A stretch of 64,000 bases of DNA from the NCBI RefSeq assembly GCF_000194135.1, contig NC_015318.1, positions 62,001 to 126,000 on the forward strand. The letters run 5' to 3'. Below the pieces are notes generated by a model. That model was not told the DNA's origin and ran no database searches. It was given only the letters and a program-made list of their open reading frames with translations. Positions 1-64,000 of this stretch are shown piece by piece. The number at the start of each line of letters is the position of its first letter. The first letter of the stretch is position 1. The DNA comes from Hippea maritima DSM 10411 (GTDB lineage: Bacteria; Campylobacterota_A; Desulfurellia; Desulfurellales; Hippeaceae). Made by a program: the position numbers and the translations under genes.

Positions 1-69
1 TCTTCTAATGCCTCTTGCGGTTATATGGTAGAATGCATTCTCAAAAGAAATTCTCAAAGGTCGTGCTAT
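1..69 (-). pseudogene. RayT-type (Y1/IS200-like) transposase, N-terminal fragment
   Basis: Reading the minus strand from 69 gives an N-terminus close to the consensus start of REP-associated tyrosine transposases: (I)ARPLRISFENAFYHITARG, where family members read MARPLRIEFPGA.YH.T.RG. The window ends inside it, so the rest cannot be judged. The codon in the expected Met position is ATA, not ATG. About 40 bp upstream lies TCAAAT-N6-ATTTGA, an inverted repeat that may belong to the element's end. Identification rests on the short N-terminal match only. Confidence 0.55.
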
Positions 70-138
70 AACAGAGGGCAAAGTATCATAAGATTGAGTG
101 AATGTCAAATGTTGAGATTTGACCCCCTATATTCTTTA

Positions 139-990
139 TCATTCCTCATTCCCTCTACTCAAAAAATCATCCATTGAATTCTTAATTTTATCAATTGCTT
201 TTTTCGATACATGCGTATAAATCTCTGTTGTTTTTGAACTTTCATGCCCTAATAGTTCTTGAATATATCTTAAATCAGTGCCTTGTTCAAGGAGATGTGT
301 AGCAAAGCTATGTCTAAGCATATGTGGTGTTACTGTTTTCTTAATACCTGCTTTAATTGCTGCCTTTTTTAAGATATTTGCTATACTCGTAGGAGAATAC
401 ATTCCTCCTTTTTGTCCTTCAAAAAGATACTTCTGTGGACGATATTCTTTGTAATACTTCAGCAATAAATTCAAAAGATTATCTGAAAGCAAAGAAATTC
501 TATCTTTTTTACCTTTGGCACCATTGATGTGAATAATCATCCTTTCTGAGTCAATATCGGTAGGGGCAAGGTTTAAAGGCTCACTTCTCCTTAGCCCTGC
601 TGAATATATCAACATCAAAATACATTTATGTTTTAGATTGCTTGTTACATCAAAAATTATTTTAACCTCTTTTTTACTTAAAACCTTTGGTAATTTATGT
701 TCTTTTTTAGGGCGATGAAGTTCATAGTACTGTTTTTCTCCACCCATCACCTTTTCGTAATAAAATTTAATTGCATTAATTCTCTGATTCTGTTGACTGA
801 TAGAAATATTCTTTGATTTTATAAGATCTAAAATATACGAATTAATTTGAGCAGTGGTAATGTTCATTAATTTCTCATTTTGAAAATAGACACAAAAATC
901 TTTGAAATAACTGTAATAGATATCTTGAGTGTTCTGACTGTATCTTTTCTGAATTAGTAAATCTTTATATTGTCTCAAGACTTTTTCCAT
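139..990 (-). CDS. tyrosine recombinase (phage-integrase/XerCD type)
   Basis: This 283-aa DNA-breaking and rejoining enzyme has an N-terminal SAM-like core-binding domain (about 1-90) and a C-terminal catalytic domain (about 100-275). The catalytic set is visible: Arg134/135 in AGLRRSE, the beta-hairpin Lys159/161 in GAKGKKDR, H223 and R226 in HMLRHSF, H249 in LLGHE, and nucleophile Tyr258 in IYTHV. It lacks the extra helix-rich insertion between patches II and III that marks integron integrases (IntI), and it is shorter than IntI (about 320-340 aa). Its ATG lies 19 nt beyond the R' box of an attC-like site (1010-1136). The cassette ORF next door has the same spacing from its own R' box, so this gene may itself sit at a cassette boundary. 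Confidence 0.9.
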   Translation of the reverse strand: MEKVLRQYKDLLIQKRYSQNTQDIYYSYFKDFCVYFQNEKLMNITTAQINSYILDLIKSKNISISQQNQRINAIKFYYEKVMGGEKQYYELHRPKKEHKLPKVLSKKEVKIIFDVTSNLKHKCILMLIYSAGLRRSEPLNLAPTDIDSERMIIHINGAKGKKDRISLLSDNLLNLLLKYYKEYRPQKYLFEGQKGGMYSPTSIANILKKAAIKAGIKKTVTPHMLRHSFATHLLEQGTDLRYIQELLGHESSKTTEIYTHVSKKAIDKIKNSMDDFLSRGNEE

Positions 991-1009
991 ATCGTTTATT
1001 CTCTTCTAT

Positions 1010-1136
1010 GTATAACGTGAGCATCACCCGCCCGCCGACTCTGGCAATCCGAGAAACTTTGACCAGAACCACAGCAGGCAATTTTCGCGCCGCTTACCTA
1101 CCGCCGAAGGCGGGTCGGGTGAATGCATGGTTAGGC
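1010..1136 (-). other. attC-like recombination site (integron 59-base element)
   Basis: On the minus strand the site opens with GCCTAAC (R'', consensus RYYYAAC, 1136-1130) and closes with GTTATAC (R', 1016-1010). The arms between them pair as GCATTCACCCGACCCGCC (R'' side) with GGCGGGCGGGTGATGC (R' side), leaving two unpaired bases on the R'' arm. Such extrahelical bases are the hallmark of attC strand recognition. The length (127 bp) is within the attC range. The stop codon of the upstream ORF lies inside R''. If the cassette were excised, its own 5' TTAGGC would restore a perfect GCCTAAC/GTTAGGC pair. Confidence 0.8.
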
Positions 1137-2019
1137 TTCACTTTCTGAATGAGCAAGTTCGAATAGTTTTTGCAACAGTTCAGTATTAGATTCTAAATCA
1201 CCTGGCCTTAGTCTTAGTCGATACTTGCCCCATTTATTAAGATACTCAACATCGAGACCAGATTCTTCTAATTCGGTTGTCAACTCGGCATCTTCTGCTA
1301 AACGGACTTCAACATTTATCCATTTTTTCTTTGGCTTACAAGCCACAAAATTATTTGCAATGCCATCTTTTGCCATCCCGATATAAAACTTGTTGTACTT
1401 CAATTGGTAATCAGGAGCAAATGAATGAACGAGTTTTAAAATTGTATCCGCAAGTTCTAACGTCGCCTGTGAGCCACGTTTCAGCCAGTAATCCCGATCT
1501 GTAACCAAACTGCTTTCTTCGTCTTCATCAACCAATCCGAGAGCGAGTTCATCAATCACTTTAGTGAACGACAACCCAATCCCATCACCAACTTTTAGAG
1601 CTGTCATCTGGATGGCAATCAGAGGAATAAACCCATTAAAAAGTGATATAACATTAAGGAATCTACTGGTGATATTCTCAGCTACCAATACCGCACAATG
1701 ATCATATTGAGGATAGCGTTTCCTTTCCAAATCCAAATACTCAATTGTGCGAATAATATGGCTTTCGTCTGTTGCGCCTAACTGTATTTCTACTTCATAT
1801 CGTTTATTTGTGTCGGGGTCTTGCAAAAGCAAGTCTAATCTACCGGCTTTTGGCTGTTTTCTCTCTTTGTCTCGCAGAACAACGTCCCCTAAACCTAGCA
1901 TCGATGGATCATCAGCAATCACCCGTTGAACCCAAGCTTCATTTAGTTCTGGATGTTCCTTGATCGAGATGCTTTCTAGTTTTACATGTTTCATTGTTTC
2001 TCCAGTCTATGAAGCCTAA
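1016..2019 (-). mobile_element. integron-type gene cassette, 1,004 bp
   Basis: The segment lies between two G^TTRRRY-type cut points on the minus strand, G^TTAGGC (2020/2019) and G^TTATAC (1016/1015). It contains one ORF in cassette orientation and ends in an attC-like hairpin. The layout is canonical: a short 5' leader (19 nt from R' to ATG), one gene, and a stop overlapping R''. Base composition is visibly more G+C-rich than the flanks, consistent with foreign origin. No intact IntI is present in the window, so this is best described as a lone attC (CALIN-like) cassette, or one inserted by an integrase encoded elsewhere. Confidence 0.75.
1131..1994 (-). CDS. cassette-borne protein with PD-(D/E)XK nuclease-like motif
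   Basis: This is the only gene of the cassette (287 aa). Residues about 50-75 contain GRLDLLLQDP followed by RYEVEIQLG. The LD...EVEIQ spacing resembles the D...ExK/Q active site of PD-(D/E)XK nucleases such as NucS/DUF91 proteins. It is followed by a helix (HIIRTIEYLDLERKRYP) of the kind that packs behind that site. The C-terminal half (about 190-287) is unassigned. No signal peptide or membrane segment is seen. Codon and base composition differ from neighbouring genes. A nuclease or DNA-binding role is a motif-level inference; family membership is not established. The ATG at 1994 is 19 nt after R'. Confidence 0.7.
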   Translation of the reverse strand: MKHVKLESISIKEHPELNEAWVQRVIADDPSMLGLGDVVLRDKERKQPKAGRLDLLLQDPDTNKRYEVEIQLGATDESHIIRTIEYLDLERKRYPQYDHCAVLVAENITSRFLNVISLFNGFIPLIAIQMTALKVGDGIGLSFTKVIDELALGLVDEDEESSLVTDRDYWLKRGSQATLELADTILKLVHSFAPDYQLKYNKFYIGMAKDGIANNFVACKPKKKWINVEVRLAEDAELTTELEESGLDVEYLNKWGKYRLRLRPGDLESNTELLQKLFELAHSESEA

Positions 2020-2078
2020 CATAAGATTAGGTGTACTAATGAAAATAGCAAAGGTTGCTCTTCGGGACTACCTAATCT
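2014..2078 (-). other. possible degenerate attC upstream of the cassette
   Basis: The R' box GTTAGGC (2020-2014, minus strand) is preceded by a 9-bp inverted repeat: AGATTAGGT at 2024-2032 and ACCTAATCT at 2070-2078 on the plus strand. This is the position expected for the arms of the attC of a previous cassette. I cannot find a convincing R'' partner on the far side, so it could be a decayed attC or an unrelated hairpin. Confidence 0.3.
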
Positions 2079-2198
2079 ATACAGCTTGCTTTTTGTTAAT
2101 TGTTTAATTTTATTTATGTTATACATCCTTTTACATCCATTCATTTCCTTACATAGGTTGCTCATAAAGCAGCCTATACTAAAAATCAACAGGACTTC

Positions 2199-2330
2199 TT
2201 ACTCCTTAGCAGCCTTAATTAAGTAAATCATGGTAGTTTCCACGTTTTTATGCCCCAATAATTCTTTTATCATTTTATTATACTCTAAACCACCCGCTTG
2301 TTTTTGTTCATAAAATGTTCCAAATCTTAA
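2199..2330 (-). pseudogene. tyrosine recombinase, C-terminal remnant
   Basis: The minus strand reads LRFGTFYEQKQAGGLEYNK and then MIKELLGHKNVETTMIYLIK before a TAA at 2201-2199. This matches the end of tyrosine recombinases (LRHSFAT..., LLGHK.V.TTMIYTH) with the HxxR region eroded and THV lost after the Tyr. There is no start codon or N-terminal domain, and an in-frame TAG lies just upstream. It is distinct in sequence from the intact recombinase at 139-990. It could be what is left of the enzyme that served the cassette, but too little remains to tell IntI from XerC/D types. Confidence 0.65.
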
Positions 2331-2361
2331 CTACTCTGTTTTTCATTCTCTTTTCTCAACT

Positions 2362-2390
2362 TTTATACACTCAAAAGTTATGTCTGTCAA
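2362..2390 (-). promoter_or_regulatory. sigma70-type promoter reading toward the cassette
   Basis: On the minus strand TTGACA (2390-2385), a 17-nt spacer and TATAAA (2367-2362) make a near-consensus promoter. It now precedes only the recombinase remnant, then the gene cassette at 2019. It could be the old recombinase promoter or act like an integron Pc promoter for the cassette gene. Confidence 0.5.
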
Positions 2391-2614
2391 ATCTTTGAAA
2401 TTTATTGCCGTTCTATTTCCACATATTTATCAAAAAATTCGGACAGGTAGAGAAAAGAGGATCAAGTCTAGACATTTTATTCTCTTTATTACCCATTATC
2501 CATTAAAAAATGTCATCCGCCGTGCTAAAATACACCGCAAACGTCTACTAAAAGTGCACCACTTTTAGTAATTGTTTATACTCTCCTGGAATAATCTTTT
2601 TCAAGGAGAGTACT

Positions 2615-3685
2615 ATGATTAGCAAGGAGGAGTTTGTTGTGATTCACACACTGCATTCTCAAGGGTTGTCAATCAGACAGATATCAAAAATTCTTGGTCT
2701 AAACAGAAGAACGGTATCAAAAAGACTGAAAGAGGAGGATTTAAAACCGTATTCCAAAAGAAGCTACCCCTCAAAGCTTGATGGTTACAAAGATTATATA
2801 AGGACAAGGATTAATCAAGCCTATCCAGATAGGATTCCTTCTACTGTCGTTTTAAGAGAGATAGCTGATATGGGATACACAGGGAGTCTAAGAACACTTC
2901 AGAAATACACAAAAACCATCTACGATAGTATTGACCCAAAAAGAGGTAAAAACAGTGAGGAAATAATTAGGTTTGAAACCGAAAAAGGCTTTCAAGCTCA
3001 GGTTGATTGGACAACCATTAGGTCAGGTCAAAAGCCCATTTATGCATTTGTTATGGTTTTAGGTTATTCAAGAGCAGCTTTTGTTTATTTTACAGATAAC
3101 ATGCGACAGGACATATTTCAGTCCTGCCACATTAAAGCGTTCGACTACTTTGGTGGAATACCAAAGACCATACTGTATGATAACCTAAAATCCGTTGTAA
3201 TTCAAAGGGATAAATAGGGACAAAACAGACACGGAATAAACGATGAGTTTCTTGATTTCTCAAAGGGCTTGTTTGTACCGAAACTCTGTAAACCATATAA
3301 GGCAAAGACAAAGGGGAAGGTAGAAAGGTTTAATTCATATCTGAAGAACAATTTCTACAAGCCTTTGAGGGCAAAGCTAAAGAACTCTGGTTTGGAGATA
3401 ACCCCTGATCTTCTAAACTCATACATCTTCTCCTGGCTTGAGATGGCAAACAACAGAATACATGCAACAACAAAGAGAAGACCTTTTAATATGCTGAAAG
3501 AGGAGTATGGGTTTTTGACAAAGATACCGGATGGTCTGATTGCCAAAAGTGGGGATAGAAATGACCATAAAATCACTGAAGCCATTGAAAAGACAAACAG
3601 AACCTACTCTGATATCGATATCTCATACTACACAAATATAGATGAATACGAAAGGCTCTTGCTTGGGGAGAGCAGTAATGGTTAA
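2615..3685 (+). pseudogene. istA: IS21 transposase IstA, interrupted by an in-frame TAG
   Basis: The reading frame runs from ATG 2615 to TAA 3683-3685 (356 codons) except for one TAG at 3215-3217. The N-terminus has a helix-turn-helix (LSIRQISKILGLNRRTVSKRL). The DDE/rve core follows with QVDWTT (first Asp), LYDNLKSVV (second Asp) and KGKVERFNSYLK (Glu). The stop falls in VIQRDK*GQNRHG, where a Tyr or similar codon is expected. It splits the product just after the second catalytic Asp, so no full DDE triad can form without read-through. A TTG at 3269 could restart translation, but only of the C-terminal third. Confidence 0.85.
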
Positions 3686-4196
3686 GACAAGGATAGAGGA
3701 ATACTGCAAGAAATTAAAATTAAGCGGTATTCTAACTGCCTATAGCTCTTTATCTGATAGAGCTGCAAAAGAGAATCTCTCCTTCTCCGAATTCCTGTTC
3801 CTTCTGCTTGAATCTGAATATGAGACAAGAAACGAAAGGTCAAAACAGACAATCCTAAAGTTTGCAGGGTTTCCAAAGATAAAGACAATAGATACATTTG
3901 ACTTTTCTTTTTCATCTTTGGATAAAACACTGATAAATGAAATACTAACAATGCGGTTTGTTGATGAAACAAAAAACATACTCCTGATTGGACCGTCAGG
4001 CACTGGAAAGACACACCTTGCTATAGCCATAGGCTATGCTGCTGCACAGCATAGAATAAAGACAAAGTTCATAACAATGGCTGACCTTGCAATCACATTG
4101 GAGGCAGCAGAAACACAGAACAGATTGGATTCATACATAAAGAAGGTGATAAACTCCGCAAGATTACTTATTATCGATGAATTTGGGTATTTCAAA

Positions 4197-4205
4197 CTCA
4201 ATGAG
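4197..4205 (+). repeat. left 9-bp target site duplication of IS256 element
   Basis: CTCAATGAG, identical to 5584-5592. It encodes Leu-Asn-Glu of IstB at both junctions, which fixes the insertion point exactly. Confidence 0.88.
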
Positions 4206-5583
4206 AGACATCCCCTAATTTTTGTGTCTCTCTCATCATACCAAATCCCTCCTCACTCTTCAACTCCCTTCCCAAACTTAGCAACAAACATCTGATTCAG
4301 TTCATATCTTTTAGCCTTAATCAGAGGATTAACATTCCAGGTTTTGTGTAATTTATCTGTTGCAATGAAAAGGGCAACATTTAGGATATCCATGGACTGG
4401 AAGAACCCTCCTTTCTTTAGCCTTTGTTTTTCAAAGGATGAATGTACAGATTCAACAGTGTTTGTTGAATTGATGTACTTTCTTATTACCTCAGGGTACT
4501 TTAAGAAGGCAAGGAGTTCTTCTTTTCTTGAGTCTAAATATTTGGTGTAGGTCTTGTATTGGTCTTTGAATCTGTCAATTATCTCTGTTTTGAAAATCTC
4601 TATCCCTTTTTCAAAGGTATCACAGGAGTATTTAATCTCCTTGAGCTTTTTGTTCACATATGAGGCATCCTCCTTTTTCATATGCTTGTATACGTTTCTT
4701 GATGCATGAACTGTGCATTTCTGAATATCCGAGTAAGGAAAGAAGGCTCTTATTGCCTCTGAGATTCCGTTGAAATCATCACAGATGAACATTAAGACCC
4801 TTTTCATTCCCCTGTTGATTAAATCCTGGAATACTTCCATCCAGGTGGATCTGTTCTCACTACCAAAGAATGAGTAATATCCAAGGAGTGTTTTTTGAGC
4901 ATTTGTGTCTATCCCTACAACAGTGTAAACGACAGCTCTCTTTACCCTTTTATCCTTTTCATCCTTTACCATACAGTGATAGGCGTCTATGTATAGAAAA
5001 TAGTAGTTTTCCTGAAGTTCTTTGGATTTAAATTCAAGCATCTGTGTCTTTATGTATTCAAATATCTCATCGTATGCTTTTTCACTAAAATCCAGTCCTC
5101 TCAATTTCATCTTGTGCACGATTTCCTGTTTTGAGTCTCCATTGATTAGGAAGGAGAAGATTAAATCCTCAAAGCTTTCATCATACCTTTGATATTTGGG
5201 AGGGAGAAGATGAGAGCGGAAGTTTCCGCTCCTTGTTCTTGGGACATCCAAATTCAGTTTACCAAGGCCTGTGTTTAGGCTCCTTTTGTAGGTTCCATTG
5301 CCTTTGTCTTCTGGGTTCTCAAGTAAGTACTCGTATCTTTCCTTACCCATTATCTCAATAAGTAGTCCTTCCATTAGGGTGGCCAGTTTATTCTTTCCGT
5401 ATTCATCCAACTCCTTTACTACATCCATATCCATGTTTGAGATTATCTCCTTAAGCATCTTTCTGTTCATCTCTTAAAGCTCCTCCATACTTAGCCTAAT
5501 TTCAGAGTTCATTAGAACAGTTCATTAAACCCCACTCCATTTTAGTAGGTTTGTGGGGGAGACACAAAAATATTTTAAGTCCC
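4206..5583 (-). mobile_element. IS256-family (Mutator-type) insertion sequence, 1,378 bp
   Basis: The element is bounded by the 9-bp duplication CTCAATGAG. It has subterminal inverted repeats whose shared core ATTTTTGTGTCTC lies exactly 12 bp in from each end. The outermost bases match poorly between ends. One full-length transposase gene fills it on the minus strand, so this copy may still be mobile. It is the younger of the two elements here because it sits inside the IS21. Confidence 0.88.
4253..5470 (-). CDS. IS256-family transposase
   Basis: This 405-aa Mutator-type DDE transposase is full length for the family (about 390-410 aa). It has an N-terminal helical region, then GTYKRSLNTGLGKLNLDVPR and the RSHLLPPKYQR segment typical of the group. 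The RNase-H-like core includes YIDAYH (first Asp), ICDDFNGI (second Asp) and the late helical segment STNTVESVHSSFEKQRLKKGG with the Glu. No frameshift or internal stop is seen. It is transcribed against istA/istB. A DDE enzyme of this class excises through a circular intermediate and makes 8-9-bp target duplications, as observed here. Confidence 0.92.
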   Translation of the reverse strand: MNRKMLKEIISNMDMDVVKELDEYGKNKLATLMEGLLIEIMGKERYEYLLENPEDKGNGTYKRSLNTGLGKLNLDVPRTRSGNFRSHLLPPKYQRYDESFEDLIFSFLINGDSKQEIVHKMKLRGLDFSEKAYDEIFEYIKTQMLEFKSKELQENYYFLYIDAYHCMVKDEKDKRVKRAVVYTVVGIDTNAQKTLLGYYSFFGSENRSTWMEVFQDLINRGMKRVLMFICDDFNGISEAIRAFFPYSDIQKCTVHASRNVYKHMKKEDASYVNKKLKEIKYSCDTFEKGIEIFKTEIIDRFKDQYKTYTKYLDSRKEELLAFLKYPEVIRKYINSTNTVESVHSSFEKQRLKKGGFFQSMDILNVALFIATDKLHKTWNVNPLIKAKRYELNQMFVAKFGKGVEE

Positions 5584-5592
5584 CTCAATGAG
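5584..5592 (+). repeat. right 9-bp target site duplication of IS256 element
   Basis: CTCAATGAG, the second copy of 4197-4205. Reading continues from here into the C-terminal part of IstB. Confidence 0.88.
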
Positions 5593-5947
5593 AAGCAATC
5601 CAATCTGTTATTCCAGATAGTAAACAAGAAGTATGAAACGGGGTCTATTATAATAACCACTAACCTGTCATTTATTAGATGGAAGGAGGTTTTGAACAAT
5701 GATGAAGGTTTAACTACCGCTATACTGGATAGGTTAATACACCACAGCTACATCATCAACATTAAAGGTGAAAGCTATAGGCTGAGACAGAAGAAAAAAG
5801 CAGGGCTTTTGGATTTCAATCCCAATTCTCAGGGTTTTTAATAGGGAAGGAATGGTGCACTTTTGCAGGGCGTATTGGTGCAGTTTTGGATTGCGCTTGA
5901 CATGAATGGTTGAGTAAGTTTGTGAACCTGTATATATTTAGTAGAGG

Positions 5948-5974
5948 TGGTAAGTATGTGTGGACCACTTACCA
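5948..5974. repeat. inverted repeat TGGTAAGT-N11-ACTTACCA
   Basis: A perfect 8-bp inverted repeat with an 11-nt loop lies in the non-coding gap between the IS21 end and the hepT remnant (5903-6028). No T-run follows it, so it is not an obvious terminator. It could be a protein-binding site. Nothing else is recognised in this gap. Confidence 0.45.
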
Positions 5975-6028
5975 GTTTATGGGAGTTATGTGTTAGTTTA
6001 GGTATATATTGTCATAATAGCAGGGTGT

Positions 6029-6371
6029 TCACAAAATTTCTTCAATAAGCTCTTTAATATCCTGGTATAGGGGTTTTATGCTATCCTTGATGGTCTCCCA
6101 TACAATCATATAGTTAACGCCAAAGTACTCATGTATAAAGCTTGTCTCTCATTCCTGCCATGGATTTCCATGGTATCTCTGGATGCTCAGCTCTAAAATC
6201 AGAATCTATGTTTTTGGCAGCTTCTCCTATTATTTCTAAGCTCCTAACAAAAGCACGCATAAGAGTTTGGTCTTTAATAAATTCAGAATAAGAAAGATTT
6301 TCAGATTTGTTTACTAAAAACTCGCACTCTTCAAGTATATGAAAAAGATGCGGTTTTACGCTTTTGTTCAA
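6029..6371 (-). pseudogene. HepT-like HEPN toxin, frameshifted in its catalytic motif
   Basis: The intact part reads 80 aa from TTG 6371 and resembles HepT/DUF86 proteins (EIIGEAAKNI, PEIPWKSMAGMRDK). One extra base in the A3/T3 run at 6137-6139 then shifts the frame and gives an early TGA. Removing it restores RDKLIHEYFGVNYMIVWETI and a normal C-terminus ending at 6029. The lesion falls inside the R-x4-H-x-Y ribonuclease motif, so the toxin is inactivated. The start directly follows the stop of the mntA-like gene (TAATTG), the usual antitoxin-toxin arrangement. Confidence 0.78.
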
Positions 6372-6691
6372 TTACAACACCCTTGTATCTTCAATATACG
6401 GCAGTATATAAGGACTTATCCCTTTTTCTGTAAGCAGGTCAACTTTAATATCTAATATATTGGATAGGTATTCCTCAAGCTCAATGATGTCGAAATATGT
6501 CGGTGTTTCAAAAAAGTCAACGATCAAATCCAAATCACTATTCTCGTTTTGTCTTCCCTCTGCATAAGAGCCAAAAATCCTTATGCCTTTTACATTGAAC
6601 TCATTTTTGAGCTTGTCTGCATGCCTGAGTATAATCTGTTTTATGTCCTCTAAAGTATTCTTTTCTTTAGTTTTCGTGTTTAAATTTTAAC
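6372..6691 (-). pseudogene. MntA-like nucleotidyltransferase antitoxin, frameshifted near its start
   Basis: The minus strand encodes a minimal nucleotidyltransferase with the motif GSYAEGRQNENSDLDL (G-S-x10-D-x-D) and the third carboxylate in IKVDLLTEKG. It ends RVL at TAA 6374-6372. No ATG, GTG or TTG is in frame at the N-terminus. The ATG at 6691-6689 (MLKF) joins the frame only if one base is removed from the AAA at about codon 5. MntA-type enzymes inactivate HepT by AMPylating it; here both partners of the module look broken. Confidence 0.7.
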
Positions 6692-6812
6692 ATCATTTTG
6701 TGGTTGTTAAAACAAAAAATAATTGGATTGAAGGAGTGTAAGCTTTTCTAAAGCCACCTTTTACCTTCTTTCATAACGGCTTTTAACAGTTGCAAGCTAC
6801 AATTTCCTGAGG

Positions 6813-7256
6813 TTATCGTTTCAGCTTTTCCAGTTCTTTAACCACAAAATCTAAATACTTGTTGTCTTCTATAAATGAGTCAATTAGCTCGTGTTTTAAA
6901 TCGCTATCAATGTTTTCAATTAATTTGATTACGGAGTCCAAAATTTCATCCAAGTTATTGTTAATGATATTCCAAACTCTATCTGGATCGATGCCGAAAT
7001 ATGCATGCGTTATGTAGTTCCTGAAATCTACAACCTTTGTTTTGTCTTTTTCGAATAGATTGTCTCTTGGTAAATATTTGTTTGCCTTTCCAATAATCTC
7101 AAATTCTCGTATGACACTATCCCAATCTGTGTAGCTGTGAAATAGTTCTTGTGTGCTGTTAAACTTTGATGCTGTATGTTTTATCTTTAGGACCGCAATG
7201 TAAATGTCAAAAATAAAAAACTCTGTTGCTCTATCTGTGCTGCTGATGTCAAACAT
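6813..7256 (-). CDS. HepT-like HEPN ribonuclease toxin (DUF86)
   Basis: This is a 147-aa helical HEPN protein. The catalytic R-x4-H-x-Y motif is intact in VVDFRNYITHAYFGIDPDRVW. The EFEIIGKANKYLP segment is the family's N-terminal helix signature. In known modules the HepT RNase is neutralised by AMPylation of the motif Tyr by the adjacent MntA. Its ATG overlaps the end of the reconstructed upstream mntA (ATGTTTGA), indicating translational coupling. This is the only one of the four module genes here without a visible lesion. Confidence 0.85.
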   Translation of the reverse strand: MFDISSTDRATEFFIFDIYIAVLKIKHTASKFNSTQELFHSYTDWDSVIREFEIIGKANKYLPRDNLFEKDKTKVVDFRNYITHAYFGIDPDRVWNIINNNLDEILDSVIKLIENIDSDLKHELIDSFIEDNKYLDFVVKELEKLKR

Positions 7257-7535
7257 GGATTAAATCCTTCTTTATTCTATTTTTTATAAATGTTTTCATA
7301 CTCCCAAAATTGCCGATATCTACTCTTTTTTAAGCGTGTCCTCCAAAAATTTCTTTGCTTCCATCAGTAGAAAGAAATCTTTTTTGGAGTCCTTAAGTAT
7401 CACAATATCCACATCGCTATTTTCGGTGTCTGTTCCCCTTGCAACGCTGCCGAATACTGCAAACTCCTCAATCCCATATCGCTCTTTTAAAATAGGCTTT
7501 AGCTCTCTTAACTTCTCTATGATCGATCTGTTCAT
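7249..7535 (-). pseudogene. MntA-like nucleotidyltransferase antitoxin, truncated by a frameshift at an A6 tract
   Basis: As it stands, translation gives 71 aa (7535-7320) with the nucleotidyltransferase motif GSVARGTDTENSDVDI (G-S-x10-D-x-D). The frame is lost at an A6 run (7331-7326). With seven A residues it continues as RVDIGNFGSMKTFIKNRIKK and ends IHV at TGA 7251-7249, overlapping the hepT start. The truncated form lacks the third catalytic Asp (in VDI). Either the antitoxin is dead while its toxin is intact, or slippage at the A-run supplies some full-length protein, or the base is a sequencing error. Confidence 0.72.
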
Positions 7536-7867
7536 TTTAAATCCTTCTTGAAGATTTGTTTTTTATCTTTTCAATTATACTATCTTTTTGCTGGAAAGTA
7601 AAAGGTTTGTGGGGGTGATAAGGTTGTAGAAGTTATAGAAGTTGTAGAGGTTGTAAGGGTTGTAGAGGTGGTTAGATGTTAGTTTTCTCATATTTTCTAA
7701 CAACGGCCGCCAGTATGATTGTTCTATTCAGTTTCTTCTTTTCTTATATAAAAAATCAATATAACTTTTTGGTATTCCTTTGCAAACATTTAGCATGTTT
7801 ATGTCCTTCAAGGCTTGTATTTAACTAATTTTTGTGGTAATTCATAAAAAACGCTTGTGGAGGTGTT
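7536..7867. other. 332-bp intergenic region before the cobalamin genes
   Basis: It holds a 9-bp tandem repeat (7623-7667) and otherwise A+T-rich sequence. I see no cobalamin riboswitch, tRNA or ORF. A weak promoter-like pair, TTGTAT-17-TAATTC, ends near 7850, shortly before cobT. It marks the boundary between the accessory region and the housekeeping region. Confidence 0.5.
7623..7667 (+). repeat. 9-bp tandem repeat, five units
   Basis: The consecutive units are GTTGTAGAA, GTTATAGAA, GTTGTAGAG, GTTGTAAGG and GTTGTAGAG, with a further degenerate unit on the right. The repeat is short and imperfect and is not in a gene. Copy number could vary between strains. Confidence 0.7.
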
Positions 7868-8941
7868 ATGGATATAAAAGATGTAATCAGCTCGATAGAG
7901 CCTGTGGATGAGGTGTTTTTCGATAAGGCAAAACAGAGAACATCAAACCTTATCATGCCTTTCAGGGCTGTTGGTATGTTAAACGATATATCTGAGAGGT
8001 TGTGCGCAATCCAGAGAAGCCTAAAGCCGGAGACGGATAAGAGGTGTGTGTTTGTAATGGCTTCAGATCACGGCGTTGTTGAGGAGGGGGTTAGCGCTTT
8101 TCCTCGGGTTGTTACATGCGAGATGATTAGGGCGTTTGTTGATGGTATCGCCACCATAAATGTCCTTGCAAGGCAGAATAACGCCAGGGTTGTTGTTTGC
8201 GATGTGGGAACGAAGTGTGATTTTGAAAGCCGGCAGCTAAGCGGGGAGAACGAATTTGTATCAAAAAAGGTAAGCTTGGGCAGTAAGAACTTTACAAAAA
8301 CAGCCGCAATGAGAAAGGATGAGGCTATCTTAAGCATTATGAGCGGTTTTGAGATTGCAAAAGAAAAGATAGAGGAATACAATTTAAACCTGATAGCCAC
8401 GGGTGATATGGGCATAGGCAACACAACGCCTTCAGCAGCTATTGCAAGTGTTATTTTAAACAGGGATCCGTCTGAGATTGCAGGAAGGGGCACAGGCATC
8501 GATGATAGGTCGTATAAAAACAAGATAGATGTAATCAGAAGAGGGATTCAGCTAAACAAACCAAACAGGAATGATGTGATCGATGTGCTTGCCAAAGTGG
8601 GCGGTTTTGAGATCGGTGCGATCGCAGGCGTTATGCTGGCTGCTGCTTTTAAGAAAATACCCGTTGTGGTTGATGGTTTTATATCCACAGCAGGTGCGCT
8701 TATTGCTTATGGGCTTAATCCAACCGTGGCTGATTACATGTTTGCCGGCCATCTATCGGAGGAGAATGGCCACAAGCTCATGCTTGAGCATCTCGGCCTG
8801 AACCCGATTTTAAGGCTGAATATGAGGCTTGGTGAGGGAACGGGTGCTGTATTGGCTATGCATATAATCGATGCTTCAGCGAGGGTTATAAAAGAGGTGG
8901 CAACATTTGAAGAGGCGGGGGTATCAGAATCGGAAAAATAG
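7868..8941 (+). CDS. cobT: nicotinate-nucleotide--dimethylbenzimidazole phosphoribosyltransferase CobT
   Basis: CobT makes alpha-ribazole 5'-phosphate, the lower-ligand precursor of cobalamin. At 357 aa it is family length. Signature segments are TGDMGIGNTTPSAAI (about 178-192), the GRGTGIDD loop and the C-terminal EGTGAVLAM with the catalytic Glu. It is the first gene of a tight five-gene cob cluster (cobT-cobS-cobD-cobQ-cbiB) for nucleotide-loop assembly and late corrin-ring steps. The start is supported by GGAGGTG 4 nt upstream of the ATG. Confidence 0.96.
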   Translation: MDIKDVISSIEPVDEVFFDKAKQRTSNLIMPFRAVGMLNDISERLCAIQRSLKPETDKRCVFVMASDHGVVEEGVSAFPRVVTCEMIRAFVDGIATINVLARQNNARVVVCDVGTKCDFESRQLSGENEFVSKKVSLGSKNFTKTAAMRKDEAILSIMSGFEIAKEKIEEYNLNLIATGDMGIGNTTPSAAIASVILNRDPSEIAGRGTGIDDRSYKNKIDVIRRGIQLNKPNRNDVIDVLAKVGGFEIGAIAGVMLAAAFKKIPVVVDGFISTAGALIAYGLNPTVADYMFAGHLSEENGHKLMLEHLGLNPILRLNMRLGEGTGAVLAMHIIDASARVIKEVATFEEAGVSESEK

Positions 8942-8961
8942 TAAACAGCTTTTTATCCTGT

Positions 8962-9639
8962 TTGAGCTTTTTAACCATAATACGCATAAACTCAGACTTT
9001 GATGCAAAGGGCTCTGTCAAGTTCTTTAGCGTTGTTGGTGGCTTAATAGGCCTTGGGCTTTACGGTTTAGGTTATATATCTGTCCCGTTTAGGGGCTTTC
9101 TGATGGTGTTTTATCTTGCCGTTATTACCGGCGGTTTGCACCTGGATGGGCTTGCCGATGCATCGGATGCTTTTTTCTCCCACAGAGATAAAGACGAGAT
9201 GCTCAGGATAATGAAGGATTCCAGAATAGGCACCTTTGGCGTATTGGCTTTATTTTTTGTTCTTTTGGGCAAATATTTGAGTTTTAATGCGATAAAGAAC
9301 CCTTTGTTTTTGGTCTTTATACCCATTTATGGCCGATTCATAGCTGTCTATTTGATGAAAAAACTGCCCTATGCAAGGGCTTCTGGCACAGCTAAAGACT
9401 TCTTTAAAAGGTTTGATCTGTGGGATTTCTTGGCTGGGTTTGTTTTCATTGCTTTGAGTTTTTTTCTGTTTAATCCCGCTGTTGTGGGTTTGATAACCGC
9501 ATGTTTCTTTTTGTGGGGTTTCTTTTTGTTTAGCTATTTTAAAAGAAAGATAGGCGGCATCACGGGGGATATGATAGGCTTTGCCATAGAAACCACAGAG
9601 CTTTTTATGCTTCTTTTAGGGGTTTTTTATGGCCTCTGA
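8962..9639 (+). CDS. cobS: adenosylcobinamide-GDP ribazoletransferase (cobalamin synthase) CobS
   Basis: This integral membrane enzyme joins adenosylcobinamide-GDP to alpha-ribazole, the last step of cobalamin assembly. Family motifs are visible: HLDGLADASDA, HRDKDEMLRIMKDSRIGTFG and several membrane helices. The start is doubtful. The first canonical start is TTG 8962, which has no Shine-Dalgarno and begins inside the hydrophobic segment FLTII. The open frame reaches back to 8911 with only ATC, ATA and GTA codons as possible initiators. Its 3' end overlaps the next gene by 11 bp. Confidence 0.9.
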   Translation: MSFLTIIRINSDFDAKGSVKFFSVVGGLIGLGLYGLGYISVPFRGFLMVFYLAVITGGLHLDGLADASDAFFSHRDKDEMLRIMKDSRIGTFGVLALFFVLLGKYLSFNAIKNPLFLVFIPIYGRFIAVYLMKKLPYARASGTAKDFFKRFDLWDFLAGFVFIALSFFLFNPAVVGLITACFFLWGFFLFSYFKRKIGGITGDMIGFAIETTELFMLLLGVFYGL

Positions 9640-10648
9640 ACACGGCGGCAATGTGTTTGAGCTTGCAAAAGAACTTAACACAACGCCTGATAAGATAGTT
9701 GATCTAAGCAGCAATGTTTTGGATGCAGATTTGGGCTGTATTGAACTAAAAAGCAGACTTCCCCAGGAGAGCCCGTATGAGCTTGAGCGTCTGATAGAAA
9801 AGAGGTTTAACCTTAAGCGGTTTAGTGTTCTAATTAATGCGGGCACATCCCAGTTTATCAAGGATATCTGCTGTGTTTTTAGGGATAAAAAGGGATTGGT
9901 TTTTGAGCCCACATATGTGGAGTATAGAAAGCAAAGCCTGAATTTTAACATAGACATAAAGCATGTTCTTGCAAAAGAGGAGGCAAACTTTGGGTTTGAA
10001 CTGGATAAAATAGATTTTAGCGGGTTTGAGTTAACTTTTATATGTAATCCCAACAATCCAACGGGTAATCTTCTCGAAAAATCAGACCTGTTGGGCATGA
10101 TAAAAGCCAATCCAAACACATTTTTTGTTATTGATGAGGCTTATATGGATTTTGATCGCGACAGAAACACGCTTTTGGGGTGTGAGTTTGATAATCTGTG
10201 TGTGTTGAGGTCGTTTTCCAAGCTGCACGGACTTGCAGGCTTAAGGATAGGTTGGCTTTACTCTCACAACGATGAACTTTTAAAAAAGCTTAAGAGCCTA
10301 AGGGCGCCCTGGAGTGTTTCTGAGGTTGCTATCCAGTTTGCAAGACTCTCCATTGAGACAGATTTTACAGACAGGATAGAAGAAGTAAAAAAGCTAAGGG
10401 ACTATCTAATAGCCAGATTAAGGGGATTCTCTCAAATCGTTGTTTTTGACAGTCATGCCAATTTTGTTCTGTTTAGACTTTTGGGTGCTGATCCTGTGGA
10501 TTTTTTCAACTATTTCAAAAAACACAGGCTGCTTTTGAGGAATTGCTCCAATTTTTACGGCCTTGATGGTAGTTTTTTCAGGGTTTCAATAAAGGATAGA
10601 AAGAGTATTGAGTTATTCTTGAGACTTGTTGAGGGTTATTTTGGATGA
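9629..10648 (+). CDS. cobD: threonine-phosphate decarboxylase (CobD/CobC-type aminotransferase)
   Basis: This 339-aa fold-type I PLP enzyme of the HisC-like group supplies (R)-1-amino-2-propanol phosphate for the cobinamide side chain. Visible features are the N-terminal HGGN and DLSSN, NPNNPTG in the cofactor-binding domain, the Asp in FVIDEAYMDF, the Schiff-base Lys in SFSKLHGLAGLR and the C-terminal RVSI segment. HisC (histidinol-phosphate aminotransferase) is the close alternative. The HGGN start and the setting between cobS and cobQ favour the cobalamin role. Confidence 0.88.
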   Translation: MASEHGGNVFELAKELNTTPDKIVDLSSNVLDADLGCIELKSRLPQESPYELERLIEKRFNLKRFSVLINAGTSQFIKDICCVFRDKKGLVFEPTYVEYRKQSLNFNIDIKHVLAKEEANFGFELDKIDFSGFELTFICNPNNPTGNLLEKSDLLGMIKANPNTFFVIDEAYMDFDRDRNTLLGCEFDNLCVLRSFSKLHGLAGLRIGWLYSHNDELLKKLKSLRAPWSVSEVAIQFARLSIETDFTDRIEEVKKLRDYLIARLRGFSQIVVFDSHANFVLFRLLGADPVDFFNYFKKHRLLLRNCSNFYGLDGSFFRVSIKDRKSIELFLRLVEGYFG

Positions 10649-12048
10649 AGAAGGCCATAATGTTTTGTGGCACGGCAAGTGGCGTGGGAAAAACGATAAT
10701 AACAGCCGGCTTTTGCAGACTTTTGTCCAATAAGGGGGTGAGTGTTGCTCCGTTTAAGGCTCAAAACATGTCCTTGAATAGCATAGCCCTACAGGAAGGC
10801 GGTGAGATCAGTGTTGCTCAGGCGCTTCAGGCCTTTGCTTGCAAGATAAAGCCCGATGTTAGGATGAATCCGATACTTTTAAAACCGGATAGCGGCAGGT
10901 CGTATCTTGTTAGATTGGGAAAACCGGTTGGTGTTTATTCCTATAAAGATTATTACAGGTTGAGCGTTGAAAACAAAAAAATAGCCTTTGAGGCCTTTGA
11001 TAGCTTAAAGGATGAATACGATCTTGTTGTGATTGAAGGTGCAGGCTCGCCGGCTGAGATAAACCTGTATGACCACGACTTTGTCAACATGCCGATGGCT
11101 GAGTATGCTAATGCTTTTGTTTTCATCGTGGGCGATATAGACAGAGGCGGCGTGTTTGCCTCGTTTAAGGGAACGGTTGAGCTTTTAAGACAGAAGCACA
11201 AGGAGTTGGTTAAGGGGTTTATTATAAATAAGTTCAGGGGCAGCTATGAGATACTAAAGCCGGCATTTGAGCTATTTAAAGATCATTGCAAAAAACCAAT
11301 TGTGGGTGTTGTGCCCTATCTTGATCTGAAGCTTGATGAGGAGGATTCCGTTTTTAAGCCATCAAGAGCAGACGGCAAGGTAAAGATCGGAGTGATTAGG
11401 CTGCCGCATATGTCCAATTTTAATGAGTTTGATATATTCAGATTTTTAGATGTGGGCTTAAAATTTGTAATAAAGCCGCAAGAGCTGGATAGCTGCGATC
11501 TGGTGATTTTGCCGGGAAGCAAGAATCCCATAGTTGACCTTGAGTTTTTGCTTGAGTCAGGGTTTGATGTTTATTTAAAAGGCATTTTGGGTGAAAAGCC
11601 CATTGTTGGTATATGTGGTGGATATCAACTTCTTGGTGAGAGCATTGATGGTAAAAAGGCGCTTGGTTTGTTGGGTGTTGAGACAGAGCTTTTGGAGGAT
11701 AAGGTTGTTGTATCTGCTGAATATGAAGGGACAGGTGATTTTGAAGGTAGGTTTTTGAGCGGTTATGAAATCCATCATGGCAGGACAAACTCAAAAGGAA
11801 AGCTAAAACAACTACTAAAGCAGAAAGACCTGCTTGTTTTTGATGAGGATAGGCTTGTTATAGGTACCTACCTGCACGGTATATTTAACAATAATGTGTT
11901 TTTGGAGTGGCTGTTTGACCTTTTGGGTAAGCACATAGAATTCAATGTTAATCTGTCTAAAGAGAAGGATGAGCAACTCAACAGGCTTTCTGAGGTGCTT
12001 GAGGAATCTTTGAATCTGGAGATTTTGCTTGATGGATTTGATCTGTGA
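10645..12048 (+). CDS. cobQ: cobyric acid synthase (CobQ/CbiP)
   Basis: This 467-aa glutamine amidotransferase amidates the b, d, e and g side chains of adenosylcobyrinic acid a,c-diamide. The N-terminal dethiobiotin-synthetase-like ATPase (MFCGTASGVGKTIITAGF) is followed by FKAQNMSLNS, DRGGVFASF and a C-terminal class-I GATase domain with nucleophile Cys in GICGGYQLLG and His in GTYLHGIF. Its ATGA start overlaps the cobD stop, and it overlaps cbiB downstream. Confidence 0.96.
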   Translation: MKKAIMFCGTASGVGKTIITAGFCRLLSNKGVSVAPFKAQNMSLNSIALQEGGEISVAQALQAFACKIKPDVRMNPILLKPDSGRSYLVRLGKPVGVYSYKDYYRLSVENKKIAFEAFDSLKDEYDLVVIEGAGSPAEINLYDHDFVNMPMAEYANAFVFIVGDIDRGGVFASFKGTVELLRQKHKELVKGFIINKFRGSYEILKPAFELFKDHCKKPIVGVVPYLDLKLDEEDSVFKPSRADGKVKIGVIRLPHMSNFNEFDIFRFLDVGLKFVIKPQELDSCDLVILPGSKNPIVDLEFLLESGFDVYLKGILGEKPIVGICGGYQLLGESIDGKKALGLLGVETELLEDKVVVSAEYEGTGDFEGRFLSGYEIHHGRTNSKGKLKQLLKQKDLLVFDEDRLVIGTYLHGIFNNNVFLEWLFDLLGKHIEFNVNLSKEKDEQLNRLSEVLEESLNLEILLDGFDL

Positions 12049-13021
12049 GCTTGTTTACTTCAATGGGATAGCCTTTTTTGTTGGGGTTGTTTTGGATTTT
12101 GTGTTTGGCGAGCCGCCAGTTGCCTTTCACCCTGTTGTCTGGATAGGAAGGCTTATAAGCCGTTTTGAGGGGTATTTTTATCGGTTTGAAAATAGACTCT
12201 TAGGCGGGGTTTTGTTTGTTTTTAGTGTTTTAGGTGTTGTTGTTCTTGTTGTCTGTGTGTTTTTGTATGTTTTTGCTGTATCTGGATTCTTTGGAAAACT
12301 GATTTATAGCATTGTCGCAAGTTATCTTGTTTTCTCATCCATCAGTATAAGATCCCTAAGCCAGCACGCCAAAAGGGTTTTGGATGCTTTGGAGGAGGCT
12401 GATTTGGATAGGGCTAAAAAACACCTGTTTTTGATTGTAAGCAGAGACACGCATGATATGAGGCAGGATAAGATCATAACTTCGACGGTTGAGTCTGTTT
12501 CTGAGAATTTCGTTGATGGTGTTTTGTCTCCTATGGTCTATTACGCAGCTTTTGGTATTTTAGGTGTTGCTTTTTTTAAAACCATAAGCACCTTTGATTC
12601 TATGATTGGTTATAAAAATGAAAGATACGAGTTTTTTGGCAGGTTTGCAGCCAGGTTTGATGATCTATTGAACTTTATACCAGCGCGGCTGAGCGTTGTG
12701 TTTATTGGTGTGGCAAGCCTTATTTTGGGCTTCAATTTCTTTGATACTATGCGTGTTTTTGCCAGATTCAGAAAAGCCCATTCAAGCCCAAACTCAGCGC
12801 ACCCTATGAGTGCATTTGCCGGAGCTTTGGATCTTAGATTGGGCGGTAAAACAAGTTATAGTGGTGTTATGGTGGATAAGCCCTATATCGGTGATTCTAA
12901 AAGAATACCGAAGGCTAATGATATAAAAAGAGCTATCCATTTATTCGAGGTTTCATCTTATTTGGCCTTTATGTTTTTTGGGTTTGTTTTTGTGAAGATA
13001 GTTGTTGGGTGTTTAGGCTAA
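12032..13021 (+). CDS. cbiB: adenosylcobinamide-phosphate synthase CbiB
   Basis: This polytopic membrane protein (about 329 aa) attaches aminopropanol phosphate to cobyric acid. Motifs include FGEPPVAFHPVVWIGRLI at the N-terminus, LIVSRDTHDM, ESVSENFVDGVLSP and SPNSAHPMSAFAGALD. The ATG at 12032 is preferred over the adjacent TTG at 12029; both overlap the cobQ end. It is the last gene of the cob cluster and directly uses the products of cobD and cobQ. Confidence 0.94.
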   Translation: MDLICELVYFNGIAFFVGVVLDFVFGEPPVAFHPVVWIGRLISRFEGYFYRFENRLLGGVLFVFSVLGVVVLVVCVFLYVFAVSGFFGKLIYSIVASYLVFSSISIRSLSQHAKRVLDALEEADLDRAKKHLFLIVSRDTHDMRQDKIITSTVESVSENFVDGVLSPMVYYAAFGILGVAFFKTISTFDSMIGYKNERYEFFGRFAARFDDLLNFIPARLSVVFIGVASLILGFNFFDTMRVFARFRKAHSSPNSAHPMSAFAGALDLRLGGKTSYSGVMVDKPYIGDSKRIPKANDIKRAIHLFEVSSYLAFMFFGFVFVKIVVGCLG

Positions 13022-13168
13022 ACTTGACGATTGTCTTTTAGCGGAAATGTGCTTATTTTTCCTTACTTTAGCGTTGAAATCGGCAAGGCCATTTGTTAAA
13101 ATGCCGACAACTCAACTCAAGGGGGAAGCTTTTCTTTTTTTATATGTAATTTTTATGGGGGTGTATTT

Positions 13169-15562
13169 ATGAAGCATGTGAAGTGGCTGGATGAAATTAG
13201 CGCCGATGATGTGCATATAGTCGGCGGAAAGAACGCATCGTTGGGCGAGATGATTAGAGAGCTTAAGGATGAGGGTGTTAATGTTCCTTACGGTTTTGCT
13301 CTAACGGCTCAATCTTATTGGTATTTAATCGATTCAAATAACCTAAGGGATAAGATCTATGAAGTTTTAAAGGATTTAGACACTCACGACATAAATGATT
13401 TGAGAGAGAGAACAAAAAAGGCCAGGGATTTAATCTTCAATGCCGAAATGCCGGATGATCTATATCAGGAGATAAAAGAGGCATATGAGAAACTAAGTGC
13501 ATATTACAACGAGAAAGAAAGCGATGTGGCCGTGAGGAGTTCTGCAACTGCAGAGGACCTACCTGATGCATCCTTTGCAGGACAGCAGGATACATACCTG
13601 AATGTTAAAGGTTTGGATGATGTTGTTCATTATGTAAAGAGCTGTTATGCGTCAATCTTTACAGAAAGAGCTACATCCTACAGGCACGATAAAAACTTTG
13701 ACCATTTCAAGGTTGGATTGTCTGTTTGTGTTCAGAAGATGGCAAGAAGCGACTTAGCAGCAAGTGGTGTTATGTTCTCCATAGACACAGAGAGTGGTTT
13801 TGATAAGGTTGTCGTAATAAATGCAAGCTATGGTTTGGGTGAAAATATCGTTGCCGGTAAGGTCAATCCGGATGAGTTTATCGTATTTAAACCAACATTG
13901 GCTGAAGGTTATAGCTCCATCATTAAAAAACAGCTTGGCTCTAAACTCACAAAGGCTGTTTATGATGAAAATGGTGGTATAAAGGATGTTGATACAACCG
14001 AAGAGGAAAGGTATAGATTTTCTATAACCGATGATGATGTTTTAACGCTGGCCAAGTGGGCTTTAAAGATAGAAAACCATTACTCAAAGAGAAACGGCAG
14101 ATACACGCCTATGGATATAGAGTGGGCAAAGGATGGAAAAACCGGCCAGCTGTTTGTTGTTCAGGCGCGCCCCGAGACCGTTCAATCTCAGAAAAACCTG
14201 AGCGTTCTTGAGACATATAAGCTTAAAGAGAAAAGTAATGTAATTGTTGAAGGTATAGCAGTGGGCAGCAAGATAGCCACAGGCGTTATAAATGTTATCG
14301 ATACGCCGGAGGATATGGATAAGTTTAAAGAGGGCGAGATCCTTGTAACCGATATGACCGACCCGGATTGGGAGCCTATCATGAAGAAGGCTGCCGCAAT
14401 TATTACAAACAGGGGCGGCAGAACATGCCATGCTGCTATTATCTCAAGGGAGCTTGGCGTTCCTGCTATTGTTGGATGCGGTGATGCAACAGAAAAGCTC
14501 TCAAGCGGCCAGGAGGTTACTGTATCCTGCGCGGAGGGTGAAATAGGTTATGTTTATGAAGGAAAGCTTGATTACGAAGTTGAGGTTTTGGATTTATCAA
14601 AGATAGAAAAGCCAAAAACCCAGATAAAGATGAATTTGGGTAATCCTGCGATAGCCTTCCAGACAGCCGGTATTCCAAATGATGGAATCGGCCTTGCAAG
14701 AATGGAGTTTATCATAAGCTCGTTTATTCAGGTTCATCCGCTTGCCTTGATCCACTTTGATGAGCTTGAGGATAAGAAGGCAAAAGAGGTGATAGCTGAG
14801 CTTACAAGGGGTTATGATAATAAACCACAATATTTCGTGGATAAGCTTGCAGAGGGCGTTGCTATGCTTGCAGCAAGCGTCTATCCAAACCAGATACTTG
14901 TCAGGATGAGCGATTTTAAGACCAACGAATACGCCAATCTCATCGGTGGTAAGGAGTTTGAGCCGGATGAAGAAAATCCGATGATCGGCTTTAGGGGTGC
15001 TTCTCGTTATTACTCAGATGCCTACAGGGAGGGGTTTGCCCTTGAGTGTAAGGCTATGAAGAAGGTTAGGGATGAGTTTGGCCTAACCAATGTGGCTCTT
15101 ATGATACCGTTCTGCAGAACGCCTGAGGAGGGTGAAAAGGTTATAGCAGAGATGAAGAAAAACGGGCTTGTTCAAGGTGAGAACGGGCTTGAGATATATG
15201 TGATGGCTGAGATCCCAAGCAATGTTATCTGCGCAGATGAATTTGCTGAAATCTTTGATGGTTTCTCCATAGGTTCAAATGACCTAACCCAGCTTACTTT
15301 GGGTATAGATAGGGATTCAGGTCTTGTTGCCCATCTGTTTGATGAGCGCCATATAGCCGTTAAGCGCATGATTCAGATGCTCATAGAGAAGGCTCACAAA
15401 CATGGCAAACCGGTCGGTATCTGCGGTCAGGGTCCAAGTGATTTTCCTGATTTTGCCGAATTCTTGGTTGAGCTTGGCATAGATTCGATGAGCTTGAATC
15501 CAGACAGTATTATGTCTACCATTGTGAACATAAAGAAGCTTGAGGAGAAATTAGGAAGATAA
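13169..15562 (+). CDS. ppsA: phosphoenolpyruvate synthase (pyruvate, water dikinase)
   Basis: This 797-aa enzyme converts pyruvate, ATP and water to PEP, AMP and phosphate, the entry to gluconeogenesis from acetate or pyruvate. Domains in order: an ATP-grasp domain (about 1-340, VGGKNASLGEM, SSATAEDLPDASFAGQ), a swivelling phospho-His domain with His421 in GGRTCHAAIISRELG, and a PEP-utilising barrel ending with NLMIP-like segments, GSNDLTQL and the catalytic Cys in GICGQGPSD. It stands alone between an upstream gap (13022-13168) and its own terminator. It fits the acetate permease at 21.7 kb and the malic enzyme at 32.9 kb. Confidence 0.97.
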   Translation: MKHVKWLDEISADDVHIVGGKNASLGEMIRELKDEGVNVPYGFALTAQSYWYLIDSNNLRDKIYEVLKDLDTHDINDLRERTKKARDLIFNAEMPDDLYQEIKEAYEKLSAYYNEKESDVAVRSSATAEDLPDASFAGQQDTYLNVKGLDDVVHYVKSCYASIFTERATSYRHDKNFDHFKVGLSVCVQKMARSDLAASGVMFSIDTESGFDKVVVINASYGLGENIVAGKVNPDEFIVFKPTLAEGYSSIIKKQLGSKLTKAVYDENGGIKDVDTTEEERYRFSITDDDVLTLAKWALKIENHYSKRNGRYTPMDIEWAKDGKTGQLFVVQARPETVQSQKNLSVLETYKLKEKSNVIVEGIAVGSKIATGVINVIDTPEDMDKFKEGEILVTDMTDPDWEPIMKKAAAIITNRGGRTCHAAIISRELGVPAIVGCGDATEKLSSGQEVTVSCAEGEIGYVYEGKLDYEVEVLDLSKIEKPKTQIKMNLGNPAIAFQTAGIPNDGIGLARMEFIISSFIQVHPLALIHFDELEDKKAKEVIAELTRGYDNKPQYFVDKLAEGVAMLAASVYPNQILVRMSDFKTNEYANLIGGKEFEPDEENPMIGFRGASRYYSDAYREGFALECKAMKKVRDEFGLTNVALMIPFCRTPEEGEKVIAEMKKNGLVQGENGLEIYVMAEIPSNVICADEFAEIFDGFSIGSNDLTQLTLGIDRDSGLVAHLFDERHIAVKRMIQMLIEKAHKHGKPVGICGQGPSDFPDFAEFLVELGIDSMSLNPDSIMSTIVNIKKLEEKLGR

Positions 15563-15567
15563 CCTGT

Positions 15568-15593
15568 GAGGGGCTTAAAAGCCCCTCTTTTTA
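15568..15593 (+). terminator. Rho-independent terminator of ppsA
   Basis: The stem GAGGGGCTT/AAGCCCCTC with a short AA loop is followed by TTTTT, 6 nt after the ppsA stop codon. Confidence 0.9.
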
Positions 15594-15608
15594 TTTGGGG
15601 TGAGAAAG

Positions 15609-16964
15609 ATGTATGAGTCAGCAGCTGATCTTTTAAAAAACAGCAATAGCGATTTTTTTGATATATACAGGGAAAAATCCTATATAAGGATGTTGCAGGC
15701 CAAAAACGGCCAGATAGAGGATGTTAAGGTTGGATTTGAGGAGGGTGTAGGCGTTAGGCTTGTTAAGGGTTTGAGTGTTTTTTATTCATCATCCACCAAC
15801 ACGGATGAGGATAGTGTCTATAAAATAGCCAAGTTTATAACAGATGTTGCAAACCCCAAGCAGGGCAGGTTTGATATAACCCCCTTTGAGCTAAAAAGGG
15901 TTGAGATGTGGGGTGGCTATAAACCAGACCTTGAGCGCATCGCTGAAATATATGATGAGTTTTGTAGTGTGGCTTATAAGAAGGCCGAAGTAAAGCAGGT
16001 CAGCTTGACATTCTCCGATAGAAAGAAGCAGATAGAGATAATAAACGAAAAAGGAGAATTGCTTAAAGAAGAGAGGATTTATACGGTTTTGTTCTTTGAG
16101 CTTACAGCCAGAGAGAAACAAATAACACAGACCATAAGAAGGCCTTTTGGTGTTTTGGGCGGTTTTGAGTATTTTGACGGATGGGATTTTAAGGGGTTAG
16201 CCGAAGAGGAGACAGAAAAGCTTTTAAATCTGCTTAAAGCACCGCCACTTAAAGCCCAAAAGATGACTGTGGTGCTTTCCAGTCAGGCTGGCGGAACTAT
16301 GATCCATGAGGCTGTGGGTCATGGCCTTGAGGCTGATCTAGTGTATGAAAATTTAAGTGTTTATAAGGATAAATTAGGGCAAAAGGTGGCAAGCGAGAAG
16401 ATCACCGTGGTTGATGATGCAACAAGGCCTAAGATGAGGGGGTCTTTTTATTATGATGATGAGGGTGAGAGGTCTAAAAACACGGTTTTGATAGAAAACG
16501 GTGTGTTGAAGAATTATATGTTTGATAAGATGTATGCAAGATTGGCGGATAAGCAAACCACAGGCAACTCAAGAAGGGAATCCTACCGTTTTGCTCCCAT
16601 TGTGCGCATGTCCAACACCTATATACTGCCTGGTGAGGATAATCCTGAGGATATAATAGCCTCTGTGGATTATGGGCTTTTGGTTAAAAGGATGGGGGGT
16701 GGCCAGGTAAACCCCACAACGGGCGATTTTGTGTTTGAGGTGGCCGAAGGGTATTTAATAGAAAACGGCAAGGTTAAACATATGGTAAGGGGTGCCACAT
16801 TAATTGGTAATGGGCCTAATGTGTTGAATGAGATAGATATGGTGGGGAGTGATTTTGGCGTTGAGGTTGGCACATGTGGTAAATCGGGTCAAGGCGTTCC
16901 TGTGAGTGATGGTGAACCTACATTGAGGATTCCATCTATTATGGTAGGAGGTAGTAGCCTATAA
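15609..16964 (+). CDS. tldD: TldD-family metalloprotease
   Basis: TldD with a TldE partner forms a metalloprotease that cleaves unfolded peptides and matures some modified peptides. The Zn motif HEAVGHGLE (HExxxH type) follows SSQAGGTMI at about 235-250. The C-terminal GTCGKSGQGVPV and LRIPSIMVGG are family signatures. Length (about 451 aa) is normal. ATG 15609 is chosen because GGGGTGAG lies just upstream; GTG 15600 has no Shine-Dalgarno. No TldE gene is seen in this window. Its last codons double as the ribosome-binding site of truA. Confidence 0.93.
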   Translation: MYESAADLLKNSNSDFFDIYREKSYIRMLQAKNGQIEDVKVGFEEGVGVRLVKGLSVFYSSSTNTDEDSVYKIAKFITDVANPKQGRFDITPFELKRVEMWGGYKPDLERIAEIYDEFCSVAYKKAEVKQVSLTFSDRKKQIEIINEKGELLKEERIYTVLFFELTAREKQITQTIRRPFGVLGGFEYFDGWDFKGLAEEETEKLLNLLKAPPLKAQKMTVVLSSQAGGTMIHEAVGHGLEADLVYENLSVYKDKLGQKVASEKITVVDDATRPKMRGSFYYDDEGERSKNTVLIENGVLKNYMFDKMYARLADKQTTGNSRRESYRFAPIVRMSNTYILPGEDNPEDIIASVDYGLLVKRMGGGQVNPTTGDFVFEVAEGYLIENGKVKHMVRGATLIGNGPNVLNEIDMVGSDFGVEVGTCGKSGQGVPVSDGEPTLRIPSIMVGGSSL

Positions 16965-17686
16965 GATACTGCGCTTGTATTGCCTATGATGGCACAAACT
17001 ACAGTGGATTTCAGATTCAGCCAGATGTAAAAACTGTTCAAGGAGAGATAGAAAAGGCCTTAAAACGTATATTCAAAACCGACCTCAGGATCAACTTTGC
17101 CGGCAGAACCGATGCTGGCGTTCATGCCTTTGAACAGGTTATAGATTTTCCTGTTATTGCTGATATTGAAACTTATAGTCTAAAAAAAGCCCTAAATTCA
17201 GTTTTACCTGAAGATATACGTATAAAAAGCGTCAAAATTGTTGATAATAGTTTTCATTCAAGGTATAGTGCAAAGTTTAGGGAGTATGTGTATTTTGCCT
17301 TTGATGGTGAATATTTACCGCCGTTTTTGTGCCGCTATGTTTGGCATGTTAAATTTAAGTTGGATGTCGATGCAATGAGATTGGCATCAAGACTGTTTGT
17401 GGGTTATAAGGATTTTTCCTTTGTGGCCAATGAGCCTGAAGGCAAAAATTGTACAAGAGAGGTTTATTTTTTGAGGATAAAAAGATATAGAGAATTTGTT
17501 GTTTTCCATATAAGGGCAGGCGGTTTTTTGCGAGGTATGGTTAGAAATATTGTCGGGCTTTTAGTTGGATATTCTGCAAATGCCTTGCAAATAGACAAAA
17601 GCGGTAATATAATTTTTAGTAGGGGCAATTTAAAGTCCTTTAAAGCCCCGGCATGTGGTCTATTTTTGAGAAGGGTTGCTTACTAA
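16961..17686 (+). CDS. truA: tRNA pseudouridine38-40 synthase TruA, apparent ATA start
   Basis: The open frame encodes a complete TruA of about 241 aa. It begins RYCACIAYDGTNYSGFQIQP, has the catalytic Asp in FAGRTDAGVHAFEQ and ends with GGFLRGMVRNIVGLL. Its 5' limit is set by two consecutive in-frame TAG codons (16952-16957). Between these and the GTG at 17288 there is no ATG, GTG or TTG, and starting at 17288 would remove the catalytic Asp. ATA 16961 sits exactly where the family Met lies (M-R-Y) and is 8 nt downstream of a perfect AGGAGGT (16946-16952) within tldD. I therefore infer AUA initiation. The alternative is a frameshift or sequencing error. Confidence 0.88.
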   Translation: MRYCACIAYDGTNYSGFQIQPDVKTVQGEIEKALKRIFKTDLRINFAGRTDAGVHAFEQVIDFPVIADIETYSLKKALNSVLPEDIRIKSVKIVDNSFHSRYSAKFREYVYFAFDGEYLPPFLCRYVWHVKFKLDVDAMRLASRLFVGYKDFSFVANEPEGKNCTREVYFLRIKRYREFVVFHIRAGGFLRGMVRNIVGLLVGYSANALQIDKSGNIIFSRGNLKSFKAPACGLFLRRVAY

Positions 17687-17698
17687 AAGGAGAGTATT

Positions 17699-17986
17699 AT
17701 GATAACCAAAGATGAGGTTAAAAGGATTGCCAAGTTGTCCATGTTAGAATTAAAAGAGGAAGATGTAGATAAGTTTTGTAATCAGTTTAATGAGATTTTG
17801 GGTTATATGAAAGAAATTGATGGGTTAAATTTGGAATCTCAAGAGGCGGTTTTTCATGTCGGTGAGCTAAAGAACGTTTTTAGAGAAGATGAAGTTAAGC
17901 CATCAACTGATAATGAATTGGCTCTGAAGAATGCACCCGACCCAGCTGATAGGGCATTTAGGGTGCCAAAGGTTATAGAGAGGTAG
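17699..17986 (+). CDS. gatC: Asp-tRNA(Asn)/Glu-tRNA(Gln) amidotransferase subunit C
   Basis: This 95-aa small subunit stabilises the GatA-GatB complex that converts Glu-tRNA(Gln) and/or Asp-tRNA(Asn) to the amidated form. It has the family N-terminus (VKRIAKLSMLELKEEDVDKF), the FNEILGYMKEID helix and the C-terminal RVPKVIE. AAAGGAGAG precedes the ATG. gatA follows after 3 nt; gatB is not in the window. Confidence 0.95.
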   Translation: MITKDEVKRIAKLSMLELKEEDVDKFCNQFNEILGYMKEIDGLNLESQEAVFHVGELKNVFREDEVKPSTDNELALKNAPDPADRAFRVPKVIER

Positions 17987-17989
17987 GCT

Positions 17990-19408
17990 ATGTTGTATAA
18001 AAGGACACTGCATGAGCTAATTGATCTTGTAGATAAAGGCGAGGTCCAAGCCGAAGATGTATATGAGTCGGTTTTAGATAGGATTAATCAAAAGGATAAA
18101 CAGATTAATGCTTATGTTACTATTTTCGATGAATTTGAAGAAAACCCGACAGGTGGGATTTTAAAAAATCTGCCCATAGCCATAAAAGATAACATGCACA
18201 TAGAGGGAAAAAGGACAACTTGCTCATCGAAAATTCTTAACAACTTTATTGCTATTTTTGATGCAACAGCTGTTAAAAAACTAGAGGAAAATGGAGCCGT
18301 TTTTATAGGCAAGACCAACTTAGATGAGTTTGCTATGGGTTCATCTACAGAAACCTCATATTTTGGCACAACAAAAAACCCGTGGGATACAGCGAGGATT
18401 CCCGGCGGCTCCAGCGGTGGTTCTGCTGCTGCTGTGGCATGTGGTGAGGCTATAGCGGCTTTAGGCTCAGATACAGGCGGTTCCATTAGGCAGCCAGCAT
18501 CTTTCTGCGGTGTTGTGGGTTTGAAGCCTACATACGGCAGGGTATCAAGATATGGCCTTGTTGCCTTTGCATCCAGCTTGGATCAGATTGGTCCTATTAC
18601 AAGGGATGTTGAAGATGCTGCCATTTTGATGAATATAATATCTGGACATGATGAGCATGATTCCACCTCTGCTTTTGTTGATGTGCCCGATTTTACTCAG
18701 TATCTGAATCAGGATATAAAGGGTATGAAGATAGGGTTTTACGATAAAACGCTTCAGGATTGTGATAGCGATGTCCAGAAAGCGATGGATGAAAGCATAA
18801 AGATATTGAAAAATCTTGGATGTGAGATAGAAAGTGTAGATCTACCAAGTGCTAAATATGCCGTTTCAGATTATTACATCATAGCTCCGGCTGAGGCATC
18901 CAGTAATTTGGCTCGATATGACGGTGTAAAATATGGCTTTAGGGCTGATGAGTATAAAGATTTGAAGGATATGTATCTAAAGACTCGTTCTGAGGGCTTT
19001 GGCGATGAGGTTAAAAGAAGGATAATGCTTGGAACTTATGTTTTATCCAGCGGATATTACGATGCCTATTACCTAAAAGCACAGAAACTCAGAGGCTTAA
19101 TAAAACAAGACTTCGATAAGGCGTTTGAGAAGTTTGATTGCATAATCTCCCCCACAACTCCGACAGAGGCATTCAAGGTGGGAGAGAAGGCGGATAAACC
19201 GCTACAGATGTATCTATCAGATATCTTTACAATCCCTGCCAATTTAACGGCTATTCCTGCTATAAGCATACCCAATGGACTCTCAGATAACGGTTTGCCG
19301 TTGGGTTTGCAGATAATGGCTAATGCCTTTAGGGAAGATGTGATATTTAAGGTTGCATCGGCATTTGAGAAAGAGTTTAATTTGAGGGATAAACTCCCTT
19401 TAGATTGA
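17990..19408 (+). CDS. gatA: Asp-tRNA(Asn)/Glu-tRNA(Gln) amidotransferase subunit A
   Basis: This is a 472-aa amidase-signature enzyme. The Ser-cisSer-Lys triad is visible: Lys in PIAIKDNM, and the serines in [12 protein letters not shown] and [12 protein letters not shown]. It releases ammonia from glutamine and passes it to GatB. The C-terminal segment [10 protein letters not shown] is typical. It is co-transcribed with gatC. Confidence 0.97.
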
Positions 19409-19417
19409 GGTAGTATT

Positions 19418-19801
19418 ATGATGAACAGGCTTTGGGTTAGAGTTGATATGGTAGGTGGCGAATGCTATATAGGGTCTTTAGACTATTATTACGAAGAAGG
19501 CGATGATTTGATGATGGTATTGGAGGATCAGGCGTATTTGGGCCTGAAGATAGATAATGTTCATAAATGTAAAGAGGTAGAAGGAAAACTGTTGCTTGAA
19601 CCTATAGATGCGGGCTCTTCTATCTATAAATCGAGCATGATAATCATGAATACCGATAATATAATTACGATTAAATTTTTAAAGGAAGATTCATCTATTG
19701 TTAAAGAGCTCGAAGGTAAAATAACAAAAAAAGAAAAAAGGAGTGTAAAAGCTTCAAAGAACATACTGCAATTTAAACCAGTAAAAAGGGAGAATGTGTA
19801 G
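19418..19801 (+). CDS. conserved-looking hypothetical protein, 127 aa
   Basis: I do not recognise the family. The protein is acidic in its first half and strongly basic at the C-terminus (KITKKEKRSVKASKN), with a likely beta-rich core (VRVDMVGGECYIGSLDYYY, LLLEPIDAGSSIY). There is no signal peptide, membrane segment or cysteine cluster. It starts ATGATG with GAGGTAG upstream. It sits 9 nt after gatA and 2 nt before the MIP18-type gene, so it is probably read in the same transcript. Confidence 0.75.
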   Translation: MMNRLWVRVDMVGGECYIGSLDYYYEEGDDLMMVLEDQAYLGLKIDNVHKCKEVEGKLLLEPIDAGSSIYKSSMIIMNTDNIITIKFLKEDSSIVKELEGKITKKEKRSVKASKNILQFKPVKRENV

Positions 19802-19803
19802 TT

Positions 19804-20112
19804 ATGGCTAAAAAACTAACAAAGAAAGACGTTATTGATGCGCTTTACAATGTCATTGATATGGAGATAGGCTTAGATATTGTGAATCTTGGTTTTGTCT
19901 ACGGTATAGATATAGACGATGATAATAATGTTAAGGTCGTTATGACGCTTACAACCCCGGGATGCCCATTAGTCGCACCACTTCAAGAGGATGTGGCTAA
20001 TAGATTGAAGGAGATCGGAGCCAACGATGTTCAGGTTGAGCTTGTTTGGGATCCACCGTGGAATCCATCTATGATGAGCGAAGAGGCAAGAAAGAGACTG
20101 CTTGGCGAATAG
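19804..20112 (+). CDS. MIP18/DUF59-family Fe-S assembly factor
   Basis: This 102-aa protein belongs to the DUF59 family (SufT/PaaD/MIP18-like), which takes part in Fe-S cluster assembly or delivery. It shows the family pattern: D.E.GLDIVNLGFVYGIDID, then VVMTLTTPGCPLVAPLQEDV with the conserved Cys, and VELVWDPPWNPSMMSEEAR. The next gene's ATG follows its stop directly (TAGATG). Confidence 0.9.
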   Translation: MAKKLTKKDVIDALYNVIDMEIGLDIVNLGFVYGIDIDDDNNVKVVMTLTTPGCPLVAPLQEDVANRLKEIGANDVQVELVWDPPWNPSMMSEEARKRLLGE

Positions 20113-20844
20113 ATGTCATTGGGCTGTGCCATTATAACCTATAATGAAGAAAAGAGTTTAGAGAGAACATTAAGAAGTGTTGCCTTTTGCGATGAGATTG
20201 TAGTAGTTGATTCTGGCAGCACGGATAGAACTACGGAGATAGCCAGACACTATACCGATAAGGTTTACTATCAAGAGTGGCTCGGCTATGGCAAGCAGAA
20301 GAATTTTGCTATTTCAAAACTTTCAACCGATTGGGTTTTATCTATTGATGCCGATGAGGTATTAAGTGAAAACCTAAAAGACGAGATAATAGAAAAACTA
20401 AAGAATCCAGCCGTAGATGCCTATGCTTTAAATATACAGCTTGTTTTTATGGGTAAGCCCTTGAGATTTGGTGGTACATACCCGGATTATCATGTCAGGC
20501 TTTTCAGAAGGGGTAAGTGCTTCTTTGATGAGGCTGAAGTGCATGAGGGCGTTAATTGCAAGGCTGAGAGGCTTAAAAATGTTGTATATCACTATAGTTA
20601 TGAAAATTTAGAGGACTACTTTGATAAATTTAACAGATACACCAGCTTGCTTGCTAATAATATAAAACAAAAAAAACCACATATAAGTGGTGTTTATCCG
20701 TTTGTTAGGTTTTCTTTGGAGATTGCAAAACGGTTTGTGCTTAAAGGGGCTTTTTTAGATGGATACGAGGGGTGTGTTTATGCACTCCTTTCCTCTTTTT
20801 ATGCTTTTGTTAAATACGCAAAAGCAAAAGAGCTAGCTTCTTAA
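20113..20844 (+). CDS. family-2 glycosyltransferase (LPS-core type)
   Basis: This 243-aa GT-A fold enzyme has an N-terminal nucleotide-sugar site (CAIITYNEEKSLERTL, IVVVDSGSTDRT), the metal-binding DADEV motif (about residues 77-81) and the segment GGTYPDYHVRLFRRG typical of WaaE/KdtX-like transferases that add glucose to inner-core LPS. The C-terminal hydrophobic stretch may touch the membrane. It is paired with a polysaccharide deacetylase 4 nt downstream, pointing to cell-envelope sugar work. The acceptor is unknown. Confidence 0.85.
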   Translation: MSLGCAIITYNEEKSLERTLRSVAFCDEIVVVDSGSTDRTTEIARHYTDKVYYQEWLGYGKQKNFAISKLSTDWVLSIDADEVLSENLKDEIIEKLKNPAVDAYALNIQLVFMGKPLRFGGTYPDYHVRLFRRGKCFFDEAEVHEGVNCKAERLKNVVYHYSYENLEDYFDKFNRYTSLLANNIKQKKPHISGVYPFVRFSLEIAKRFVLKGAFLDGYEGCVYALLSSFYAFVKYAKAKELAS

Positions 20845-20848
20845 TTTT

Positions 20849-21610
20849 ATGGTTTTTTTTGTTCTTCTTTTTCTTCTCTTGGTTGTATTTCTTGTCCGCT
20901 ATAACTTTTTCAGGTTGCCAAAAAGAGGCATCCTTGTTCTGCTTTATCATAGGGTAGATGATAGGCCTACAGGCACATCTTTGGATAAATTTTCTCTGCC
21001 CCTGTCTCGATTTGAGTGGCAGATTTCTTATTTGAAGAAAAAAGGATTTATTTCAATTACGCCGGATGAAATTGATAAAATAAAGGAAGAGAAATTATAC
21101 TTAAAAAATAATTACGTTTTGATAACATTTGATGATGGTTATAAAGATAATGTTGATGCGGCCAGAATTTTAAAGAAATACGGTATGAAGGGGCTATTTT
21201 TCATCTCCACATCATTAATAGGAAAGGAACATGAAAATGCAAAAATGATGGATGAGACTGATTTGAAAGAGCTTGTTGATTTAGGTATGGCGCTTGGCTC
21301 ACATTCACATAGACATCTAAAGTTGAGCCAACTTAGAAAAGAAGAGGTAAAAAATGAAATTATGCGGTCTATAGACATACTCTCATCTTATCAGGAGATT
21401 GAAGATTTTGCCTATCCCTTTGGCAATTTTAACGATGATGTAATCGATGTTTTACGTGAGTTAAAAATTAAAAGGGGCTATGTTATAGCCCAGAAGATAT
21501 ATCAGCCCAACATTCAACCTATATTTAAAATTCCTCGAGCTATAGTAAGAAAAGATACAAACAAAATAGATTTTTACTTAATAATTACCCGAGGTCGGAG
21601 CAAATTTTAA
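20849..21610 (+). CDS. membrane-anchored polysaccharide deacetylase (NodB/CE4)
   Basis: This 253-aa protein starts with one hydrophobic helix (VFFVLLFLLLVVFLV), then LLYHRVDD and the NodB domain: TFDDGYKDN (catalytic Asp and metal Asp), HSHRHLKL (metal His pair) and AYPFGNFND. CE4 enzymes remove N- or O-acetyl groups from surface sugars. The N-terminal helix suggests an anchor facing the periplasm. The start has no clear Shine-Dalgarno and is 4 nt after the glycosyltransferase stop, so coupling is likely. Confidence 0.85.
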   Translation: MVFFVLLFLLLVVFLVRYNFFRLPKRGILVLLYHRVDDRPTGTSLDKFSLPLSRFEWQISYLKKKGFISITPDEIDKIKEEKLYLKNNYVLITFDDGYKDNVDAARILKKYGMKGLFFISTSLIGKEHENAKMMDETDLKELVDLGMALGSHSHRHLKLSQLRKEEVKNEIMRSIDILSSYQEIEDFAYPFGNFNDDVIDVLRELKIKRGYVIAQKIYQPNIQPIFKIPRAIVRKDTNKIDFYLIITRGRSKF

Positions 21611-21629
21611 CTTTTATTTAATTTTATCC

Positions 21630-21657
21630 TTGACATCCATCAAAAATAATGTATAAA
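21630..21657 (+). promoter_or_regulatory. sigma70-type promoter of the acetate permease gene
   Basis: TTGACA (21630-21635), a 16-nt spacer and TATAAA (21652-21657) lie about 57 bp before the ATG at 21715. The match is strong. Confidence 0.7.
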
Positions 21658-21714
21658 TATAACTACAAACTTAATGGGAGTTAAAGTTTTATTTTATTTT
21701 AGTGGAGGTGGTTT

Positions 21715-22272
21715 ATGGCCGAGGGAAAACTTGGTAATCCGGGACCATTGGGACTGGGTGGATTTGCTCTGACAACCTTTGTTCTCAATGTTCACAACGC
21801 CGGGTTGGTTCCAGCAGCTTTGGATGCAGCCTTACCGTTGGGTTTGTTCTATGGTGGTTTGGCTCAGTTGATTGCTGGTGTATTGGAAATGAGAACGGGT
21901 AACACATTTGGAATGACGGCGTTTGGTTCTTACGGTGCATTCTGGATCGCTTTGGCAAGCTTAGTTTATTTTGCAAAACTGGGTTTAGTTCCAGGGAATG
22001 CTTTGGGTCCAGCCATAGGTATTACACTGATAGCTTGGACGATCTTTACAACCATTATGACATTGTTGGTGTTCAAGAGTGGGCATACTACCGTCATTGT
22101 GATCTTTGTCCTGTTGGAAATTCTGTTTATCCTGTTAGTAATTGGTCATTATACCGGAAGCAAAGCTATTACAACTTTTGCAGGATATGAGGGCATCTTA
22201 ACGGCCTTATCAGCTTGGTATGGAATGTATGAGGGTATTAAAGCTCAGTTTGATGTTATGAGCAACGAATAA
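21715..22272 (+). CDS. satP: SatP/GPR1-FUN34-YaaH family acetate/succinate permease
   Basis: This 185-aa membrane protein has about six helices. The family signature [18 protein letters not shown] lies at about residues 8-25, and [20 protein letters not shown] follows. Members move acetate or succinate with protons. It has its own promoter and terminator (single-gene unit) and GGAGGTGG before the ATG. With PEP synthase and the malic enzyme-phosphotransacetylase fusion in this window it fits growth on, or assimilation of, acetate. Confidence 0.92.
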
Positions 22273-22294
22273 TGCTTGCGTAGGCATAGGATAG

Positions 22295-22327
22295 TGGGGG
22301 CTTGACAAAAAGCCCCCATTTTTTTAT
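22295..22327 (+). terminator. Rho-independent terminator of satP
   Basis: The stem TGGGGGCTT/AAGCCCCCA with a GACAA-type loop is followed by seven T residues, about 22 nt after the satP stop. Confidence 0.9.
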
Positions 22328-22375
22328 GCTTATGCCTGCGTTATTAATTAATTTTTTAGGGAGGATTTAAGAGTC

Positions 22376-22918
22376 ATGAATATGGCTGAGAAGATTAAAA
22401 GCTACAGAAAGAAGCAGGGATTAACTTTAAAAGCGCTGGCTGAAAAGGTTGGCTGCACAGATGCATACATATCACAAATAGAAACGGGTAAAGCTGTACC
22501 GTCAATAAGCGTCTTACAAAAGATTGCACAGTCCCTGGATGTACAGGTTAGGGATCTTCTAAGCGATGAGCAGTCAAACGACAAGATCTTCCTAACCAAA
22601 GAAGAAAGAACTCAAATTATATACCCCGGTAGCCATGTTTATGCTGAGTTGCTTGTAGCTAAAATCTCCAATAAAGCCATGGAGCCGCTTTATAAGGTTG
22701 TTCCAGTGGGATGTGATTCAAAAGGCGAGCATAGACACACAGGGGAAGAGTTTGGCTATATTTTAAAGGGTAAGCTTGAGCTCAGGGTTGGAGATCAGGT
22801 TAAGGTTTTGGGCCCGGGTGATAGTTTCTATTTCTCATCAACCCAACCCCACTCTTATAAGAATGTGGGTGATGTTGATGTTGAGACCATCTGGGTTGTT
22901 AGCCCGCCTGTTCTGTGA
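22376..22918 (+). CDS. XRE-family regulator with C-terminal cupin domain
   Basis: The 180-aa protein has an N-terminal helix-turn-helix (about 8-62, LTLKALAEKVGCTDAYISQIETGKAVPS) and a cupin sensor barrel (about 105-178, GEHRHTGEEFGYILKGKLEL, GDSFYFSSTQPHSY). This architecture is used by regulators such as PuuR that sense small metabolites. It follows satP beyond a terminator, so control of acetate uptake is possible but only inferred. A second regulator of the same architecture lies at 60910-61458. Its end overlaps rsmG tail to tail by 20 bp. Confidence 0.92.
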   Translation: MNMAEKIKSYRKKQGLTLKALAEKVGCTDAYISQIETGKAVPSISVLQKIAQSLDVQVRDLLSDEQSNDKIFLTKEERTQIIYPGSHVYAELLVAKISNKAMEPLYKVVPVGCDSKGEHRHTGEEFGYILKGKLELRVGDQVKVLGPGDSFYFSSTQPHSYKNVGDVDVETIWVVSPPVL

Positions 22919-23486
22919 TGATATAGAGTTTTGCGCAGTGCTGCTTGAACAGAATCTCCCCTTTTAATTCTAAAGGAAGGTGGTTGTCTTTGGCTGTTAA
23001 CCAAAAAAGATAACCACCTTTTATTTTTTTTCTAATCTCTTCTATTAACGGTTTTATGTTTAAAGCTCTTGCTGTTATTACATCGCACTCTATTGGGTTG
23101 TTTATCTGTTCTATACGTTTGTTTATTATATTGCATTTTAGTTTGAGTTTTGCGCATATGTAGTTTAAGAATGCTGCCTTTTTGTTATTTGGCTCGATCA
23201 TAATTACATCGAGTGATGGTTTATATATTTTTATTACAACAGCAGGGAAGCCTGCCCCTGAGCCTATATCCACAACAGATAGGTTGTTATCCCTGAAGAA
23301 TTTAAAAAACAGCAGAGAAGGAGCCACAAGATGATTTACTATGTTTTCTTCTCTTTTTGATATGAGCGCTATGTTTTTATTCCATTCTTGGAGCGTTTCT
23401 ATATAGGTTATTAACTTTTCTGTGCCATTTTGGGGTATATCTACTTTTTTAAAGACCTTCTCAAGCCGAGTTTTTAAATCCTTCAT
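22899..23486 (-). CDS. rsmG: 16S rRNA (guanine527-N7)-methyltransferase RsmG
   Basis: This 195-aa class I methyltransferase has the SAM-binding motif [16 protein letters not shown] (about 71-86), the [12 protein letters not shown] acidic loop and VITARAL. It follows mnmG with a 26-bp overlap, the usual gidA-gidB arrangement near bacterial replication origins. Confidence 0.95.
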
Positions 23487-25347
23487 TGTGCTTTTTTAAA
23501 TAGATCATGAGTATCGAAATGGCAGCTGGAGTTACACCCGATATACGCATAGCCTGACCTATTGATGTTGGCTTCACCTCCATAAGCTTCCCTCTGACCT
23601 CATTGGATAGCCCTCCGACTTTTGTATAATCAAAATTTTCAGGTATTTTCATATTCTCATATTTTTTGAATTTTTCTATCTGCTGTTTTTGTAGAGTTAG
23701 ATAGCCTTCGTATTTTATATCGATCTCTACTTCTTGTTTTATGTAGTTATCTAATTCCTCAAGCTCTGGCAGAAGCTCTCTTAATTTGTCGTAGTTTACC
23801 TCAGTTCTCCGTAGAAGTTTTGCTAAATCCGTTTTTGTTTTTATTATCTCAGTACCGAGTTCTTTTAATTTTTTATTTGTATCCTCTGTAGGAAATATGT
23901 GAGTAGTTTTGAGTTTTTTTATGGTTTCTTCTATCTTGGTCTTTTGCTCCTGAATCATTTCAAACTCTTCTTTATCCAGCAAGCCGGCCTTGAATGATTT
24001 TTCAGCTAACCTTAAGTGTGTGTTATCCTCTCTCAAGATGAGTCTGTATTCAGCTCTGGATGTAAACATCCTATAAGGTTCTTTCGTACCTTTTGTGACC
24101 AAATCGTCTATCAAAACACCAGTGTAGGCCTCATCCCTTCGCAATATAAACGGTTCTTTTTCCATTAAGTAGAATGCAGCGTTTATACCTGCCACAATAC
24201 CTTGGGCTGCGGCTTCTTCATATCCGCTTGTACCATTAATTTGGCCTGCTAAGAATAAACCCCTAATCTTTTTGGTTTCTAATGAATGTTTAAGTTGGGT
24301 TGGGTCAACAAAATCGTATTCTATTGCATAACCAGGTCTCATTATCTCGACCTTTTCAAGGCCCTTTATGGTGCGCAAGAAATTCAGCTGAACCTCATAG
24401 CCCATTGATGTATGAAGTCCATCTGCATATATCTCGGTGGATTTTTCATCTTGAGGCTCTAAGAATATCTGGTGTTGCTTTTTCTCAAAAAATTTCACTA
24501 CCTTATCTTCAATAGAGGGGCAGTATCTTGGGCCTACAGACTCGACCATGCCGCTGTAGAGGGGTGATTGGTCTAAGTTTTTGAGGATTACCTCATGGGT
24601 TCTTTCATTGGTGTAGGTTAAATAGCACGGCACATTGGGTCTGTTTAGCTGTTTAGTCCTAAAGGAAAATGGTACCGGATCATCATCGCCCGGCTGAGGT
24701 ATCAAGGCGTCAAAGTCTATTGTTCTTGCGTCAAGCCTCGGTGTTGTTCCTGTTTTTAGCCTGCTGACCCTTAAGCCAAGGCGGCGCAAGCTGTCGGAAA
24801 GTTTTCTTGATGGCGGCTCCCAGGCTCTTCCTGCTTCATACTCATTTAGGCCTATGAATATCTTGCCCTTCATGAAGGTACCTGTTGTTACGACCACAGC
24901 ATTGCAGTAATACTCATTGCCTAAATGGGTTTTTACACCCACAACCCTGTTGTCTTCAACGATTATCTCATCAACCGTTTCCTGTTTTATGTCTAAGTGA
25001 TCCTGTCTTTCCAGTGTGTATTTCATCCTGAGTTTATATGCTGTCATGTCAGCCTGCGCTCTACTTGACCATACAGCAGGCCCTTTGCTGCGGTTGAGTA
25101 TTTTGAACTGAAGCCCGGTTTCATCTATGTTGCGCGCCATCTCACCACCAAATATATCAACCTCTTTAACAAGGTGTCCTTTTGCAAGTCCACCTATTGC
25201 GGGGTTACAACTCATTGCGCCTATGGAATCCAGTGCTATTGTTAAAAGCAATGTGTTCAAGCCTAGTCTTGCATTTATCAATGAGGCCTCACAGCCTGCA
25301 TGCCCTCCACCTATTACGATTACATCGTATCTTTTGGGATAAATCAT
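23461..25347 (-). CDS. mnmG: tRNA uridine 5-carboxymethylaminomethyl modification enzyme MnmG
   Basis: This 628-aa FAD protein works with MnmE to install the cmnm5 group on wobble U34. The N-terminal Rossmann site is [13 protein letters not shown]. Family blocks are [61 protein letters not shown] and the C-terminal [11 protein letters not shown]. The upstream gap to mnmE is 31 bp and holds a parS-like palindrome. Confidence 0.98.
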
Positions 25348-25362
25348 CTTTTCACCTCTGAA

Positions 25363-25378
25363 TGTTTCATGTGAAACA
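25363..25378. promoter_or_regulatory. parS-like ParB (Spo0J) binding site
   Basis: TGTTTCATGTGAAACA differs from the broadly conserved parS core TGTTTCACGTGAAACA at one central base. It lies in the mnmE-mnmG gap, next to the gid genes where parS sites commonly occur. An exact reverse-complement copy is at 31979-31994. Confidence 0.72.
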
Positions 25379-26740
25379 TTATTTACCTATACAGAATTTT
25401 TTAAACATTACGTCCAACATATCCTCGTTTGTTATCTTTCCTATTACTTCATCTAAATAATCCGTTAAAGCCATAAAGTCAACGCCTATTAAGGCAGGGT
25501 CTATATCGTTATCTATATCATTTTTTAGTTGTTCGCACATCTGTATTGCTTTTTTTAGGCTTTGTTTTTGAGATGCATTTAGAGAAACGATTTGGGAGTC
25601 ATCAACCCCACCAAGGGCTATGTTTGATAAGGTCTTTTCGAGTTTATCCAGTCCCTTGCCGCTTTTGCATGATAATTCTAAAAGATGCTCAAATGGTAGG
25701 TTATCTTTATTAATCTTTATGCCTAAATCTGTTTTGTTTAGAATTGCTATGATGGGCTTAGCTGATGATTTCAACCTTTCTATGAGTTTTTTATCCTCCT
25801 GAGTTAGATCGTTTGAGCCATCAAATATGGCAAGTACTATATCTGCCTCATCAATTGCCTTTAGGCTTCTTTTTACGCCGATTTTTTCGACTGTATCATT
25901 GGTTTTTCTTATGCCTGCAGTGTCAAGTATAGAAAACGGTACACCGTTTATGTTAAATTGCTCTTTTACCACGTCCCTGGTTGTGCCTGGTATGTCCGTT
26001 ACTATAGCCCTCTCTGAGCCTGTAATGAGGTTCAGCAGGCTTGATTTTCCTACGTTTGGCTTTCCAACCAAGGCTAATATCACACCCTCAAACAAATGAT
26101 TGCCGAATTCCGCAGCCCTTAAAATTTGCTTTAGTTTGTTTTGTATGTCGCTTATAGTTCTTATTTTCTCCTCTGTAGATACATCACTTAAGTCTTCTTC
26201 TGGGTGGTCTATTCTAACCTCGTTTTCTGCCATTAGATAAAGTATCTGTTCTCTTATTTCATCGAGTTTTGAGGAAAAATTACCCTGAAGTTGGCGCTGG
26301 GCAACATCAACTGCCCTTTTGCTTTTTGCCGATATAACCTTGGCTACAGCTTCTGCTTGAGATAGGTCTAATTTGCCGTTTAAAAATGCCCTTTTTGTAA
26401 ACTCACCCGGTTGAGCAAGCCTTGCTCCAGCTTCCATTACACGCTCAAGAACACTATTTAAAACTACCAACCCACCGTGACAGTTTATCTCAAATGAGTC
26501 TTCTCCTGTGTATGAGTGGGGGGCTTTGAATATAGATACTAAAACCTCATCTAAAACCTTGCCTTGCTTGTCTGTTATATGACCGTAATATAGCCTATTT
26601 GCTTTATAGGGTGGTTTTTTTGTAAAGATTTTCTCAAGCAGTTCTAAACAACCTTTGCCTGAAACCCTGATTATGCCTATTGCTGCTTCTGTATAACCTG
26701 TGGCTATGGCTGCTATTATATCTTCATCATGTTGTGGCAT
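25379..26740 (-). CDS. mnmE: tRNA modification GTPase MnmE
   Basis: This 453-aa K+-dependent GTPase is the partner of MnmG. It has an N-terminal folate-binding domain (1-120), a helical domain, and an inserted G domain with G1 [14 protein letters not shown]2 GTTRD, G3 DTAGIRKT and G4 NKTD. It ends in the catalytic C-terminal CIGK, here FCIGK. Its start overlaps the yidC end by 14 bp. Confidence 0.98.
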
Positions 26741-28295
26741 GTTTTTGTTTTTTCTCTTGGGCTTTCAGTATTTGAGAGTCTATGAACTGCTGAGCTATCG
26801 TTAATAGGTTGTTCGTTGCCCAATACAGAACAAGACCCGAAGGGAATCCCATAAACATAAATGTGAATATTAAAGGCATGAACATCATTATCTTCTGCTG
26901 TGTGGGATCGCCGGTTGCAGGTGTTAGTTTCTGTTGAACATACATAGTTAATCCCATTAATATAGGTAGGACATAGTATGGGTCTTTTGAGCTTAGATCT
27001 GTTATCCACAACATAAACGGAGCTCCCCTGAGCTCAATTGCGTTTAGTAGAACATTGTAGAGTGCAAAGAATACAGGTATCTGGATAACAACGGGTAGAC
27101 AGCCTCCAAATGGATTTACCTTGTGCTTTTTGTATAGTTCCATTGTGGCTTTGTTTAGCTGGTCTGGCTTGCCTTTGTATTTTGCTTGCAGTTCTTTGAG
27201 TTTTGGCTGAAGTTTGGCCATCTCCTTCATCGATTTAAATGATTTAAAACTCAATGGATAGAAGATCAATCTTATGAGGAATGTAAGCACTATTATCGCA
27301 ACGCCATAATTACCAAAGATAGAGTAGAGCCAGTTTAGAACATAGAGAAGGGGCTTTCCAATAAATCCAAACATGCCAAATCTAATGATTTTATCCAGTT
27401 TATGGTCAACTGCAGCGATTGTTTCTTTGCTTTTTGGCCCTGCATATATCGTAAGCTTTGCCGGTGATTCTAAATTCACATACACGTAATTTCCGTCGTT
27501 GAGCTTTGTGTATCCAGCCAATAAGGAGTTACTGTTTTGAGGTAAAAATGCAAAGCAGAAGTATTTACTCTCCAATGCTATCCAGTGTATATCCTCATCA
27601 GGCTTAATTTTTTTATCTGTTCTTATCTTGTCGTTGTCAACTAAAGCAACCGCACCTAAGTGTGAATATTTTGCTTTTTGCAAATCGCCAAGGTCTGGAC
27701 CTGCATAGACAGAAAGTTTTGCTTTGACCGGTTGGTTATTTTTTAGAACCCTTACATTAAAATCAAAGGCATAATCACCATCCTTAAAGCTAAAGGTTTT
27801 TATAATTGTGTAGTTGTCGTTGGATTTTTTTAAGATGAGCTTGAAGTTTTTATTTAATTTTGAAAGTTCAACCCTATAACTGTTGGGTTTATAGGGGGTG
27901 TTTTCTTCCATATCTTCTAATTGTCTGTTTTCAAAAACCGTCTCTAATGTGTTGTAGTAGCCGCTACTTTTCACAAGTTCGACATTGGCCTTGTTTATGC
28001 TATACTTTTTGAGTGTAAGCTCTTTTATTGAGCCGTTTAAAGAGGAGATTTTTAGTATGTAGTTGTCTGTTTCTACTGTTATAAGTTTTTCTTTTAGGTC
28101 TGTTTGCTTTTTAGCTGTAGTTTTGGCTGTCTGCTGCAGTAATTGTTGTTTGTGGTCTACCTGTTTAGCTTTAGTAGCGTTTGAGTTTTTTGGTGTTGGT
28201 TGTTGTTTTGGTAGAAAAAAATAAGTGTATGCTGTTATAAGTATGGTGACAACCAGAATAGCCATCAGTATCCTTTTTTCGTTATTCTCCTTCAT
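26727..28295 (-). CDS. yidC: membrane protein insertase YidC
   Basis: This 522-aa protein has an N-terminal signal-anchor helix ([20 protein letters not shown]), a large periplasmic beta-domain (about 60-320) as in Gram-negative YidC, and the conserved Oxa1 core of five helices, including [38 protein letters not shown] and the C-terminal [15 protein letters not shown]. It inserts and folds inner-membrane proteins. No jag (khpB) gene lies between it and mnmE, unlike in many bacteria. Confidence 0.97.
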
Positions 28296-28569
28296 TGTCT
28301 CTCCTCTTAAACTTAAATGATTTTAGTTTAAATAGCGGCTCATTTGGTGGATCATACCCGCCAGCGCTCCACGGCCCGCACCTTAAAATCCTCCATATGG
28401 ACATCATGCCACCCTGTATGGGGCCAAACTTTTTTATAGCCTCAATGGAGTAGTTGGAGCATGTGGGGTAGAACCTGCATGAAGGTCTGGTTAATGGGGA
28501 AATAAAACGCTGGTATAGCTTTATTAGACCTATCATGAAGCTGGATATAGCCTTACTTATTGGGTTCAT
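28282..28569 (-). CDS. yidD: membrane protein insertion efficiency factor YidD
   Basis: This 95-aa DUF37 protein has the diagnostic run [20 protein letters not shown] (about 19-38) with conserved cysteines, then [19 protein letters not shown]. It overlaps rnpA upstream by 17 bp and yidC downstream by 14 bp. Confidence 0.95.
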
Positions 28570-28891
28570 TCTTAAGCTTATTTAAAAATAAATTTTGCAT
28601 CCTTTGAAAATCTGCTTCTAAAACAGCCTTTCTTGCTATCAAAACAATCCAAATATTGTTTGGTAGAAAGGGTTGAGATAGCCTTACTATTTCCCTTAGT
28701 CTCCTTTTTGCTCTGTTTCTCTTTACGGCTTTACCAATCTTTTTGCTTGCTACTACCCCTACTTTTAAGTTTTCCTTGTCCTTTAAGGTAAATAATACAA
28801 AAAAGGGCGTAACTACCTTTCCCCCTTTTTCATATACTTCTTTGAATTCTTTTGAGGTTAAGCTTTTGTAATGTTTCTTTAAACTGACAAT
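28553..28891 (-). CDS. rnpA: ribonuclease P protein component RnpA, apparent ATT start
   Basis: The frame encodes a full RnpA of 112 aa. It has [20 protein letters not shown] at the N-terminus, [20 protein letters not shown] as the RNR signature (P RNA binding), then RLREIVRL. An in-frame TAG (28900-28898) limits it upstream. Between that stop and a point well past the RNR motif there is no ATG, GTG or TTG. The only sensible initiator is ATT 28891, which gives MVSLKKHY at the family position and overlaps the rpmH end by 13 bp. The Shine-Dalgarno is weak, suggesting translational coupling to rpmH. Inferred AUU initiation recalls infC; a frameshift or base error is the alternative. Confidence 0.88.
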
Positions 28892-29013
28892 CTCTTTCTA
28901 CCCTTAGCTCTCCTTCTGGATAAAACCTTCCTTCCACCGGCTGTTTTCATTCTTGTCCTGAATCCGTGGGTTCTTTTTCTGGGTTTATTGTGTGGCTGAA
29001 AAGTTCTTTTCAT
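28879..29013 (-). CDS. rpmH: 50S ribosomal protein L34
   Basis: This 44-aa basic protein begins [20 protein letters not shown] and ends GRKRLSV, typical L34. The ATG is preceded by a strong GGAGGTAAGGAG. It is first in the rpmH-rnpA-yidD-yidC-mnmE-mnmG-rsmG cluster that flanks oriC in many bacteria; dnaA is not adjacent here. Confidence 0.97.
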
Positions 29014-29045
29014 TCTCCTTACCTCCTAATCGTTTTGGCAAAAGG

Positions 29046-29073
29046 AGTATATATAAAAATAGCAAAAAATCAA
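29046..29073 (-). promoter_or_regulatory. promoter of the rpmH-rnpA-yidD-yidC cluster
   Basis: On the minus strand TTGATT (29073-29068), a 16-nt A/T-rich spacer and TATACT (29051-29046) lie about 33 bp upstream of the rpmH ATG. Confidence 0.55.
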
Positions 29074-29100
29074 CAGTTTTAGTTTATCAGTGTTGTTCTG

Positions 29101-30120
29101 TTAATCGTTTTTTATCCAGACCATCCAGAGGGTTTTATAGGTTATGCCGTTTCTTTTTGCCATTACACCTATACGCTGCTTGGGGATTGAGAGTTTTTCC
29201 TTCATATTGATGTATGCTAAGTTGCCCTTTAGTTTTGCTTTTTGCCAGCCCAATTGGGTTGTATATATCTTGAAGCTATTTTTATCGTATAGTGATGCAT
29301 TGTCTATTACCGCACCTACCATCTTCAGGTTTTTGTTTATACTTCCCGCCTCAGGTATGCGTTTTTCTACAGGTAAATATCCCTCTTCCAGTACCTCTTT
29401 GAAATGTTTCATACTAGACCAATATTTACCCAAGATAGGTTGGCGAGGTATGAGCCATAAAGGTGTTTTTTTGCCTGCGGCTGTTGCATCCTGGGTTAAG
29501 ATAACCTCAAAACCCATACTTTTAGCTGCTTCTATGACTGTAGTGTTATAATCACCATAAGGTATGGCAAATGCGTATGGTTTATAACCAAAATGTTTTT
29601 TAAAGAAATCTATGCTCTTTTTAAGGTCGCTAACTATCCAGTTTTTGTATTTATTAGCTGGAATGTTCTTTGGTGGATTTGTAAAGCGAGGATGGGCATA
29701 GCTGTGAGATTGGAAATCTACCCCGTATTTTCTCATCTCTTCTATTTGTTTTAGCGTTAGATAGTCTGGATAGTGTTTCTCTATGGCTTCGGTTGGTAGA
29801 AATACAGTTATTGGATAGTGATATCTTTTTATTATAGGAAAAGCGTTTTTGTAAATGCTTTTGTATCCATCGTCAAATGTCAAGACCACACACTTGTCAG
29901 ATAGGCTTTTGTGTTTTTTTAGTTTATCAACCAGCGTTTTTAGTGGCATTACTTTATATCCGTGCTCTTTTAAATACGCCATCTGCTCTTCGAACAGTTT
30001 GATTGATACATTTGTAGATGGTGTCCTGTTGTCTCCTACTTTATGATAGATTAGAATGACACATGCATCAGCTTTAATCCATAGCAATGTGAAAAATAAT
30101 ATGACAATCAATTTTTTCAT
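29101..30120 (-). CDS. secreted polysaccharide deacetylase family protein with C-terminal SH3-like region
   Basis: The 339-aa protein has a signal peptide (KKLIVILFFTLLWIKADA), ILIYHKVGD, and a NodB/CE4 domain with LTFDDGYKS, SHSYAHP and FAIPYGDYNTT (about 20-235). The roughly 70-residue C-terminal tail (AVIDNASLYDKNSFKIYTTQ to the end) looks like a small beta domain, perhaps wall or sugar binding. It probably deacetylates an exported glycan. Its start overlaps the upstream gene by ATGA coupling. Confidence 0.85.
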   Translation of the reverse strand: MKKLIVILFFTLLWIKADACVILIYHKVGDNRTPSTNVSIKLFEEQMAYLKEHGYKVMPLKTLVDKLKKHKSLSDKCVVLTFDDGYKSIYKNAFPIIKRYHYPITVFLPTEAIEKHYPDYLTLKQIEEMRKYGVDFQSHSYAHPRFTNPPKNIPANKYKNWIVSDLKKSIDFFKKHFGYKPYAFAIPYGDYNTTVIEAAKSMGFEVILTQDATAAGKKTPLWLIPRQPILGKYWSSMKHFKEVLEEGYLPVEKRIPEAGSINKNLKMVGAVIDNASLYDKNSFKIYTTQLGWQKAKLKGNLAYINMKEKLSIPKQRIGVMAKRNGITYKTLWMVWIKND

Positions 30121-30470
30121 TCTTCAGCCTCTTTAACAATTTCGTTTTTTATAGTTTCTATTGTTTGCTCAAATAGAGGCAGTAGGTCTTTTCTGCGATT
30201 TCCAGCCATTATTACATACATAATGTCATCCCCTATGTTTAGTTTGCCTTTGTTTATCCAGATTATGCTTTTTTCTATGTAATCAAGAGCGTTTATCCTC
30301 TCTATAAGCTCGTCTAATTTCTTTTCGTCGTAGCTTACAATCATCTGCTTGATTGGTTTGCCGTTTTTTGATGTTGCCCTTACAACGCCATTGTGAACTA
30401 AGATCATACCTAAATTGCCCTTATTTGACTCCTCTTTTATTTTTTTTAACTCATTATTTAAATCAAACAT
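30117..30470 (-). CDS. MoaE-like protein (molybdopterin synthase large-subunit fold)
   Basis: This 117-aa protein resembles MoaE: NGVVRATSKNGKPIKQMIVSYDEK at the N-terminus (MoaE pattern GVVR...G..V..L.Y) and YVIMAGNRRKDLLPLFEQTI near the C-terminus. The HR pair of active MoaE reads NR here, though an Arg in GVVR and late lysines are kept. It may be a divergent or repurposed MoaE; no MoaD or other molybdopterin gene is near. It is coupled to the radical SAM gene upstream (8-bp overlap) and the deacetylase downstream (4-bp overlap). Confidence 0.65.
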   Translation of the reverse strand: MFDLNNELKKIKEESNKGNLGMILVHNGVVRATSKNGKPIKQMIVSYDEKKLDELIERINALDYIEKSIIWINKGKLNIGDDIMYVIMAGNRRKDLLPLFEQTIETIKNEIVKEAEE

Positions 30471-31377
30471 CTGTGTAATTTATCTCCTTTCCTTCAAAAT
30501 TTTTGAATGTAAAGATGTTACCGTTTCTTTTTATTATCCTATTTGGTTCAAGTGTTACTTTGCCGTAGCCTGAAGGCAAATCAAAGGAGAAGGTTGGCAT
30601 GCACAATCCGCTAATCTTACCCCTGAGTTTTTCCATTAAACTTAAAGCTTTATCTATAGAAACCCTAAAAATCCCGTTTCCTACAGCCTGGTCACAGCCA
30701 AATAGGTAATACGGTTTTATACCAATATCTACAAGGCTGCAGAATAGCTTCTTCAGCGTTGTCTCATTGTCGTTAATGTTTTTTAGTAAAACCGTTTGGG
30801 ATACGATAGGTATGCCACTATCTAAAAGAAGCCTTGCCGATTTTTTAAATTCATCGGTTATTTCATCTGGGTGGTTTATGTGTGCTGCTATCCATATGGG
30901 TTTGAATAGCTTGAGCATTTCTGCAGTCTGGTTGTCTATTCTTATAGGTAGAGAACTTAGAACCCGGCTACCTATCCTTATGGTAGATATATGTTTAATC
31001 GACCTTATAGCAGTAAGTATCTCAGCCAATTTTTTGTTGCTTAAAAAAAATGGGTCGCCCCCAGAAATCAACACCTCCCTTACATTTTTTGTTTTTTTTA
31101 GGTAATTTACGCTTTCCTCTAAGCTGAACCCCTCAAATGATTGCCAGTTGTTTTTTCTGAAGCAAAATCTACAGTAAGCAAAACATTTGTTTGTTACAGT
31201 TAAAACAACCCTGTCGGTATATCTATGTATAAGACCTTTGGCTTTTGAGTGCTTTTTTTCTCCCAGCGGGTCTTTGTTGCCGTTTAAAAATAGCTCCCCT
31301 TTTGAAAAGCAGAACTGTGATTTTATGCCTTTTTTATGTATGATGCCACAGAGATAGTTGTTTAATTTTACACTCAT
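30463..31377 (-). CDS. KamA-family radical SAM protein (lysine 2,3-aminomutase-like)
   Basis: This roughly 304-aa radical SAM enzyme has the cluster motif CFAYCRFC (C-x3-C-x2-C) in DRVVLTVTNKCFAYCRFCFR, LISGGDPFFLSN and IRIGSRVLSSLPIRI, as in lysine 2,3-aminomutase and EpmB. It is shorter than catabolic LAM (about 400 aa). EpmB-type modification of elongation factor P is one possibility, but no EF-P or EpmA gene is here. ATG 31377 (MSVKLNNYL) is preferred to TTG 31416, which lies in the divergent promoter region. Confidence 0.82.
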   Translation of the reverse strand: MSVKLNNYLCGIIHKKGIKSQFCFSKGELFLNGNKDPLGEKKHSKAKGLIHRYTDRVVLTVTNKCFAYCRFCFRKNNWQSFEGFSLEESVNYLKKTKNVREVLISGGDPFFLSNKKLAEILTAIRSIKHISTIRIGSRVLSSLPIRIDNQTAEMLKLFKPIWIAAHINHPDEITDEFKKSARLLLDSGIPIVSQTVLLKNINDNETTLKKLFCSLVDIGIKPYYLFGCDQAVGNGIFRVSIDKALSLMEKLRGKISGLCMPTFSFDLPSGYGKVTLEPNRIIKRNGNIFTFKNFEGKEINYTDV

Positions 31378-31415
31378 AGCTTGAATTAGTATAATTTTGT
31401 TAAAGGGTAAATGCA

Positions 31416-32060
31416 ATGATTTTGAAGTTAGAACATCTCGTTATAGGTTTTAATCAAAAGGTGTTGTTGAATAAGATCGATGCTACCTTTAATGTTGGGT
31501 TTAATCTCATTGTGGGTGAGTCTGGATCTGGTAAAACCACGCTTTTGAGAACTATAAATCTGCTTATAAAACCTTTGGGCGGAAGGATGTTTTTTGAGGA
31601 CTTGGATATACTATCTATGAATGAAGTTGCATGGCGTAGCAGGTGTATCATGCTTCCCCAGGGAAACTACTTCTTTTCACAAACCCCTATGGAGTCCATA
31701 GAAATGGTTTTCTCTTTTAAGGCGCACAAAAACAAAAAAATTGATAAAGAAAAATTACTCTGTATTGCTAAAAAATTTAATTTGAAAGAAAGAGTATTGC
31801 AGGAAAGCTCAGCTAATCTTTCTGGTGGTGAGCGTCAACGTATAGCACTCATAAGAAACATTCTGCTTGACCCGGAAGTGGCTTTATTTGATGAGCCAAC
31901 CTCTGCTTTAGATATCAATACAGCAGAGACTGTTTTTAGTTACCTAAAGGGGTTTTGCAAGAGTAAAGTGTGTTTGATTGTTTCACATGAAACAATAGCT
32001 GAGAAATTTGCCGATAAGATTTTTACGATAAAGGATAAAGCTTTATGGTTAAATCGATAG
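31416..32060 (+). CDS. ABC transporter ATP-binding protein, FetA/YbbL-like
   Basis: This 214-aa ATPase has Walker A GESGSGKTT, Q-loop MLPQGNYFF, signature LSGGERQRIAL, Walker B VALFDEPTSALD and H-loop VSHE. It overlaps the next gene, a FetB-type permease, by 16 bp, which makes it the FetA-like partner. FetAB of E. coli is linked to iron export and peroxide resistance. The codons for IVSHETIA contain the second parS-like palindrome. Confidence 0.9.
   Translation: MILKLEHLVIGFNQKVLLNKIDATFNVGFNLIVGESGSGKTTLLRTINLLIKPLGGRMFFEDLDILSMNEVAWRSRCIMLPQGNYFFSQTPMESIEMVFSFKAHKNKKIDKEKLLCIAKKFNLKERVLQESSANLSGGERQRIALIRNILLDPEVALFDEPTSALDINTAETVFSYLKGFCKSKVCLIVSHETIAEKFADKIFTIKDKALWLNR
31979..31994. promoter_or_regulatory. 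second parS-like site, inside the FetA-like gene
   Basis: TGTTTCACATGAAACA is the exact reverse complement of the site at 25363-25378 and extends to the 20-bp palindrome-like ATTGTTTCACATGAAACAAT (31977-31996). It overlaps the H-loop codons, so coding constraint could explain part of the match. Two copies within 6.6 kb near the gid genes favour a real parS cluster. Confidence 0.6.
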
Positions 32061-32803
32061 GGATTTACGGCTTTATAGCTTCCTATTTCTTGCTGCTGGC
32101 TGTTTTGACTATCTCTTATAAAGAAAGGCTAAAACTTGAGAAGGATATCTTGATTTCCTTTGCCAGAATGAGCCTTCAATTGTTTGCTGCAGGCTTTGTT
32201 TTGATTTATCTGTTTAAATTAGATAATATTATTGTTAATGTAGTTGTGTTCACAGTTATGGTGGGTTTTGCTTCAAATATCTCAATAAGCAGAGCTAAAC
32301 TTAAAGGTAAGGGAATAGGTTTATTTGTTTTTTTATCTATTTTTGTATCAGCTTTAGTTGTACTCGTGTTTGTTTTTGTGGGTATTATACGCATGAATTA
32401 TCCGCATGCGAGGTATTTTATACCGCTTGCAGGCATGATAATTGGCAATTCAATGAACTCAACAGCTATAGCGGCTGAGAGGTTTTTCTCAAAGATTAAG
32501 GACAATAAACCTGCTATAGAGGATTTACTGTGTATAGGTGCAAATTGGGATGAGGCTTTGGCTTTTGTAAGAAGGGATTCTTTAAAAGCAGCTCTTTTGC
32601 CTTCATTAACATCTGCAAGTGGCATGGGCATTGTATTTTTGCCTGGTATGATGACAGGCCAAATTCTCTCCGGAGTTAACCCGAAAGAGGCGGTTTTTTA
32701 CCAGATTATGATTGTAATAGCTATAGCAAGCGTTGTCTCTTTATCCAATTATATAATGGTTAAGATGGTGTCAAAAAAATTAAATTTATTTGACAGTTTT
32801 TAA
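32045..32803 (+). CDS. FetB/YbbM-like ABC transporter permease (UPF0014)
   Basis: This 252-aa protein has about seven membrane helices. Family segments are ISFARMSLQLFAAGFVLIYLF, PLAGMIIGNSMNSTAIAAER, ALLPSLTSASGMGIVFLPGMMTGQILSG and NPKEAVFYQIMIV. Its start lies inside the ATPase gene, so the two form one transporter. Substrate iron or another metal is inferred from the E. coli homologues. Confidence 0.92.
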   Translation: MVKSIGIYGFIASYFLLLAVLTISYKERLKLEKDILISFARMSLQLFAAGFVLIYLFKLDNIIVNVVVFTVMVGFASNISISRAKLKGKGIGLFVFLSIFVSALVVLVFVFVGIIRMNYPHARYFIPLAGMIIGNSMNSTAIAAERFFSKIKDNKPAIEDLLCIGANWDEALAFVRRDSLKAALLPSLTSASGMGIVFLPGMMTGQILSGVNPKEAVFYQIMIVIAIASVVSLSNYIMVKMVSKKLNLFDSF

Positions 32804-32853
32804 TTTTTAAAATATAAACTATTGGTTAGGAGTTTAGAAAAGGAGGTTGATTG

Positions 32854-35154
32854 ATGTCTAACAGTAGGTTAAGAGAAGAAGCTTTAAAGTATCATCTTGG
32901 TGACAGGGCTGGTAAGATAGAGGTAAGGCCCACAAAACCTTTAAAAACCCAAAAAGACCTATCTTTAGCTTATACACCAGGTGTTGCAGAGGTGTCTTTG
33001 GTGTTAGCTGAAGACCCAAAAACCGCCTATAAATATACTGCCAAGGGTAATCTTGTTGCTGTTGTATCAAATGGAACAGCGGTTCTGGGTTTGGGGAATA
33101 TCGGTGCTTTGGCCTCAAAACCTGTTATGGAGGGTAAGGGAAACCTATTTAAGACCTTTGCCGATATAGATGTTTTTGATATTGAAGTTAATGAAACCGA
33201 CCCGGATAAATTAGTTGATATAATTGCATCGTTGGAGCCAACGTTTGGAGGAATTAACCTTGAAGATATAAAGGCGCCTGAGTGTTTTTATATTGAGGAG
33301 AAATTAAGAGAGAAGATGAATATACCTGTATTTCATGATGATCAACATGGAACGGCTGTTATAAGTGGAGCAGCTCTTCTAAACGCTTTGGAGATAACAG
33401 GTAAGGATATATCAAAATGTAAACTTGTAGTTAACGGTGCCGGTGCTGCAGGTGTTGCCTGTGCAAAATTCTACATGACGCTCGGAATAAGAAAGGAAAA
33501 CATTATAATGTTGGACTCAAGGGGCGTAATATATAAAGGCAGAGAAGCCGGCATGAATAAGTACAAAGAGTTTTTTGCGGTAGATACAGATGCAAGGACT
33601 CTTGAGGAGGCTTTGGAGGGTGCGGATATTTTTCTTGGCGTTTCCAAGGCCAATGTTTTGACTGAAGAGATGGTTAAGAGAATGAGTGATAAGCCTATAA
33701 TATTTGCTATGGCGAATCCAGACCCTGAAATTACCTATGATAGAGCAAAAAACGCCAATCCTAATGTGATTATGGGCACAGGAAGAAGCGATTATCCAAA
33801 CCAGATAAATAATGTTTTAGCATTCCCGTTCCTTTTCAGGGGTGCTTTGGATACGCTTGCAACCCAGATTAATGATGAAATGATGATGGCGGCAGCAAAG
33901 GCTTTGGCTCAACTTGCCAAAGAGGATGTGCCAGAAAGTGTTTTGAAGGCTTATGGAGTTGAGAACTTGAAGTTTGGCCCTGAATATATCCTGCCCAAGC
34001 CGTTTGACCCAAGGGCGTTGTTTTATGTTGCACCGGCTGTTGCTGAGGCTGCAATAAAATCTGGTGTTGCCCAGATAGATGAGAGTGAGTTTGACCTTGA
34101 GGAGTACAAAGAGCAACTGAGAGAGAGGTTGGATAAGACCAAATCCGTAACACGCTACATCTATAACAAGGCAAAATCTGATCCAAAGAGGGTTGTCTTC
34201 ACAGAAACGACAGATGCAAATATTTTGCGCGCAGTAGAAAGCAGTTTGGAAGAGGGTACGGTAAAACCAATCTTTATCGGCGCGAGGAGCTTTACAAGAG
34301 AGGATGTTGCAAAGAGGATAAAAGAGCTTGGCTTAAAAGAAAGTATGTTGGATAAGATTGAGTTTATAGACCCGCTTTACTACGATAAGACTCAAAAATA
34401 CGCAGAAATGTTATACGAAGATAGGAAGAGAAAGGGTATTACAAGGAAAGAAGCTACCTATATTATGGAGCACAGGCCAAACTATTTTGCCGCTATGATG
34501 GTTAAAAATGGCGATGCTGACTCTATGATAATAGGTGAAACATATAATTATCCTGCCGGCGTAAGGCCTGTGTTGACTGTTCTTGATAAAGAAGAAGGTA
34601 GCGTGGTGGCTGGTCTTTATGTAATGATAATCAAAAACAAGATTTATGTATTTGCTGATACTACAGTAAATATAAATCCTACGAGTGAAGAATTAGTTGT
34701 TATAGCAAAAGAAGCAGCTTGTTTCTATGAGGACTTGACCGATAATAAGGCTGTTGTTGCTATGTTATCTTTCTCTAATTTTGGTAGCAATAATCAAGAA
34801 GAGGCAAAAAAGGTTAGAAGGGCTGTAGATATATTGAAAGAGAAACACCCTGAAATAGTAGTCGATGGAGAGATCCAGGCTAATGTTGCAGTTGATAGGG
34901 ATTTAATAGATCAGTTTTATCCATTTAGTGATTTAGCCAATAAAAATGTTAATGTTTTGATATTTCCTAATCTTGATGCTGCAAATATAGCGTATAAACT
35001 ACTCTACAAGATGGGTGGCGCATATCCTATAGGTCCTATTCTTGTCGGATTGAAGCAGTCTGCCCATGTACTTGAGATGGGTTCAACATCTTCGATGATT
35101 CAGGATATGATCGCTATAGCTTCGTTTGATGCTCAAAGAAAAGGTTGTAAATAA
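32854..35154 (+). CDS. maeB: malic enzyme fused to a phosphotransacetylase domain (MaeB type)
   Basis: This 766-aa protein has an N-terminal malic enzyme (about 1-425: [45 protein letters not shown]) and a C-terminal phosphate-acetyltransferase-like domain (about 430-766: [47 protein letters not shown]). MaeB proteins oxidatively decarboxylate malate to pyruvate, and the PTA-like domain is regulatory, sensing acetyl-CoA. AGGAGG lies 8 nt before ATG 32854. TRAP dicarboxylate transporter genes follow, consistent with C4-acid uptake feeding this enzyme. Confidence 0.95.
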
Positions 35155-35173
35155 TTTTTTAGGAGGTGCTTTT

Positions 35174-36172
35174 ATGAGGAGAGGTTTGCTTGCTTACTTG
35201 GTAGCTTTTGTGGCTGTGTTTGTCTTTAGTGTCGCAGCCATGGCTAAACCTATTGTAATTAAGTTTAGCCATGTTGTTGCTGTGGATACACCTAAAGGCC
35301 AGGCCGCAAACTACTTTGCCAAGATTGTCAAAGAAAGGACACACGGCCAGGTTATCGTAAAGGTTTACCCAAACGCTATGCTTTATGGTGATAGAGCTGC
35401 TGTTGAAGCAGTTCAGATGGGAACTATTCAAATGGCTTGTCCTGCAACAGCTAAATTTACAGGGTGGTTGCCTGAGATCCAGTTATTTGATCTTCCATTC
35501 TTATTTAAAAACTCCGAGCATTTGCACAAAGTTATGGATGGGCCAGTCGGAAAGAAGGTTTTAAACCTCTTTAGAAGAAAGGGTCTTTTGGGTTTAGCTT
35601 ATTGGGATAATGGATTTAAGGTACTTTCCAATAACAAGCATCCAATCGTTCTTCCAAAAGATTGTAAGGGTCTAAAGTTTAGAATCATGTCTTCAAGGGT
35701 TTTAGAGGCTCAGTTTAAGGCCTTGGGTGCAAGTCCACAGGTTTTACCGTTCTCTGAGGTTTATTCGGCACTCGAACAAGGTGTTGTTGATGGTTGTGAA
35801 AACCCATGGTCTAACCTTTACACAAAGAAATTCTATGAGGTTGCCCCATACACCACAGAGACATATCATGGTTATTTAGGCTATGTTCTTATTACAAATG
35901 CCAAATTCTGGGATAGTCTTTCTCCAAAACTGAGAACTATCTTAGAAGGTTGCGTAAGAGATGCTACAGCTTATGAAAGAAAATTGGCTGATGAACTTAC
36001 AAAAAAACAGAGGGCTTTAGTTTTGAAGGATCCAAAAGTAAAAGATGTTGTTCTTACGCCCGAACAGAGGGAAGCATGGAGAAAGGTTCTTGTTAAGATA
36101 TATCCTAAATTCTACAAAACTATAGGCAAAGATTTAATTGAAGAGGCAATAAAAGAAGGGAATGGCCTCTAA
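35174..36172 (+). CDS. dctP: TRAP transporter solute-binding protein (DctP family)
   Basis: This 332-aa periplasmic protein has a signal peptide (LLAYLVAFVAVFVFSVAAMA). Family markers are IKFSHVVAVDTPKGQAANYF, GLKFRIMSSRVLEAQFKALGASPQVLPFSEVYSALEQGVVDGCENPW and FLFKNSEH. The Arg in the KFRI segment normally binds the substrate carboxylate. C4-dicarboxylates are the likely ligand because maeB lies upstream. The ATG at 35174 follows AGGAGGTG. Confidence 0.94.
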   Translation: MRRGLLAYLVAFVAVFVFSVAAMAKPIVIKFSHVVAVDTPKGQAANYFAKIVKERTHGQVIVKVYPNAMLYGDRAAVEAVQMGTIQMACPATAKFTGWLPEIQLFDLPFLFKNSEHLHKVMDGPVGKKVLNLFRRKGLLGLAYWDNGFKVLSNNKHPIVLPKDCKGLKFRIMSSRVLEAQFKALGASPQVLPFSEVYSALEQGVVDGCENPWSNLYTKKFYEVAPYTTETYHGYLGYVLITNAKFWDSLSPKLRTILEGCVRDATAYERKLADELTKKQRALVLKDPKVKDVVLTPEQREAWRKVLVKIYPKFYKTIGKDLIEEAIKEGNGL

Positions 36173-36176
36173 AAGC

Positions 36177-36212
36177 AAAAGCAAGGGGGTTTCTTGCCCC
36201 TTTGCTTTTTTT
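36177..36212 (+). terminator. hairpin terminator/attenuator between dctP and dctQ
   Basis: AAGCAAAAGCAAGGGG pairs with CCCCTTTGCTTTTTTT across a short GTTTCTTG loop directly after dctP. Its place inside the TRAP operon would make much more binding protein than membrane subunits, a common arrangement. Confidence 0.85.
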
Positions 36213-36233
36213 AGTAGGGGGAGGTAGAACAAA

Positions 36234-36782
36234 ATGATGGAAACAATAAAGAAGATAGATAGAGTGCTTGGGGCAATAGATAAAACCTTGATGGTAATAC
36301 TTGCTTCATCTGCTACTATATTAGCCTTTGTTAATGTAATAGCAAGATATGTATTTAGTTCAAGTTTGGTTTGGGCAGGAGAACTTACAACTTATCTGTT
36401 CATTTGGATGACTTTATTTGGTGCAAGCTATGGATTTGAAATAGGTATGCATATGTCTTTTGATGCGTTGGTTAAGGCATTGCCTCCAAAGTTATGTAAA
36501 TTCGTCACTTTAATAAGTGCATTAGTTGTGTTTGGTTTTTTAGTAATGTTGACTATTTTGGGTATCGATCTTGTTAAGTTCGATTATATGACCCAGCAGG
36601 TTTCAATAGACCTCCAAATCCCGTTTTGGATTATATATCTGGTTGTGCCTATAACTATGGCCACGGCATCATGGAGAGTTTTTGTAAGGCTTATAGAGAT
36701 ACTGCAAACACCAGGTGATAAACTTAAACAGAGGGTTGGTTCTGATCTTGAAAAGGCAGAAGAGGAGGGATTAATAGAATGA
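36234..36782 (+). CDS. dctQ: TRAP transporter small membrane subunit (DctQ)
   Basis: This 182-aa protein has four membrane helices. ARYVFSSSLVWAGELTTYLFIWM and GASYGFEIGMHMSFD are the conserved DctQ segments. Its ATGA end overlaps dctM. Confidence 0.93.
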   Translation: MMETIKKIDRVLGAIDKTLMVILASSATILAFVNVIARYVFSSSLVWAGELTTYLFIWMTLFGASYGFEIGMHMSFDALVKALPPKLCKFVTLISALVVFGFLVMLTILGIDLVKFDYMTQQVSIDLQIPFWIIYLVVPITMATASWRVFVRLIEILQTPGDKLKQRVGSDLEKAEEEGLIE

Positions 36783-38053
36783 CTATTTTGATGGTAGCTG
36801 CTCTGTTATTTCTGTTTATAGCTATAGATATCCCTATAGCCGTGGCTTTAGGTGTAACTGCTACATTTGGTATATATTTTATTGCGGGTTTACCGCTCAT
36901 TGCTATTGCTCAAAAATTATTTACCGCTTTAGATAAATTTGCCCTTATGGCTATACCGTTTTTCGTTTTGGCCGGAGCGTTTTTATCTGAGGGTGGAACA
37001 GCAAAGAGAATAATAAAATTTGCCCATACAATGGTAGGTCATCTGCCTGGCGGCTTAACTATGACATCAATTTTGGCCTGTGCTATTTTTGCAGCCGTTA
37101 GCGGTTCTGGTCCTGCTACAGTTGCTGCTATTGGCTCTATAATGATTCCCGCAATTAGAGAAGCGGGATATTCTGATACATTTGCTATAGGTTCTATTAC
37201 AACTGCTGGTTCTTTAGGTATTCTTATACCTCCATCTATTGTGCTAATAGTTTACGGTGTTACGGTAGATCAGTCTATAGGCGATCTGTTTTTGGCAGGT
37301 GTAGTTCCTGGAATAGTTATTACTATGATGCTGATGATTCTAACTTATGTTATGGCAAGAAGAGCCGGATTTAAAAGAAGTAAACCAGCTCCTGTTAAAG
37401 AGAAGCTCAAGGCTTTTGCAAGTAGTTTTTGGGCTTTGATGCTTATAGTTATAATTATAGGAGGAATATACTCAGGTATCTTCACCCCAACGGAAGCAGC
37501 GGCAGTTTCTGCAGTCTATGCTTTCTTTGTAGCTAAATTTATCTATAGGGATTTGACCTGGAAAGAAGTTCCTCAGGTTATATTAAAAGCATCGGCTACA
37601 AGTGCAATGATTTTATTTATTATAGCAAACGCTATGCTTTTTGCTTACTTCTTAACGATAGAGCAAATACCCCAGCAGCTTTCTGAAATGATTATCCAGG
37701 CACATGTTAGCAAGATAATGTTCTTAGCTGGAGTCAATGTTCTTTTGATAATCTTCGGTGCTTTTATGGAGCCATCAAGTATAGTAATGGTTACTGCCCC
37801 GCTATTTTTCCCCGTAGCTATGCATTTGGGAATTAATCCAATTCAACTCGGTATTATTTACACAATAAATATGGGTTTAGGAGAAATAACACCGCCTGTT
37901 GGTTTGAACCTATTTGTTGCAATGGGTATAACAGGCAAAAGTATAGAGTATATAACAAAAACAAGTATACCTTGGTTTATTACTTATCTAGCAGGATTGT
38001 TGCTTGCTACTTATATACCTCAATTATCTTTAGTTATTTTCAAAATATTCTAA
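36779..38053 (+). CDS. dctM: TRAP transporter large membrane subunit (DctM)
   Basis: This 424-aa protein has about 12 membrane helices and forms the Na+-coupled transport channel. Typical segments are FALMAIPFFVLAGAFLSEGG, GSGPATVAAIGSIMIPA, TTAGSLGILIPPSIVLIVYG and GEITPPVGLNLFV. It meets the deaminase gene tail to tail with a 4-bp overlap and no terminator between. Confidence 0.95.
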   Translation: MTILMVAALLFLFIAIDIPIAVALGVTATFGIYFIAGLPLIAIAQKLFTALDKFALMAIPFFVLAGAFLSEGGTAKRIIKFAHTMVGHLPGGLTMTSILACAIFAAVSGSGPATVAAIGSIMIPAIREAGYSDTFAIGSITTAGSLGILIPPSIVLIVYGVTVDQSIGDLFLAGVVPGIVITMMLMILTYVMARRAGFKRSKPAPVKEKLKAFASSFWALMLIVIIIGGIYSGIFTPTEAAAVSAVYAFFVAKFIYRDLTWKEVPQVILKASATSAMILFIIANAMLFAYFLTIEQIPQQLSEMIIQAHVSKIMFLAGVNVLLIIFGAFMEPSSIVMVTAPLFFPVAMHLGINPIQLGIIYTINMGLGEITPPVGLNLFVAMGITGKSIEYITKTSIPWFITYLAGLLLATYIPQLSLVIFKIF

Positions 38054-38601
38054 GGGTTGTAAATAACACCGTTGAGTTCTTTATAAGAAACTAATACCTC
38101 GGCGGCCTTATCCTTTAGGAGGCCGCCTTCCACTATAATTCCTTTATTTTTCAGATAATTCCAGGATGCCTCAAATACAGGTCCCTCGTCAAATCCTATA
38201 TTTCTTGCAGCGTCTGAGTATGCGCCAAACACTACCCTCTTTATTCCACTCCACAGGATTGCACCTAAACACATGGCACAGGGCTCAGATGATGAAAATA
38301 GCTCAAAATACCCTGCCTCAGATAGACTGTAGGTTTTTAGTTTTTTTTGAGCCATAATAAATGCCACAATCTCTGCATGAAGTATAGATAGCTTTTCTTT
38401 AGTGACAAGATTTACACCGCAAGAAACGAGTTTTCCTTCTTTTGAAAATATAGCCGCACCAAACGGTCCCCCGCCATTTCTTATGCTCAATTTTGCAAGT
38501 TCTATGGCAAATAGCATCTTTTCTTTATCTTCTTTAAATATTTGGTTTAATTTACATCTGTCTGTTAGCCAATTCGGAAGATTTATCTTTATTGTTTGCA
38601 T
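38050..38601 (-). CDS. nucleoside/guanine deaminase-family protein
   Basis: This 183-aa Zn-dependent deaminase has the HAE motif (ILHAEIVAF) and the PCxxC motif (SSEPCAMCLGAILW). The following GAYSDAARNIGFDEGP resembles guanine deaminase of the GuaD/CDA superfamily rather than TadA. The start at 38601 lies 50 bp inside the upstream gene, a long overlap that suggests coupling. Guanine to xanthine conversion is the likely reaction. Confidence 0.82.
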   Translation of the reverse strand: MQTIKINLPNWLTDRCKLNQIFKEDKEKMLFAIELAKLSIRNGGGPFGAAIFSKEGKLVSCGVNLVTKEKLSILHAEIVAFIMAQKKLKTYSLSEAGYFELFSSSEPCAMCLGAILWSGIKRVVFGAYSDAARNIGFDEGPVFEASWNYLKNKGIIVEGGLLKDKAAEVLVSYKELNGVIYNP

Positions 38602-41164
38602 TTTTATAATTCTCCTCTATGTATTTTATTGCCTCGATTTTGTCTTTTATCTTTCCAAGTAGTTGTTGCTTGAATATATCGTTTATCATTTGTCCGAATA
38701 TTTTTGATGGTTTAAATCCAAGTTTTATTAAGTCTTTACCTTTGATTATCGGCTCTCTGTGCATCAAATCCTCAAGATATCGTATGAGCCTTTCCTTTTC
38801 TTTTGTTAGCGGATAAAGAGCCAAAATGCCCTCTAAAGGTATTTTGGATAAAGCTTCATATATTTCAAGATCATTTACGTTTTTTTTTGATAGAATTCCG
38901 TTTGCTATAGGTATCTTTTTTGATGTATTTTTTACAAACTCGTAAGTTTGATCGTCAGCACCCACAGCTTTTGAGAAGCTTGTGGATTTTCCGAATAGGT
39001 ATTCAAGTAGTATAAGAAATACTCTCTCTCTTTTTATTTTTTTGTTTTTGCAAAATATTGAGCAACTCTTTACAATCTCTTCAGCCTCATCTATATAGCT
39101 GAGTATTCTATCGTCTATTATAAGTTTATTATCGAGCGTCCTTATAAGCCTGTAGCTCTTCAGCATTTCAAAACTGCTCTTGACATTATCATTGTTGAGT
39201 ATGTGAACAATTTCATTGAATATACGTATCTTTTCAACCTTGTTTACAATGCCAAGTTCCACGGCTACCTTTATTAATCTGTCAGTTTGCTGGCCTATGT
39301 CGAAGCCGAGCCTTGCGGCAAATCTCACAGCTCTGTACATTCTTGTTGGGTCATCAACAAAGCTCAGCATGTGCAATACTCTGATTTTTTTGTTTTTTAT
39401 ATCGTTGAGGCCGCCAAAGAAATCCAACAGGTCTCCAAACTCATCGTGAAGTTTCATAGCCAATGCGTTTATAGTGAAGTCCCTCCTATACAGGTCGAGT
39501 TTTATTGAACTTTTCTCAACTACTGGTAGAGCACCTGGTAAATCGTAATACTCCTCTCTTGCTGTTGCTATATCTATACGCATTCCATCTTTCATAACCA
39601 GTGTTGCGGTTTTGAAGCGCTCGTGTGTTGCTACTTTAGCTTGTTTTATTTTTGCAAACTCTTTGGCAAAAACTATTCCATCACCTTCTATAACAATGTC
39701 TATGTCTAAATTTTCCCAGCCTAAAATTATATCCCTGATTATTCCGCCTACAAGATAGGCGTTGTACCCCATGCTTTTTGCAAGTTCTCCTATTTCTTTT
39801 AAGTATTCTAATGCGTTTTTCGGCAAGGTTCCTTTTACCCTTGAGCTTATATTTTGTAATTTTAGTGGCTTTTCCCTATTTATGGTTTCGCTTAATATCT
39901 TTAGTAGATTTGTTCTTGTTATAACTCCTACGAGTTTTCCTCTTTCCAATACAGGTATGAGCCTTTGTTTCTCATCGAGCACTATTCTTTTTATGTTGTT
40001 GAAGTTCTCTTCTACGTCGACAGTTTTGATTTCTGTATTCATGAATAAAGAAACGGTTTTTTTGTGCATATTGTGAAATATTGCTTTATTTATAACCTGC
40101 CTTGTTATTATTCCCATGACATCACCTGTCTCTTTGCAGACTACTACCAGGGCATTCATACCGCTTTTGGATATTAGTTCATTGACTTTTTCTATAGAGT
40201 CTGTAGCATATACAAATTTAGGCGGAAAGCTCATGATATCTTTGGCTTTTATTTGTCCCAACAGTTCCTCTTTTATAAGTTGACTGAGTTTTTCTGTTGT
40301 GTCGATGAGTGTAGCATCTTTTATTGTTGCACTTGCGGCTTGAGGATGCCCCCCTCCTCCAACCTCTTTTAGTATCCTTGATACATCTATCTCTTTGTCA
40401 TTTGAGCGCCCTATGATGTAGAGTCTTGAGCCCATCCTAAAGACTGCAATGGCAGCATCAAGCCTATCTATGTTTATTAATTTTCCTACAAGGTTTGAAA
40501 CATTGGCGACATATTCATCTAAGGATGAAAACGACAGACCTATTCTTTTTTTCCCTATCTCGTAAATACGTTTGTTTTTTATTAAATCGTTGAGAATTAT
40601 TACATCGGTTTCTGTTAGTGCTTCTTCCAATACCTCTTTAACAGTTTCTAAATCTGCGCCTTTTTCTAAAAGAAAAGCAGCCGCCTTTATATCATTAGGT
40701 GTTGTAGAGGAGAATGTAAGTCTTCCCGTATCAGCGTAGATGCCAAGCATAAACAGAGTCGCCTCTTCTTCATCTATCTCAATGCCGTTTTTAATTATCT
40801 TCTCAACAAGCTGTGTTGTATTTGCACCGTATTTTACAAGGTGTGTTTGTTCACATGCAAGATCGCCTTCTTCGTGATGGTCATAGCAAATGATCTTTGC
40901 CTTTTTCAATAAAGGTCTGTATTTGGGCTCGATCCTTTTGGATGAGTGTGTATCGACAACTATTAGGGTGTCTATGCTATTTAAGTCTACATGTTCTGCC
41001 TCTTCTAAAAACGGGTAAATCAAAGATTGAAGAATAAACTGAGCATTACCCTTACCGTGGAATTGTGGGAACAAAATTACAGCATCAGGGTATAGCTTTT
41101 TAGCCGCAACGCAACTCGCTATGGCATCAAAGTCTGGATTCTTATGGGCTGTTATGGCCTTCAC
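38552..41164 (-). CDS. DHH phosphoesterase-CBS-CBS-tRNA nucleotidyltransferase fusion
   Basis: This is an 870-aa multidomain protein. A DHH domain (about 1-190, VVDTHSS, CYDHHEEGDL) and a DHHA1 domain (about 200-300, EVGGGGHPQAASATI) are followed by two CBS domains (about 310-430). The poly(A)-polymerase/CCA nucleotidyltransferase head (about 450-580, VGGIIRDIILGWENLDIDIVIEG with the DxD metal site) and RNA-binding helices (600-860) complete it. In Aquificales and related bacteria such fusions are A-adding enzymes acting on tRNA 3' ends. The DHH part may act as an exonuclease or nucleotide phosphatase. It overlaps queC by 23 bp. Confidence 0.9.
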   Translation of the reverse strand: MKAITAHKNPDFDAIASCVAAKKLYPDAVILFPQFHGKGNAQFILQSLIYPFLEEAEHVDLNSIDTLIVVDTHSSKRIEPKYRPLLKKAKIICYDHHEEGDLACEQTHLVKYGANTTQLVEKIIKNGIEIDEEEATLFMLGIYADTGRLTFSSTTPNDIKAAAFLLEKGADLETVKEVLEEALTETDVIILNDLIKNKRIYEIGKKRIGLSFSSLDEYVANVSNLVGKLINIDRLDAAIAVFRMGSRLYIIGRSNDKEIDVSRILKEVGGGGHPQAASATIKDATLIDTTEKLSQLIKEELLGQIKAKDIMSFPPKFVYATDSIEKVNELISKSGMNALVVVCKETGDVMGIITRQVINKAIFHNMHKKTVSLFMNTEIKTVDVEENFNNIKRIVLDEKQRLIPVLERGKLVGVITRTNLLKILSETINREKPLKLQNISSRVKGTLPKNALEYLKEIGELAKSMGYNAYLVGGIIRDIILGWENLDIDIVIEGDGIVFAKEFAKIKQAKVATHERFKTATLVMKDGMRIDIATAREEYYDLPGALPVVEKSSIKLDLYRRDFTINALAMKLHDEFGDLLDFFGGLNDIKNKKIRVLHMLSFVDDPTRMYRAVRFAARLGFDIGQQTDRLIKVAVELGIVNKVEKIRIFNEIVHILNNDNVKSSFEMLKSYRLIRTLDNKLIIDDRILSYIDEAEEIVKSCSIFCKNKKIKRERVFLILLEYLFGKSTSFSKAVGADDQTYEFVKNTSKKIPIANGILSKKNVNDLEIYEALSKIPLEGILALYPLTKEKERLIRYLEDLMHREPIIKGKDLIKLGFKPSKIFGQMINDIFKQQLLGKIKDKIEAIKYIEENYKNANNKDKSSELANRQM

Positions 41165-41861
41165 GCTTCAATCTTACCAAAAAATCATCCTCTAAACCAG
41201 CTTCTTTGAAGCCCTTGGCCCTTAGAATACATGCATCACACTCACCACAAGGTATGCCATCCCCTGAATAGCAGGAGTATGAATAGGAGTAATCTGCGCC
41301 GTGCTTTTTGCCAAATAGTATGATCTGTGCTTTATTCATCTTTAACAGGGGTGTCAATATTTTAAACGTTTTTCCTTGGCTACCTGCCTTTGTGCCGTAG
41401 TTTATAGCCTTTTCAAAGGCAGTTAGAAAATCATCTCTGCAGTCTGGGTAGCCTGAATAGTCCAACATATTCCATCCGCCTATGATGTTGTAAATCTCGT
41501 TTTTTTCTGCCAATGCGGCTGTAATTGACAAAAACACGCCGTTTCTAAACGGCACATAGGTTATGGGTATTTCTGAGGATATCTTCTCTTCATCTCTATT
41601 TTTTGGCACATCTATTGAGGGGTCAGTTAATGCACTTCCGCCTATCTGAGATAGATCTATTGAAAAGTAATGGCTTTTTATGGTTTTATTCTTTATTCTT
41701 TGGGCTAATTCAAGTGTTTTTTTTGAGAAATCTACCTCTATGGAGTGTCTCTGCGCGTAGTAAAATGTAATTGTGTGAACCTCGTCAAACTCATCCAATG
41801 CCCAAAATAAACACGTTGTTGAATCAAGTCCGCCTGAATATATAATTACAGCCTTTTTCAT
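41142..41861 (-). CDS. queC: 7-cyano-7-deazaguanine synthase QueC
   Basis: This 239-aa PP-loop ATPase has the N-terminal SGGLDSTTCLFWA. C-terminal Zn ligands are visible in SCYSGDGIPCGECDACILRAKGF (spread over about 20 residues). It makes preQ0, the precursor of queuosine. queE abuts directly upstream (ATG 41861 follows the queE stop). Confidence 0.96.
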   Translation of the reverse strand: MKKAVIIYSGGLDSTTCLFWALDEFDEVHTITFYYAQRHSIEVDFSKKTLELAQRIKNKTIKSHYFSIDLSQIGGSALTDPSIDVPKNRDEEKISSEIPITYVPFRNGVFLSITAALAEKNEIYNIIGGWNMLDYSGYPDCRDDFLTAFEKAINYGTKAGSQGKTFKILTPLLKMNKAQIILFGKKHGADYSYSYSCYSGDGIPCGECDACILRAKGFKEAGLEDDFLVRLKREGHNSP

Positions 41862-42497
41862 CTAAACCCCCTTCTTTTGACCGTATAGGATTTTATGTAT
41901 CTGCGGAATAATCCTGATGTTGTAAGGAATATCTTTGAGCTTTTCTATTATTCTAACTGTTTTTTTTATGTAGCTTTCCATTGAGTCGTTCAACCATACC
42001 GGTTGAAACGTGGCCTCTTTTAAACCCAATTCTTCCATCAATTCAAGCTCTTTTGTAAAATTTTCATCCACAACAAACTTAAACTCGATGCTTATGGAGT
42101 ATTTTATTAAGCTTTTCAATACATCTAAATTAATAGCAAACATTTTTGGACTTACAACTATATGTGAAAACAAATTGATACTTTTTTTTGGAAACAGCGT
42201 TCCGTTGGTTTCTAAAAAATAGGAGTAATTGTTGTATTTTTTCATAAAATACGCCATGAAGTTATCTTTCAATGTCGGCTCACCGCCTGTAAATATAATG
42301 TTCTTTGCAGGAAACCTGCTTATTTTTTCGTATATCTCATGTGCATTCATTGGATTTTTGCAGCTTAGCGCATATTTTGTGTCACAGAAAGGACACTTTA
42401 AATTACAGCCGCATAACCTTATGAATATGGCTTTATAACCAATTTTTGAGCCCTCCCCTTGAATGGAGTAAAATATCTCACTAACATCTACAATCAT
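41862..42497 (-). CDS. queE: 7-carboxy-7-deazaguanine synthase QueE
   Basis: This roughly 211-aa radical SAM enzyme has FYSIQGEGSKIGYKAIFIRL followed by CGCNLKCPFCDTKYA, with the C-x3-C-x2-C cluster Cys set. IIFTGGEPTL is the GGE motif. It makes 7-carboxy-7-deazaguanine for QueC. ATG 42497 is preferred over TTG 42500. queD and queF are not in this window. Confidence 0.94.
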   Translation of the reverse strand: MIVDVSEIFYSIQGEGSKIGYKAIFIRLCGCNLKCPFCDTKYALSCKNPMNAHEIYEKISRFPAKNIIFTGGEPTLKDNFMAYFMKKYNNYSYFLETNGTLFPKKSINLFSHIVVSPKMFAINLDVLKSLIKYSISIEFKFVVDENFTKELELMEELGLKEATFQPVWLNDSMESYIKKTVRIIEKLKDIPYNIRIIPQIHKILYGQKKGV

Positions 42498-42550
42498 CAA
42501 TTACATTTTATAGAAAACGCCTGTTTTTACAAGTTTTACGCATTTTTTAG

Positions 42551-42579
42551 TTGACAATAACTTAATAATTTATTAGGTT
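42551..42579 (+). promoter_or_regulatory. probable promoter of the diguanylate cyclase gene
   Basis: TTGACA (42551-42556) is followed after 17 nt by TAGGTT (42574-42579). The -10 is weak. It lies 28 bp before the ATG. Confidence 0.45.
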
Positions 42580-42606
42580 TTGCAAAAATAACCAAAGGGG
42601 CTTGAT

Positions 42607-44490
42607 ATGGAAGAATTGAAAGGGTGGTTTTTTTCACGGAGCATAAAGTTTAAAATTTTGTTTTCTTATCTTATTTCGATAATTCTAATAGGCATTATAG
42701 GTTATAGCTACTACGTGATGGGTAATATAAAATCTATAAAAAGGGAAGCTGCTATATATAGGAAGAATCTTGAGGATAACCAAAAAAAGATGGTTAGAAA
42801 TGTAGTTAATATAGCATTAGATGGCATAGATAAATACTATGATGCATATAAGAATAAAGAGATGTCCGAGGAAGAGGCAATAAAAAAGTCAATAGAGTTT
42901 ATTAATGCTATAAGGTACAATATAGGGAAAAACATAAATGTTTATGACTATGTATGGATAAACACACTTGATGGCGTTATGGTGCTTGATCCTCCAAAAC
43001 CTGAGCTCAATGGTAAGAATGTTTGGAATTTCAAGGATAAAAACGGCGTTTATCTATTTAGAGAGATGGCGCGCGTTATAGAAACACAGGGTGGCGGGTT
43101 TGTTGAATATTGTTGGCCTAAACTTGGTTCAAATAGTAAGGGTTGCTACCCGAAGGTATCCTATGTGGGGTATTTTTATCCTTGGAAGTGGGTTGTTGGC
43201 AGCGGGTTTTATTTGGATGATTTAGATAAGGCTGTTGATGGGTTTTTAAAAAGAAAAGAAAAGGATATGTTCATAACAACCGTAAATAGTTTAATAGCAG
43301 GGGGTCTCATCTCTGTTGTTGCGGGTTTCGTTTTCTTTTTTATTGTGTCTTGTATTACAAATAGATTGAGAGAGGTTGGGGAACTTTCAAAAAAGCTTGC
43401 CGAAGAGGAGGTCTCCCCCCAACTCAAGCTTCCATATAAGGGTGACGATGAATTGGGTATTTTAGTTAAAAACTTTAATGATTTTATAGACGAAAGCTAT
43501 AAGCTGATGCTATTTAAGAAGACCATAGAGGAAGATGTGGATGTAAATGCTGTATATAGAAGGTTGTTTGATCTTCTTAAGGACGATTTTGGTATACGGC
43601 AATTTAATGTTTACGAGGTTAACAATAGCAAAAGCTCAATGAAGCAAATCATTGTATACGAAACAGAAAAAATGGCCTGCAAACAGGACATACTTCTAAG
43701 TTGCAATCTATGTAGATGTGTTAGAACGGCTAAAGAAGTGGATTCATTTGTTGAGAAAAATGTATGCCTTAGCTTTATAGAGCATGACAAAAACCATGTT
43801 TGCATACCTCTTCTTGTTGGCGGAACAGTTGGTAGTGTGGTTCAGTTGATATTTGAAGAGAAGCAGAAAACTAAAGAGATAGAGAAAAAAATAAAAAGAG
43901 TCAAGGTGTTCCTAAAAGAGGCTGCCCCTGTTATAGAGGCCAAGAGACTGCTTTCTCAGCTTAAGGAATCTACCATGAGAGACCCCCTCACCGGGCTTTA
44001 TAACAGGCGGTTTCTTGATGAGTTTGCAGCTACATTCTCAGCCACAGTAAAGCGCAGAAATACACTTGCCGGTATACTGATGTGCGATGTAGATTTCTTT
44101 AAGCAGGTTAACGATGTTTATGGGCATAATGTAGGTGATGAAGTGTTAAGGGGTGTTGTAAGGGCTATAGCAAAGAGCATTAGGGAATCAGATATCGCAG
44201 TGAGGTTTGGTGGTGAGGAATTTTTAGTACTCCTACAAGATGTGGATGAAAAGAGTGTGCTTGAGATAGCAGAGAGAATAAGATCAGATGTAGAAAAAAC
44301 AGAAATTACAGTTCAAGGGAACGTTATAAAAAAGACCTTAAGCATAGGCGTATCGATATTTCCCAAGGATTCAAAAAATCTGTGGCAATGTATAAAATTT
44401 AGTGATGTTGCTATGTATAAAGCAAAAGAAGCCGGTAGAAACAGAGTTGTTAGATTTGAGCCTGATATGTGGACAGAGGAGAGTTACTGA
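42607..44490 (+). CDS. Cache-HAMP-GAF-like-GGDEF diguanylate cyclase
   Basis: This 627-aa membrane receptor makes cyclic di-GMP. Domains: TM1 (about 15-37), a periplasmic single Cache domain (about 50-205, YVWINTLDGVMVLDPPKP, GWKWVVGSGFYLDD-like end), TM2 (about 222-245), HAMP (about 246-298), a GAF-like domain (about 310-435) and GGDEF (about 455-620). The active site reads FGGEEF, and the inhibitory RxxD site (RESD) lies five residues before it, so both activity and feedback binding look intact. The GAF-like part holds an unusual Cys set, C-x7-C-x2-C-x-C. The ligand is unknown; small carboxylates are usual for this Cache type. Confidence 0.92.
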   Translation: MEELKGWFFSRSIKFKILFSYLISIILIGIIGYSYYVMGNIKSIKREAAIYRKNLEDNQKKMVRNVVNIALDGIDKYYDAYKNKEMSEEEAIKKSIEFINAIRYNIGKNINVYDYVWINTLDGVMVLDPPKPELNGKNVWNFKDKNGVYLFREMARVIETQGGGFVEYCWPKLGSNSKGCYPKVSYVGYFYPWKWVVGSGFYLDDLDKAVDGFLKRKEKDMFITTVNSLIAGGLISVVAGFVFFFIVSCITNRLREVGELSKKLAEEEVSPQLKLPYKGDDELGILVKNFNDFIDESYKLMLFKKTIEEDVDVNAVYRRLFDLLKDDFGIRQFNVYEVNNSKSSMKQIIVYETEKMACKQDILLSCNLCRCVRTAKEVDSFVEKNVCLSFIEHDKNHVCIPLLVGGTVGSVVQLIFEEKQKTKEIEKKIKRVKVFLKEAAPVIEAKRLLSQLKESTMRDPLTGLYNRRFLDEFAATFSATVKRRNTLAGILMCDVDFFKQVNDVYGHNVGDEVLRGVVRAIAKSIRESDIAVRFGGEEFLVLLQDVDEKSVLEIAERIRSDVEKTEITVQGNVIKKTLSIGVSIFPKDSKNLWQCIKFSDVAMYKAKEAGRNRVVRFEPDMWTEESY

Positions 44491-44939
44491 AGATTTTCCT
44501 TTGAATCTATGTATATAGTTACCGGACCGTCATTTATTAGCTTAACGTCCATATGAGCTGCAAAAACCCCTTTTTGTGTAGGCAGATTATGTTCTGTTTT
44601 TAAAAGTCGGACAAATTCATTATAGAGTTTTTGGGCTTTTTGGGGCTCTGCTGCGTAAAAGTATGACGGTCTGTTACCCTTTTTTGTATCTGCAGCTAAT
44701 GTGAATTGGCTTACAACTATACAGGAGCCACCCATATCCTTAACCGATAGGTTAAATTTACCATTTTCATCTGAGAATATACGCATATTCGCTATCTTTT
44801 TTGCAAGATATTCAATATCCTTTTGGGTGTCATCCTTGCATACACACAAAAGTATTAAAATGCCTGTCTCTATTGAGGCAACAACCTTTCCATCTACTAC
44901 TACACTTGCCTGTTTTACCCTCTGTATAACTGCCCTCAT
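44484..44939 (-). CDS. dtd: D-aminoacyl-tRNA deacylase
   Basis: This 151-aa enzyme removes D-amino acids (and Gly from tRNA-Ala). The family motifs SQFTLAADTKKGNRPSY (SQxTL) and the C-terminal NDGPVTIYID (GPVT) are present. It starts MRAVIQRVKQASVVVDG. The end overlaps the GGDEF gene tail to tail by 7 bp. Confidence 0.96.
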   Translation of the reverse strand: MRAVIQRVKQASVVVDGKVVASIETGILILLCVCKDDTQKDIEYLAKKIANMRIFSDENGKFNLSVKDMGGSCIVVSQFTLAADTKKGNRPSYFYAAEPQKAQKLYNEFVRLLKTEHNLPTQKGVFAAHMDVKLINDGPVTIYIDSKENLQ

Positions 44940-44942
44940 TTT

Positions 44943-45506
44943 TTACCTCATCAAGAGCTTTAAGCTATTCAGTGGCTTACCTATATAAGCTTGAACTTCT
45001 TTTAGTAATTTATTTTTTAAAACCCTTAAAAATGCAGCAGTTGCCCTTATTTGATTGTTTTTTTCTATTTGCAGGAGTAGGTTTCTTTCTTCAAAATTGA
45101 ATTTTTTTTCATCAAATATGCCGTTTTTTTTGAGAAAAATATAAAAAAAGAATATAGAGGCCTTTTCGTTGTCTGTAATTTTGAGTCTGTTTAGGCCCTC
45201 TAAAAGCAAGCTTAAGCCGCTATTTGACCGGTATGTTACTTCCAGGATTAACATAGCAAGGGATAATCTTAGAAAGGAACCTCTAATAGAGTTGAATCTG
45301 TCGATGATATTTATAGAGTCAACAATTAAGTAGTTTTTAAATTGGTTTTTTATTTTACCCTCAACCTCCATATATGTAAGAGTGTCTACTTCATTGTGCC
45401 TGCCGTAAATTATTAAATCAACGTTGCCGTCATCCTTTATAGCCTTTACATAGGTTTTATTACCCATATCAACGCAATATGAGCTAATACACTTGAACTT
45501 AAACAT
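44943..45506 (-). CDS. recO: RecO-like DNA repair protein
   Basis: The 187-aa protein has an N-terminal region that could form the RecO OB fold (about 1-75, VDLIIYGRHNEVDTLTYMEVEG) and a helical second part (ILEVTYRSNSGLSLLLEGLNRL). No zinc-binding cysteines are visible. It is shorter than typical RecO (about 230-250 aa). The match is pattern-level only, and a lineage-specific protein is possible. It is 3 nt from dtd, so co-transcribed. Confidence 0.45.
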   Translation of the reverse strand: MFKFKCISSYCVDMGNKTYVKAIKDDGNVDLIIYGRHNEVDTLTYMEVEGKIKNQFKNYLIVDSINIIDRFNSIRGSFLRLSLAMLILEVTYRSNSGLSLLLEGLNRLKITDNEKASIFFFYIFLKKNGIFDEKKFNFEERNLLLQIEKNNQIRATAAFLRVLKNKLLKEVQAYIGKPLNSLKLLMR

Positions 45507-45556
45507 ACTTATTTATATACTTTTTAAAATTTAGTGGCAAAATTTTTGGAGGGTTT

Positions 45557-46498
45557 ATGATAGTTGTAACAGGCGGTGCGGGTTTTGTGGGCAGTAATGT
45601 TGTTAGAGGATTAAATAGGGCTGGTTTTAAAGATATACTCATTGTTGACAACCTATCAAACTCTAAAAAGCATTTGAATCTCAATACACTTGATTTCCTG
45701 GATTTTGTGGATAAGGGTGAGTTTTTGGACAATTTAGATAAATTTGGCAAGATAGATGTTGTATTCCATCAAGGTGCTTGCTCCAATACCCTTGAGACAG
45801 ACGGTAGATATATGATGAAAAATAACTATGACTACTCAAAGTCGCTTCTCAACTACTCATTAAATAAAGGTATACGATTTATATATGCATCAAGTGCATC
45901 CGTTTACGGACTTGGTAAGAAGGGGTTTAGCGAGGATAGGACAAACGAATATCCCCTTAACATCTATGCATTTTCCAAATTTCTCTTTGATCAGTACGTA
46001 AGAAGGGTGGCTTTTGATAGGGATACTCAGGTTGTTGGCTTGAGGTATTTTAATGTCTATGGCCCCAATGAACACCATAAGGGAAAAATGGCGTCAGTGG
46101 TTTACCATTTTCATAATCAGATACTGGATGATGGTACTGTAAGATTATTTGAAGGGAGCGAGAATTTTAAGAGGGACTTTGTGTTTGTTGATGATGTGGT
46201 TGATGTGAATCTCTTTTTTTATGAAAACGCAAACTTAAGCGGTATTTTTAATGTTGGAACAGGTAGAGCGGAGAGTTTTTTGGAGATTGCTCAAATCATG
46301 CAGGAGTTATATTCCAATGTGAGGATAGAGTTTGTGGAGTTTCCTGAAGAGCTCAAAGGCAAGTATCAGGATTTTACAAAAGCTGACCTTAATAAGTTGA
46401 GGTCGGTGGGTTATGAGAAAGAGTTTACATCACTGGAGGAGGGGGTAAGAAGATACGTTGATGTTTTAAAATCCACAGAGGGTGTATGGGTGGATTGA
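45557..46498 (+). CDS. hldD: ADP-L-glycero-D-manno-heptose-6-epimerase
   Basis: This 313-aa short-chain dehydrogenase-type epimerase makes the heptose donor for LPS inner core. The NADP site is VTGGAGFVGSNVVRG. FHQGACSNTLETDG is the HldD-specific block. The catalytic Tyr/Lys is in YAFSKFLFDQYV, followed by GLRYFNVYGPNEHHKGKMAS. It implies a heptose-containing outer-membrane LPS, in line with the WaaE-like transferase at 20113. Confidence 0.95.
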   Translation: MIVVTGGAGFVGSNVVRGLNRAGFKDILIVDNLSNSKKHLNLNTLDFLDFVDKGEFLDNLDKFGKIDVVFHQGACSNTLETDGRYMMKNNYDYSKSLLNYSLNKGIRFIYASSASVYGLGKKGFSEDRTNEYPLNIYAFSKFLFDQYVRRVAFDRDTQVVGLRYFNVYGPNEHHKGKMASVVYHFHNQILDDGTVRLFEGSENFKRDFVFVDDVVDVNLFFYENANLSGIFNVGTGRAESFLEIAQIMQELYSNVRIEFVEFPEELKGKYQDFTKADLNKLRSVGYEKEFTSLEEGVRRYVDVLKSTEGVWVD

Positions 46499-46661
46499 TG
46501 CAGTAGATAAATCAGAGCCTTTGTGATTATTATAGGCCCCTTAGCTTCTATCGTTATCTTTTGCTTATGGATAAATCCCCATATGCCTTGTGTTTGGTTT
46601 TGCATTATCTTACCCCACAGGATCTATTTTTTAAGATTTATATGTCTACCGGGAGGAATAA

Positions 46662-48005
46662 ATGAGAAGAAATGTTTTTCTAATTGTTGTAGTTTTTTGG
46701 TCTCTCTTTTTGAATAGTGCCTTTAGTGCAAAGAGAGAATTTGAACTTTCATACTCTCCTAACTGGCTATATAAACTCACAGCAAAAGCATTATTGTCTA
46801 TTGATAAAGATGGCAAGGTAAGATTGAATGTTGTTGATGTTTGTCCTGCACTTCCTCAGGCTTATATTTGGATAAAGTTTTACTCCAAGATTGAGGATGT
46901 GTATTGGTATAATAAATGCGTGTGTGTTGATTTTAAGATTAAATTTAAGGGAAAAGGAAGGGCCGCAGAAATCCCCTTAGACAGTATGAATGATCCATCA
47001 ACTTACAAATGGAAGGGGCCGCAGAAGGGTTTTTATGAAGATGAGTGGAGTGAAACCTCGGTTAAGGGTGAGCCTTGTTTCTGTATAAAGGAGTTTCCTG
47101 AGCTTGCAGGGATAAAGCAGTTTCAAATTGTTGATTCAAATCCCAATACATTTTCATTTCAGACGGGCAATAATCCAAAACCTGAGGATGTGGGTGCATA
47201 CCAAGAATCGAGCTATATAACCGCATTAAGGGGGGAGGTTTACATCTATAGGGCTAAAACCCATAAGTGGGTTAAGGCAAAAAACAGATCCAAGCTTTAT
47301 ATTGGAGATATAGTAAAAACATCATCGGGTGTAGTTAGGATCTTGCTAAAGGGAAGGGTTGCTTTGAGGGTGAAGCCGCATACAATGTTTGAGATACCGA
47401 AGGTTAAACAAAACACTAAAAAAGGTATTTCGTTTATAAAGATGACCTACGGTGTGCTTATGGCAGCAGCAGAAAAAGAAAGGAGAAGCCGCTTTGAGGT
47501 TTATGTTCCTTTATACATAACAGGTGTTAGAGGAACCAAGTTTGAGGTTTCCTATGATGCAGAAAAGAGATTTGGATGTGTCAGGGTTTTTGAGCATTCT
47601 GTCTGGATTTCGGATAGAAAGAAAAGAAAAACCGTCATAGTGAAGGAGGGTATGAAGAGCTGTGTTTATGGGAATGGGGATGGCTTACCTACAAAGCCAG
47701 AGCCGATGAAGCCCTTTAATGTTGAGGGTAAATGGAAAACCAACTTTGGTATCGTGGGGTTTAAACAGAAAGGGGATAAGGTTTTTGGCAGCTATCCTCA
47801 CGATAATGGCAAGATAGAAGGAAAACTTATAGGAAATGTGTTGGTGTGCAAATGGAGTGAATCCCCTACATATAAACCATATAGGGATGCTGGTGATTGT
47901 AGATTTTTATTTTCTCCTGATGGTAATTCCTTTTCAGGGCATTGGAGATATGGCTTTGGCGGTGAATCGTGGAATGGTGATTGGAGTGGAGAAAGGATGC
48001 ATTGA
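46662..48005 (+). CDS. secreted FecR-domain protein
   Basis: The 447-aa protein has a signal peptide (VFLIVVVFWSLFLNSAFSA). The first part (about 25-180) is Cys-containing and unassigned. A FecR domain follows (about 185-320: LRGEVYIY, LYIGDIVKTSSGVVRILLKG, ITGVRGTKFEVSYD). The C-terminal domain (about 355-447) is rich in Gly and Trp with repeated G-x-W patterns (GHWRYGFGGESWNGDWSG). Unlike the anti-sigma FecR it has no cytoplasmic part or sigma-factor partner, so it is probably an extracytoplasmic structural or binding protein. GGGAGG precedes the ATG, and the serpin gene follows after 38 bp. Confidence 0.72.
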   Translation: MRRNVFLIVVVFWSLFLNSAFSAKREFELSYSPNWLYKLTAKALLSIDKDGKVRLNVVDVCPALPQAYIWIKFYSKIEDVYWYNKCVCVDFKIKFKGKGRAAEIPLDSMNDPSTYKWKGPQKGFYEDEWSETSVKGEPCFCIKEFPELAGIKQFQIVDSNPNTFSFQTGNNPKPEDVGAYQESSYITALRGEVYIYRAKTHKWVKAKNRSKLYIGDIVKTSSGVVRILLKGRVALRVKPHTMFEIPKVKQNTKKGISFIKMTYGVLMAAAEKERRSRFEVYVPLYITGVRGTKFEVSYDAEKRFGCVRVFEHSVWISDRKKRKTVIVKEGMKSCVYGNGDGLPTKPEPMKPFNVEGKWKTNFGIVGFKQKGDKVFGSYPHDNGKIEGKLIGNVLVCKWSESPTYKPYRDAGDCRFLFSPDGNSFSGHWRYGFGGESWNGDWSGERMH

Positions 48006-48043
48006 GATTTAATTGAGGTGTATGAGTTAATGGGAGGTGGATA

Positions 48044-49822
48044 ATGAGGCGGTTGTTGGTGGCTGTTTTGTTTATAGTGGTTTTTTATCCTCGTGCTATT
48101 GCAAGGCCGATTCATCCAAAATTGGTGTTATTAAAAGAAAACACGGTAAATCTCATGCTTATAGGTGATAGGGCGCAGATTAAAACCGGCCCTCTTGATA
48201 AGAATGTGTACAATATTAGTTGTGAGGTAAAGGGAAAAGCTATTGTGTTGAAAGAAAGATTTGGTTCTCCGTCTTTTGGTTATTCGTTCAGGTTTGAAGC
48301 TATAAGCCCCGGCAGTGCTGTTGTGGTCCAAAGGATATCCAAATTTGGAAAGGGTAAAGAAAAGGTAAAAACCAAAGAATATGAGGTTAGGGTTTTTTCA
48401 ATTAATAGCATACCTAAAGTATCATTGAATCTTATAGCGGAACATCCTGATAAATACACGGATAGATTTGTCCTGATTCACGGTATTAGCAGAGGGTGGG
48501 GAGGTTTTTCTAAGACTAAAAGGATAGTTGACACTATGTTAAAGAGATCGGATTGGGTTATAGAGGATGATTCAGCTGCCGCTTATATTTCCGGGGTTCC
48601 AAAGGTTAAAAAAGGGGTGATGGTTGATATTGTTTGCAAGGTTGTTGTAAGACCTAATGGAGAATGGGCTTTGGTGGGTCATAGGATTTTAGAAGCAGAT
48701 AATACAGGATTGAACATTATAGCTAATGATATCAATCGATTCACTTTAAAGCTATACAAAAAATTATCCAACAATGAAGGTAATCTATTTTTTTCCTCGT
48801 TTAGTATCGTTGATGCTCTTGCTATGACCTATGCCGGTGCATCTAAAAATACGGCAGAGCAGATGGCAAAGGTGCTGAACTTTAATATGCCTAAAGAGAG
48901 GTTACACTCTGTGTTTTCAAAACTACTAAATTGCATACAGGCAGAAACTCAAAATAATACCTATAAATTTAGTATAGCCAATGCTATCTGGGTTGAGAAG
49001 GATTATAAACTTCTTGATTATTTCGTTAATCTAATAAATCTCTATTACGGCGGTAATCTTTTTTCTGTTGATTTTGTAAACCAACCACAAAAGACGATAA
49101 ACAGGATAAATAAGTGGGTTGAGGATAAAACCACAGGCAAGATTAGGGATTTAATCAGGAAGGGCGATATAAATTCTCTTACGAGGCTTATTTTAACCAA
49201 CGCCATATATTTTAAGGGTAAGTGGACTCATCCATTTCGCAAAGAAGATACTAAGAGCATGCCGTTTCACATAACGAACAATAAAACCGTTCGTGTGCCT
49301 ATGATGTTTCAGGAAGGAAGATTTCCTTATTATGAGAATAAAAAAGAGGGTTTTAAGGCTATAGAGCTTCCCTATGCAGGTAATAGCATCTCTATGGTGA
49401 TATTCTTACCGTCCAATCTTGAGGGGTTTGAACAAGCACTGTCTCAAAATATGGTAGCAAGGATTATAGCGTCCTTAAGAGAAGATGAGGTAAAGGTGTA
49501 TTTACCCCGTTTCAGGTTTAAGGTTAGGTGCTATTTAAGTAAGGTGCTCTCTGATATGGGTATGAGAGATGCGTTTTCTACAAGAGCGGACTTTTCAGAC
49601 ATGACCGGTAATAAGGATCTTAAGATCTCAAGGGTAATACATGAAGCGTATATAGATGTCAACGAGGAAGGAACTGAAGCTGCAGCTGCAACTGGCGTTG
49701 TAATGCAGCTAAAAGCTGTAATGTGGAAGCCAACTTTTAAGGCAGACCATACGTTTATATTTATGATTGTGCATAAAAAAACGGGCAGTGTTTTGTTCAT
49801 GGGAAGGGTAATTAAACCTTAA
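48044..49822 (+). CDS. secreted multidomain serpin (serine protease inhibitor)
   Basis: This is a 592-aa protein. A signal peptide (LLVAVLFIVVFYPRAIA) is followed by a beta domain with a chagasin/I42-like pattern (about 30-120, FRFEAISPGSAVVVQR), then an OB-like region (about 125-220), then a full serpin domain (about 225-592). Serpin signatures present are FSSFSIVDALAMTYAGA, ILTNAIYFKGKW, the hinge EEGTEAAAATG and FKADHTFIFMIVHKKTGSVLFMGRV. Counting from the hinge, P1 is about Lys557 and P1' Ala, predicting inhibition of trypsin-like proteases (inference). The intact hinge suggests a working suicide inhibitor. It starts after GGGAGGTGG. Confidence 0.92.
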   Translation: MRRLLVAVLFIVVFYPRAIARPIHPKLVLLKENTVNLMLIGDRAQIKTGPLDKNVYNISCEVKGKAIVLKERFGSPSFGYSFRFEAISPGSAVVVQRISKFGKGKEKVKTKEYEVRVFSINSIPKVSLNLIAEHPDKYTDRFVLIHGISRGWGGFSKTKRIVDTMLKRSDWVIEDDSAAAYISGVPKVKKGVMVDIVCKVVVRPNGEWALVGHRILEADNTGLNIIANDINRFTLKLYKKLSNNEGNLFFSSFSIVDALAMTYAGASKNTAEQMAKVLNFNMPKERLHSVFSKLLNCIQAETQNNTYKFSIANAIWVEKDYKLLDYFVNLINLYYGGNLFSVDFVNQPQKTINRINKWVEDKTTGKIRDLIRKGDINSLTRLILTNAIYFKGKWTHPFRKEDTKSMPFHITNNKTVRVPMMFQEGRFPYYENKKEGFKAIELPYAGNSISMVIFLPSNLEGFEQALSQNMVARIIASLREDEVKVYLPRFRFKVRCYLSKVLSDMGMRDAFSTRADFSDMTGNKDLKISRVIHEAYIDVNEEGTEAAAATGVVMQLKAVMWKPTFKADHTFIFMIVHKKTGSVLFMGRVIKP

Positions 49823-49856
49823 AGTTAAAGACTGTCTTTGCATAAACCTGTTTTGT

Positions 49857-49887
49857 TTGACAAAATCCCAGTTTTTTAATATATAAT
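49857..49887 (+). promoter_or_regulatory. promoter of tRNA-Ala
   Basis: TTGACA (49857-49862) and TATAAT (49882-49887) are both perfect hexamers with a 19-nt spacer, 21 bp before the tRNA. Confidence 0.7.
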
Positions 49888-49908
49888 CTGTGAATTTATG
49901 AGCAATCT

Positions 49909-49984
49909 GGGGCTGTAGCTCAGCTGGGAGAGCGCCACGCTGGCAGCGTGGAGGTCGGGGGTTCGAGCCCCCTCAGCTCCACCA
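49909..49984 (+). tRNA. tRNA-Ala (GGC)
   Basis: The cloverleaf folds fully. The acceptor GGGGCTG/CAGCTCC has one G-T pair. The anticodon stem CCACG/CGTGG carries loop CTGGCAG with anticodon GGC. The T-loop is GTTCGAG. The CCA end is encoded (49982-49984). It reads GCC and GCU codons. Confidence 0.97.
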
Positions 49985-50008
49985 TTTTATCTTTTAAGGG
50001 GTCTTGAT

Positions 50009-50407
50009 ATGAAAGAGTATATAGAGAAGGCTTTTAGCGTTGTGGATAAGATAAAACAATTTGATGGTGAGGCTTTTTTGCAAGAGGCAAGGTCCAAAAT
50101 AGAAGAAATAAGCTCAAATCCAGGTCAGTTTGCTTTGACTGCTATTTTGCAGTTAAAGTTGGCTTATGAGATGATAGAGTGCTATATAAAAAAAGAGTGT
50201 TCCCTGCCTTGGAGAACTGTCCTATCCTTAATAGGAATTTTTTTGTATTTTATAAACCCTGCCGATATCATACCTGATTTCTTGCCAGGTATAGGTTATT
50301 TGGATGATGCGGTGGCTTTGGGCATAGCCTTAAAATTTATCCGGGATGATTTAAAAGACTACGCCCAAAGCAAGGGCTTAAGCTTAGAGGAATACGGCTT
50401 GGTTTAA
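50009..50407 (+). CDS. YkvA-like DUF1232 membrane protein
   Basis: The 132-aa protein ends with the DUF1232 signature (about 70-115: SLIGIFLYFINPADIIPDFLPG, GYLDDAVALGIALKF), a hydrophobic hairpin with the NPxDxIPD motif. The N-terminal 60 residues are helical and charged. Function of the family is unknown. It lies 24 bp after the tRNA and overlaps the ydbL-like gene tail to tail. Confidence 0.85.
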   Translation: MKEYIEKAFSVVDKIKQFDGEAFLQEARSKIEEISSNPGQFALTAILQLKLAYEMIECYIKKECSLPWRTVLSLIGIFLYFINPADIIPDFLPGIGYLDDAVALGIALKFIRDDLKDYAQSKGLSLEEYGLV

Positions 50408-50958
50408 TCCTTTTTTCTTATCCAGCCCGTCTTTGTTTCTATATATGTACCATTTGGTGCTGTATCTTGCCATTGTTTTGCAAATATCCTCCTGAGTCTA
50501 TCTATTTGAGAGGGTTGAATATTTAAAACACGTGCCACCTCGTGATATAGTGACTCTCTATCTTTATTTTCGCTGACTACAAGCTTCTTTAGTTTTACTT
50601 TATCCTTTAAGGATGGCGGCTGGCGGTAGATTTTTAAATGCCCATCCAATGTTTCTCCAAGATAGCCTTTTTTGTAGTAGGGTTTCATTAATTCAAATCT
50701 TTTCTTCATTGATTCTTTTATGGCTTTGATCTTTGCGTTGGTTGTGTTTAGTACATCGGATGCATGGGCAGTTGGTATAAGAAGCTCTAGAAGAGAGGTT
50801 GGTTCTGTTTTTGGGGTAGTTTTCTTTTCTCCTCTAATATCGTTAACTATTTCTTTTGCCTTTTCTTGGGCTTGTCTTGCTGGGAAGTATATATTTACAG
50901 TTACACACGAATAGACAAGCAAGAGTATAACACTCCATAAAACACTGAGTTTTTTCAT
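50404..50958 (-). CDS. YdbL-like DUF1318 lipoprotein
   Basis: This 184-aa protein has a lipobox-like N-terminus (LLLVYSC) followed by VTVNIYFPARQAQEKAKEIV, then a DUF1318 domain (about 90-184: RFELMKPYYKKGYLGETLDG, YIETKTGWIRK). YdbL is encoded with YdbH, an AsmA-like bridge that moves phospholipids between inner and outer membranes in E. coli. Here it overlaps the ydbH-like gene by ATGA. The small lipoprotein YnbE that sits between them in E. coli has no separate gene here. Confidence 0.8.
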   Translation of the reverse strand: MKKLSVLWSVILLLVYSCVTVNIYFPARQAQEKAKEIVNDIRGEKKTTPKTEPTSLLELLIPTAHASDVLNTTNAKIKAIKESMKKRFELMKPYYKKGYLGETLDGHLKIYRQPPSLKDKVKLKKLVVSENKDRESLYHEVARVLNIQPSQIDRLRRIFAKQWQDTAPNGTYIETKTGWIRKKD

Positions 50959-53131
50959 TTCTTCACCTCCCTTTTCTCTAAAACGCGTTTTAGTCTACCT
51001 AAAAAATCATCCCATGAAATCTTGTTGTTTCTATTCATATTAACTACGTTTATACCACCAAAGAAGCCTCTTTTGATAATATACTCGACGTTTCCATTTT
51101 TGTAAAGTCCATGGATTGCGAAGGTATTATTTTTTAGTATAGCCTTAACGCCTATAGAGGAGTAGGAAAAGCTTTTAAAGAAGGGTAATGCTATACTTAC
51201 ATATCCGCCTCCAATCTTTGATATACTGTTTACCGCTTTTAGCGATATTCTTTGCGATGCTCCTTTTACGTTTTCTGTTTGAACTAAAGCGTTGAATGAT
51301 AGGGGGTTTTTAAATTTTATTAAGGCCAGGTTGTGAATATAGCCCTTTATGTAGCCTGTAACTTGGCCAAAATTGGATAATTGAGTTAGTTTTTTTAGGT
51401 TTATGTGGCTGAAATCTACATCCAACATTAAAATGGGCATATCTTTTAATGATAACTTGATATTTTTTATATATATCTTACCGTCAAATGCATCTATCTT
51501 TACAGATCCTCTTGTACTTATGTATTTGTTGGTTAGATTTCCTTCTAAAATATTTATTTTAATTTCTGCAAGCTTTGTTTTTATTTTGGCTTTTATTGGA
51601 CCAAAGTGCAGGGTTTTTTTTATTGGGTATAGGCAAAGACTAACGGGTTGTACTGTTAAGTTATCCGAGCTTTTTATACTTAAAATAGAGCATAATTTAT
51701 TATTTTGTGAGGCTATCTTTGCCTCAATACGTGCCTTTAGTTGTTTTGAGATAAACATAGCATTTAGCTCTCCTGTATCTTTTTTGTTTGTGTTTACGAT
51801 TAATGGAAGGATTAGTTTTAAATTCTTGAGTGTTACACTTTTATAGCGGATGCGGCTTGATATTATGTTTATCTTTGAAAAAAAGGAACGCCCTGATGTG
51901 TATTGTCCGGTTATTATTATTGATGATTTATTGTCTAAAATTAGATTGTTTAGCGTTTCTAGTTCATATGAATCTCTAAGGAATGAAATTAAATTGTTCA
52001 TATTGATCGGTTTTACTTTAAATATTAGCCCTTTTTTTGTTTTTGCTACATTGGCAGAAAAGAGATTTCTAAGTGTTAGGCTTAGTTTTTGTTTGTTTTT
52101 TATAGTTGCACTGAGATTGAAAGATGAAAAGTCAAAATATATGTTATCTTTTAATAATGCCTCACCTGATGATATTAAAATCTTTGATAGTTCTGGTAAG
52201 TATAAAAGTTCACCTTTTAGGTTTTGTGCTACAAGATTTGAATAATTTATTGATAGATTAGCAAAGCTTAGCTTAGCTTGAAGTTTTTTTTTAAAATTAC
52301 TGAAAGTCTAACATAGGGGGCATCTACCAGCTTGGAAGATTCCCTTAAATCATTGATTGTTGCAGTGAATTTGTTGTTTTTAAGATTTGCTTTAATTTTA
52401 AAGGAGAATCTGTATCGCCCATATTTAAGATTTGCAGAAGTTTTTAATGCGTTGAGTTTTATGTAAAAAGGATTTAAGTTTATATATATGTTCTGTAACT
52501 TTATAGGCTGTCTTATATCTAACGATGACTTGCCTTTTTCAATATGTATTGTATGGGGATTTATATATAGGTTTTCTAAATATATTCCAGATGGGGATAG
52601 ATTTATTTTGCCGTTTGCTGAATTTATAGCTGCTGATAATGTTAAATTTTTCGATTTATAACCTATATTACCCTTAAACGTCAATAGTCTGCCCTTTAGG
52701 CTTGCAGAGATATTTTTTAAACTTACAGGACCATAATCAAGGCTTATATTGTCCATACTCAGGCTTTTTATTTTTATAGGTATAAGGTTGAATCCTTTAG
52801 CTTTGTCTGTTTCGTTGGGTTTGTTTTGGATTTTTATATCACTATTTTTTATTGTAGCTGTTATGTAGCCGTTTTTGTCTATAGAGGCTATTAGTGTTCC
52901 TATGTTTGCGTTGATATCGTCTTTTTTTATAGTCAATGAATTTATCTCTATGCTGGTGGGGGATTTGATTTTTATCTTTTCAAAATTTGATGTTATGTCA
53001 TATTTTTTTAGCGCAAAGTTTAATGCAACGCTTAAAATTGACGGTTTATTTAAAACTACAATGTATACAACAAGTAGTATAATTATTGCCATGAGTATTG
53101 TATTTAGGCTGAGTTTTAGAAACTTCCTCAT
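50955..53131 (-). pseudogene. YdbH-like (AsmA-like) intermembrane lipid transport protein, frameshifted at A9
   Basis: Two frames together encode about 724 aa of an AsmA/YdbH-like protein. The first part (53131-52268, 287 aa) has an N-terminal membrane anchor (LNTILMAIIILLVVYIVVLN) and long beta repeats. The second part continues in another frame without a break from the A9 run (plus-strand T9, 52284-52292) through LQAKLSFANLSINYSNLV to 50955. Ten A residues would fuse them. The whole downstream frame remains open for over 400 codons, so the change is recent, or is tolerated by slippage at A9. ATGA overlaps link it to the crp/fnr gene upstream and ydbL downstream. Confidence 0.75.
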
Positions 53132-53763
53132 TGCAGTAACTCTATCCTTTTTGCATTCATTTTTATTAACCCTTTCGATGAAAGCCTTTTTAGGGTTCTT
53201 GAAAATGTCTCAGCAGTTAGACCAAGAAGTGTGGCTATGTCTTTTTTTGGTATATCCAGTACCACGGTGTTGTTTTTATCTTTTAAAGAATAAAGGTAGT
53301 TTATAATTTTCTCTTCCGCATCCTCACCTGAGAGTTCTTTTATCTTTTCAACCAGATATTTTATTCTTTGGGCGAAGATACCTAAAAGCTTCATGGCAAA
53401 TTCAGGCTTTCTCTTTATTCTTTCAAATAGATGGTGCGTGTTTATGGATAACAGCAGCGTATCTGTTATAGCCATTGCGCTTGCTGGATATATGTTTTTT
53501 AAGAATAACACGACCTCGGCAAACATTTCGCCTTCTTTTGCTATATTCAAGACAATTTCTTTACCGTCTTCACCGGTTTTAAATATTTTAATCAGCCCGC
53601 TTACAACAAAAAACATCTCATTACCCTTATTATTTTCCAAAAAGAGTAACTCCCTTTTTCTTTTGCTTATGAGCATGGATACTGCGTTTAGATCTTCTAA
53701 AAATCCTTCATCTTCTATATTCAGTTTATCTAAAAACAGTTGCAAGGCACTTTTTTTATCCAT
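53128..53763 (-). CDS. Crp/Fnr-family transcriptional regulator
   Basis: The 211-aa protein has a cNMP-binding-type beta barrel (about 25-115, FFVVSGLIKIFKTGEDGKEIVL), a dimer helix and a C-terminal winged helix (about 150-205, IPKKDIATLLGLTAETFSRTLKRL with the family ETFSR recognition motif). No Fnr-type N-terminal cysteines are present. It is divergent from hcp, with a TTGAC-N4-GTCAA palindrome in between, resembling HcpR-type control of the nitrosative-stress gene hcp. It is also the first gene of a ydbH-ydbL transcript. Confidence 0.9.
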   Translation of the reverse strand: MDKKSALQLFLDKLNIEDEGFLEDLNAVSMLISKRKRELLFLENNKGNEMFFVVSGLIKIFKTGEDGKEIVLNIAKEGEMFAEVVLFLKNIYPASAMAITDTLLLSINTHHLFERIKRKPEFAMKLLGIFAQRIKYLVEKIKELSGEDAEEKIINYLYSLKDKNNTVVLDIPKKDIATLLGLTAETFSRTLKRLSSKGLIKMNAKRIELLQ

Positions 53764-53766
53764 GAC

Positions 53767-53780
53767 TTGACCTAAGTCAA
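53767..53780. promoter_or_regulatory. Crp/Fnr-type operator upstream of hcp
   Basis: TTGACctaaGTCAA is a perfect 5-bp inverted repeat. Its centre lies about 41 bp before the start predicted from the -10-like TATAGT at 53803-53808, the class II activator position. It is 4 bp from the regulator's own start codon, so self-control is also likely. Confidence 0.65.
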
Positions 53781-53841
53781 TTATTTCTTATGTTTTGTAG
53801 TATATAGTTAATCCAAGAAAAAAGCAAGAGGAGGTGGTTAG

Positions 53842-55464
53842 ATGTCCATGTTTTGTTATCAATGTCAGGAAACACTAAACAACAAAGGGTGCACCGTAGG
53901 TGGCGTATGCGGTAAGAATGAAAGGGTTGCAAATTTAGAGGATGTGCTTGTTTATGTTACAAAGGGCATAAGCGTTGTTGCCGATAAGGCGGGTAAGGTG
54001 GATCCTGAGGTTGGAAGGTTTATTTCGAAGGCGCTGTTTACAACGATCACCAATGTAAACTTTGATGAGGATTCCATTGCAGAGCTTATCAGAGAGGGTT
54101 TGAGGTTTAGAGATGAGCTAAAAAAGAAATACAATGTATCGGATGAGGGATTGCACGATTCTGCCACATGGAATGCAGCAACCAAAGAGGAGTTTTTGGC
54201 AAAGCATAAGGATGCAGGTGTTTTAGCCGAATCCAATGAGGATATACGCTCACTCAAAGAAACAATTATTTACGGTTTAAAGGGTGCTGGTGCTTATGCT
54301 GAGCATGCTTCGGTTTTGTGGTATGAAGACCAGAGCTTATGGGAGGAGTTGGTTGACTGTTTGGCTGCAACAACCAAGGATTTGTCGGTTGATGAGTTGA
54401 TAGGTTATACCATGAAAACAGGAGAGGCTTCCGTTAAGGCTATGGCTATACTGGATAAGGCCAATACTGAAACCTACGGTCATCCAGAGATCACAGAGGT
54501 CAATCTTGGAACGAGAAACAGGCCGGGTATTCTAATATCAGGGCATGACCTGAAGGACATGGAGGAGTTGCTTGAGCAGACAAAAGATACAGGCGTTGAT
54601 GTCTATACACACGGTGAGATGTTGCCTGCAAATTACTATCCGGCATTTAAGAAATATGACCATTTTGTGGGCAATTACGGTAATGCATGGTGGTTGCAGC
54701 ATAAGGAGTTTGAGGCGTTTAACGGGCCGATCTTAATGACAACAAATTGCCTTGTTCCACCAAGGGATAGCTATAAAGACAGGGTGTTCACAACCGGTAA
54801 TGTTAGATTTCCGGGCGTAAAACACATTCCCGATAGGGTTGATGGTAAGCCAAAGAATTTCTCAGAGATTATTGAGCTTGCCAAGAAATGCGATCCACCA
54901 ACACAGCTTGAAACCGGCAAGATCATAGGTGGTTTTGCCCATGAGCAGGTATTTAAGCTTGCAGATAAGGTTGTTGATGCTGTTAAATCCGGTGCCATTA
55001 GAAAGTTTGTCGTTATGGCTGGATGCGATGGCAGGCATAAAACGAGGGAATACTATACCGAGTTTGCAAAGAAATTGCCAAAAGATACGGTTATTCTGAC
55101 TGCAGGATGTGCTAAATACCGCTATATAAAGCTCAATCTGGGAGATATTGGCGGCATCCCGAGGGTCTTGGATGCTGGTCAGTGCAACGATAGCTATTCA
55201 TTGGCCTTGATAGCTATGAAGCTAAAAGAGGTCTTTGGATTAAACAGTGTAAATGAACTGCCTATAGCTTACAACATAGCATGGTATGAGCAGAAGGCTG
55301 TAGCTGTTTTGCTTGCCCTGCTCTATCTGGGTGTTAAGAATATCAAATTGGGCCCAACATTGCCTGCATTCCTATCCCCTGCAGTGCTTAAGGTGCTTGC
55401 AGATAATTTTGGCATAACAACGATCAGTAATGTTGATGATGACATGAAGGAATTGATTGGATAG
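53842..55464 (+). CDS. hcp: hybrid-cluster protein (hydroxylamine/NO reductase family)
   Basis: This 540-aa protein has the N-terminal 4Fe-4S set C5-x2-C8-x8-C17-x5-C23 ([15 protein letters not shown]). Hybrid-cluster ligands are visible in later blocks: [31 protein letters not shown] and [10 protein letters not shown]. Hcp reduces NO or hydroxylamine and mediates protein S-nitrosylation during anaerobic nitrosative stress. It forms a single-gene unit with GAGGAGG before the ATG and a terminator after, regulated by the divergent Crp/Fnr protein. Confidence 0.97.
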
Positions 55465-55471
55465 CATCTGT

Positions 55472-55501
55472 CGCCTCAGCTTCGGCTGGGGCGTTTTTTT
55501 T
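55472..55501 (+). terminator. Rho-independent terminator of hcp
   Basis: The stem CGCCTCAGC/GCTGGGGCG (one G-T pair) with a TTCG tetraloop is followed by eight T residues. Confidence 0.92.
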
Positions 55502-55503
55502 GT

Positions 55504-56661
55504 TTAGATAGAACCAGCCAGAATAAACGCCTCTTCTGCCTCTCTATCCAAGACAAACACGGTTTGTGGCAGCATAAATAGTTCGTTGTTGTGGGTTAAT
55601 CCGAAGAATGCATGTTGTGGGTTTATGCTCCTGCCAAAGGTGATCTCTGCGATCTTTTCATTTGCTTTGTTTTCAAATATATCCACAACCTTAAAGATGA
55701 TTCCGTCTTTTAGTGCAAACTCCCTTTTCAGTTGCATCAAAAACTTTGGTTTTGGTGGGTGCTTATGGGGGCTTAACTTTGTTTTTTTGTAATTAACCGA
55801 GTATATTGTTCTTTTCTTTCTCTTCCAGCGTCTTTCAAATTTTGTATCGATGCTTTTGTCTGATACCTGTATAGGTATATTTTGTGTGTTTTTTAGGTGG
55901 GTTTTTTCCTCTAATGCCACAACGACGCTTACAGCATAGGCCAAGTTATCGGTTAGAAGCCTAAAACTGCCCCCTTTTTTTAGTATATTCTCTATTTTTT
56001 GAAGCGTATCTGAATTTAATAAGGCGTGTTTGATCCTTCTGAATTTAAACCACGGCTCGGGAAAATTGACAAACACCGCATCTACTGTATTGGATGAAAA
56101 TCTATCAAGCACGAACCTTCCATCATACCGTATAAGTTTGACATTATTTATTCTTGCTTTAAGCAACCTGCCGCATGCTTTGGCTATTGCATCATTGGAT
56201 ATCTCAAGCCCCAAAAACAGACTGCTAGACTCTTGTTTTGCCTGATTCAGTAAAAACTCACCAAAGCCTGAGCCTATTTCTATCTTTATGGGTTTGGTGT
56301 TTGAGAGTTGGCTTAGGTCTATTGAGTTGAGCCTTCGTGTGTCGATTGTGTAATGGTTTATAAGCTGACAGATTTTTCCGTTGAGGCTTAGGTTGTTGTG
56401 GATTATGTTTCCGTTTAGAAAGCCTGCAAGTTTTTCTGAGAATTCAAGGATCTTGGCCTTTACATCGTCTGTGATTATGGGATTTGTGGATTTTTCAAGC
56501 TTTACGATTACCTTATTCTGTTTTTTATATACTTTAACAAAAAACTGTTCACAGTCAGAAAACAAAGGATAGATAAAAAAATCGCCCTTTCTTGAGAAGA
56601 AGACCTTATCATCCTCAAATGTTTTTATGTTTTTTTCTGTTTCTATTATTGCATGTGGCAT
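55504..56661 (-). CDS. trmB: tRNA (guanine46-N7)-methyltransferase, long Campylobacterota-type TrmB
   Basis: At 385 aa it is longer than standard TrmB (about 230 aa), with extra N- and C-terminal regions as in Helicobacter/Campylobacter TrmB. The core shows KIEIGSGFGEFLLNQAKQ (SAM site), FLGLEISNDAI, the VFVNFPEPWFKFRR catalytic block (PDPWxK in others) and TDNLAYA. The C-terminal 100 residues are of unknown role. The long form is one reason to place this organism near Campylobacterota. Confidence 0.92.
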   Translation of the reverse strand: MPHAIIETEKNIKTFEDDKVFFSRKGDFFIYPLFSDCEQFFVKVYKKQNKVIVKLEKSTNPIITDDVKAKILEFSEKLAGFLNGNIIHNNLSLNGKICQLINHYTIDTRRLNSIDLSQLSNTKPIKIEIGSGFGEFLLNQAKQESSSLFLGLEISNDAIAKACGRLLKARINNVKLIRYDGRFVLDRFSSNTVDAVFVNFPEPWFKFRRIKHALLNSDTLQKIENILKKGGSFRLLTDNLAYAVSVVVALEEKTHLKNTQNIPIQVSDKSIDTKFERRWKRKKRTIYSVNYKKTKLSPHKHPPKPKFLMQLKREFALKDGIIFKVVDIFENKANEKIAEITFGRSINPQHAFFGLTHNNELFMLPQTVFVLDREAEEAFILAGSI

Positions 56662-56695
56662 TTTAAAAAAGAAAGAGGAGCCTCAAGCCCCTCTT
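56661..56695 (-). terminator. terminator of the argF-argG transcript
   Basis: On the minus strand the stem AAGAGGGGCT/GGCTCCTCTT (with G-T pairs) and a TGA loop is followed by TCTTTTTT, between argG and trmB. Confidence 0.75.
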
Positions 56696-56698
56696 GTA

Positions 56699-57901
56699 TT
56701 ATTTGTTCTTTACCTCTGCTGCAACCCTTAGCGGTAAACCCCATATATAGCAGAACGCCTCTCCGTATTTGTGGTTGAATGTATCGCCTGGATCATAGGT
56801 TGCAAGCTCTTTTGAGTATATAGCATAAGGTGATTTTCTTGCAACAGCCGTTGCCTTGCCTTTGTATAGCTTTACCTTTACCGTGCCTGTTGCTCTTTCG
56901 TTTAGTTTGTCTGCAAAGGCATCCAATGCTTCTCTTAGCTCACAGAACCAATAACCGTAATAGACCAGTTCTGCATACTTGATGGCCAATTGGTCTCTTA
57001 AATGCAGGCTTTCTCTATCTAAAATCAACTCATCCAAACTCCTTTTTGCCTCAAGCAGAAGCACAGCAGCTGGAGCCTCATAGATCTCCCTTGATTTTAT
57101 ACCGACGAGCCTGTTTTCAACCATGTCTATTCTGCCAACACCGTGCCTGCCGGCTATCTCGTTGGCTTTGTTAACAAGGTCAACGATGTTTAGCCTCTTG
57201 CCATCAATGGCCACAGGTATGCCCTTTTCAAACTCTATCTCAACATACTCAGGCTCATCCGGTGCCTCAAGTGGATTTTTTGTAAATGAGTATATCTCCT
57301 CATCAGGCTCATGATAGGGATCCTCCAATGGGCCAGCCTCAACCGATAATCCCCAGATATTCCTGTCAATGGAATAGGGCTTATCCTTCGTTACAGGCAC
57401 GGGGATGCCGTGTTTTTTGGCATACTCGATCTCCTCATCCCTTGATTTTAACTCCCAATCCCTCACAGGCGCTATAACCTTTATATCCGGTTTTAATGCC
57501 ACGGCTGACACATCAAACCTGACCTGATCATTGCCCTTACCGGTTGAGCCGTGTGCTATAGCATCAGCGCCCTCTTTTTGTGCTATTTCTATCATCTTTT
57601 TTGTGATTAGAGGCCTTCCAAGTGCTGTTGCAAGCGGGTATTTGCCTTCATACAAGGCACCAAATTTAAAGGCTTTCATCACATACTCGTTTAAAAACTC
57701 CTCCCTTACATCCTCAACATACGCCTTGCTTGCACCAACCTTTAAGGCCTTCTCTTTTATTGGCTCCAAATCCTCGTTCTGACCTAAATCGGCTGTGTAT
57801 GTGATTACCTCACAGCCGTATTTATCCTGCAGCCACTTTACAATGACAGATGTATCAAGACCACCGGAATAGGCAAGCACAACCTTTTTAATTTCACCCA
57901 T
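56699..57901 (-). CDS. argG: argininosuccinate synthase
   Basis: This roughly 400-aa enzyme condenses citrulline and aspartate. The PP-loop is AYSGGLDTSVIVKWL. Citrulline/Asp-binding blocks are AHGSTGKGNDQVRFD, PYSIDRNIWGLSVEAG and GRHGVGRIDMVENRLVG. The start at 57901 (MGEIKK) follows GGGAGGG; the in-frame ATG at 57916 would lie inside argF. Confidence 0.97.
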   Translation of the reverse strand: MGEIKKVVLAYSGGLDTSVIVKWLQDKYGCEVITYTADLGQNEDLEPIKEKALKVGASKAYVEDVREEFLNEYVMKAFKFGALYEGKYPLATALGRPLITKKMIEIAQKEGADAIAHGSTGKGNDQVRFDVSAVALKPDIKVIAPVRDWELKSRDEEIEYAKKHGIPVPVTKDKPYSIDRNIWGLSVEAGPLEDPYHEPDEEIYSFTKNPLEAPDEPEYVEIEFEKGIPVAIDGKRLNIVDLVNKANEIAGRHGVGRIDMVENRLVGIKSREIYEAPAAVLLLEAKRSLDELILDRESLHLRDQLAIKYAELVYYGYWFCELREALDAFADKLNERATGTVKVKLYKGKATAVARKSPYAIYSKELATYDPGDTFNHKYGEAFCYIWGLPLRVAAEVKNK

Positions 57902-57902
57902 A

Positions 57903-58832
57903 TTAAACCCTCCCAATTAGATTCATTATTGTGGCAAGTTGAGCATAGGTTCTGTTTTCCGCCTCGTCAAATATCACAGAATGCTTCTCATCGTCAATAA
58001 CTTCAGCCTCAACCTCCTCACCCCTATGAGCAGGGAGGCAGTGCATGAATATATAGTCTTTATTTGCATATTTTACAAGTTCTCTGTTTACCTGATACGG
58101 CCTCATCAGGGCGTGTTTTTTCTCTTTCTGGTCTTCCTGACCCATAGATGCCCAGACATCCGTGTAAAGAACATCAGCGTCTTTTGCTGCCTCTTCTGGA
58201 TTGTTTGTTAAGATGATCCTTGCACCGCTTTTTGTTGCAAGTTCTAAGGCTTCCTTTACCACAACCCCATTTGGAGCAAAATCCACAGGTGTTGCCACTC
58301 TCAGCTCAAAACCTAAAACGGCAGCAGCATAGATCCACGAATTCGCCATGTTGTTGCCATCACCAAAGAAGGCCACCTTTATATCCTCGATCCTGCCTAA
58401 TTTTTCCTTGATTGTTAACAGATCTGCCAACACCTGGCATGGATGTAGCAGGTCTGTTAAGGCGTTGATTACAGGGACGGTTGAGTATTGGGCAAATCTT
58501 TCTATTCTTGAGTGTTCAAATGTTCTTATCATAACGATATCAACATAGCGTGAGATGACCCTTGCTGTGTCCTCGATGGTTTCACCCCTTCCCAGTTGTA
58601 TATCCCGTGGGGATAGAAAGATAGCATCCCCTCCGAGCCTTTTCATTCCAGCTTCAAAGGAGAGCCTTGTCCTTGTTGAGGGTTTTTCAAATATCATCCC
58701 CAGGATAACACCGCTTAGGGGTTTATAATCCTGTTTGCTTTTGATTTTGTTTTTTATCTGCTGTGATAGATCCAAAAGCTCCAATATCTCCTGTTTTGTT
58801 AAATCCTTTAAGCTCAAACAGTGCCTGATCAT
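57903..58832 (-). CDS. argF: ornithine carbamoyltransferase
   Basis: This 309-aa enzyme forms citrulline from ornithine and carbamoyl phosphate. The carbamoyl-phosphate site is EKPSTRTRLSFEAGM (STRTR), with HPCQ in LTDLLHPCQVLADLL, the ornithine-loop-type DVWASMGQEDQ and HCLPAHRGEEV. argG starts 2 bp after its stop. Confidence 0.97.
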   Translation of the reverse strand: MIRHCLSLKDLTKQEILELLDLSQQIKNKIKSKQDYKPLSGVILGMIFEKPSTRTRLSFEAGMKRLGGDAIFLSPRDIQLGRGETIEDTARVISRYVDIVMIRTFEHSRIERFAQYSTVPVINALTDLLHPCQVLADLLTIKEKLGRIEDIKVAFFGDGNNMANSWIYAAAVLGFELRVATPVDFAPNGVVVKEALELATKSGARIILTNNPEEAAKDADVLYTDVWASMGQEDQKEKKHALMRPYQVNRELVKYANKDYIFMHCLPAHRGEEVEAEVIDDEKHSVIFDEAENRTYAQLATIMNLIGRV

Positions 58833-58845
58833 ACTCTTTCTCCTT

Positions 58846-59574
58846 TTAATAAACGCATCTTTTTTCTATGGCTGGCTTTAGTCTTTTTGTGCCGCCACCT
58901 TCACTTACTATCCTCTTTGCCAACTCTATGTTTTTTACGATACTGCCGCATGCATGCGTTATTCTATTTTTGAAAACGCTTCTATCCATCGGTGTGGAAG
59001 GTCCCATTACAGCTATAATCCTTGCCTTTTTTATCATATCAAGCAAGCTATCTATGGTTTTGTTTATAATAGAGGTTGCAGTAAGTATGGCTATATCGCA
59101 ATCAAACAGCTCGAAATATTCGGCAAAATCCGGCAGTGCATCCCCTCTTGGGTTGCGTTCGCAGATTATAAATTTCCCTGCCTTGTTCTTTAGCGGTTCT
59201 ATGAGGGGTGAAAAATAACCCACCATAACGACTTTGTCTTCTCCTCTTACAAGGTCTATTATATCTATATCATTTTGCTTTATATCTTTGTTTATTATTG
59301 CATTTGCGCATGCTAAAGCCAAACTTGAGTCTGTCAGGTTGTATGATAGTATCTTATCCAGGATATACCCTGCTGGTTTACCCACAAGATCACCAGCCTC
59401 TTTCATCACGGTGCAGTCTTTGGGTGAGGTCTCCTTTGTGAAGCTATAGGATAGACCTGCAGAGCCGTTGCTTAACTCAACAAGTGTGTATCCAAGCCCT
59501 ATCCTTACATCCACAACCTCTAAGCCATCTGCCCTTTCTTTTGCCTTTTGATGGATCAGTTGATGAACAAACAT
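58846..59574 (-). CDS. DUF364 (putative heavy-metal chelation) protein
   Basis: The 242-aa protein matches the DUF4213/DUF364 pattern: an enolase-like N-terminal region (VVDVRIGLGYTLVELSNGSAG) and a C-terminal Rossmann-like domain (VVMVGYFSPLIEPL, IILTATSI-like strand, VMGPSTPMDRSVF). The family has been suggested to bind metals or methoxylated compounds; no activity is proven. It is translationally close to a thioredoxin gene (1 bp) and a poly-ferredoxin, which hints at a redox or metallocofactor role. Confidence 0.78.
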   Translation of the reverse strand: MFVHQLIHQKAKERADGLEVVDVRIGLGYTLVELSNGSAGLSYSFTKETSPKDCTVMKEAGDLVGKPAGYILDKILSYNLTDSSLALACANAIINKDIKQNDIDIIDLVRGEDKVVMVGYFSPLIEPLKNKAGKFIICERNPRGDALPDFAEYFELFDCDIAILTATSIINKTIDSLLDMIKKARIIAVMGPSTPMDRSVFKNRITHACGSIVKNIELAKRIVSEGGGTKRLKPAIEKRCVY

Positions 59575-59904
59575 CTAAATAAACTCCATGATCCTATTGA
59601 TCTTTTCTTCTATCTTATCAAGGGAGAATACCCGTATAAACCTGTAAAGCTCCTTGCCCTCTAAGTATATACACACAACAGGCACATTGAATATGGACAA
59701 CTCACCGGCCAACTCCCTTACATCATCAAGATAGATATTGGCCGCATCTATATCCTTAAAGCGGGATGCTATTTTATCTTTAACGGGCTTGCATGTTGCA
59801 CAATCGTGGGTTGAAAACACGACTATGGACGGCTTTTTGTTTTGTATAAAGCTTTCAAACTCCTCTTTTGAGTCTAACTCTTTCATGGCTTTGAAGTTTA
59901 TCAC
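59575..59904 (-). CDS. thioredoxin-family protein
   Basis: This 109-aa thioredoxin fold has the active site CATC in VVFSTHDCATCKPVKDKIA and the cis-Pro in FNVPVVCIYLEGKEL. The CxxC is not the classical CGPC, so its redox potential and partner may differ. It lies between the ferredoxin gene (16 bp upstream) and DUF364 (abutting). Confidence 0.85.
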   Translation of the reverse strand: MINFKAMKELDSKEEFESFIQNKKPSIVVFSTHDCATCKPVKDKIASRFKDIDAANIYLDDVRELAGELSIFNVPVVCIYLEGKELYRFIRVFSLDKIEEKINRIMEFI

Positions 59905-59920
59905 AAAATTTTGAGATTTT

Positions 59921-60910
59921 CTAAATATTTTTGAACATCTCTATGATGCTTTGCTTCTTTGACTGTTTGGATTTACAGGTAGGGCAGATATCCTCATCCG
60001 CGTTTGAGTAAAAAAAGCTTTTACAGTTTTTGCAGAGTTTCTTTTCTGCTTCAAATACAACCTGAGGTTTGGCTTTTAATAGGCTTGTATGGCCTGTTTC
60101 AAGCTTAATTGCGCCCTTTAGACAGCCGTTTTGGCAGTTTTGGCAGTTTATGCAGGCTGCAGGGTTAAACCAGATGCTGCCTTTTTGCTCTTTTTGTATA
60201 AGTATGACCTCGGTTGGGCATACAACCTCGCATATTCCGCACAGGTCGCATGAGTTTGTTATGGTGATTTTTGCTGTTATCTTGCATTCCGTTTTTTCTA
60301 TAGGGTTTAACTTTTTTAAAAAGAGCATTCGTTTGGGTTTTGATGAGGGCTTTTTTAATGCAGATAAAAGCTCCCTGCGTGAAAGCCCTTCTTTTGGTAT
60401 ATGTGGCTTTTCGGCTGTTGAACTGTTTATCTTTATGTTAGGCTCTATACCGCTTGATTTTACAAGCCTTGTGGCAATCCTTAATTCCTTAAAGAATAGA
60501 TTTACCTGATTTTTTAGTTTACAGCTTTTGCAATTGCCCCTTTTTATTTTTACAGCTTTGCCTGAAAGAAACCATGCAGTTAGTATAGAATGGTCAAGCC
60601 TATAGATACAGGATATTTTGTTGTTGGCCGTTGAGAAGATACAACCTATCTCAATTTCAGATAAACTGGATGTTTCCTTAAGGAGTTTTTCATTATCGTT
60701 TTTTATACTAATGGCCGTTGTAGGGCATGCAGCATAGCATAAGCCACATTTGATGCAAGCATCTTCACTTATAGATGGGTAGGGTGTTAATTTTATTGCA
60801 CCTGTTGGGCAGATTTTTATACAGCTATCACATGAACCCTTTGCAAATGTGTATCTGCTGCACCTTTTGAGATTTATCTGTATATTGCCGCTTAAAGAGA
60901 AATCGAGCAT
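59921..60910 (-). CDS. polyferredoxin with four 4Fe-4S motifs and a C-terminal zinc ribbon
   Basis: This is an approximately 329-aa cytoplasmic iron-sulfur protein. Two clusters are near the N-terminus (CDSCIKICP with an upstream Cys, CIKCGLCYAACP). A central region with cysteines (GNCKSCKLKNQ) follows, then two more clusters (CDLCGICEVVCP, CINCQNCQNGC) and a terminal Zn ribbon (CKNC...CPTC). There is no signal peptide or membrane helix. ATG 60910 overlaps the regulator stop (TGATG), so it is translationally coupled. It probably passes electrons to a partner enzyme not encoded nearby. Confidence 0.85.
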   Translation of the reverse strand: MLDFSLSGNIQINLKRCSRYTFAKGSCDSCIKICPTGAIKLTPYPSISEDACIKCGLCYAACPTTAISIKNDNEKLLKETSSLSEIEIGCIFSTANNKISCIYRLDHSILTAWFLSGKAVKIKRGNCKSCKLKNQVNLFFKELRIATRLVKSSGIEPNIKINSSTAEKPHIPKEGLSRRELLSALKKPSSKPKRMLFLKKLNPIEKTECKITAKITITNSCDLCGICEVVCPTEVILIQKEQKGSIWFNPAACINCQNCQNGCLKGAIKLETGHTSLLKAKPQVVFEAEKKLCKNCKSFFYSNADEDICPTCKSKQSKKQSIIEMFKNI

Positions 60911-61458
60911 CAGAAGGTTGGGGGATGATTGACCCAGATTACCTCTGTTGTTCCCTCGTAAGAGTTTCTCCATTTGTGCGGTAGGTTGGAGTTATAAACA
61001 GCCGAATCACCTTCTTCTAAAAGGTATGATTTTCCCCCTACCTCTATTTCAAGCTTACCCTTTAAGACGATAACGAGCTCTTCTCCGTTGTGCGAATGCG
61101 GAGATGTTCCGCTTATAGCACCAGGCTCTAAATACATATAAAGCGCCTCAATTGTTGTATCTGAGAACTGTGGACGTAGAAGTTCATATTTAACGCGCGA
61201 ACGCCTATTTTCAAATTTGCCTCTGTTTGTTTTTCTTACGACAATTGAGTCAACAGGTGGCTCTCTCTCCTCAAATAATGAAATTATGTTTATGCCGAGG
61301 GCATCAGCTATTCTTCTTAGGGAAGAAATTGTGGGTGAGACCAGGTCTCGTTCGACCTGAGACAAAAAGCCTAGTGAGCAGCCTGACTTTTTGCTTAAAT
61401 CCCTTAAGGTCATATTTTTCTTAGTTCTGATCTCTCGAATCTTACTTCCAACTCTCAT
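60910..61458 (-). CDS. XRE-family regulator with C-terminal cupin domain
   Basis: The 182-aa protein has a helix-turn-helix at about 8-62 (MTLRDLSKKSGCSLGFLSQVERDLVSP) and a cupin at about 105-178 (SPHSHNGEELVIVLKGKLEIEVGG, GDSAVYNSNLPHKW). It has the same architecture as the protein at 22376. It is placed between the liv genes and the ferredoxin-thioredoxin-DUF364 set, and could control either. Confidence 0.92.
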   Translation of the reverse strand: MRVGSKIREIRTKKNMTLRDLSKKSGCSLGFLSQVERDLVSPTISSLRRIADALGINIISLFEEREPPVDSIVVRKTNRGKFENRRSRVKYELLRPQFSDTTIEALYMYLEPGAISGTSPHSHNGEELVIVLKGKLEIEVGGKSYLLEEGDSAVYNSNLPHKWRNSYEGTTEVIWVNHPPTF

Positions 61459-61500
61459 AGTTTCAAATATAAAACACGATTAACAAAAAATCAAGAAAAA

Positions 61501-62202
61501 TTACATCTCACCCAAGTAAGTCTTTTTCACATCCTCGTTTTCCAATAGCTCTTTAGCATCTCCTTCGAGTGTTATCTTGCCATTTTCTAAGACATAGGCA
61601 TAATTGGCAAGCTTTAAAGCTTGAGCGGCATTTTGCTCAACAAGCAGTATAGTTTTACCTTTTCTATTGAGCTCTTTTAATATCTCAAATACCTCTGCCA
61701 CTATTTTAGGGGCTAAACCCAAACTTGGCTCATCAAGCATAAGGAGCAAGGGCTCACTCATAAGGGCTCTTGCTATTGCTAACATCTGTTGCTCACCGCC
61801 GGATAGTGTGCCTGCTTTCTGATAAGCCCTCTCTTTAAGAATAGGGAAGAGTTCAAACATTTTTTCATAGAGTGGTTCAAGCTCAGATGGGTTTTTATTG
61901 AACCCTCCCATTCTTAGGTTCTCAAGTATTGTCAAATTGGCAAAAACTCTTCTTCCTTCAGGAACCAGAGACACACCTTTCTGAGCAATTCTATATGCTG
62001 GTTTCTTTGTTAATTCATCTCCTAAAAAGTTTATGCTGCCCTTGGGGCGTACCAATCCTGCTATAGCTTTTAGGGTGCTGGATTTTCCTGCCCCATTTGC
62101 TCCGATTAATGTTATTATTTTACCTTCTGGGACATTAAAACTTATTCCTTTAACGGCATGTATAACACCGTAATAAACATTTAAATCTTTTACCTTAAGC
62201 AT
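61501..62202 (-). CDS. livF: branched-chain amino-acid ABC transporter ATP-binding protein LivF
   Basis: This 233-aa ATPase has Walker A GANGAGKSS, signature LSGGEQQMLAIARAL, Walker B LLMLDEPSLGLAP and VEQNAAQAL typical of LivF. It overlaps livG by 8 bp. Confidence 0.94.
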   Translation of the reverse strand: MLKVKDLNVYYGVIHAVKGISFNVPEGKIITLIGANGAGKSSTLKAIAGLVRPKGSINFLGDELTKKPAYRIAQKGVSLVPEGRRVFANLTILENLRMGGFNKNPSELEPLYEKMFELFPILKERAYQKAGTLSGGEQQMLAIARALMSEPLLLMLDEPSLGLAPKIVAEVFEILKELNRKGKTILLVEQNAAQALKLANYAYVLENGKITLEGDAKELLENEDVKKTYLGEM

Positions 62203-62968
62203 TGATGTCTCCTAAGTATGCCCTTATGACATCAGGGTTTTTCTGAATTTCTTCTGGTTTACCTTCAGCTATCTTTACACCGTGATCCAATACAGCAATT
62301 CTTTCACATAAGTTCATAACAAACTTCATATCATGCTCTATTAGCAGGACAGTTAGATTAAATTTTTCCTTTATTTCCTGAATAAAATACATAAGGCCCA
62401 TGGTTTCCTGTGGGTTCATTCCTGCAGCTGGCTCATCCAAAAGAAGCATCTTTGGTCCTGTTGCCAGTGCCCTTGCTATCTCGACTTTTCTTCTTTCACC
62501 ATAGGGTAATTTGCTAGCTTTGAAATCTGCTTTGTCGGCAAGGTTTACGCTTTCCAAAAGTTCCATAGCCTCTTCTCTTATTTGCTTTTCGTATTTGTAG
62601 AATCTCGGTGTCCTTAATATGGCATCAATAAGATTGTATTTAAGTTTGTGATGAAAGCCAGTTAAGACATTTTCTAAAACAGAGAGGTTTGAGAATAATC
62701 TAATATTCTGAAAAGTTCTTGCCATACCGAGGGAAACAATTCTGAAGGGTTTCATGCCGGTAATGTTTTGATTGTAGAAAAATATCTCTCCGCTTGTGGG
62801 CTTTAGGTTGCCTGTTATCATGTTGAAGGCTGTGGTTTTACCGGCCCCGTTTGGACCTATGAGTCCAAATATCATATGCTCGTTTATTTCCACAGAGAAT
62901 TCATTGACGGCGGTTAGACCGCCAAATTTCATTGTTATCTTATCGCATTTTAATGCTACTTTACTCAT
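62195..62968 (-). CDS. livG: branched-chain amino-acid ABC transporter ATP-binding protein LivG
   Basis: This 257-aa ATPase has Walker A GPNGAGKTTAFNMITG, the LivG-typical LGMARTFQNIRLF, LPYGERRKVEIARAL as the signature, MLLLDEPAAGMNP and LLIEHDMKFVM. Its start is 3 bp after livM. Confidence 0.95.
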   Translation of the reverse strand: MSKVALKCDKITMKFGGLTAVNEFSVEINEHMIFGLIGPNGAGKTTAFNMITGNLKPTSGEIFFYNQNITGMKPFRIVSLGMARTFQNIRLFSNLSVLENVLTGFHHKLKYNLIDAILRTPRFYKYEKQIREEAMELLESVNLADKADFKASKLPYGERRKVEIARALATGPKMLLLDEPAAGMNPQETMGLMYFIQEIKEKFNLTVLLIEHDMKFVMNLCERIAVLDHGVKIAEGKPEEIQKNPDVIRAYLGDINA

Positions 62969-62971
62969 GGC

Positions 62972-64000
62972 TTAAGCTTCACTTTTACTTTTTTTAAAGA
63001 TACTGAATAGCCAATTCCAAGAAAATTCCCTCTGACCCATTATACCCTCTCTTGCAAATATCATTATTACGATTAGAAGAATGGAAAAGATTACCATTCT
63101 CATGCCGGGTATCCCCGGTATATGAAGGCCAGCGATATTCATCGGTTGCTCAACAAACCTTAAGATCTCGCTTCCCCAGATGACCAATATAGTGGCCATA
63201 ACAGTTCCTGTCATACTGCCCAAACCGCCAACGACTATAATAATAAGCAATTGGAATGTTAAGAAGAATGTGAACATTGTTGGTGATATTGTGGTTATTA
63301 GATGTGCTAATAATCCTCCACCGACTCCCTCAAAAAATGCCGCTATAACAAATGCTGCCATTTTTATCCAGAATGTGTTGATTCCCATAGCAATGGCTGC
63401 ATCTTCATCATCCCTGATGGCTTTCATTGCCCTACCAAAAGCGGAGTATACTATACGCATTATTATTATCATTGAAAGTATAGCCCAGCCAAAACACCAC
63501 CAAATATTTGTATAACTTGCAATGCCCTTTAGGCCTAATGCTCCGTTTGTTATTGTTATTGTGTTGTTTGATATAACCCTAATGGTTAGACCGAATCCCA
63601 ACGTAACGATGGCCAGATAATCCCCTCTAACTCTAAATACGGGAAAACCTAACAAAAATCCAACAAAAGCCGTTACAAGACCTGCTATTATTAAAGATGG
63701 CAAAAACGACATGTGTATGTTTTTTAGCCATGGAACCATTGGCTCTATTATGAACATAGCATCTTTCTGGTCTGGTGTGAGCGTTAGGATTGCTGCAACA
63801 TAGGCCCCTATAGCCACAAAACCATTAGGTTCAAGTGAAAACTGCCCGGTAACGCCGTTTATAAGGTTGTAGCTTGCGGCAAGCATTAAGAATATGGCTG
63901 TGTTTTCCCATATCCTTACAGCATAAGGAGTTAAGTTGTTATTTGCGTACCAGACGAATGTGAATAGCAAAAGTATGGATATAATCGTTAATATAGAGTT
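62972..64000 (-). CDS. livM: branched-chain amino-acid ABC transporter permease LivM (5' end outside window)
   Basis: At least 343 codons are open to the window edge. The first possible start within the window is TTG 63970, but the frame continues upstream as hydrophobic sequence, so the real start is probably beyond 64000. LivM motifs are AASYNLINGVTGQFSLEPNGFVAIGAYVAA, VFRVRGDYLAIVTLGFG, MKAIRDDEDAAIAMGIN and GGLGSMTGTVMATILVIWG. The substrate-binding protein and LivH are not in the window. Confidence 0.93.
   Translation of the reverse strand, partial: NSILTIISILLLFTFVWYANNNLTPYAVRIWENTAIFLMLAASYNLINGVTGQFSLEPNGFVAIGAYVAAILTLTPDQKDAMFIIEPMVPWLKNIHMSFLPSLIIAGLVTAFVGFLLGFPVFRVRGDYLAIVTLGFGLTIRVISNNTITITNGALGLKGIASYTNIWWCFGWAILSMIIIMRIVYSAFGRAMKAIRDDEDAAIAMGINTFWIKMAAFVIAAFFEGVGGGLLAHLITTISPTMFTFFLTFQLLIIIVVGGLGSMTGTVMATILVIWGSEILRFVEQPMNIAGLHIPGIPGMRMVIFSILLIVIMIFAREGIMGQREFSWNWLFSIFKKSKSEA

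Follow-up and report, generated by a model that had tools for sequence, protein, structure and literature searches.

Translation of truA in Hippea maritima very probably starts at an AUA codon that overlaps the tldD stop codon and is conserved in the family

The tRNA pseudouridine(38-40) synthase gene truA of Hippea maritima very probably begins with an AUA codon. We propose that translation of truA is coupled to that of the preceding gene tldD, that it starts at an AUA codon selected to be weak, and that this start is probably discriminated against by initiation factor IF3, a reading to which we assign a probability of about 0.6. The window, a stretch of 64,000 nucleotides from the 1,694,430 bp genome of strain MH2T (PMC3156395), carries on its + strand tldD (open reading frame 15600-16964, recognised by NCBIfam TldD matches), which codes for a TldD-family metalloprotease and is the upstream partner of truA (16961-17686). 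The truA frame is shifted by -1 relative to tldD and is open for 241 codons from the ATA codon at 16961-16963 to the stop codon at 17684-17686. At its beginning, it reads TAG TAG CCT ATA (16952-16963), and in the sequence ctATAA the ATA shares its last two bases with the tldD stop codon TAA (16962-16964). The Shine-Dalgarno (SD) sequence AGGAGGT (16946-16952) precedes the ATA with a spacing of 8 nt; it is located within the codons for a conserved Val-Gly-Gly of TldD, of which it could in part be a by-product. The earliest ATG, GTG or TTG in the truA frame is a GTG at codon 110 (17288-17290), which lies past the codon for the catalytic residue Asp51 (17111-17113) and would yield a 132-aa fragment without this residue. 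The preliminary description of the locus had reported the two in-frame TAG codons, the lack of a canonical start ahead of the catalytic Asp, and an ATA at the position of the family methionine 8 nt past AGGAGGT, and all of these are borne out here. A gene finder confined to ATG, GTG and TTG would have to truncate truA.

The identity of the product is well supported. A single, full-length truA copy is present in the H. maritima genome, and its product matches the family profile TIGR00071 with 177.1 bits (curated cut-off 142.85) and the solved TruA structure 1dj0 with E=1.5e-35. Residue 5 of the query is aligned with position 5 of the profile, which places the ATA at the start position of the TruA family. 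The motif GRTDAGVH at codons 48-55 conforms to the catalytic GRTDxGVH signature, and its Asp51 was assigned from the sequence and by alignment with E. coli TruA. Between codons 2 and 109, the comparison with the nearest relative gave a Ka of 0.12 and a Ks of 1.2, indicating purifying selection on the codons that precede the first canonical start, and hence that the N-terminal part of TruA is translated.

To compare orthologues, as had been suggested, we searched the class and found 24 genomes with truA, the loci of which were oriented before comparison. The start position is ATA in all 15 family loci, which come from five genera and from independent assemblies of 15 species, and the 4-nt overlap with the tldD stop codon is present in every one of them. 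In 13 of these loci tldD ends with CTATAA or TTATAA, while the remaining two have CTATAG (L013) and AAATAA (L015). The sister family, represented by three loci from three genomes, has the sequence TAA TAT ATT throughout, in which the ATT start follows the tldD stop codon at a distance of 3 nt and there is no overlap; truA is in frame with tldD there, after the TAA. In the two remaining families of the class truA has ATG. At no locus of the order did we find an upstream ATG, GTG or TTG in the truA frame, and the downstream ones are dispersed between codons 5 and 110, with none common to the relatives; codon 5 of the sister-family genes, a TTG or CTG, could serve as an alternative start but is badly spaced. 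All 18 loci have a GGAGG-like purine run at a distance of 6-9 nt upstream, with a perfect AGGAGG in two of them; within the family the distance to the ATA is 9 nt in 14 of the 15 loci and 6 nt in L015. Initiation at the ATA, which is kept while neighbouring codons change, is supported by this comparison as the sole reading compatible with all relatives.

The conservation of the ATA within truA alone would be a weak test, as the isoleucine column 219 is also ATA throughout, and the 15/15 count overstates the evidence because the relatives are not independent. A stronger test is provided by the overlapping gene. The last tldD codon contributes its third base as the first base of the ATA, and among 451 tldD codon columns in the 15 family genomes the column that supplies the ATA is the only one in which the third base is A everywhere. 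For comparison, A-ending codons make up 30% of the tldD leucine codons, and CTA 8% (40/472). The second and third bases of the ATA are the first two bases of the tldD stop codon, which is TAA in 14 family loci, TAG in one and TGA in none, while TGA terminates about 30% of the genes in our H. maritima survey. A change of this stop codon from TAA to TGA would convert the ATA to ATG and leave TldD unaltered, and substitutions at synonymous sites have come close to saturation, with a Ks of about 1.2 for the closest pair and higher values for the others. Nonetheless, no ATG was found at the truA start position in any of the 15 family and three sister-family loci. Selection on the bases of the AUA is thus visible in the sequences, and we consider it probable that the codon has been kept for the sake of a low or IF3-dependent output. 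A -10 promoter box was also considered as a cause of the conserved TATAA and was ruled out, as L013 has TATAGC and L015 has AAATAA, so that only the ATA is kept.

How might such a start work? The initiator tRNA of H. maritima is ordinary, with the anticodon CAU and the usual GGG/CCC stem, which rules out an altered initiator tRNA and means that AUA must be decoded by means of a mismatch. The 3' end of the 16S rRNA carries the usual anti-SD sequence, with the CCTCC that matches the SD run. According to our model, ribosomes completing tldD would terminate at the UAA that overlaps the AUA, and the strong SD sequence 8-9 nt upstream would position a 30S subunit, either the same one or a new one, on the AUA. 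The initiator tRNA would then pair with AUA with a mismatch at the third position, which IF3 would reject, and TruA output would be kept low. A codon-anticodon mismatch at the start is what IF3 discriminates against (PMC5472188; PMC10158994), and in E. coli an excess of IF3 reduces re-initiation (PMC2268962). If the model is correct, TruA output should follow IF3 activity up or down, as should that of infC, the IF3 gene, which is itself AUA-started. With its near-cognate non-canonical start, its strong SD sequence at proper spacing and its conserved, apparently selected weak codon, truA resembles genes that are discriminated against by IF3. We infer actual initiation at the AUA, a weak output and coupling to tldD from the sequence, and a control by IF3 by analogy. 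As a separate observation, two of the 47 tRNA matches in the genome (L053-L112) have the anticodon CAT, namely the initiator (L081) and a tRNA-Ile2-like tRNA (L065); these matches did not include a separate elongator tRNA-Met.

The simplest rival accepts the AUA as the start and differs in what its weakness means: coupling to tldD through AUAA and a strong SD sequence would suffice for initiation, and a poor codon would be tolerated and inherited rather than serve as a control device. The exact 4-nt overlap in 15 of 15 family loci fits well with this explanation, as does the general expectation that TruA is needed in small amounts only. It leaves unexplained, however, why AUG, which is a single synonymous change of the stop codon away, is absent from loci in which synonymous sites are near saturation, and why the sister family, which lacks the overlap, has AUU. 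Both the absent ATG and the sister-family ATT speak against it, and we regard it as rather unlikely, even though it is the strongest competitor of a selected weak start.

The other explanations dispense with the AUA start altogether. Initiation could occur at a different non-canonical codon in the truA frame, for instance at codon 7, which is ATT in the H. maritima gene, and give a slightly shorter protein. This appears very improbable, as the relatives have TTA, GTA, TTG, ATA or GTT at this position and share only the ATA start, codon 7 is without an SD sequence, and a start there would remove part of the first beta strand, which aligns with solved TruA structures. Alternatively, TldD and TruA could be made as a fusion by -1 frameshifting or stop codon readthrough. 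The -1 position of the truA frame in the family and its in-frame position after the TAA in the sister family are both suggestive of this, and SD-like sequences are able to stimulate -1 frameshifting. But the two TAG codons just upstream in the H. maritima truA frame would confine a frameshift to the last 9 nt of tldD, a slippery heptamer was not found before the tldD stop codon, invariance is limited to the bases of the ATA, and the two families would require two different recoding events, so that we give a fusion hardly any credence. Least probable of all, to the point of being negligible, is that the ATA reflects a sequencing error or that truA has decayed: the same codon is present in the independent assemblies of 15 species, and the gene is a single full-length copy with a low Ka/Ks. 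With the codon shared by the relatives and the H. maritima assembly based on 1,241x coverage with a stated error of less than 1 in 100,000 (PMC3156395), an assembly error is excluded.

Initiation at AUA had been described as extremely rare in bacteria. Rare it is, but it is of a known kind, with infC, pcnB, ccpN and cvfC1 as precedents, and truA adds another case to the conserved AUA and AUU starts already known. Starts at AUU, AUC or AUA are known for infC from E. coli, Streptomyces and S. aureus, and in these species, as with truA, an AUN start stands behind a strong SD sequence and is conserved in relatives. In contrast to infC, truA does not code for IF3, so that there is no self-feedback, and it overlaps the stop codon of the upstream gene. 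ATGA stop-start overlaps are a familiar form of translational coupling by re-initiation; truA shares with them the 4-nt overlap between an upstream stop and a downstream start, whereas here the sequence is ATAA (once ATAG), giving an AUA start. S. aureus ccpN (AUA) and cvfC1 (AUU) likewise have conserved AUA or AUU starts behind strong SD sequences, but these are other genes in another phylum, and a stop-start overlap is not described for them in the accessible part of that report (PMC13009471). According to the same report, the AUA starts of S. aureus infC and ccpN, and reporters with AUA or AUU starts, yield about 10-30% of the output of AUG (PMC13009471). The Streptomyces sigR gene, which is repressed by IF3, is similar in having a non-canonical start with a AGGAGGTG SD sequence, genus-wide conservation and an output that is held down (PMC5472188). 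Its start is GTC and not AUA, and the IF3 effect is experimental for sigR but inferred for truA. Our searches of the open-access literature turned up no description of an AUA or AUU start for truA or rnpA.

The list of conserved non-canonical starts in bacteria is short, and such starts cannot be reported by standard gene finders. The case described here concerns a widely conserved tRNA-modification gene, with a weak codon that is maintained throughout an entire family of sulfur bacteria from hot vents and replaced by a different weak one in the sister family. It makes testable the hypothesis that the IF3 level controls tRNA-maturation genes. In the same genomes, infC shares the AUA start with truA. 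The H. maritima infC gene (L037 1477-2001; G000:296573-297097) starts at ATA after AGGAGGTGAT, in the context AGGAGGTGATGCC-ATA-AGA-GGC, and the ATA stands behind AGGAGGTGAT or a similar sequence in 17 of 17 loci of the order. Both genes may therefore be under joint control. In the relative G004, the apparent absence of IF3 was rejected as a genuine loss and put down to a probable assembly gap, as this one-contig genome also lacks rplT in our search.

A third gene, rnpA, coding for the RNase P protein (28553-28891, - strand; frame listed 28553-28897; TIGR00188 80 bits), apparently starts at ATT (28891-28889). There is no ATG, GTG or TTG before codon 85 of the stop-to-stop frame, and at the family start position all 16 loci of the order have ATT; elsewhere in the class, the start is ATC in family f4 and ATG in f3. 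The ATT is placed at the end of rpmH, within the codons for a conserved Arg-Leu, and its conservation is weaker evidence because it is partly explained by rpmH. One might tentatively speculate, while considering it on balance doubtful, that in the Desulfurellales the IF3 level sets a small regulon by way of the weak AUN starts of infC (AUA), truA (AUA/AUU) and rnpA (AUU). If true, this would couple the supply of mature tRNA, through 5' processing and anticodon-stem pseudouridylation, to the level of an initiation factor.

Searching for coding frames without a canonical start, combined with a test of the start bases in an overlapping gene, offers a simple route to further cases. Our survey applied a codon-pair coding score to 644 kb (38% of the genome) with 605 coding open reading frames of at least 80 codons, and collected those with at least 30 coding codons ahead of any ATG, GTG or TTG; it is blind to genes in which a weak start is soon followed by a chance ATG, GTG or TTG. 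The well-known +1 frameshift of prfB makes this gene an expected positive control, and it was picked up (L157 15552-16586; G000:341552-342586) with its usual CTTTGAC frameshift site. Apart from prfB, the only intact genes recovered were truA, which had the top score, infC and rnpA. All but one of the other start-less frames were rejected as broken genes, namely an AsmA-like split frame, a helicase with a TAA, a transposase, and fragments of a chemoreceptor and a dehydrogenase. The AsmA-like case (window 50955-53209, - strand) consists of the overlapping frames 52268-53209 and 50955-52307, which resemble a single protein interrupted by a frameshift close to an A-run and gave no Pfam match. The helicase-like gene (L136, about 1119-3046; G000:147119-149046) carries an in-frame TAA close to its N-terminus, at a position occupied by a sense codon in the relative G004, and the dehydrogenase-like coding frame (L165 12612-13070; G000:498612-499070, - strand), which begins right after an in-frame TGA, looks broken. 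Lastly, a nucleotidyltransferase-like open reading frame in the window (6372-6686, - strand) runs for 51 codons before any canonical start and represents either a gene with a weak start or a broken one.
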